IMG/VR virus record: IMGVR_UViG_3300009528_000033
Span: 1 to 27,508 of that record
From: a virus
Reading direction: 5' to 3' (one strand)
Length of the DNA: 27,508 bases
The position numbers and the translations under genes are program-made. The notes under the pieces are model-generated. The model was not told where the DNA came from. It saw only the letters and a program-made list of their open reading frames with translations, and ran no database searches. Below, in pieces: positions 1 through 27,508 of the stretch. How positions within the stretch are numbered: the stretch's first letter is position 1; every line of letters begins with the position of its first letter.

Positions 1-1187
1 CTGTTAATGGGAGAACTGATTGGGTGTCCAAAGAACCTTCTATCGCAACGGCAGGAATAGACTCGGTGAAAGCTGGTCCCCATCCCCGTAAGATCATTCT
101 TGACGATCCTGAAACTGAGGACAATACCTCAAGTCTGGAAGCCTGCGAGAAATTGCTGGACAACTATAGAATGCTCTCGCCGATGTTGAAACAGGGCGGT
201 CAGATGATAGTTATTGGTACTCCTTACTCATTTGATGGAATCTACCACTATATTTTGGAGAATCCAGCCGAGCTCCAGGCTTACGATATTTTAGTGGGCC
301 AAGCTAGAAAAGATTCAGGCATTCTTCCTAAAATTAGCAAAACCTTCATGCAGCTACCGGAAGGCCCAGAAGAGACTCTTTTAATGCCGAATGTTTTGAC
401 CAAAGAATACTTGGATGATGAAGAAGCGAAGGATCCCCCATTTTTTGCCGGACAATATATGATTTCTCTCTCCAGTGGAGGGGCAGCCGAATTCAAAAGA
501 GAATGGTGGAGATATTATCTCGAAAAAGAACTTCCAGAGAAGCTCAAAACATACGTTCTGCTCGATCCAGCCATTTCCCAAAAATCAACCGCTGATTATA
601 CTTGTATCAAAGTAGTTAGCCAGGACGTATTAAACAATATTTTTATCCGCAAGATAATTCACGCTCGTCTTGAGCCGGATGAGGTTATTGAATATTTTTA
701 CAAATTTTTCTTTGACTATCATCCCTATAAAATGGGGATAGAAACCAACGGTATGCAATACCTTTTCAAATGGCAGTTTGACAAGGAAGCGAAGTTTAGA
801 GGGAGACTGCCCATCTTTGAGCTAAAGCACTACGGGAAACAGACCAAGAAGGCTCGCATAAGAGCTTTAATTACACCCTATAAAGAGGGAAGGATTTATC
901 ACTTGGCGGGCAATAAGGAGAAAACAAAAGTTCATCCCGAGCAGAGAATACTTGAATCTCAACTCCTGCACTGGAATCCCAAAAAGAAAATGCACGATGA
1001 TGCGGCTGATACTCTAGCTATGTTCTTAGAGTTAGCTACTCCGAGGACAAAGAGGAAGGGGCGCCGCTGTCCTCGTTGTCGCGGAGACGAATTAATTCGC
1101 CTACGGTCTGGAGGGTATCAGTGCTCGGAATGTCTTTATATTATTACATTGGGCCGCCAGATTGCGGATAAAATGACAGGATATTAG
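1..1187 (+). CDS. terL: Terminase large subunit, 5'-truncated by the window edge
   Basis: The large terminase cuts phage DNA and drives it into the prohead by ATP hydrolysis. The frame is open from base 3 (reading VNGRTDW...), so the gene begins before the window; the in-frame GTG at 24 is not its start. The visible part begins just before the Walker B strand (KIILDDPE). It continues through an IGTPY coupling motif into an RNase H-like nuclease, with acidic residues in LLDPAIS (near base 564), GIETNG (near 740) and HDDAADTLA (near 995). Walker A lies upstream. After the nuclease, the last 45 residues hold CPRC and CSEC pairs spaced like a zinc ribbon, which is not part of the standard terminase core. 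The next gene starts 2 bases after the stop. The family call is firm; the zinc site is inferred. Confidence 0.93.
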   Translation, partial: VNGRTDWVSKEPSIATAGIDSVKAGPHPRKIILDDPETEDNTSSLEACEKLLDNYRMLSPMLKQGGQMIVIGTPYSFDGIYHYILENPAELQAYDILVGQARKDSGILPKISKTFMQLPEGPEETLLMPNVLTKEYLDDEEAKDPPFFAGQYMISLSSGGAAEFKREWWRYYLEKELPEKLKTYVLLDPAISQKSTADYTCIKVVSQDVLNNIFIRKIIHARLEPDEVIEYFYKFFFDYHPYKMGIETNGMQYLFKWQFDKEAKFRGRLPIFELKHYGKQTKKARIRALITPYKEGRIYHLAGNKEKTKVHPEQRILESQLLHWNPKKKMHDDAADTLAMFLELATPRTKRKGRRCPRCRGDELIRLRSGGYQCSECLYIITLGRQIADKMTGY

Positions 1188-1189
1188 AT

Positions 1190-1423
1190 ATGACACCAGA
1201 TGAGTTTAGAGAAATGGTGAGGGCTCTTTTTGGACAAAAGAGAGTAGTTGAGTTGAGTCTAGGCAAAGAGATTTCTTTGAAGCAATCAATTAAACGAAAT
1301 CCCTATTGGATTTTCCTCTATAATTGGGGTATAATAAACGGGGGGACTCCCAGAGTTGTAAGCGCAGGAGAGATTATAGAAAGTCTTCGGAGAAATCAAT
1401 TTCCGCCAATAGGTAAGAGCTAA
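1190..1423 (+). CDS. Small hypothetical protein, 77 aa
   Basis: I do not recognise this protein. It begins with a helix-rich segment (MTPDEFREMVRALFGQK), has an aromatic middle (NPYWIFLYNWGIINGG) and a basic C-terminus. There is no signal peptide, membrane segment or cysteine cluster. The ATG lies 2 bases after the terminase stop, and its TAA abuts the ATG of the following HNH gene, so it is translated as part of the late operon. Reality as a gene is likely from spacing and continuous frame; function is unknown. Confidence 0.7.
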   Translation: MTPDEFREMVRALFGQKRVVELSLGKEISLKQSIKRNPYWIFLYNWGIINGGTPRVVSAGEIIESLRRNQFPPIGKS

Positions 1424-1882
1424 ATGAAGATTTCCAGGAGATTAGAACGCAGTAGAAATTATTACAAAACTCATAAAGACCAATGGGTTCGCTACCGTCT
1501 CGAAAATAAAGAAAAAATACGTGAATATCTAAAAAAATATCGAAAGGAAAATAGAAATGCTAAGCTTAGAGGTATTCAAAAGTTGAAAGAACAAATATTA
1601 ATTCATTATGGCAACAACAAGCTTTCTTGCGTTATCTGTGGCGAAGGTAGATTAGATTGTCTTAGTATAGACCATATCAATGATAATGGAGCAGAACATC
1701 GTAGGGAATTGGGCATAATTGGAGGTGCTTTTTATCGATGGTTGAGAAGAAACGATTATCCTCCTGGTTATCAAACCCTGTGTATGAACTGTCAATTCAT
1801 CAAACGTTTTTCAAAAATTAGAAAAGACTTGGTTTCAAAATATGGGAAAAAATTGAGGGTAATAAATGGGAATCTCCGCTGA
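1424..1882 (+). CDS. Phage HNH endonuclease (free-standing homing type)
   Basis: This is a 152-aa HNH nuclease of the kind common as free-standing mobile genes in phages. A basic, helical, lysine/arginine-rich N-terminus (residues 1-60) probably contacts DNA. The nuclease fold carries CVIC (C69, C72), the catalytic segment IDHINDNGAEHR (H84, H92), and CMNC (C120, C123), which would bind the structural zinc. The RWLRRNDYPPGYQ stretch before CMNC is typical of the phage family. Expected action is a nick or double-strand break in a related phage genome lacking the gene, leading to its copying by repair. The ATG follows the previous TAA directly. Its 3' end overlaps the next small gene by 17 bases. 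It looks more A-rich than the terminase, which fits mobile origin. Confidence 0.88.
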   Translation: MKISRRLERSRNYYKTHKDQWVRYRLENKEKIREYLKKYRKENRNAKLRGIQKLKEQILIHYGNNKLSCVICGEGRLDCLSIDHINDNGAEHRRELGIIGGAFYRWLRRNDYPPGYQTLCMNCQFIKRFSKIRKDLVSKYGKKLRVINGNLR

Positions 1883-2015
1883 AGAGATAAAACGTCGGAC
1901 TTGCCAATGTCGCGACCCCGTATTTAAGTATAGTAAGAGTTCAGATTATTCGGTAGTCTGTATGAAATGTTTTAAGCCATTAACAATAAGGGAAGAACAC
2001 CAGAATGAGATATGA
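1866..2015 (+). CDS. 49-aa protein with CxC...CxxC zinc-ribbon-like motif
   Basis: A short ORF starting at ATG 1866 inside the end of the HNH gene and ending at TGA 2013-2015. It reads MGISAEEIKRRTCQC, then residues to VVCMKC at positions 31-35, then a charged tail. Four cysteines (13, 15, 32, 35) form a CxC-x16-CxxC pattern fitting a small zinc knuckle. It overlaps the HNH gene by 17 bases and the next gene by 11, a coupling arrangement typical of real phage genes. Function is unknown. The cysteine pattern and the tight overlaps are the reasons for calling it. Confidence 0.6.
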   Translation: MGISAEEIKRRTCQCRDPVFKYSKSSDYSVVCMKCFKPLTIREEHQNEI

Positions 2016-2196
2016 ACCGATTTTCGTACCACATCTCAATTTGGAGCAAATTTCATTGCCACTTAATCGTAGATGGCGTGATGCCTACAGGTGGATTGAT
2101 ATTTGCCCGGCGCTTTTAAGTAATGGCAGGCTATATATTGCAAGAAGGAACGCTTTGCCAGTTTTCGTATTACATTTTATCGCTGGAGTAAATTAG
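2005..2196 (+). CDS. Small hypothetical protein, 63 aa
   Basis: An unrecognised small protein starting at ATG 2005, overlapping the preceding zinc-type ORF by 11 bases and preceded by AAGGGAAG. It contains NRRWRDAYRWIDICPALL and ends in a hydrophobic stretch (VFVLHFIAGVN). No domain is recognisable. It ends 12 bases before the next ATG, which has its own GGAGGGTGA ribosome binding site. It may be a decayed fragment; coding status is moderately likely. Confidence 0.45.
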   Translation: MRYEPIFVPHLNLEQISLPLNRRWRDAYRWIDICPALLSNGRLYIARRNALPVFVLHFIAGVN

Positions 2197-2208
2197 GGAG
2201 GGTGACAA

Positions 2209-2946
2209 ATGGAAAACCAGTTTCATTTAAAACGTCTTAAAAGAGATGCGGGAATGAGGCCACAATTATTCCAATTATATTACGAGGAGCAAATGACGTT
2301 GCAACAAATAGGAGATAGGTTTCGACTTACAAGGGAACGAATACGGCAAATCATGGAAAGATTAGGTATGCCTAGATGCAAAAGTCATCTAAACGCGAAA
2401 GGAGGCGAACCTAAATTCAAGACCATTGACGAATATTTCAAACACATCAAAAACGGAGGACAGGAAAGTCTTAGTATTTTACGGAGATTCATTGCTCCAC
2501 TTAAAAAACATTGTAAGGAATGTGGTTCGGTGAGAAGATTGTCTATGCATCATCGTAAATATCCTGCTCTATCTCTTAATGATATTGAAATTTTTTGTAA
2601 CTCTTGTCATATGGCTGGACATAATAAAGGAATTACGATAAATATCCAAAGGGAAATAATTAAAAAATATGTTAATGGACAGGAAACAGTTGAATTGGCT
2701 GAAGAATACAAACTAAGTCGTGGTTTAATTTACAGAATTTTGTCGAAATGGAACACTAGAAAAAGATATCATTCTACGCCAAAGTTGAAAGAAATTGAAA
2801 TTCAGACTGGAATATGTAATAAATATCGAATGGGTAAAAGTGGAGTTGAATTGGCCCGTGATTATGAAGTATCCATTACTCCTATTTATAGAATTCTACG
2901 TCAGCATAATGTAAAAATAAGAGGTTATGCAAGTGCAAGCCCTTGA
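2209..2946 (+). CDS. HNH endonuclease with sigma-region-4-like HTH and two further HTH units
   Basis: A 245-aa modular DNA-binding nuclease. Residues about 18-54 match the sigma70 region 4 helix-turn-helix pattern (TLQQIGDRFRLTRERIRQIM). Residues 101-140 form a zinc-stabilised HNH core: CKEC (102, 105), LSMHHRKYP (H114, H115), then CNSCH (130, 133) and GHNKG. Two similar HTH units follow at about 148-183 (VELAEEYKLSRGLIYRIL) and 200-236 (VELARDYEVSITPIYRIL), of the kind seen in resolvases and transposases, so they look like an internal duplication. The layout suggests a free-standing homing endonuclease with several DNA-recognition modules. The start has a strong GGAGGGTGA site. It is A-rich and unrelated in domain order to the HNH gene at 1424. 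Its stop codon lies inside the -35 box of the following promoter. Confidence 0.85.
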   Translation: MENQFHLKRLKRDAGMRPQLFQLYYEEQMTLQQIGDRFRLTRERIRQIMERLGMPRCKSHLNAKGGEPKFKTIDEYFKHIKNGGQESLSILRRFIAPLKKHCKECGSVRRLSMHHRKYPALSLNDIEIFCNSCHMAGHNKGITINIQREIIKKYVNGQETVELAEEYKLSRGLIYRILSKWNTRKRYHSTPKLKEIEIQTGICNKYRMGKSGVELARDYEVSITPIYRILRQHNVKIRGYASASP

Positions 2947-2970
2947 CAAAAAATTTAAATGTGATAAAGT
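2943..2970 (+). promoter_or_regulatory. Sigma70-type promoter
   Basis: A perfect -35 box TTGACA (2943-2948) is followed after 16 bases by TAAAGT (2965-2970). The -10 box is preceded by TGA, as in an extended -10 element, and the spacer is AT-rich. The predicted start of transcription is about 2975-2978, at or just after the ATG of the next ORF. The -35 box contains the TGA stop of the upstream HNH gene. It would drive the three small ORFs at 2975-3415 independently of the late operon. Confidence 0.6.
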
Positions 2971-2974
2971 ATAA

Positions 2975-3136
2975 ATGTACAATAATAGCGAACTCAAAAA
3001 GAACTTCATGAAAAGAATCTCCGAGGAGCTGGATAGGATTTTAGAAGAAGGTTTCGGGGAACTTAGAGTAATTTATGATAAGCAGAGGGGAGTACAGGAT
3101 GTTATTCCTTCTCCCCGGATTCGGGTGAAATCTTGA
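2975..3136 (+). CDS. 53-aa charged hypothetical protein
   Basis: The ORF starts at ATG 2975, with an alternative in-frame ATG at 3008. It encodes a charged, probably helical protein (KKNFMKRISEELDRILEEG) followed by a short strand-like segment (ELRVIYDKQRG) and a basic end. There is no Shine-Dalgarno before 2975, and the promoter's predicted start site falls at this ATG, so translation would be leaderless or use ATG 3008. Its TGA overlaps the next ATG (TGATG), which supports coding. No family is recognised. Confidence 0.5.
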   Translation: MYNNSELKKNFMKRISEELDRILEEGFGELRVIYDKQRGVQDVIPSPRIRVKS

Positions 3137-3276
3137 TGGCCTTTGCTAAAGACATTTTAGGTATTGACTTAACTCTAGTGCACATGGATATTTTAAAAAC
3201 TCTTGAAAAATATAAAGGAAAAAAGATAAAGTTACTCTGGGATAGACACGGAGTTATGCACATTGGGAATAGGTGA
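3136..3276 (+). CDS. 46-aa hypothetical protein
   Basis: A small ORF starting in a TGATG overlap with the previous gene and ending at TGA 3274-3276. It encodes MAFAKDILGIDLTLVHMDIL, a lysine-rich middle (EKYKGKKIKLLWDRHG) and a short end, with no cysteines or membrane segment. It overlaps the next TTG-started ORF by 14 bases. The gene is supported by chaining of three overlapping frames between a promoter and a terminator-like hairpin. Function is unknown. Confidence 0.5.
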   Translation: MAFAKDILGIDLTLVHMDILKTLEKYKGKKIKLLWDRHGVMHIGNR

Positions 3277-3415
3277 ATTTTATGAAGTAATTGAACTGGG
3301 TCGAAAGAAACTTATTCCTCGAAAGAAGTTCGAGCAGTATTGCCGTGACAGAGAAAGTAAGGGATTCGATATTATTTGGTCAAGCTTTAAAACAAATAAA
3401 ATATGGGTAATTTGA
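3263..3415 (+). CDS. 50-aa protein, TTG start, weakly Xis/HTH-like
   Basis: The frame is open from 3230 to TGA 3413-3415. The best start is TTG 3263, which has GGAG at 3250-3253, nine bases upstream. The segment GRKKLIPRKKFEQYC resembles the wing and last helix of excisionase/MerR-type DNA-binding domains (GRRxxIPRxxFExY), but the usual full HTH before it is too short here. The rest (ESKGFDIIWSSF, TNKIWVI) is strand-like. It might be a truncated DNA-binding protein or simply a small basic protein. The stop codon lies inside a second TTGACA (3412-3417). Confidence 0.5.
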   Translation: MGIGEFYEVIELGRKKLIPRKKFEQYCRDRESKGFDIIWSSFKTNKIWVI

Positions 3416-3441
3416 CAACTTAATATAGTCTGACCTACTCT
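3412..3441 (+). promoter_or_regulatory. Possible weak promoter before the 3448-3521 hairpin
   Basis: A perfect TTGACA (3412-3417) is followed after 18 bases by TACTCT (3436-3441). TACTCT keeps only three of the six -10 consensus positions, though these include the important A at position 2 and T at position 6. Transcription would begin near 3447, at the foot of the hairpin at 3448. The weak -10 makes this tentative. Confidence 0.25.
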
Positions 3442-3447
3442 GAACTT

Positions 3448-3521
3448 GAGCGGTCAATCTTAGCATTCTAACCAAGGGGTAGTCCCCCAATCGGTAGGTG
3501 CTACGGTTGGCCGCTTTTTTT
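3448..3521 (+). terminator. Long hairpin with T7 tail: intrinsic terminator or small structured RNA
   Basis: An 8-bp outer stem pairs GCGGTCAA (3450-3457) with TTGGCCGC (3507-3514), extendable by A-T and G-T pairs. It is followed by seven T (3515-3521). Inside, TAGCA (3461-3465) pairs with TGCTA (3499-3503), ACC with GGT, and an apical GGGG-TAGT-CCCC (3476-3487) caps the rod. The U tract marks it as a Rho-independent terminator ending the small-gene unit from the 2943 promoter. It is much longer than a usual terminator hairpin, so it may also be the body of a small RNA. It sits 24 bases before the next gene's ATT start. Confidence 0.6.
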
Positions 3522-3544
3522 ATGGATATAGCGGAGGTGCTGAA

Positions 3545-3727
3545 ATTCCTTATACCACCAAGGAAAAAAAGCTTTATAGAAGCCTGAAAAAGCAATATGG
3601 CAAAAGAGCCAAGGCTGTGTATCATGCGATGTTAAACAGCAAAAAACACGATAAAGTCTTTGGCGCTAGGAGCAAAAAAGAAAGGACTGCTAAGAAAAAG
3701 AGAGGAAGAAAGAGGAGAAAAAAGTAA
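3545..3727 (+). CDS. 60-aa strongly basic protein, apparent ATT start
   Basis: Translation from ATT 3545 gives a protein beginning (M)PYTTKEKKLYRSLKKQYG, with KAVYHAML in the middle and a C-terminal third that is almost all Lys/Arg. The frame has no ATG, GTG or TTG before this point downstream of the hairpin, while GGAGGT at 3533-3538 sits six bases before the ATT, an ideal spacing. Small basic proteins with this YTTK...LY..LKKQYG pattern are, from my general knowledge, frequent near phage portal genes. The TAA (3725-3727) overlaps the next ATG. Role unknown; nucleic-acid binding is likely from charge alone. Confidence 0.6.
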   Translation: MPYTTKEKKLYRSLKKQYGKRAKAVYHAMLNSKKHDKVFGARSKKERTAKKKRGRKRRKK

Positions 3728-3954
3728 TGATAACTCTAAAAAAATTGCAAAAAATAATCAAGCAAAATTTTGGGACTCCATTTCTCCCAAAAGGTTTTGT
3801 GCAGGTTAGAGATGTATCAGATATTTACAAAGAACCTGCTCTGTCCATTCATATAGGTGACAGAGATGTAACTATTGGAGAAACTGGAGAACAATTTGGT
3901 TCTGGTTCAGGAGTGGGCGAAGGGGTAGAGTGGAAAATAGAGAGGAAAAAGTAA
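3727..3954 (+). CDS. Small hypothetical protein, 75 aa
   Basis: Unrecognised. It has a basic helical N-terminus (ITLKKLQKIIKQNFG), a strand-rich centre (GFVQVRDVSDIY, LSIHIGDRDVTIG) and a glycine-rich end (GSGSGVGEGVEW). It starts in a one-base stop/start overlap with the basic protein upstream and ends in a TAATG overlap with the portal. The position suggests a minor morphogenesis protein. Confidence 0.65.
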   Translation: MITLKKLQKIIKQNFGTPFLPKGFVQVRDVSDIYKEPALSIHIGDRDVTIGETGEQFGSGSGVGEGVEWKIERKK

Positions 3955-5705
3955 TGGCGGAAGAAGAAAAAGACGAGGATTTACAAGAAGTTCTCGATAA
4001 ATACCAGCTTTCCACAGATTATCGCACTTCTAATGACTTTGAGACGAACCTAGACACCTACAAAGATTATTACGAAGGGACCTCTGAGGAAACTAGAGAC
4101 AGAGCAGCTCAAGAGAGATCTGCTATCCTGCCTCCCTGGCCCAAAACAACGGTAAATCATCTCTTGGCTCGGTTCATTTTAACCATTTGTGGCCAGAAGC
4201 CTTATTTTTCCACAGCCCCCCTAAACAAGAAATCAATCAAATCCTCAAAAATAGCTAATGACGTACTCTTTTTCCAAATAGATAGAGAAAGTCCTTTTTA
4301 TCAAATTAACCGTTTTATTCAATCAGTTCTATGTTATGGATTCGGTGTTCTCAAAACTGGTTGGGATTTTACGCCGGATGACGTAACCATCAAGAATTGG
4401 GATATTAGGAAGTTTCACTATTCCCCTCACGCCGAGGATTTGACCATTTTGCCCTGGGGTATTTTTGAGCTATATCGCTCGCTTAAAGATATACAGACCG
4501 AGAATGAAGCTTTTAAGAAAACGCATAAGGGGAAACTGCTCTATGACAATTTGGATGAGCTTGAGGAACGGCAAGTGACTATAATGGAGGACGAATCAGA
4601 TAAGTATACCGCAGAGGAAAAGAAAGGCTTACAACATATCTTAGAATACTGGGATCTAGATAAGAAAGTCGTTGTAGCCAACGAGGAAACTGTAATCTTG
4701 AAGACTGAAAATCCAGTAGGATTTGTGCCTGCTGTCTGTGCCTGTGGTATTCCCAAGCTGGAAGGCATTTTAGGGACGGGTGAGATTGAAACAATTGAGC
4801 CGTATGTAAGAGAAATGGCGACCATCAAAAATCAAAGGATGGATAACGTCAATATGGCTCTCAATCCTGTTTTACTGAGGAACATCAATGTTGAGATCGA
4901 GAATGAAGATGAGTTGTCGCAACTTAGACCCGGCCTCCAAGTCAAGATCGACGTTGTTGAGAGTGTTGACGTTGCTACCGTTCTCACGCCCCTGAGACTC
5001 GATTTTGTCACTGCCTCCTCTTATCAAGAAACGGCAATTTTAGAGAGAAATATTCAGATCATAAGCGGTATGTTTGACTACGTTCTGGGAGAAGTCCCAC
5101 AGCAACGAGAAACTGCTACTGGTATTGCTCGTCTTCAGGCTGCCGGAGGCATACTATTCCGGTACAAGATCCTACTGACTCTTAGAACGGCTTTCACCCT
5201 TCTACCTCGTCAGATGATAGCCTGGGATCAGAAATATCTTCCCGATAAATATTTTTATCTTCTTCGAGGCACCAAAGAGGGAATTCAAGAATTTAGAGAG
5301 ACCAACCGCAAGAGTATTCAGGGTGATTTCAAATTCAAAGAACTTATTTCTTCTCTTGACCCTGATGCTATGAAGGAAGTTAAAAGGGCTCAATTGATGG
5401 AGACTCTGAGGATAATTATTCAGGCCCAGCAAATACTGATGACTCTCCCTCCTCCAATGAAAGAGAAAGTAGAGAAGCTGATGAACCTTGTTCTGGCAAC
5501 CTTTGATATGCCAGAGCTAGAAGAGATATTTGGAGAGGAGGGGTCAGAGGAGATGACACCCGAGATCTTAATGCAGCGTCTTATGGGGCAAGGAATGGGA
5601 GGAGGAGTTCGGGGGGCAACACCAGCTCTCGGAGCACCAAGGACGGAGGGAAAGGCGGTTGGCGGTTTAATGGGCCGTGAACTTGGCCGCTTAGGAGGGC
5701 GTTAA
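3954..5705 (+). CDS. Portal protein
   Basis: The portal forms the ring at the capsid vertex through which DNA enters and leaves and which anchors terminase and tail. ATG 3954 was chosen over the upstream GTG 3930 because it forms a TAATG overlap with the previous gene and has AGAGG eight bases upstream. The 583-residue length and the order suit long podovirus-type portals: an acidic N-terminus, LLARFILTICGQKPYFSTAP, then FIQSVLCYGFGVLKTGWDF. They continue with GTGEIETIEPYVREMATIKNQ and RETATGIARLQAAGG, then a helical barrel-like C-terminus. The last 40 residues are glycine-rich. Placement between terminase and scaffold/capsid supports the call strongly. Confidence 0.9.
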   Translation: MAEEEKDEDLQEVLDKYQLSTDYRTSNDFETNLDTYKDYYEGTSEETRDRAAQERSAILPPWPKTTVNHLLARFILTICGQKPYFSTAPLNKKSIKSSKIANDVLFFQIDRESPFYQINRFIQSVLCYGFGVLKTGWDFTPDDVTIKNWDIRKFHYSPHAEDLTILPWGIFELYRSLKDIQTENEAFKKTHKGKLLYDNLDELEERQVTIMEDESDKYTAEEKKGLQHILEYWDLDKKVVVANEETVILKTENPVGFVPAVCACGIPKLEGILGTGEIETIEPYVREMATIKNQRMDNVNMALNPVLLRNINVEIENEDELSQLRPGLQVKIDVVESVDVATVLTPLRLDFVTASSYQETAILERNIQIISGMFDYVLGEVPQQRETATGIARLQAAGGILFRYKILLTLRTAFTLLPRQMIAWDQKYLPDKYFYLLRGTKEGIQEFRETNRKSIQGDFKFKELISSLDPDAMKEVKRAQLMETLRIIIQAQQILMTLPPPMKEKVEKLMNLVLATFDMPELEEIFGEEGSEEMTPEILMQRLMGQGMGGGVRGATPALGAPRTEGKAVGGLMGRELGRLGGR

Positions 5706-5706
5706 A

Positions 5707-5988
5707 ATGAAAAATAAAGAAATTATCGAGAAGGCTGAAATCTTAGAGGGGGGAATATCTACCCCATTTTGGAAAGAAGTCTCGGGTTTTATTGGTCAAG
5801 AGATAAACAAAGTTTCTGAAGGAATTATTAAGGGCGATTTTGATGAGCTCAAGGAACTGTATTTTTTGAAGGGACAGCTCATAGGATTAGCAAAGGCTTC
5901 ATGTTATCCTAAGAAGATTATCAAACGAAAGAACGAGCTGGAGAAGGAAGCAGAGAAAAAAAAGAAGAAGGAGAAGAAGGGGAAATAG
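5707..5988 (+). CDS. Small phage protein next to portal, lysine-rich tail
   Basis: A 93-aa helical protein with FWKEVSGFIGQEINKVSEG and LYFLKGQLIGLAKASCYP, followed by a run of Lys/Glu (residues 75-93). A short helical protein with this W...I...L.GQ..GL pattern next to the portal is, from general knowledge, common in metagenomic podovirus-like genomes, but I know no established function. It starts 1 base after the portal stop and ends 1 base before the next gene. It could be a chaperone-like or minor head protein. Confidence 0.75.
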   Translation: MKNKEIIEKAEILEGGISTPFWKEVSGFIGQEINKVSEGIIKGDFDELKELYFLKGQLIGLAKASCYPKKIIKRKNELEKEAEKKKKKEKKGK

Positions 5989-5989
5989 T

Positions 5990-6433
5990 ATGGTTGATGC
6001 AATTTTAGATAAATTGAAAAGCGTAACGAATAAAGATGACTTTACGACTTGGTATGCCAAACACGCGAAACAGTTGGGATTAAATCCCGATCCAGATGAC
6101 CCGAAACACTTTTACGATTATCGAGCTGCTTTCAAAGCAGGCGTGGAACCTGACGAGAAGGGACATTGGCCTGATACTTACAAACTGCCTGGACATCCAA
6201 CTTTACTTAGGGCAAAGGAGTTTTCTGAAATAGAGGCAATTATAGAAAAGGCTAAGGCTAGTTTTTTAGAAAATGAAGATTTACAACTGGCAGATTTAAT
6301 TGGTACTATTTCTGAGGATTTAGGCAATCTCATTAAGCCAACCGGGGAAGAAGAGAACGAGGCAATAGTAGAGGGAATTGCTGAAACAAAATCTAAGAAA
6401 TTAGCGACTATAGACCAAATTAAGGAGGAATAG
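5990..6433 (+). CDS. Conserved phage structural-region protein (DYRAAFKAG...GHWPDTYK motif)
   Basis: A 147-aa protein containing FYDYRAAFKAG and EKGHWPDTYKLPGHPT at residues about 41-72. This motif recurs in many phage head or ejection proteins as DY-RGAY-AG...GH-PD-YK-P-HPT; its molecular role is not established. The C-terminal half is acidic and helical (ATIDQIKEE at the end). It lies between portal and scaffold, spaced 1 base from its neighbour upstream, and its end carries the AAGGAGG site for the next small gene. A virion or assembly role is inferred from place. Confidence 0.8.
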   Translation: MVDAILDKLKSVTNKDDFTTWYAKHAKQLGLNPDPDDPKHFYDYRAAFKAGVEPDEKGHWPDTYKLPGHPTLLRAKEFSEIEAIIEKAKASFLENEDLQLADLIGTISEDLGNLIKPTGEEENEAIVEGIAETKSKKLATIDQIKEE

Positions 6434-6592
6434 ATGACCGAGCATGATAGGGGTGTTTTAGAGGTTAGTAGAAGCTTGCTTAAAAAGGGTGCGAATGAAA
6501 TATCGGTCGGAAGCAAAGTTAAATCTTATCGAAAAATCGCAGGTATTCTACGCAAGGAATTTCCTACTAAACAAATTAAAACTCATAGATAG
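6434..6592 (+). CDS. 52-aa basic hypothetical protein
   Basis: ATG 6434 comes directly after the preceding TAG and has AAGGAGG (6422-6428) five bases upstream. The product (SRSLLKKGANEISVGSKVKS, then KIAGILRKEFP) is basic and helical, reminiscent of a short DNA-binding or regulatory peptide, but matches nothing I can name. It sits between the GHWPD protein and the scaffold and ends 11 bases before the latter. The strong ribosome binding site and tight spacing support coding. Confidence 0.65.
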   Translation: MTEHDRGVLEVSRSLLKKGANEISVGSKVKSYRKIAGILRKEFPTKQIKTHR

Positions 6593-6603
6593 GAGAAAGT
6601 AAG

Positions 6604-7401
6604 ATGGATAAAGAGCAAAAAACCAATACCGTTGGTAAGGAGCCCCCAGAGGGGACACCTCCCAAAGACGCTGGTGAAAAGCTTATTTTTGGGAAGTATA
6701 AGACGATGGAGGAAGCCGAAAAAGGAGAGAAAGAACGAGAGACTAAATTTACTCAAGCACACCAAGAGCTTGCTGACGCTAAAAGAGAATTGGAAATAGA
6801 AAGACAAAAGAGCAAGCTAGTAGAGGAGAAGCAAGAGGAGATAAGAAAGGCTAAGACGGAAGAGGAGAAACAGAGATTACAGCAGGAGCTAGACCAGAAT
6901 TTAGAGAGAATGGGAAAAGAGTTTGCCGAGGAATCTAAGAAAGGCCCGGCGGCAATGATGAGGGGGTTTCATCGAATGTTTGATGCTTATGCTTCTACGC
7001 AAGGTTTCGTAAAGCGGGGTGACCTCAAGCGTCAAAGCGTTGCAGACCGAAAGCAAACTGATCTATTCAATAAAGTTCGGGCTGCTCATAAAGAGGATTT
7101 TGAGGAATTGGCGCCCAAAATGGTTGAAATCTGGGCGGGATTGCCCCCGGAGACCAAAATGCGTCCTTCCAAAGAACTCCTAGAGACAGTTTATCAGGCA
7201 GCTAAAGCTAAGAACTTGCCTGATGAAGCAAAATTAAGGGAAAAGATTATTGCCGATATGCGTGCTGGACACGGTGAAAGCGGAGGAGAAAAACTACCTC
7301 CAGGAGAGAAGAAATCGGAAGACGAAAAATATACTGATGATGTAATTAAGGAATACAAAAAAACAAAAGTAGTGTTATCGGAACAACCTAAGGGGGATTA
7401 G
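6604..7401 (+). CDS. Capsid scaffolding protein
   Basis: Scaffolding proteins template prohead assembly and are removed before DNA packaging. This 265-aa protein is highly charged, with FGKYKTMEEAEKG at residues 29-41, a motif typical of phage scaffolds. A long coiled coil follows (about 40-120, rich in E/K/Q/R with regular hydrophobics), then a helical C-terminal half (FNKVRAAHKEDFEELAPKM). It has no cysteines and an acidic/lysine end. Its position directly upstream of the major capsid gene is the usual one. AGGAGA precedes the ATG. No protease domain is visible. Confidence 0.85.
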   Translation: MDKEQKTNTVGKEPPEGTPPKDAGEKLIFGKYKTMEEAEKGEKERETKFTQAHQELADAKRELEIERQKSKLVEEKQEEIRKAKTEEEKQRLQQELDQNLERMGKEFAEESKKGPAAMMRGFHRMFDAYASTQGFVKRGDLKRQSVADRKQTDLFNKVRAAHKEDFEELAPKMVEIWAGLPPETKMRPSKELLETVYQAAKAKNLPDEAKLREKIIADMRAGHGESGGEKLPPGEKKSEDEKYTDDVIKEYKKTKVVLSEQPKGD

Positions 7402-7417
7402 AAACAATTTTCAATAC

Positions 7418-7463
7418 CCTCAAGGCTATGAGCTCTTCTTTGGAAGAATACCTCTAGCTGAGG
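7418..7463 (+). promoter_or_regulatory. Stem-loop in the capsid gene leader
   Basis: CCTCA (7418-7422) pairs with TGAGG (7459-7463), then after a two-base bulge GCTA (7425-7428) with TAGC (7455-7458), and TCTTC (7434-7438) with GAAGA (7443-7447) around a TTTG loop. It lies in the 113-base gap between scaffold and capsid genes. It could time expression or guard RNA ends; pairing is by eye. Confidence 0.4.
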
Positions 7464-7482
7464 CTGGAAAGTAAGAACTAAT

Positions 7483-7507
7483 CTCCATAAAATCTGAATT
7501 ATGGAGG
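7483..7507 (+). promoter_or_regulatory. Hairpin overlapping the capsid gene ribosome binding site
   Basis: CTCCATAA (7483-7490) is a perfect 8-bp complement of TTATGGAG (7499-7506), with loop AATCTGAA. The 3' arm contains most of GGAGG (7503-7507), which is seven bases upstream of the capsid ATG at 7515. When folded, the hairpin would hide the ribosome binding site, so it is a candidate translational switch, for example opened by ribosomes or closed by a bound protein. Confidence 0.55.
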
Positions 7508-7514
7508 AAATACG

Positions 7515-8741
7515 ATGGCTAGGGGAATTTATGATATTTTGACCGACCAAAGAACTTTGGATTGGGGAAACAAGATTCTCAATCTTGAACCTGATTCTGC
7601 TCCTTTCCTGGTTGTCTCCATGAAGCTCGGATCGGAAAAAGCAGTTAACCAGAAGTTCATCTCATTTGAGGATAGACCCTACCTGAGATGGTTCTATGTA
7701 GGAGAAGCTGTTGGTGGAGTCGGTAGTTTGACAGATTTGGATTTAGAGATTGCGGAAGATGATGATGACCACGTAGCAGCGGCAGCCTACATTCAAACGA
7801 GAGACCTTCTCTATGATCCTGTGCACGACCATACCATGCTCGTCACTAGTGTTGATTATGATACTGGCCGGATAACTGTAACCAGAGAATACGCTGGACA
7901 GGGAGAAGGAGCCGCGCTCTTTGATGGTAGGACGGCGGATGTCAGCGGTGATACGACTTCTGATACTCATACTGACCCTCTTGACGGAGATAGAATCGTA
8001 AAGGTCTCCAATGTCTATCCCGACGGTGGAGGCTCTGCGGTTGCTCGTGCCCTTGCCATGACTGAGGTTTTCAACTTCATTCAGAAATTCCAGCTTGCCT
8101 ATGATGTTGATGAGGAGACTATGCTTGCTGAACTCAAAGGCGGGCCTGAATTGAAGAGACTTCAGGCAAGAAAGGCAATTGAGCATCTAAAGGACATAGA
8201 ACTACAGCTTATACTCGGCGACAGGGATGCACGATACGAGACTGTTAGTGGCCAGCGAAAGATGGTTTACACCACGGGTGGGCTTCTCCACAGCGACATT
8301 ACAGTGCAGAGTATAGCAACGGCTGATTTCACCGAAGAGGCTTGGAGAAGCTTCCTGAGACTTTGTTTTGCCGTTGAAGGTAGCAAAGAAAAGCTTATGC
8401 TTTGCGGAGGCCAGATAGTTGAGGCAAACGATAAGTGGGCCATGGGAAGAGTGGTAATTAACGATAAGTTAAGTGCCATTATGGGAATGACTGTCCCTGC
8501 CTATGTTACCACTTTCGGAAAGCTCAACCTGGTTTACCATCCTTTGCTTAAGAACAGCTTTGAAGGTTACGGGATTGTTCTGGATATGAACTACCTGAAA
8601 CTCAAAGTTTATGGTGCAGCTACCCAGCTTCAAACTGGACTCCAGGCAAATGACGCTCAGGAGAGAAAGGACCAGTATCTATCTCGATTGGGACTCAAGC
8701 TCGGACTGAAAGAAGTTCACAGGATTTTGAAGGTTGTATAG
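7515..8741 (+). CDS. Major capsid protein, HK97 fold, SU10-like
   Basis: A 408-aa capsid subunit. Residues 1-55 (DILTDQRTLDWGNKI..., SAPFLVV, EKAVNQKFISFEDRPYLRW) match the N-terminal arm pattern of SU10/DUF5309-type capsids. The next part (HTMLVTSVDYDTGRITVTREYAG) matches their early beta insert with 'VT.V...ITVTR..GT'. EVFNFIQKFQLAYDVDEE corresponds to the 'NYTQIFR..VEVS' segment after it. GKLNLVYHPLLK and a basic helix-rich end close the fold. It follows the scaffold and a structured leader and is followed by a stable hairpin, as expected for the most highly expressed gene. The HK97 fold is likely; the SU10 subgroup is inferred from motif order. Confidence 0.85.
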   Translation: MARGIYDILTDQRTLDWGNKILNLEPDSAPFLVVSMKLGSEKAVNQKFISFEDRPYLRWFYVGEAVGGVGSLTDLDLEIAEDDDDHVAAAAYIQTRDLLYDPVHDHTMLVTSVDYDTGRITVTREYAGQGEGAALFDGRTADVSGDTTSDTHTDPLDGDRIVKVSNVYPDGGGSAVARALAMTEVFNFIQKFQLAYDVDEETMLAELKGGPELKRLQARKAIEHLKDIELQLILGDRDARYETVSGQRKMVYTTGGLLHSDITVQSIATADFTEEAWRSFLRLCFAVEGSKEKLMLCGGQIVEANDKWAMGRVVINDKLSAIMGMTVPAYVTTFGKLNLVYHPLLKNSFEGYGIVLDMNYLKLKVYGAATQLQTGLQANDAQERKDQYLSRLGLKLGLKEVHRILKVV

Positions 8742-8751
8742 TAGTAAATTG

Positions 8752-8773
8752 AGGGGAGGCTTCGGCCTCCCCT
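8752..8773 (+). terminator. Stable UUCG-type hairpin after the capsid gene
   Basis: AGGGGAGGC (8752-8760), TTCG loop, GCCTCCCCT (8765-8773): nine perfect pairs closed by C(UUCG)G, among the most stable tetraloops. Only two T follow, so it is a weak terminator at best. It may protect the 3' end of a processed capsid mRNA or lower readthrough into the next gene. Confidence 0.55.
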
Positions 8774-8798
8774 TAAACTAAATTGGAGGTGAAATAAG

Positions 8799-10319
8799 AT
8801 GGCTTTTCTAGATGGAGTTAAAGATTTGTATAAATGGATTTCAATTCACGAGGATCGAGTTGTTGCTATGCTGGATGAATACAGGAATGAGGATATTCCG
8901 TGGACGGGGACACATACATTTTCAGATGCGGTTGCAGCAATTAGGATTGGAGCCTGTGCCACTGGTATTGACTTCACGGGTGCACTAGCTACGGGTATCG
9001 CTTTCCATAATGCAACGTTGCTACCCAATGCTGGTAGAACGAATATAGCTATAGAAGTAGGCAGTAGGGCGAATCCACTTACTGTTACCATGCTCAATGC
9101 AAACTCTCAGAATTTCAACCCCGTTCAGATATGTGCCAATATAGTAGGTGCCAACCCATCGAGTACAAGCTCAGTCAGCCTGATTCGTATATCCTCAACT
9201 CATAGCGCTCTTGCCATGTCCAATCTTAGACTACGGCATATCAACTCCTATATGTATATCGAAAAAGATCTTCAGGACGCCTACGTTTATACTGGCGGGA
9301 TGGATTTCTACACCAACGCAATCGCAGTCGGTGGAGAAGCAGCGGTAATGAACCTGAATATGGAATGTAATTCAGCAGTTACAGGCAAGGTCAGAGGGCT
9401 GATAATCAACGTCTACGGAAATGGCCTACCTGCTACTTCGATAGGGGCCGAAGTAAGAGTTGATGGTTCGTCAGCAGCCACTTTGGGTGAAGGAATAAGA
9501 GTTTGGACTGTGGGTGGCAATACCATCACGACCGGTTTGGCTATTCGCGGAAATGTTACCCAGGGAATTGACTTTGCTGACGTGTCCTACGAACCAGAAA
9601 GCACCAAATCAAACTTTGCCATCGGAATAGGCGACAGAAACGATGTGCTTGTTGTTAATATGCACAACGCTGCTAGTCAGCACTTCGAGCCCATTCAAAT
9701 AAATATGGATTTCAAAGCTCCTGATGGAGCTCCGACTAGCACCAGCACAGTCAATATGATATATGCCAAACTCAACCACGATACTGTAGAAATGCCTCAC
9801 CTGCGGTTGAAATGTGCTGATTGGACTATCAATGTCGCAAAGAATATCAAGGATGCTTATGTCTTACAGACAGAACTGGATATCGTAGGTAATCGGACTA
9901 TCGCAGGAGAAGCGAGTGCTGGTGCATTCCAACTGAATGTTGGAGCTGGACCAATATCTGTCAGCTCAAGGTTAAGCGCTTTGATAGCTGTAGTCGTTGG
10001 CGCAGCCGCAGTGACAGGCAACTATTATGTTGCAGATTTCGGTGGCTTCACGAATGCTGCTTTGGATTCAATAATTCGACTCAATACCAGCGCCAGTGCA
10101 TCTGCGACTTCCGGTATCTTGATGGAGATTGATGGAACTGTAACTTATGCGATTGATTTCCAGGGATCGGTTTCAGATGCTTGGACCACTGGGGACGAGA
10201 CGGGTTCCGATGAACTTGGTGCTTTTGACCAGTATGTTAAAATCCCAATCAGGGTAAAGGGAGTTACTCCGACTCTGTATCTAATGGCTGCTGAGACATG
10301 GAAGGCTGTTACTACATAA
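8799..10319 (+). CDS. Putative virion surface/head protein with duplicated 200-residue domain
   Basis: A 506-aa beta-rich protein with a helical N-terminus (residues 1-35, LYKWISIHEDRVVAMLDEY). Residues 57-256 and 257-454 are two copies of one domain. Each opens with GIDF and shares the order ...GR..V.MLNA.SQNF.PVQI (99-111) versus VNMHNAASQHFEPIQI (287-301), then STSSV versus STSTV, LRLR versus LRLK, and KDLQDAYV versus KNIKDAYV. A third AIDF marks the end of the second copy. The last 50 residues (YVKIPIRVKGVTPTLYLMA) form a separate strand-rich cap. Expression between two stable hairpins and right after the capsid gene suggests an abundant virion component, such as a head fibre or decoration protein. 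No family name is certain. Confidence 0.75.
   Translation: MAFLDGVKDLYKWISIHEDRVVAMLDEYRNEDIPWTGTHTFSDAVAAIRIGACATGIDFTGALATGIAFHNATLLPNAGRTNIAIEVGSRANPLTVTMLNANSQNFNPVQICANIVGANPSSTSSVSLIRISSTHSALAMSNLRLRHINSYMYIEKDLQDAYVYTGGMDFYTNAIAVGGEAAVMNLNMECNSAVTGKVRGLIINVYGNGLPATSIGAEVRVDGSSAATLGEGIRVWTVGGNTITTGLAIRGNVTQGIDFADVSYEPESTKSNFAIGIGDRNDVLVVNMHNAASQHFEPIQINMDFKAPDGAPTSTSTVNMIYAKLNHDTVEMPHLRLKCADWTINVAKNIKDAYVLQTELDIVGNRTIAGEASAGAFQLNVGAGPISVSSRLSALIAVVVGAAAVTGNYYVADFGGFTNAALDSIIRLNTSASASATSGILMEIDGTVTYAIDFQGSVSDAWTTGDETGSDELGAFDQYVKIPIRVKGVTPTLYLMAAETWKAVTT
8967..10160 (+). repeat. Two tandem ~600-bp diverged copies within the 506-aa gene
   Basis: Copy 1 is about 8967-9566 and copy 2 about 9567-10160, matching at protein level (see the gene entry) but strongly diverged in DNA. 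This implies an old duplication kept by selection on protein structure. Confidence 0.6.
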
Positions 10320-10334
10320 TAGATTCACAGGCTC

Positions 10335-10355
10335 GGGGCTGGCCTTAACAGCCCC
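10335..10355 (+). terminator. Intergenic hairpin after the duplicated-domain gene
   Basis: GGGGCTG (10335-10341), seven-base loop, CAGCCCC (10349-10355). There is no T tract after it. It sits in the 56-base gap before the next gene and, like the one at 8752, probably acts on mRNA stability or partial termination. Confidence 0.5.
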
Positions 10356-10375
10356 ACATAAGAAAGGAGAGCTGA

Positions 10376-10756
10376 ATGAAGATTAAAGTAGGCGAAATTC
10401 AAGGTTTGGTGGAGGGATTAAAGTCTATCATAGAAGAGAAATTACCAGCCAAAGCCTCGTATTGGTTAGCTCGTGATGCAAGTAAATTATCAAGGGAATT
10501 GCAAACATTTGAGCAAACTCGCTTGAAAATTGTAGAAAAATACTGTAAGCGAGATAAAAAAGGCGAGCCAATAATTGATAAAGAAAATAATCAATACGAT
10601 ATGGCTGATATGGTTGCATTTCAAAAAGAGTTTAGAACCATAATGGACGAGGAAATAGAAATTGATTTAAAGACAATTGCTCTATCAGAACTTGGAGATG
10701 TTAAGATAAAACCACTTGATTTAATAAAACTAGAAAAGATTATCAAGGAGAATTAA
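10376..10756 (+). CDS. DUF1617-like phage protein
   Basis: A 126-aa helical protein. It resembles, by pattern, the DUF1617 family of phage proteins: a start of K(I/V)GEIQGL, then KLPAKASYWLARDASKLSRE, FEQTRLKIVEKYC, and a later ALSELGDVKIKPLDLIKLE. In other phages members sit in the structural or tail region; the function is unknown to me. AAGGAGAG lies just before the ATG. It is AT-richer than its neighbours. The call rests on remembered family pattern, not on a search. Confidence 0.65.
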   Translation: MKIKVGEIQGLVEGLKSIIEEKLPAKASYWLARDASKLSRELQTFEQTRLKIVEKYCKRDKKGEPIIDKENNQYDMADMVAFQKEFRTIMDEEIEIDLKTIALSELGDVKIKPLDLIKLEKIIKEN

Positions 10757-10781
10757 TAGGAGGATATAAAAGGAGCTTAAA

Positions 10782-11153
10782 ATGCTAAAAAAGTTTATCT
10801 TAATAAGCTTGATATGCGGGTTAGTTGTAACTTTAACTCCCGCTCTGTCAATAAGTGATGTTCCACCGTTTGATAGCTACAAATCCTCGGGATTGCAAAC
10901 GAGTGATGTCGCTATAAAGGCTACTGATGGGTATTTGGGCGCGGTGCTCATTATAACCAATGGCACCGATGATGTAACTCTCATTCTCTACGATGACCCC
11001 GATTCTGCTCATGGTACGGTGCTGTGGCGAGCTAAAGTTGCCGGTGGAGACAATTACGGTGGAGTTGTATTCTATCTACCCATTAGATTTGGCACAGGCT
11101 GTTGGGCTGACATTGAAGGGACTAGCCCAAATTACATAGTCTATTACCGCTAA
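10782..11153 (+). CDS. Secreted or surface beta-protein with N-terminal signal peptide
   Basis: The 123-aa product begins with a classic signal peptide: MLKK, a hydrophobic core FILISLICGLVVTL, and a likely cleavage after TPALS (about residue 23). The mature part of about 100 residues is strand-rich (GAVLIITNGTDDVTLILYDD, GGVVFYLPIRFG) with one cysteine, and resembles small beta-sandwich virion or adhesin modules. AGGAG sits six bases before the ATG. Virion proteins are normally assembled in the cytoplasm, so the export signal is unusual. It is followed by a second gene with a signal peptide. Confidence 0.75.
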   Translation: MLKKFILISLICGLVVTLTPALSISDVPPFDSYKSSGLQTSDVAIKATDGYLGAVLIITNGTDDVTLILYDDPDSAHGTVLWRAKVAGGDNYGGVVFYLPIRFGTGCWADIEGTSPNYIVYYR

Positions 11154-11164
11154 GGAGCATTAAA

Positions 11165-12190
11165 TTGAGAAAATGGCCTAAACGAGCTTTTCTTTCTATA
11201 GCACTTAGTTTGCTTTTATTGCCTACCTTTGCTTTGCCTTCCCATGCTTCGTATCAAGCACTTCGCTTAGATGGTAATGGTTGGGCTGAAATCGCCGATA
11301 TTGACCAGGCTGGCCTCGATATGGGGCTCAGTGATTTTATGATAGAGGCGAGAATAAAGACTGCTTACACCAGCGACTACCAAATGGTGATCAATAAATA
11401 TTTCTTAGTAGGTTGGCACATGTTTTTATACATTATCTCAGGTAGGCTCTCTTACACTATCGAAGACAGTGTAGCATACGTGATTGGAGATGATACAGGA
11501 ATTGTTGTTGCTGACGGTCGTTGGCATTATGTCACGATTATATTTGACAGGTCAGGGAATGCTGCTAGATATGCAGATGGGTCTGTAACTGGTACTGTGG
11601 AAGCTATTACCACTGTATCTACCACTATTGATAATGCCGAGAGAGTAATAATAGGCGCAAATAAAAACTCAACGCAAAATTTTAGAGGCCTTATCGATGA
11701 GGTGAGAGTCTGGAACTTTGGCAAGGATGGGCTTCCGACTCAGGAGAGCTACGAGGCCTATATCACTTGGCGAGCACAGGGTAGAAATGTATTTTTGGAC
11801 ATCTCGGAATACAGTAGCAATTTGTGGGGTCTATACGCAGACGCAGTGCAAACAGACCTGCACGATGGCGCTGGAACTGTTGCGGGTTTAGTAGTCGGGA
11901 AAAAATACGGCTATGTGACGGCAACTCCTCATACTTTAGATTACCAGGGAGGTACGCTGGCGGACGATGGAGTATTTACCGCAACGCATACCACAGGCAC
12001 AATTGCAAGCGGAGACGCAGATGACCATGTTCGGCGAGTTGGTCTGGTGGCTAGATGGAAGTTTGAGGGAGATTATCTTGACGAGGGCAGTAATGATAAT
12101 GATTTGACGGAGGGGGGGACAGGAAACGTTGTTGGATTGGGCTATACGCTCAAACGTGAAAAGATTTTATCACCTTTCTCGGTAAGGTAG
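11165..12190 (+). CDS. LamG/concanavalin-like domain protein with signal peptide
   Basis: Starts at TTG 11165 with GGAG (11154-11157) seven bases upstream, only 11 bases after the previous gene. Residues 1-30 form a signal peptide (MRKWPKR, core AFLSIALSLLLLPTFAL, cleavage near SHAS). Residues about 31-185 are a LamG-like jellyroll: YQALRLDGNGWAEI, DFMIEARIKT, DGRWHYVTIIFDR, and GLIDEVRVWNFG near the end, the usual closing strand. A second unit seems to begin at about residue 295 (GLVARWKFEGDYLDEGSNDN) but stops after some 45 residues. LamG domains bind sugars or proteins, so a cell-surface or fibre role is likely. A homing endonuclease gene follows 8 bases after the stop. Confidence 0.8.
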   Translation: MRKWPKRAFLSIALSLLLLPTFALPSHASYQALRLDGNGWAEIADIDQAGLDMGLSDFMIEARIKTAYTSDYQMVINKYFLVGWHMFLYIISGRLSYTIEDSVAYVIGDDTGIVVADGRWHYVTIIFDRSGNAARYADGSVTGTVEAITTVSTTIDNAERVIIGANKNSTQNFRGLIDEVRVWNFGKDGLPTQESYEAYITWRAQGRNVFLDISEYSSNLWGLYADAVQTDLHDGAGTVAGLVVGKKYGYVTATPHTLDYQGGTLADDGVFTATHTTGTIASGDADDHVRRVGLVARWKFEGDYLDEGSNDNDLTEGGTGNVVGLGYTLKREKILSPFSVR

Positions 12191-12198
12191 GAGTAACT

Positions 12199-12954
12199 AT
12201 GCCAAGAGGTTGGATCAAGGGAAAACGTCATACTCAAAAAACTAAGGATAAGATAAGTATTGCTAAAAGTGCAAATCCTACGAGACATTGGCTAGGCAAG
12301 GCTCGTTCTCAGAAGACAAAAGATAAAATAAGAGAATCGCTTACTGGCAGATTTGTGGGAGAAAACAATCCTATGTATGGAAAATCTGGTGAACTGTCCC
12401 CAGTTTACGGTAGACATCATACAAAAGAGACCAAGGACAAAATCGCTGAAAGTAATAGAGGAAAAACAATCTCAGAAAAAGCAAAACAAAAAATGAGTGA
12501 AGCCAAAAAGGGAGAACATTTATCACCTGAAACAGAATTCAAAAAAGGATTTACTCCTTGGAATAAGGGCAAAAAAGGAGTAATGCCTGAGCCTTGGAAC
12601 AAGGGTAAAACCGGTGTCTATTCAAAAGAGCAACTTAGAAATATTCTACGGAGAAGAGTACCGACTTCACTCGAAGAAAAATTTCAGAACATACTAATTA
12701 GCCACAATCTTCCCTATAAGTACGTTGGGGACGGTTCTTTCACGATAGGACATTACAACCCCGATTTTATAAACGTCAATGGAGAAAAAATAGCTATAGA
12801 AGTTTATGCTCGTTACTGGAGGGAAAAGAATGGCCTAGATGTTGAAGATTGGAAGAAAGAACGAGCATTAGTATTTAAAGAATTTGGTTGGGATGTTTTA
12901 TTTTTCGATGAGACCCAAGTTAATGAAGAATACGTTTTAAATTCAATAAAATAA
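12199..12954 (+). CDS. NUMOD3 homing endonuclease with Vsr-like (PD-D/ExK) nuclease domain
   Basis: A 251-aa mobile endonuclease. Several NUMOD3 DNA-binding units fill residues about 5-110 (HTQKTKDKISIAKS, SQKTKDKIRESLTGR, HTKETKDKIAESNRGK, SEKAKQKMSEAKKG). Two WNKGK boxes follow at 121-125 and 133-137. The C-terminal domain (about 155-251) looks like Vsr/EDxHD or DUF559-type restriction-fold nucleases, with TSLEEKF, NPDFI (D189), IAIEVYARYW (E201) and KEFGWDVLFF. The canonical ExK lysine is not evident, which fits the EDxHD branch better. It is very A-rich compared with its neighbours, has no intron signs around it, and is probably a free-standing mobile gene inserted in the fibre region. 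Confidence 0.82.
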   Translation: MPRGWIKGKRHTQKTKDKISIAKSANPTRHWLGKARSQKTKDKIRESLTGRFVGENNPMYGKSGELSPVYGRHHTKETKDKIAESNRGKTISEKAKQKMSEAKKGEHLSPETEFKKGFTPWNKGKKGVMPEPWNKGKTGVYSKEQLRNILRRRVPTSLEEKFQNILISHNLPYKYVGDGSFTIGHYNPDFINVNGEKIAIEVYARYWREKNGLDVEDWKKERALVFKEFGWDVLFFDETQVNEEYVLNSIK

Positions 12955-12972
12955 GAAGGAAAGGAGAAAAAA

Positions 12973-13323
12973 TTGGCTAAGTTTGTCAGTAATCAGAGAG
13001 GTTTCAGTGTATTTTTGGAGATGTTGCCGTCTGGCGGAAAATGGGCAGAGTTTACCAATGGGCAATACGAGACTAAGAATGAGGCTTACGCGGAGAAGCT
13101 AAGGAATGCTCCTAACTTTGGGCAGGATTTCTATGAGGTAGGGCGTGCCAAAGAAAAGCCAAAGGTAGTAATTGGATCAGGCGATTTATTTAAGTGCCCC
13201 GTTTGCGGTAAAACGGAAAGCAAGAAAGGTGTGCCGTTTGATACAGCACAAAAGGCACAATTACACTGCCGAATGGAGCACAAAAAGCAATACGCTCAAA
13301 AGGATATAGAAAAAGTAGCCTAA
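12973..13323 (+). CDS. 116-aa protein with C-terminal C2H2-like zinc finger
   Basis: Start TTG 12973 has AAGGAG (12961-12966) six bases upstream. Residues 1-55 look like a small mixed domain (SVFLEMLPSGGKWAEFTNG, then NEAYAEKLRNAP). Residues about 72-104 carry FKCPVCGK, then PFDTAQKAQLHCRMEHKK, giving CxxC...HxxxxH ligands as in a C2H2 finger. It probably binds zinc and may contact DNA or protein. It lies 18 bases after the homing endonuclease and directly abuts the next ATG. Function is unknown; a small virion-associated or regulatory role is possible. Confidence 0.7.
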   Translation: MAKFVSNQRGFSVFLEMLPSGGKWAEFTNGQYETKNEAYAEKLRNAPNFGQDFYEVGRAKEKPKVVIGSGDLFKCPVCGKTESKKGVPFDTAQKAQLHCRMEHKKQYAQKDIEKVA

Positions 13324-13656
13324 ATGTCTAACGGGGAAGAGCATCCGCTAAAGCAGCACGGGTCTACTCATAAGAAAGAAGGAAGCGACCCTGTTTTTGA
13401 CTATATAGACGCATCTGCCACTTGGGATCCGGGCTCTATTGCAGACGGGGATGAGGAAGCAAAGGAAGTTGACGTTGTAGGAGCAGAGTTGGGAGATTTT
13501 GCCCTGGCTTCTTTCTCTAAAGACGTAGCAGATTTAGTTCTGAACGCTCAGGTTACGGCTACCGATAAAGTGACCTGTGTTCTAGCTAATAATACCGGGG
13601 GAGCCATTGATTTGGCTTCAGGGACTTTGTATATACGAGTATTTAAGTTAGCGTAA
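13324..13656 (+). CDS. Small beta-rich phage structural protein, 110 aa
   Basis: The N-terminus is hydrophilic with His/Gly (HPLKQHGSTHKKEGSDPVFDY). Residues 30-110 form a strand-rich domain (SATWDPGSIADGDEEAKEV, DFALASFSKDVADLVL, KVTCVLANNTGG, GTLYIRVFK). This domain type occurs, from general knowledge, in virion surface or fibre-tip proteins of many uncultured phages. It starts right after the stop of the zinc-finger gene and ends before a GGAGGT site for the next gene. Its likely role is decoration or tail attachment, inferred from context only. Confidence 0.7.
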   Translation: MSNGEEHPLKQHGSTHKKEGSDPVFDYIDASATWDPGSIADGDEEAKEVDVVGAELGDFALASFSKDVADLVLNAQVTATDKVTCVLANNTGGAIDLASGTLYIRVFKLA

Positions 13657-13666
13657 GGAGGTAATT

Positions 13667-14167
13667 ATGTCTGTCGTATCAACGGACTTAAAGTTATATG
13701 CAGCGGCAGCGATGCCTGCGGATGACACCTCATCGAACGGCGGGGCAATTGATACTGGAGCGGAGATAACAGGAAGTCTTGATGAAGTATTTAAGGATGC
13801 CTATTCTAAAGAGACTGGTGACGGAGATAGAATTGTTTACAGGAAAGTTTTTCTTAAAAATACCAATGGTTCTATTGCCTTGTCTGGCGTGAAGGTTTGG
13901 ATGAGTGCCGATGAGCACAACTACATCACTTTAGACCTAGAGGCAAGCGTAGATGGAAATGATACTTCTACTAACCGAGTTACTGCTCCGGCTGGATACT
14001 CTTTTGCCGAACACGCCTCAGAAGGTGCTGCTCATACCCTGCCAGGGGACGGGAATTTAGACTCTGGTGAAGCTATTGGAGTTTGGCTCAAAAAGACTAT
14101 ACCAGAAAATCAAGCTCCTGATGCCTCAATTACCGCAACATTAAAAATAAAGGGGACAACTACCTAA
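13667..14167 (+). CDS. Putative virion beta-sandwich protein, 166 aa
   Basis: Begins MSVVSTDLKLYAAAAMP and continues with an all-beta fold (DRIVYRKVFLKNTNGSIALS, VKVWMSADEH, EAIGVWLKKTIPENQAPDAS, ITATLKIKG). The pattern of a carrier domain with NTNGSIALSGVKVW is, as I recall, frequent next to phage fibres, but no formal name is known to me. It has a strong AGGAGGT site and is 1 base from the fibre gene downstream. It could form part of the tail-fibre base or a head decoration. Confidence 0.7.
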   Translation: MSVVSTDLKLYAAAAMPADDTSSNGGAIDTGAEITGSLDEVFKDAYSKETGDGDRIVYRKVFLKNTNGSIALSGVKVWMSADEHNYITLDLEASVDGNDTSTNRVTAPAGYSFAEHASEGAAHTLPGDGNLDSGEAIGVWLKKTIPENQAPDASITATLKIKGTTT

Positions 14168-14168
14168 A

Positions 14169-15491
14169 ATGCCAGTAACTCTCGATATGTTTGAGTATGC
14201 CAATAATGCTGCGATTCAGGCGGCTTGGGTGACTAGCGATGAATATTCCAATGAAGACCCTACCTCTGATATGCTGAGTAGCAACGATGTGTATTTATAC
14301 AGTGACTATACAGTGTTTGTCGATAACAACACTGGCTCTGCCGCTTGGCACACTGATGATTCTACACCAGGAGCCTATGTCGCAGTAGATTTAGGCAGTG
14401 GAAATGATAAGGCATATATAAAGGCGAGAATATATGCTGATCAACCTAGTTACAGTGGAAATTACAGCGTTCAATACTCAGATAATGGAGCAGATTGGGA
14501 TGATGCTGCGACAAATTTCATTCCCAGTAGTGCTGGTTGGAACGAAAAAACCTGGTCTGACGTTGGCAGTCATAGATATTGGAGATTCTATTTAACTAAC
14601 ACTCCTGGTGGGGGCCCTGCGATATATGAAATAGAGTTTTATGCTCAGGTTCTGCAATGCTACTCCGAATCTAGTATCAAACAGCAAGGTAATTATAGTC
14701 TAAAGGGAGTAGCAAAGCAAACTAATTCTCTGAACCAGACTCTCACTCGCACAGTAGACCCAACGATAGATTTGTCGGGACTACCTGTATGGTATCTGTA
14801 TATATATTCCTCAAGAACGGGGAGCAATATTAAAGTTGGTATTCACGATAGCGGTGGGGTAACAACGGAAGTTACTCCTAATATTACTTCGGCTGGTGCT
14901 TGGCAAGCGGTGGAGTTGGATATATCTGCCGTAGCGGATGCAGATAAGGATGCAATTGACCAGATAATAATTACTATCGTCAACGCCGATAGTAATAACA
15001 CTTTTTATTTGGACGATATGTATAGCGGCCTTATAGTAGTATCAAGGGAGAGAAATATAGTATATGACTCAATCTTGGAGCTATCAAAAACTAGGAACAT
15101 CGTTTATGATTCAGTTTTAGAGCTGTCAAAAACTAGAAATATAGTGTACGACTCAGTTTTAGAGTTATCCAAAGAGCGAAATATCCTTTATGACTCGGTG
15201 CTTGAGCTCTCTAAAACCAGAGATATTGTATACGATTCGGTTCTTGAGTTATCAAAAGAGCGAGATATAGTTTATGACTTAGTTCTGGAGCTTTCTAAAG
15301 AAAGAAATATTCGCTACGACTCGGTACTAGAAGTATCTAAAGAGAGGAATATTCTCTACGACTTATTTGAGTTGATTCAGAGATTGGAAGCACCGACGGG
15401 GGTTTGGGTGAAACAAGATAAACCATCAGGCGTAGCAGTGAAGCAAGATAGACCCACTGGAACTTGGATAAAGCAAGATAAACCATCTTAG
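14169..15491 (+). CDS. Tail fibre/adhesin with F5/8C-like domain and 14-residue repeats
   Basis: A 440-aa adhesin. Residues about 15-158 look like an F5/8 type C (discoidin, galactose-binding) domain: GAYVAVDLGSGNDKAYIKAR, YSVQYSDNGADWDD, SHRYWRFYLTN, and IYEIEFYAQV as the last strand. Residues 160-285 form a second beta-sandwich resembling a carbohydrate-binding module (SLKGVAKQTNS, AWQAVELDIS, NTFYLDDMY). Residues 292-403 are eight tandem 14-residue units (consensus SKTRNIVYDSVLEL), and residues 409-440 are three 10-residue units (PTGVWVKQDK). It probably recognises host surface glycans, with the repeats as a stalk or attachment region. It is directly followed by the adaptor gene. Confidence 0.75.
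   Translation: MPVTLDMFEYANNAAIQAAWVTSDEYSNEDPTSDMLSSNDVYLYSDYTVFVDNNTGSAAWHTDDSTPGAYVAVDLGSGNDKAYIKARIYADQPSYSGNYSVQYSDNGADWDDAATNFIPSSAGWNEKTWSDVGSHRYWRFYLTNTPGGGPAIYEIEFYAQVLQCYSESSIKQQGNYSLKGVAKQTNSLNQTLTRTVDPTIDLSGLPVWYLYIYSSRTGSNIKVGIHDSGGVTTEVTPNITSAGAWQAVELDISAVADADKDAIDQIIITIVNADSNNTFYLDDMYSGLIVVSRERNIVYDSILELSKTRNIVYDSVLELSKTRNIVYDSVLELSKERNILYDSVLELSKTRDIVYDSVLELSKERDIVYDLVLELSKERNIRYDSVLEVSKERNILYDLFELIQRLEAPTGVWVKQDKPSGVAVKQDRPTGTWIKQDKPS
15042..15377 (+). repeat. Eight tandem 42-bp units encoding SKxRNIVYDSVLEL
   Basis: Eight in-frame units of exactly 42 bases encode almost the same 14 residues. The third position alternates T or E, and N or D follows R. Serine, leucine and valine codons differ widely between units, so the protein is conserved while the DNA has drifted. 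The last unit has degenerated (DLFELI). Confidence 0.9.
15393..15488 (+). repeat. Three 30-bp units encoding P(T/S)GxxxKQD(K/R)
   Basis: At the extreme C-terminus of the fibre, three units of ten residues (PTGVWVKQDK, PSGVAVKQDR, PTGTWIKQDK) end in PS. They may be a docking tail or a trimerisation element. Confidence 0.8.
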
Positions 15492-15504
15492 TTAAGGAGA
15501 AAAA

Positions 15505-16158
15505 ATGACTGCCATAGAGCTAATACAAACGTGTCAGGATTTAATTTCGGAAGAAACTTTCGATCGCTTTTCTAAAGCTGAGATACTGCGTTGGCTAAAT
15601 CGAGGCTTAGAAGATATAGCTATCAAAACAGGTTATCTTACTTGGAAGTGGCTAATTACTACGGTAGCCACTAAGCGTGAATATCCCTATCCTACCGAGG
15701 CTCTGAGGCTATTTAGACTGGAATATAACAATCAGCAATTACCTCCTTGTGATATACCAGGTATGGATGAAGTAACTGAGGAGACGGGAATAGTATGGCT
15801 TGCGGCAACCGGCCCGCCAGAGAACTGGTATCACTCTTGGGATAGAGCCTTTGGGATATATCCTACTCCTGATGCAGAGTATTCAGTCTATGGCTACGGC
15901 TTTCATAAGTGCGCTGTTCTATCAGATGATACTCACGTGCCAGTTATCCCCGACCAGTTTCACCTAGCACCTGCTCTATTTGCCGCTTATCAGATATTAC
16001 GGGAAGATAAAGAGTTAATTACTGCGGCATCGTTGCGAAATGAGTATTATAAGCCTGCAACACGCACTGGGATCATTTATGACATGATAAAAGAGAAAAG
16101 AAAAATGAAACATATAGCCAGTGGAAGAACAATTAAATTGGCTAGATGGAGTTCGTAA
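15505..16158 (+). CDS. Head-tail adaptor protein (podovirus/SU10-type)
   Basis: The adaptor ring joins the portal to the tail nozzle. This 217-aa protein has the usual order. It begins with a helical start (IELIQTCQDLISEETFDRFSK, ILRWLNRGLEDIAIKTGYLTW), then REYPYPTEALRLFRLEYN. A central strand region ends in AFGIYPTPDAEYSVYGYGF. VPVIPDQFHLAPALFAAYQILRED and a basic helical tail close it. The IYPTP...Y...Y pattern followed by IP..FH..L...A is characteristic of phage adaptors. It overlaps the nozzle gene in TAATG, and the pairing of these two genes supports both calls. Confidence 0.8.
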   Translation: MTAIELIQTCQDLISEETFDRFSKAEILRWLNRGLEDIAIKTGYLTWKWLITTVATKREYPYPTEALRLFRLEYNNQQLPPCDIPGMDEVTEETGIVWLAATGPPENWYHSWDRAFGIYPTPDAEYSVYGYGFHKCAVLSDDTHVPVIPDQFHLAPALFAAYQILREDKELITAASLRNEYYKPATRTGIIYDMIKEKRKMKHIASGRTIKLARWSS

Positions 16159-18077
16159 TGCTTGGCCTAAAACCTTTGCGTCTTAGTAATTGGTCTGGCG
16201 GACTCAATCGCAGTTTGTCCGATTTCGAGATTAAAGATGACGAACTGTGGACAGCAGAAAATTGTTTCCTGGACTCGGCGGCTATTGTTAAACGCAAAGG
16301 CTACACAAAGCTAAACGAAACTCCTTTAATAGCTGATACTGAGGTCTTATCAGTCTTTGTCTACGGCTCTTACATATTAGCTAATTGTGGCACGAAAATC
16401 TTTGCCATAACTACAGCGGGGGTAGCTGTTTCTATAGTTACCGGTCTAACGGCAGGATACCCTGTTAGCTACGCTGTCTATGATGGCACGGTCTATATGT
16501 CCAATGGGAAAGATACGCCTTGGAAATGGGATGGAGTAAGGGCTACTACCAAGGTGGATGATGATTCTAACAGCGGGCAACTGGTGTTAAAAGTTGCCTC
16601 TACCACAGGCTTTGAGGAAGGGAAAACCGTAGTTATCAATGAGGGCGGAGTTAGGGAAGAGACTAAGATTATAGATGTAGGTGGTATTGACCCTGGCGTT
16701 TCCTTAACTATGACTCAGAACTTAACCTATGCTCACACGCAGTTACAGGCAGATGAGGTATGGAGTGCAACGACTGAGTTATCCGGTTCTTTACCTAAAG
16801 CTAAGTGGCTCGTTCTTCACAGGGATAAACTCTTTTACATAGCTACTATTAACAACTCTAATTATGTCTATTTCTCTCAAGCGGGGGTTCCCGAGACTAT
16901 TGATGCAGACGCATTTTTTATTGTCTATACCGACGATAACCAGGAACTCACTGGCGGGGCTTCTTTGTATGGCTACCTAATGCTATTTAAGGAGTCCTCA
17001 ACGCACAAACTCGGGGGAACTACAAAACAGCAGCTAACACTAGCGAGTAACCTTGTTAGTGCTCATCCAAGGATTGGGTCTATTGCCTTCAACACCATTA
17101 CCCATGTCCCTGGTGGTCTGATGTTTTTATCTAACGATGGAGTTCAGTTTACCAATACGGTTGATATAGTTAAGCAAAGCGATAGAGTTGATTACTTTTT
17201 AGGTAAAATGGCTGATGCACACAAGGAGTGGTGTTCAGCCTTCTGGGATGGTAAAAATTATCGAGTTAGCTACCCCACGGGGTCTAACACATATCCCACC
17301 GAAAGTCTAGTTTATGGCGAGGATGGTATAAAAAACGCTTTGGGTCCTAAAGAAGCTCATAAGCCCTGGGCACTATGGACTTATGGTATGAATGCCTACA
17401 GCAGAGCCCTTAATGGGATAATTTATGCTGCTAGTGGGGCAGGACAAGTATATATAATTGATAGCGGACTTTCTGATGATGACTCTGATATCCAGCTAAA
17501 AGTGGCAACTAAAGTTTTTGATTCTGGCGCGCCTTACTTAACCAAGATTTATAGATATATGGGGATGAACGTTTATCGAAGTGCTTGTTCACCCGAATTT
17601 ATTATGGTTGTTGATAGGGGATTATCTTCTTATTTGAAAGCACTTGACGTGGCTACTGGTCTGACCTTTTGGGGTTCACATAATTGGGCAACGTCCACGG
17701 GGACTGTCACCGTCAATGGTACTGCTAATGTCACTGGGGATGCCAATGTTGACTGGACTAACGTAGTTGCGGGAGATTCATTCCAGGTTGATGGGGACAG
17801 TGCTTCTTACATAATAGATAGCGTTAATATTCCAGCTAAAACACTGGTGCTAACTACAAACTACACTGGCACTGCCGGAGCGGAAAAGGGCTACGCTATC
17901 TGGAATGAGGATACATTACGCTGGACTGAGGCTACGCCAGACTATGAGCAATTTTCCTTACCAAAAAAGTTGAAGGGTAAATGTATACAAATTCATATGA
18001 GAGAAGTTGGGGATACCTCAGAACTTGAAATATATAGTCTAAATTTAAGATTACTTCCCAGGGAGGGGGCAAGATAA
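16158..18077 (+). CDS. Tail nozzle/tubular-like protein
   Basis: A 639-aa protein likely forming the tail nozzle below the adaptor. ATG 16158 was chosen over ATG 16146 because it makes a TAATG overlap and has GGAG six bases upstream. The N-terminus (NWSGGLNRSLSDFEIKDDELW, ENCFL, IVKRKGYTKLNE) is the typical opening of podovirus nozzle or stabilisation proteins. The body is repetitive beta, as in a propeller (YAVYDGTVYMSNGKDTPWKWDG, KWLVLHRDKLFYIA, GYLMLFKESSTHKLGG, GGLMFLSNDGVQF). A late insert around residues 510-590 (GTVTVNGTANVTGD, SFQVDGDSASYIIDSV) looks like an Ig-like module. Only modest cysteine content is seen. Confidence 0.75.
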   Translation: MLGLKPLRLSNWSGGLNRSLSDFEIKDDELWTAENCFLDSAAIVKRKGYTKLNETPLIADTEVLSVFVYGSYILANCGTKIFAITTAGVAVSIVTGLTAGYPVSYAVYDGTVYMSNGKDTPWKWDGVRATTKVDDDSNSGQLVLKVASTTGFEEGKTVVINEGGVREETKIIDVGGIDPGVSLTMTQNLTYAHTQLQADEVWSATTELSGSLPKAKWLVLHRDKLFYIATINNSNYVYFSQAGVPETIDADAFFIVYTDDNQELTGGASLYGYLMLFKESSTHKLGGTTKQQLTLASNLVSAHPRIGSIAFNTITHVPGGLMFLSNDGVQFTNTVDIVKQSDRVDYFLGKMADAHKEWCSAFWDGKNYRVSYPTGSNTYPTESLVYGEDGIKNALGPKEAHKPWALWTYGMNAYSRALNGIIYAASGAGQVYIIDSGLSDDDSDIQLKVATKVFDSGAPYLTKIYRYMGMNVYRSACSPEFIMVVDRGLSSYLKALDVATGLTFWGSHNWATSTGTVTVNGTANVTGDANVDWTNVVAGDSFQVDGDSASYIIDSVNIPAKTLVLTTNYTGTAGAEKGYAIWNEDTLRWTEATPDYEQFSLPKKLKGKCIQIHMREVGDTSELEIYSLNLRLLPREGAR

Positions 18078-18877
18078 TGGGAACTATTGTTCGACCTCAT
18101 TCATATCCAGACGGCGCTGTCGCCCGACCGGATCATGTCAATGCCAACGAGATTATTTTATATAACGAAATTAACGATAATCTTGATTGGGCTAATATCA
18201 AGGCAGCTCTGCAAAACGCAGCTAATGGTTTTGTTAAGTTGGATGGAGATGCCGAGGTTCCGTTAGCACAAATACCAGTTTTGACAGCAGATAAGCTACC
18301 TACTGTTATTCCTAGTGGGATAATTGTAATGTGGTCGGGAATTCTAGCAACTATTCCTAGTGGTTGGTCTCTTTGTGATGGAGGTGGGGGAACTCCTGAT
18401 TTAAGAGATAAGTTTGTTATAGGAGCGCCTGCTGCAACCGATCCAGGAGGCACAGGGGGCTCGACTTCTCATTCTCATACTGTAGCCTCTCATAGCCATA
18501 CGATAGGTTCTCATGCTCATGTAATAGGCTCTCATGCTCATACTGTGAACTCTCACTCCCATACGGTTAGTTCTCATTCTCATTCCGGCGGCAGTCTCGA
18601 ATTTCATCGTTCTATAACCCTCGTAGGGAGATCTTCAAAAGGGGGTGATTGTATTGCCCTTACAAGCGGGACTACTAGCTGGGGACTTAGAACAGACAGT
18701 TGGTATGGAGCAACTGGCGGTGCTGCTCCTAATACCAACAGTAAATCTCCCGGGATGAGTTCTGTCGCTCCTAGCTGTAGCTCTGTTGCTCCTAGCTGTA
18801 GCTCTGAATCCCCAGGGACAGATAGTAAAGATCATCTTCCACCTTATTACGAAATAGCATTTATTATTAAGACTTGA
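18077..18877 (+). CDS. Tail collar-domain fibre with HxH metal-binding needle
   Basis: A 266-aa fibre whose ATG overlaps the nozzle stop. Residues 80-115 are a phage tail-collar domain (PSGIIVMWSGILATIPSGW, then LCDGGGGTPDLRDKFVIGA). Residues 132-169 hold six HxH motifs (132/134, 139/141, 146/148, 153/155, 160/162, 167/169) at exact seven-residue spacing. Residues about 173-217 form a non-repetitive part, then 218-252 has three heptads (SSVAPSC, SSVAPSC, SSESPGT) before the end DHLPPYYEIAFIIKT. In T4 gp37, HxH motifs in a trimer bind iron along a needle and the chain returns from a tip that binds the receptor. The same down-tip-up layout is visible here, so this is probably the receptor-binding tip. 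The family call is strong; the metal is inferred. Confidence 0.85.
   Translation: MGTIVRPHSYPDGAVARPDHVNANEIILYNEINDNLDWANIKAALQNAANGFVKLDGDAEVPLAQIPVLTADKLPTVIPSGIIVMWSGILATIPSGWSLCDGGGGTPDLRDKFVIGAPAATDPGGTGGSTSHSHTVASHSHTIGSHAHVIGSHAHTVNSHSHTVSSHSHSGGSLEFHRSITLVGRSSKGGDCIALTSGTTSWGLRTDSWYGATGGAAPNTNSKSPGMSSVAPSCSSVAPSCSSESPGTDSKDHLPPYYEIAFIIKT
18467..18583 (+). repeat. Six 21-bp units encoding (S/T)HxHxxx
   Basis: Tandem in-frame units of 21 bases, each with CAT-N3-CAT or close variants, encode the HxH needle of the collar fibre. There is some variation in the last three residues (TVA, TIG, VIG, TVN, TVS). Confidence 0.9.
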
Positions 18878-18888
18878 AAGGATTGAAA

Positions 18889-19125
18889 ATGAGACATTAC
18901 GATGAAATAACCAGAGAAGATGGTAGTTTATACTTCATCAGCAAGCGCAAATGCCCGTTTCAGAAATTCAAGCGATGTTTGGGTGAAGAGTGTGCCCTTT
19001 TTACTGTTACAGGCTATGACGATAAAAAAGGGATTAGAAGAGATTTTGGCGAATGTGCTTTAGTGAAGCTGCCAGGCTTTCTAATTGATGTTATGAGTTT
19101 ATTAAAGGAGTTAAAGGGTAAATAA
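18889..19125 (+). CDS. 78-aa cysteine-rich phage protein
   Basis: Start ATG 18889 is preferred to the in-frame TTG 18874, which lies in the end of the previous gene; AAAGGA sits six bases before the ATG. The N-terminal half has CPFQKFKRCLGEECALF and later GECAL, giving four cysteines suited to a small metal site. The C-terminus is a leucine-rich helix (GFLIDVMSLLKELKGK). Similar 'CPF..F..C.G..CAL' small proteins occur in other uncultured phages, as I recall, without known function. It is followed by a 1-base gap to the next gene. Confidence 0.7.
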   Translation: MRHYDEITREDGSLYFISKRKCPFQKFKRCLGEECALFTVTGYDDKKGIRRDFGECALVKLPGFLIDVMSLLKELKGK

Positions 19126-19126
19126 A

Positions 19127-19339
19127 ATGGTCTATGTAGTCAGTAAAAATAGAAAAACTAAAGAAGCAGAGGTGTTTGAGTGTCAAAACAAAATTGAGGC
19201 AAAAGAAGTAATAGAGAATAACTGGGATAAATATAGTCCTATCGCGATATTCACTGGAGTAAGGCTTGATTTTACAATTAGTTACGCAGATGAGGAAGAA
19301 ATAATTACCAAGAAAAAACCTAAAGTAAGTATTGATTAG
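19127..19339 (+). CDS. Small hypothetical protein, 70 aa
   Basis: An unrecognised, mixed alpha/beta protein (MVYVVSKNRKTKEAEVFEC, EAKEVIENNWDKYSPIAIF, DFTISYADEEE) with a basic tail. One cysteine, no signal peptide or membrane segment. Its start is 1 base after the preceding stop, and its end lies next to the strong GGAGGTGA site of the following gene. Its operon position between fibre and ejection proteins gives no direct hint. Confidence 0.65.
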   Translation: MVYVVSKNRKTKEAEVFECQNKIEAKEVIENNWDKYSPIAIFTGVRLDFTISYADEEEIITKKKPKVSID

Positions 19340-19352
19340 GAGGTGACGTGAT

Positions 19353-20702
19353 ATGGCAGGCGAAATGACACTAGCGGAAGCGTGGGAGAAGTTGTTTCCT
19401 AGTGAGAGACTTAGTGAAGAAGAACAGGCAGCGAGAGATGCAATTTGGGAATCTTCTGTTGTATATACAGGTGGGTCAATTAAACGTTATACCGGAAGGA
19501 CTAAGATGAGTCCAGATGGTCGTCTTCTACATGAGGTTGATTGGGGTGGAGGTACTATAACTTGGGAAGTAGACCCTGCCGACCGCTGGCCCATAGGTGA
19601 ACCAAGACCAGAAGAAGAAGATGGAGATGGAGATGAAGGGGATGAAGTCACACCTGAGGAAGTAGAAGCTTGGGAAGAAAGATATGGAACACCTTATCCT
19701 AGCCTTACATTACCCCGCTATCAAGCATTTGGTGCAGAATATCCTGTTTCTGATTTGCCTGTTTATGAGCCTTTTCCTTCACCTTATCCAACGCTGGAGC
19801 TTCCAAAATATCAGCCGTTCCCGGTAGAGTATCCTAAGCTCGGCCCGATGTATGAGCAGGCTGAGGATGTGATAAGCCGTATGCTCAGGGGTGAGGGCTT
19901 AGGTTTGCCAGTAGAAGAGTTAATGGCGGCTTATACCGAGGAAGAGCGCCTGGCAATGGAAGAATATATGCCAGAGCTAAGGGAATATTGGTCAGGGAAA
20001 AACCTTTTAAGAAGCGGTATGGAAAGAGAGGCTGAAAGGGAGGTAACACGCAAGGCTGCCTCAGCAAGAGGAACATATCGGGCTCAGTTAGAAAAGGAAT
20101 CTGTAATCAGGCAGCAAGATGGAATTGTAACTGGTTTGGGTCTGGCTATGCAACATCTAAATCTCGGATATGGAGCCCAAACAGATGCTTGGCAAGCAGC
20201 CAACAGGGAATATACGAGAGTGTATGAGTCTGAAATAATGGTTGGTGTGGCTCATTACGAGGCTTCTACTAGAGCTTGGGATGCAGCCATGACTGAATAT
20301 ACTAAAGCCTTCTCTTCAGAGGTAGCTAAGACTGAATTTGGTCAGCGCATACAGGAGATGGCTTTCAATGTAGCCAGGGATGAATACCAGCGGGTATATC
20401 AATCCTCTTTCCAAGGGGGCTTATCTGAATTCGATGCTCAGGCACGAGGTTGGGATGCTGCTTGGAGAGAATTCAGCACCTTTAGAGATTTGTTGTTCGG
20501 ATGGCGTCAAATGGAAGCTGGATATGCGTTCCAGTTCGAGTTCTTAGAGCTCAAACACGAATTCGATAAAATAATGTGGGATCTTTATGCAGAGCTTCAA
20601 CTAGAATTAAAGAGAATGGGAGTTGATGCTGAAACAACATCGTCTATATGGGGTAGTATTGGGGGTATCATTATTAGTATCATTACAGGTTTGTTTGGTT
20701 AA
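19353..20702 (+). CDS. Putative DNA-ejection/internal virion protein with YP repeats and hydrophobic tail
   Basis: A 449-aa modular protein. Residues 1-80 include a small strand domain (YTGGSIKRYTGRTKMSPDG), then an acidic linker (about 84-112). Residues 115-168 contain three 15-residue Tyr-Pro units (YPSLTLPRYQAFGAE, YPVSDLPVYEPFPSP, YPTLELPKYQPFPVE) and a partial fourth. Residues about 170-425 are helical with repeating W/AxxA...EYxxxY (AWQAANREYTRVYESE, AWDAAMTEYTKAFSSE, ARDEYQRVYQSSF, GWDAAWREFSTF). The last 20 residues (SIWGSIGGIIISIITGLFG) are hydrophobic and glycine-rich and could insert in a membrane. Helical protein plus membrane-seeking end after the nozzle and fibre fits an ejection protein; no family is certain. 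Confidence 0.6.
   Translation: MAGEMTLAEAWEKLFPSERLSEEEQAARDAIWESSVVYTGGSIKRYTGRTKMSPDGRLLHEVDWGGGTITWEVDPADRWPIGEPRPEEEDGDGDEGDEVTPEEVEAWEERYGTPYPSLTLPRYQAFGAEYPVSDLPVYEPFPSPYPTLELPKYQPFPVEYPKLGPMYEQAEDVISRMLRGEGLGLPVEELMAAYTEEERLAMEEYMPELREYWSGKNLLRSGMEREAEREVTRKAASARGTYRAQLEKESVIRQQDGIVTGLGLAMQHLNLGYGAQTDAWQAANREYTRVYESEIMVGVAHYEASTRAWDAAMTEYTKAFSSEVAKTEFGQRIQEMAFNVARDEYQRVYQSSFQGGLSEFDAQARGWDAAWREFSTFRDLLFGWRQMEAGYAFQFEFLELKHEFDKIMWDLYAELQLELKRMGVDAETTSSIWGSIGGIIISIITGLFG
19695..19856 (+). repeat. 15-residue Tyr-Pro-rich tandem units
   Basis: Three full 45-bp units with consensus YPxLxLPxYQPFPxE and a shortened fourth (YPKLGPMYE). DNA has diverged between units. Likely an extended, flexible segment linking the N-terminal domain to the helical body. 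Confidence 0.75.
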
Positions 20703-20730
20703 AAATCGAAATTTAGGAGGTGTATGAAAA

Positions 20731-21915
20731 ATGGCAAATCAAGGTGTAATAGCAGGTTTATTAGGTGGTATTGCGCAAGGTATGCCTGGTCTAATGAAGG
20801 GACTCGCAACAAGAAGAGAAAGAGAGGGGATGAGTCCTTTAGCGAAATTGCAAGCTTTAGCGAATCCGCGTGATATAGCCGACATCGAAGCGTTAGCGAA
20901 ACTTCTGCCTGAGCTTAGTGCAGCAGACAGAGAAAAAGCAATTGAGAAAGTGAGAAAGAGAATAGGAGTTGAGTCAGTTCCACTTCTTGAGTATTACCTA
21001 AAGCAAGCAGGTGAAGCTCCGCCCACTGGTATTGAGACTTGGCGGATAGGAGGTAAGCCAGCTCCAGCAGGAGCTAGAACAAGACTACAACAACTCATGG
21101 GGGGAACGCAACCTGGTTTTGAGCCAGAATTGCGTTTAGGACAGTTACCGGAAGACAAGAGAATGGGAGAGTTCGCAAGAAGGTTCAAAAGAGCCGAACC
21201 TTTTTATCCTGGAATAACTGAGGTTGGCAGGGGAATGATACCTACTGGAGTTGAAGGCGTTTTGTCTACTACTGAGGCAGCAAGACAAAGAGGAAAAGAG
21301 GCTGGACAGTGGCCTGGAATTACGGCTATCACTGGGGAATGGACTCCTCAAATGCTGGCTGGAGAGAAGGAGGAAACAATCACCCAAGCTCAAGCCAAGG
21401 GTATGTTAGACAAATACGGAGTAGCAGCAGCCAAGACTTTTATTGATAAAAGTAAAGTCCCTAGCTGGGTAGAAAAGATAGAAGAATCACAGTATCCTAA
21501 CTTTGGCATAAAGAAGGAAGCGGGAGTTGTGGTAAATGACCTGAGTGAAAATGAGGTTGAAGCCTACAGTCAGTTGAATCTTAGGATAATCTTCTCTCAA
21601 GAGTGGCCTACGTTGGATAAACTTAAGGGTATGCCTAACCTAGATAGAATGAGAATGGCAACCTATGGTACAGAAATGCTTAGTCCTGCTCAAATGGATG
21701 CTATAAAGGGGAAAACATCAGCCCTTCCTCAATGGTTAATTGATTTTGTTCACGAGCCACTTACTTCTAAGACTCCATTCTCACCCGATTGGTTCCAGAC
21801 AATTAAGAAACTTCTGCGTTATTTCACGGTGCAAGAAGTTGGAGCTATGCTAGGTATGGCTGTAGATCAGACGATAAGGCAGGGAATAGTAGCTGAGGTA
21901 GGTTTCGCTAAGTAA
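20731..21915 (+). CDS. Putative ejection/internal virion protein, 394 aa
   Basis: Begins with a glycine-rich amphipathic stretch (GVIAGLLGGIAQGMPGLMKG, residues 5-24) that could seek membranes, as in ejection proteins. The rest is mostly helical and charged, with proline/glycine loops (about 100-140) and no cysteines. Segments such as LANPRDIADIEALAKLLPE and FSQEWPTLDKLKGMPNLDR are helical. It has an AGGAGGTG site and sits between two other genes with hydrophobic glycine or alanine segments. I cannot name a family; the role is inferred from position and the N-terminal segment. Confidence 0.6.
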   Translation: MANQGVIAGLLGGIAQGMPGLMKGLATRREREGMSPLAKLQALANPRDIADIEALAKLLPELSAADREKAIEKVRKRIGVESVPLLEYYLKQAGEAPPTGIETWRIGGKPAPAGARTRLQQLMGGTQPGFEPELRLGQLPEDKRMGEFARRFKRAEPFYPGITEVGRGMIPTGVEGVLSTTEAARQRGKEAGQWPGITAITGEWTPQMLAGEKEETITQAQAKGMLDKYGVAAAKTFIDKSKVPSWVEKIEESQYPNFGIKKEAGVVVNDLSENEVEAYSQLNLRIIFSQEWPTLDKLKGMPNLDRMRMATYGTEMLSPAQMDAIKGKTSALPQWLIDFVHEPLTSKTPFSPDWFQTIKKLLRYFTVQEVGAMLGMAVDQTIRQGIVAEVGFAK

Positions 21916-21926
21916 AGGAGGTCGTT

Positions 21927-22340
21927 ATGGCAACTATAGGTGGACATTTAACTGAGATAATGAGGAAAACTGAGTTTGGTATTAAAGGTACACCCTCTGG
22001 GCTGACTCCTGAAAATATAGCCAAAGGTTTATTACAAGCTGGTAAAGAGGAACTTGAACCAGAAAAAAAGGGTTGGCTGCCTTCCTGGATGAAACCGGTG
22101 GCTACCGCAGCGGCTACTTTTCCTACCATAGTAGCAGGATTAGTAGCCCGCAAAAAGGGTGAGAGAGTATTCACGAAGCCAGCAAAGGTTGGAACTAGAC
22201 CTTATCGGGAAAGAGGCGGTAAGATTGTCCAAGATCTTCAGGCGAGAGGGTACGATAGGGAAGATATACAGAAAGTGCTAGACATATTAGCTAGTGCTTA
22301 CGGTGAGGAGTCCATCAATGTTGAGGAATACACTCCCTAA
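21927..22340 (+). CDS. Putative small ejection/internal virion protein, 137 aa
   Basis: A small protein with a central alanine-rich hydrophobic segment (VATAAATFPTIVAGLVARKKG, residues about 58-78) preceded by KKGWLPSWMKP, compatible with one membrane-inserting helix. The C-terminal part is helical (GGKIVQDLQARGYDREDIQ). AAAGGAGGT precedes its ATG. Its last 23 bases overlap the next gene, whose GAGGAG site lies inside this ORF, implying coupled translation with the large protein downstream. Confidence 0.65.
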   Translation: MATIGGHLTEIMRKTEFGIKGTPSGLTPENIAKGLLQAGKEELEPEKKGWLPSWMKPVATAAATFPTIVAGLVARKKGERVFTKPAKVGTRPYRERGGKIVQDLQARGYDREDIQKVLDILASAYGEESINVEEYTP

Positions 22341-25300
22341 TAATCAGGAAGAGCCTTTACTAAAATGGCGAGGATTTGAGGATATATTTGCTTGGGATGA
22401 AGAGAAACTTGAGGAAGAACAACAAAGAATCCTCAAAGCTCCTCGATACTATGAACAGATTTTAAGTTACATTGGAAGACCAGCAGAGGCAGTAAAGGCA
22501 GGTATAAAGGCAAAGATTGAGAAAAAAGAAGTTTTGCCTGCTATTAAAGGCGGATTAACTGGTGAGGAAGAGACCAAGGGTAGAGATATACTCGATGCTT
22601 TGGGTATTCCCTTGGATGATCCTGATTGGATCCTCAACCATCCCGTGCAGCATTTCCTCGTTGAGATGGGGGGTGCTGGGTTAGAATTTGTAACTGACCC
22701 GGTAATTTGGGCTTTGTGGTTTGCACCCGGGACTAAACTCTTAAAGGGTGCTCAAAGGTATCTGGCTAGAAAAGAAATTACTAAATTCGCTAAGACGCTA
22801 AAGACAGACTTGTCTGGCGTAGCTGCACCCGGAGCTAGGAAAGTATTACTGGAAGAGCTTAAAGTCAGTCCTAGATATGGTAAATATCTTACAAAACCTT
22901 GGTTCAGGGAAATCGCCAGGCATTTTAAGGGCACAGAATATGCTCCAGTTTTTTCTGTCCCTGCCAAGATGACCCCTCAATCCTTAGAGCTACTGCCCAA
23001 ATTTGCTCCTCTTGCTGCTAAAGCCGGTGGTATCATTCCTAAAATTGGCACATCTGAGTATATAAGATATTGGGATACACTCTCTCCGTCTGACCAAAAA
23101 CTAGAGCTTGAGCGAAAGAAAACTGTCAAAGTACCACCGAAGGCTAAGGTGCCATACCCCACCGCCAAGGAGGTAGTAGAGGAACTGAGCACAGAAATAA
23201 GAACTAGGCAGAATACGGATATTGAGGAGGCAGTTCTTACCACTGGCATACCTCCAGATGTCTTAAAGCAAGGTCTTTATGTCTATAATCATACGGGGAA
23301 GAGCATCACGGAGTCGGATAAGCTCATTAAAGCGTTTGAAAAAGAGCTAGAGAAAAATAATCTTGTAGCGTATAAGGCACTCTCGACTGGTGTGCCGCAG
23401 ATAAGCATTGAGGAAGTTGCTCTGAAGATGACCACTCTCGATAAAGAAGTAGCTCGGTTAAATAAGGAAGCGAACACTGAATTTAACTCCGTCAGGGATT
23501 TTATCTACACGGAAGCATTTCCTGAAGAAGTGAAGTCTATACTTGGTAGAGTTAAAGAGCGCGGTGGAATTAAGTATAGCTCGGCCATGAAGGATTATCC
23601 CGAAGAGTGGAAGCAGATGCCAGTTTCGGCTAAGAATAAAGACGGACTACCTGTTGATGAGATGGCTGATGAACTCAAGATGGACATTGAGGATTTAGTA
23701 GAGCGACTAGCATCCTACAGAGCTAGACCCAAACCATCGGATTTTGACAATGAGACTTATGAACTTATAGAGCGCAATTTAGGTGATTTTCCTAACTATA
23801 TGAAGAGAATGGAATTATTAGACCAGAGAGACCGTTATCAAAGTGCATTACTGGAACTAAGAGCTAGACAACCTGCTCCTTCGCCGGAGACAGTAGTTGA
23901 CCAGACCGAGGTAAAGATTGAGCCTTCACCAAAATTGGAGGAGGAAAGGATTACACCATTGGTAGAAAAGCCCGAGGAAGAAAAAGCGATTGATTGGATT
24001 ATGGAGCAGGAGAAAGCTAGGATTACAGCTACGGAGCAAATGAAGCTAAAATTTGGAGATGTGGTCTCTGAGAAGGGAGCTACTCCTCCCCGTGACGTAG
24101 GTTCTGGACTTGAGCCTCCTATTAAGGGTGAACAGCTATTTTTAGACATTATACCACCAGAGGATATTCCTGTGGACATTGAACCGTGGCCGACTTCAAA
24201 TAAAGACGTGGGACCTCTCGGTTGGCTTAGAAGGGTAGATTATCTATTTTCTGACTATCAGCAAGCTACTGGTATTCCTATTTATTCAGAAGGCTATAAA
24301 CCAATAGCTGACGCTTCAAAAATGATGAGGCGGGAGGAAATTACATTAAGGGGTACTCTTGCTCAGATCTTAAGAGGTATCCCGAAGGATAGAAGAATTG
24401 CTATCGGTAAGGCAATGGAAGGTAAAGAGATAGATTTATCAGATAGAGAGAAGGTTACTCTTGAAGGTATGAGGAACTTCTTTAGATTTCTAGGTAAGGA
24501 ATTTGGAATACCCGAAGAGCAGATGATAGAAGATTACTTACCTAGAATTATGGTCGCTTTTAGAGGAGGAGATCCCGGGCTTATGCCTGCTGAGATGGAA
24601 GCTTGGTTTAAGAAGCACAGAATAGGTGAGCTGAGATGGAAAAAAGAGGATCCCCTGGAGATTACGAGAATTTATATACACGCAGGGTTGCGGGATAAAT
24701 ACTTATATGAGTCTCGTCTTATTCCTGATTTTGTTAAGCACGTTCAGAATTTACCCTTTGGGATAAAGGGACTAGCCCGATACTGGCTAGCACATAGGAT
24801 ATTACGTCATCCTACTCGTCTTGATGCTACCTTTGGTGTAGGAGTGGAGAATATCCCTGGGTTCGACAAAATTATGAATAAATGGGGAGTTGATGGTACT
24901 ACTGCTGTTAGGCATCTAACCCGTGCTACCAGTCAATGTCTATATGCTGGCGGTATAGGTTTCCGAGTTATTTCAGCTACCAAGAATTTAACTCAGCAAA
25001 CTCATAATCTGGCGATTCTAGGCGTAAAATACTGGGTTAAGGGTTTTCTTAATTGTCCGAAAACAGAAGAAAGAGAGGTAATAGAGTCCCTTAACATTCT
25101 GCGAAAATACGGAGCAGAGTTAGAAAGAAGGGGGATAGACAACCCTGCTTCTGTTCCTCAGAAAGTAGCCGATGCTGGTAATTTTCTCTTTAGGAAAGTG
25201 GACTCGCTCAATAGAAGAGTTTGTTTAACCGGCACTAGAGAAATGGTTTCTGATGCTTACAAACTCCTTCACCAAGGTAAAATTAACAAACAACAATTCT

Positions 25301-26124
25301 TGAAGAAAACAAAGTTTGACTTGCTTCCCTTTGGCAGACGACCAGAAGCTATTGAGTTATTCAACGATGGAGAGATAGAGAAATACGCTAACGTCTTGGG
25401 CGAGGAATTCGTAAAACTCGGACAATATACCTATGAAGCAGAAGATATGCCTTTAGCTTTTGCTGGCTCTGCGGGTAGATTAGCCTCTGTCTTTATGTCC
25501 TGGCCTATAGAATATATAGAGATGCAAGCTCATTTCGTAAAAACAGGTCATTGGGAGAGGATTCTTTATTATTACTTGGCGGCGATGGCTGTCCAAAATG
25601 GCTTGAGAAAAGTGGGAATAGAAACCAATCCATACGGATATGGGGATGTTAAAATCGGCAATCATCGTATCTCTCTTATTCCTGGGGGTTGGTTCTGGAC
25701 TGGTTCAGTACCGTCGGGTTTTAGTCCAGCCATTCAGATTATTTACAGCGGTGGAAAAGCTGTAGCTGTTTATACTAAGGGAGCATCTGACAGATACTTG
25801 AACGAGGCCAAGCGGGAATTTTTGAGGTCTACTCAAATTATAGCTCCCTTCAAGTTAGCTATCAGTGATGTAGTCCAAGTTATAGAGGAAATTCAATCCG
25901 GCACATATGGCAAACGTGATAAAAATGGAAGGCTTATTTATATCTCTGATGAGACCGAGGTTATACTGCGAGGTTTAGGATTTACTACGGTAGAGGAAGC
26001 AGAAAGACGCTATAGAGAGCCGATATATGAGATGTTTGAACCAGGCTATCAGCCTTCAAAGCCTAGTCCGATTGGTCGTAAAGCTCCTACTACATCTGAG
26101 TTTTTGATGGGGACAAAGGAATAA
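22318..26124 (+). CDS. Very large putative internal virion/ejection protein, ~1268 aa
   Basis: ATG 22318 is chosen over GTG 22294 because GAGGAG (22305-22310) lies seven bases upstream of it. The protein has a helical N-terminal half including a hydrophobic patch (GAGLEFVTDPVIWALWFAPG). A Pro/Glu-rich linker follows near 23873-24000. A C-terminal half begins around GWLRRVDYLFSDYQQ and includes EDYLPRIMVAF, SQCLYAGGIGFRVISATKN, FRKVDSLNRR and AGRLASVFMSWPIEYIEMQ. This C-terminal layout resembles large polyvalent or ejection proteins seen at the end of phage structural blocks. No lytic transglycosylase or peptidase signature was recognised. It likely enters the host with the DNA. Its stop is 1 base from the convergent minus-strand gene. 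Confidence 0.65.
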   Translation: MLRNTLPNNQEEPLLKWRGFEDIFAWDEEKLEEEQQRILKAPRYYEQILSYIGRPAEAVKAGIKAKIEKKEVLPAIKGGLTGEEETKGRDILDALGIPLDDPDWILNHPVQHFLVEMGGAGLEFVTDPVIWALWFAPGTKLLKGAQRYLARKEITKFAKTLKTDLSGVAAPGARKVLLEELKVSPRYGKYLTKPWFREIARHFKGTEYAPVFSVPAKMTPQSLELLPKFAPLAAKAGGIIPKIGTSEYIRYWDTLSPSDQKLELERKKTVKVPPKAKVPYPTAKEVVEELSTEIRTRQNTDIEEAVLTTGIPPDVLKQGLYVYNHTGKSITESDKLIKAFEKELEKNNLVAYKALSTGVPQISIEEVALKMTTLDKEVARLNKEANTEFNSVRDFIYTEAFPEEVKSILGRVKERGGIKYSSAMKDYPEEWKQMPVSAKNKDGLPVDEMADELKMDIEDLVERLASYRARPKPSDFDNETYELIERNLGDFPNYMKRMELLDQRDRYQSALLELRARQPAPSPETVVDQTEVKIEPSPKLEEERITPLVEKPEEEKAIDWIMEQEKARITATEQMKLKFGDVVSEKGATPPRDVGSGLEPPIKGEQLFLDIIPPEDIPVDIEPWPTSNKDVGPLGWLRRVDYLFSDYQQATGIPIYSEGYKPIADASKMMRREEITLRGTLAQILRGIPKDRRIAIGKAMEGKEIDLSDREKVTLEGMRNFFRFLGKEFGIPEEQMIEDYLPRIMVAFRGGDPGLMPAEMEAWFKKHRIGELRWKKEDPLEITRIYIHAGLRDKYLYESRLIPDFVKHVQNLPFGIKGLARYWLAHRILRHPTRLDATFGVGVENIPGFDKIMNKWGVDGTTAVRHLTRATSQCLYAGGIGFRVISATKNLTQQTHNLAILGVKYWVKGFLNCPKTEEREVIESLNILRKYGAELERRGIDNPASVPQKVADAGNFLFRKVDSLNRRVCLTGTREMVSDAYKLLHQGKINKQQFLKKTKFDLLPFGRRPEAIELFNDGEIEKYANVLGEEFVKLGQYTYEAEDMPLAFAGSAGRLASVFMSWPIEYIEMQAHFVKTGHWERILYYYLAAMAVQNGLRKVGIETNPYGYGDVKIGNHRISLIPGGWFWTGSVPSGFSPAIQIIYSGGKAVAVYTKGASDRYLNEAKREFLRSTQIIAPFKLAISDVVQVIEEIQSGTYGKRDKNGRLIYISDETEVILRGLGFTTVEEAERRYREPIYEMFEPGYQPSKPSPIGRKAPTTSEFLMGTKE

Positions 26125-26125
26125 C

Positions 26126-26593
26126 TTAAGGAGTCTTACTGGGCTTTTGCTCTTTCTTGTAGATGGATTTGGCAAGAATTATATAATTGTCCGTAATTTG
26201 CCTGATTCGATAATCTTGTTGGAGAGCCATCGTCAGTAAAATACTCGATAGTATAGATCGTCCAAAATCACCTACGGGTTCGTCTTTGATTTTAACTTTA
26301 AAGAATTTTGAGAATTCAGGGGGTGGTGTCGCATCTGGATACATTAAAGAAAACGCTACGTAACTCATTGTTAACCAAAGCACTGTGGTATTATCTGACG
26401 CTAATGGAATTATGAAAAATGTATGTCGCTCGAATTCAGGGGAATGGGTCTTGAGTGGTCGTCCCCACTCTGGAATTTTGTCAGGGGGCCTCAGTAGAAT
26501 GTCACCAAGAGTAACACCTTGTGCAGTCGTGCTAAAAGATGATATGGTCAATACTAAAATCAAGACTAGCAATACTAAGTATTTTTTCTTCAT
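26126..26593 (-). CDS. Minus-strand secreted protein gene, possible moron
   Basis: The only minus-strand gene in the window. The start at 26593 (MKKKYLVLLVLILVLTISSF) has AGGAGGTGA seven bases upstream; the longer frame to 26644 lacks such a site and runs into the promoter. Residues 1-26 form a signal peptide with likely cleavage after TTAQG, no lipobox cysteine. The mature part of about 130 residues is mixed (HTFFIIPLASDNTTVLWLTM, GRSILSSILLTMALQQDYRI) with a basic, proline-containing end. Own promoter, opposite strand and export signal suggest expression outside the late programme, for example as a cell-envelope or superinfection-exclusion factor. That function is a guess; the fold is not recognised. 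Confidence 0.75.
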   Translation of the reverse strand: MKKKYLVLLVLILVLTISSFSTTAQGVTLGDILLRPPDKIPEWGRPLKTHSPEFERHTFFIIPLASDNTTVLWLTMSYVAFSLMYPDATPPPEFSKFFKVKIKDEPVGDFGRSILSSILLTMALQQDYRIRQITDNYIILAKSIYKKEQKPSKTP

Positions 26594-26616
26594 TTTTCTC
26601 ACCTCCTCGGTGGGAG

Positions 26617-26644
26617 GATATAGCAGAAAAAAAAGTTTTGTCAA
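26617..26644 (-). promoter_or_regulatory. Sigma70-type promoter for the minus-strand gene
   Basis: Read on the minus strand: perfect -35 TTGACA (26639-26644), 16-base spacer containing a T8 run, then TATATC (26617-26622), four of six consensus bases. Transcription should begin near 26608-26612, giving a leader of roughly 15-19 bases carrying AGGAGGTGA before the ATG at 26593. Confidence 0.55.
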
Positions 26645-26655
26645 GGGTGAATGGA

Positions 26656-26853
26656 ATGAATAAGTTCAAAGATCCAGAGCATAACTTACTGTGGGCGGAA
26701 ATTCACTGGGTAAAGGAATCCATAAAAAATCATATCACAACCAGACTCGATAGGATTGATAGTCGCATGTGGAAAGGTTTTGCCATTATTCTTACAATTC
26801 TGGGCACTTTGTGTATAGCTCTAATACTAGCTTTGCTGAAAATAGTTCCATAA
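26656..26853 (+). CDS. 65-aa coiled-coil plus one membrane helix, holin-like
   Basis: ATG 26656 is preferred over earlier in-frame starts because AGGGTG lies six bases upstream and the upstream extension overlaps the divergent promoter. Residues 1-38 are charged and helical (EHNLLWAEIHWVKESIKNH, LDRIDSRMW). Residues 39-63 form one hydrophobic helix (GFAIILTILGTLCIALILALL) ending KIVP. This layout resembles XhlA-type small phage membrane proteins found beside lysis enzymes. A holin or accessory lysis role is possible; an anchor or regulator is equally possible. It is 10 bases upstream of the subtilase gene and preceded by an intergenic region with a divergent promoter. Confidence 0.6.
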   Translation: MNKFKDPEHNLLWAEIHWVKESIKNHITTRLDRIDSRMWKGFAIILTILGTLCIALILALLKIVP

Positions 26854-26863
26854 GGAGTGACAA

Positions 26864-27508
26864 ATGAGAAAAGATGGGTTTCATCTACCACCTTTCAAGG
26901 TGGAGAAAATACCGATGATGCTTGCTGATGAGGAGTTGTCTAACTGGGGCATCAGACGTATGAAAATCAAGGAGATATGGGAAAAGGGAATTACAGGTAA
27001 GGGTGTCAAGGTTGCTATTCTGGATACTGGGCTACCTGATCATCCAGATATTGAAGTTGAAAAGTCTGTAAACTTTACCGATAACCCGGTTGAAGATGTA
27101 AATGGTCATAGTACTTGGGTAACAGGGTGCATAGGGGCTGACGGCAGATTCAAGGGAATCGCCCCGAAATGCAAACTCTACATTGCAAAGATTCTGGGAG
27201 ATGATGGTTCGGGAGATTGGAGTTGGCTAGAGAAGGGGCTACTGTGGGCCGAGCAAGAAGAGTGCGAAGTAATTAATATCTCTGCTGGCGGCGACTACAC
27301 CGGGACTAGAATTCAGCCTATTCTGAAGAGGATGGCTGACAAGGGAATCATCGTAGTCTGTGCTGGTGGGAATGCAGGGGACCTGTTGTTCTTCCCAGCT
27401 AATGATAAGCATACTCTTGGGATAGGAGCTATCGACAAAAAGGGAGAAAGACCAGATTGGAGTAATTTTGGCCCTAGACTTGTAGTGATGGCTCCAGGAG
27501 TGGATTTA
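26864..27508 (+). CDS. Subtilisin-like serine protease (S8), 3'-truncated by the window edge
   Basis: AAGGAG (26852-26857) lies six bases before ATG 26864. The 215 residues visible form an S8 subtilase. The catalytic Asp54 is in VAILDTGLPDHPDIE, and the catalytic His82 in NGHSTWVTGCIGA, where canonical GHGTHVAG is altered to GHSTWVTG. Substrate-site INISAGG (137-143) and oxyanion Asn170 in VVCAGGNAG are present. The catalytic Ser (expected in GTSMAAP after MAPGVD) lies past the window. There is no signal peptide or I9 propeptide: only about 25 residues precede the core. The form resembles intracellular subtilases, so it acts in the cytoplasm, in the virion or after lysis. Subtilases are uncommon in phages; targets could be virion proteins, host proteins or surface layers. 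Confidence 0.88.
   Translation, partial: MRKDGFHLPPFKVEKIPMMLADEELSNWGIRRMKIKEIWEKGITGKGVKVAILDTGLPDHPDIEVEKSVNFTDNPVEDVNGHSTWVTGCIGADGRFKGIAPKCKLYIAKILGDDGSGDWSWLEKGLLWAEQEECEVINISAGGDYTGTRIQPILKRMADKGIIVVCAGGNAGDLLFFPANDKHTLGIGAIDKKGERPDWSNFGPRLVVMAPGVDL

Follow-up and report, generated by a model that had tools for sequence, protein, structure and literature searches.

Morons are accessory loci of phages (Juhala 2000; Cumby 2012, both as cited in PMC7067206). They are extra genes among the phage genes, often equipped with a promoter and terminator of their own and absent from relatives, and are usually single, unrelated insertions. The promoter-terminator cassettes of T4-like phages, or PeSLs (Arbiol 2010; Comeau 2014, both as cited in PMC4503421), combine a conserved promoter with a stem-loop, are associated with gene shuffling and, in the account given there, are dense in the shuffling regions. 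In acr-aca operons a small constant gene stands beside changing small genes under one promoter; the Aca proteins, HTH repressors, bind to an inverted repeat in that promoter (PMC9410906). The antiviral hotspots of P2 and P4 are small high-turnover loci (1-5 kb) that occupy a fixed site flanked by conserved genes, with core genes of the phage as their borders (PMC9122126).

In the window, that is, the whole stretch of 27,508 nucleotides analysed here, a unit at 2943-3521 is flanked by TerL upstream and portal downstream (PHROGs), all on the + strand, and with its relatives it recalls each of these systems in part. The moron features that can be read from the DNA are present: an own promoter (by sequence, in 9/9 cassettes), an own T7 terminator and absence from one relative, L047, as against L022 and L032. 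Yet constant ends and a constant gene recur here around different cargo, together with an invariant RNA core. The repeated composite early promoter and stem-loop of PeSLs is not found, the covariance model of the RNA element placing it once per record, and no T4-like genome is involved. Unlike the PeSLs as PMC4503421 presents them, the cassette has a constant gene (ORF1) at its left, the promoter to the left and the stem-loop to the right of the cargo, and a long covarying hairpin with a variable tip. As for acr-aca operons, ORF1 has no HTH and comes first where aca comes last, and the promoter spacer has no conserved repeat. The cassette is smaller than the P2/P4 hotspots (about 0.1-0.6 kb), and has its own ends and different gene contexts. 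In the lambda late leader, pR'-tR', a promoter, short transcript and strong terminator precede the packaging genes on the late strand under the control of Q; the cassette shares this arrangement but lies inside a gene run, is protein-coding and mobile, and has no Q-like protein identified with it. Overall, the closest known kinds are morons and T4 PeSL cassettes, and the defining features of PeSLs and acr-aca operons are lacking.

The unit in the window and its relatives

The features, with window positions, are as follows.

2209..2946, + strand: HNH/HTH endonuclease-like gene with HNH and HTH family matches; abuts the -35
2943..2970, + strand: sigma70-type promoter, TTGACA-N16-TAAAGT (TTGACA 2943-2948, 16-nt spacer, TAAAGT 2965-2970)
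2975..3136, + strand: ORF1, 53 aa, the constant cassette microprotein
3134..3415, + strand: cargo slot, running from TTGA (ORF1 stop) to TTTGA (RNA element start)
3136..3276, + strand: ORF2, 46 aa, cargo gene 1; TGATG overlap with ORF1
3263..3415, + strand: ORF3, 50 aa, cargo gene 2; TTG start, 14-base overlap with ORF2
3412-3521, + strand: RNA element, whole; the 3' element found in 9/9 cassettes
3414..3430, + strand: hairpin I, weak (3414-3418 with 3426-3430); precedes hairpin II
3431..3458, + strand: invariant 28-nt block, mean pairwise identity 0.992
within 3431..3458, + strand: hairpin II, a possible antiterminator (3431-3435/3452-3456 and 3438-3440/3448-3450; UGACC/GGUCA, CUC/GAG)
3448..3521, + strand: hairpin III, intrinsic terminator (hairpin 3448-3516 with variable apical part, T7 at 3515-3521)

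The promoter and the three overlapping small ORFs, with their TGATG and 14-base overlaps, lie where the first-pass annotation had put them. Between terL and the unit the window holds two HNH-like genes and three small ORFs besides. The HNH-type endonuclease-like genes (1424-1882 and 2209-2946) are not at these places in L005 or L006. The second, with matches to a sigma70 region-4-like HTH, HNH and a Mor-like HTH, lies directly before the promoter both in the window and in L022 (74% nucleotide match); L003, L005 and L006 do not have it there. It is an optional neighbour and a possible mobiliser of the cassette, though most copies are without it. A search of viral contigs with its protein gave no further relatives; this search was insensitive, as it missed L022, which carries one.

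Seven relatives, 81-87% identical, came from a portal search. Nine distinct cassettes emerged both from pattern scans, aimed at the hairpin and the stretch before it, and from an independent scan for ORF1: the window, L003 (identical in L004), L005, L006, L022, L032, L035, L037 and L038. A tenth, L007, is truncated, its contig starting inside the RNA element. These represent about nine independent copies, all from uncultured virus contigs. The ORF1 scan, made without the RNA sequence, led to the same contigs, and every ORF1-positive contig has the RNA; promoter, ORF1 and RNA element occur together in all nine distinct cassettes. The covariance model found one true place in each of 11 records and none in nine others, its weak opposite-strand matches being the hairpin's own palindrome. 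Among cultured phages and plasmids the searches gave no homologue of ORF1, ORF2, ORF3, the portal or the whole unit. Other hits, namely 18-mers in bacterial genomes (L029-L031) and viral loci L026, L028, L033, L034 and L036, had no matching hairpin or ORF1 and were set aside as chance.

The identities of terL and ORF1 do not run in parallel. L005 and L003 share 90% in terL and 45% in ORF1, L005 and L022 29% and 88%, L022 and L032 88% and 60%, and L035 and L037 21% and 77%; the cassette is common to phages with terminases 20-31% identical. By these comparisons, unrelated phages exchange the cassette horizontally. It always lies near terL: in the terL-portal gap in the window lineage and upstream of terL in others; in L022 and L032 it follows TerS-like genes. 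L047, with a terL 74% identical to that of L022 and a TerS-like gene just upstream of it, has no RNA element, and no ORF1-like ORF between the TerS-like gene and terL. In the window's own lineage no relative empty of the cassette was found, and the direct terminase-portal junction that the first-pass annotation had proposed to look for in relatives did not appear there. Its proposal of a moron, with cargo expressed independently, is supported by the horizontal exchange, the conserved promoter and terminator and the state of L047, but the three ORFs do not form one unit.

The left end and the cargo slot

The promoter has the top score (10/12, with TG before the -10) among 20 sigma70-like sites in 1-8000. 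Since shuffled sequences give 16.0 +/- 3.6 such sites, the promoter match alone proves little; it is the comparison (promoter in 9/9 cassettes, purifying selection on ORF1, covariation in the hairpin stem) that lifts the unit above chance. TTGACA is perfect in all nine cassettes and is followed at 16-17 nt by a -10-like hexamer (TATAAT in three, TAATAT in two, and CATAAT, TATTAT, TATACT and TAAAGT once each). The spacers are not conserved and by inspection hold no common sequence or repeat. Against shuffled downstream sequence the -10 gave p values of.004-.25 per copy; the nine combined by hand with Fisher's method give about 1e-6, a rough figure for related copies. A run of at least four G stands directly before the -35 in six of the nine (L003, L005, L006, L032, L035, L037); it is missing in L038 and in the two copies where an HNH gene abuts the promoter, the window and L022.

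ORF1 has homologues in 9/9 cassettes, at 43-88% identity between lineages, with G-F-G, D, P, PRIR and K invariant over the nine; the window protein ends in a PRIRVK tail. Judged by its substitutions (pN < pS in all pairs), ORF1 is under purifying selection. Its model is one helix plus a beta-hairpin (alpha-beta-beta, pLDDT 82). ORF1 has no family or fold match; the top PDB hits of the fold search, MADS-box proteins at E 0.6 or worse, are not significant. A possible resemblance to DUF2292 (PF10055) was not borne out, as at E<=10 the Pfam model matched nothing in five cassette genomes and it matched none of the nine members, and an Aca-like regulator was rejected given the fold, which is no HTH, and a promoter free of repeats. 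For all three window proteins, family searches returned no accepted match, in line with the first-pass annotation.

In 8/9 copies the first ATG of ORF1 falls on the -10 or no more than a few bases from it, which places it at or before the predicted transcription start (in L038 it is 21 nt downstream of the -10), and several copies have no clear ribosome-binding site there. Over codons 3-11 the conservation of third positions comes close to that of first and second positions (0.753 vs 0.807), unlike in the remainder of the gene (0.657 vs 0.491, 0.772 vs 0.524). This fits a partly non-coding role for that stretch, and the true start may be internal. For aca8 of archaeal viruses a promoter is reported to lie within the 5' part of the predicted coding sequence, with the true start 84 nt downstream (PMC11065993).

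The slot opens at the ORF1 stop, which is TTGA in seven copies. The gap measures 280 nt in the window, 146 in L003, 84 in L032, 174 in L037, 211 in L038 and 122 in L035, and is empty in L006, L005 and L022; with three copies lacking cargo, cargo is not essential to the spread of the cassette. The contents are a 47-residue zinc-ribbon protein (L003), single-TM proteins of 28 (L032; hydropathy maximum 3.0) and 58 residues (L037; 2.1), a 68-residue soluble protein (L038) and about 115 bases with no clear ORF (L035). The cargo proteins are mutually dissimilar and, where present, begin no more than a few bases from where ORF1 stops. In the window, L003, L032 and L037 the cargo stop is a TGA within the first bases of the RNA element (TTTGACAACTT or GTTGACAACTT), and in L006 the TGA of these bases is ORF1's own stop. 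Short repeats mark both edges of the slot: TTGA or, in L035, TTGACAAT.

Since slot contents differ and ORF2 and ORF3 are absent from every relative, we regard both as cargo, not core. It is these two ORFs that are missing where relatives keep the region, an outcome that the first-pass annotation had set against its own proposal; ORF1 is not missing. The evidence that ORF2 and ORF3 are coding is their overlap geometry and, for ORF2 only, codon usage: its codon score is 0.222 in frame vs -0.109 and -0.024 out of frame, and that of ORF3 only 0.097 vs 0.066 and 0.056. Searches gave no homologue or family match for ORF2. ORF3 resembles Pfam PF09035 below the cut-off (E=0.013), with weak similarity to Tn916 Xis in wing and helix; its single-sequence model is beta-beta-helix (pLDDT 76), with no fold match and no homologue found. 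Family searches gave no match by which the cargo could be tied to inhibition of CRISPR-Cas or to anti-defence, exclusion or takeover. All cargo so far is shorter than 70 residues and without known family, and two of six are single-TM proteins, a type common among exclusion and takeover proteins. The cargo genes are good candidates for proteins acting on the host, and a host-directed function (anti-defence or exclusion) is plausible.

The 3' RNA element

The first-pass annotation ended the unit with a hairpin and T7. Both are present and the stem covaries, but the element is more than a plain terminator, being preceded by the invariant 28-nt block. Across the aligned copies this block is the most conserved part of the cassette, with a mean pairwise identity of 0.992 vs 0.562 at ORF1 third codon positions and 0.535 in the apical part. 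The whole element folds at -30 to -45 kcal/mol in the nine cassettes. In the window, the hairpin at 3448-3516 reaches -37 kcal/mol (z = -3.8; 0/200 shuffles as good); the terminator scan omitted it, presumably because its apical part exceeds the scan's 3-8 loop. The terminator stem, counted over 18 pairs, has 96.7% of cells paired and six pairs changed on both sides; the observed pairing and the observed covariation score are each reached in 0/500 shuffles. The tip of hairpin III differs in sequence and length, and a long hairpin is predicted in every copy. Hairpin I has 79% of cells paired and two pairs changed on both sides; the window forms 4/5 of its pairs.

The predicted hairpin II (-8.8 kcal/mol in the window and most relatives) uses the 5' arm of the terminator stem. 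Being invariant in all copies, it is beyond the reach of covariation. When its 5' half was replaced by shuffles, an equally stable fold arose in 3% of cases. In growing-transcript folds of four copies an early hairpin forms, hairpin II in three of the four and a different fold in L006, and is replaced by the terminator only once the 3' arm is complete. Two terminator positions keep U.G and G.U in nearly all copies, as double duty in hairpins II and III would require, though this is suggestive only. The predicted and conserved layout would be of attenuator type, with two mutually exclusive hairpins, one of them an intrinsic terminator, and hairpin II may act as a competing switch.

Apart from tRNA, no Rfam family reached gathering score in the window or in eight related loci; the weak hits to Esr41 and rli were far below it. 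A second promoter inside the element (TTGACA-N18-TACTCT), by which the hairpin would be its own sRNA, is not favoured, as its spacer is 15 in L006 and two copies have TTGGCA. A likeness to integron attC sites (conserved base, variable tip) was also set aside: the T7 and a stem that covaries over its full length are as expected of a terminator, and there is no integrase close by.

Readings of the cassette

Comparison of the copies shows a conserved composite unit, exchange of cargo, horizontal transfer and a conserved terminator structure. We consider it probable (roughly 0.7) that this is a mobile cargo cassette with fixed ends, transcribed by host polymerase, with coupled cargo translation and a terminator that shields the packaging genes. 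By the comparison, a constant left end (promoter and ORF1), an exchangeable slot at the ORF1 stop and a constant right end (the RNA leading into the intrinsic terminator) travel together. Host RNA polymerase would transcribe the cassette from its promoter independently of late transcription; translation of the cargo would be coupled to that of ORF1 through the TTGA or TGATG junctions, its reading frame would be closed by the TGA in TTTGACAACTT, and the terminator would keep cassette transcription out of the packaging genes. It is plausible that cargo is swapped by recombination between the constant ends, possibly aided by the HNH gene next to it. The unit lies inside a same-strand late run, and from 3521 to the portal gene no strong promoter was seen, so that in the window lineage an always-on terminator should reduce portal expression; either the late polymerase passes the terminator or the terminator is regulated. 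Late transcription would have to pass it in any case and, less confidently, hairpin II might make termination conditional by sequestering the terminator 5' arm.

In a different, unlikely reading, promoter, ORF1 and RNA form the leader of a late-operon attenuator, a regulated terminator gating transcription into terL or portal in the manner of lambda pR'-tR' under Q, and the cargo is incidental. The position of the cassette, which in every case lies in the packaging region and on the late strand, agrees with it, as do the invariance of the competing hairpin and terminator, the constant pairing of ORF1 with the RNA, like regulator and target, and the three copies without cargo. Yet the cassette sits inside a gene run (after TerS-like genes in L022 and L032, after terL in the window) and not at its head, moves freely among unrelated late operons and is dispensed with in L047, and no antitermination protein was identified. 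We give equally little credence to a recombination module in which promoter and stem-loop are kept chiefly as homology for gene shuffling. Conserved ends around changing genes and the short repeats at both slot edges are what such a module would leave, and PeSLs are described, in the account of PMC4503421, as mediating shuffling in T4-like phages. Those genomes have PeSL-dense shuffling regions, whereas the cassette is single in each genome; moreover, the covarying stem and the purifying selection on ORF1 argue that both are kept for function and not only as homology.

Somewhat more doubtful still is a new RNA switch, in which hairpin II is a true antiterminator and ORF1, its constant partner, binds or senses it, the two together setting stop versus run-on into the packaging genes; the cassette would then serve as a mobile platform from which host-directed cargo is expressed under regulation. 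The 3'-end sRNAs (small regulatory RNAs) usually consist of a single-stranded stretch and a strong terminator. The element has this layout and its stretch before the terminator is the most conserved part, but we think it quite improbable that the cassette mRNA gives rise to such an sRNA at its 3' end, with the invariant stretch as pairing region, as nascent folds have much of this block paired internally, no identical or complementary match of at least 12 bases occurs elsewhere in the window, and Rfam gave no match. Chance alone, by which small random ORFs would have fallen between a consensus-like promoter and an ordinary terminator, is very improbable: promoter- and terminator-like matches are as frequent in shuffles of 1-8000 and ORF2 and ORF3 lack homologues, but conservation across phages with terminases 20-31% identical contradicts it for promoter, ORF1 and RNA; ORF3, with its weak codon score, may be due to chance.

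Returning to the cargo cassette, its promoter, ORF1 and RNA model offer a sequence handle to collect exchangeable small phage genes, as aca does for anti-CRISPRs. A conserved covarying RNA outside Rfam, at a place where a terminator ought to hurt the phage, also turns regulated read-through into a testable question.

Several features were seen next to the cassette. Window 3545-3727 is a 61-codon lysine-rich ORF (IPYTTKEKKLYRSLKKQYG...) with no ATG, GTG or TTG start; its likely start is ATT after GGAGGTGCTGAA, and the start is ATT in L005 and L007 and ATG in L003 and L006. A lysine-rich ORF of 68-82 aa follows the RNA element in L003 (5443-5691), L005 (1611-1817) and L006 (551-799), and the window is without it. 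Before the portal the window has a 75-aa ORF (3727-3954) in place of the relatives' 39-42 aa basic ORF. L022 (about 3010-3180, minus strand), L032 (13700-13950) and L037 (after 2360) have another intergenic element in common, immediately behind the cassette and before terL or its neighbours: AGTTTAACTATGAACTCCCCGC..CGGGGATAA and, following it, a hairpin that contains GGGCGTTTTTT. Finally, terL is split over both ends of IMGVR_UViG_3300009528_000020 (44504 bases; end L032, start L048), by which this record looks like a circularly permuted, near-complete genome.
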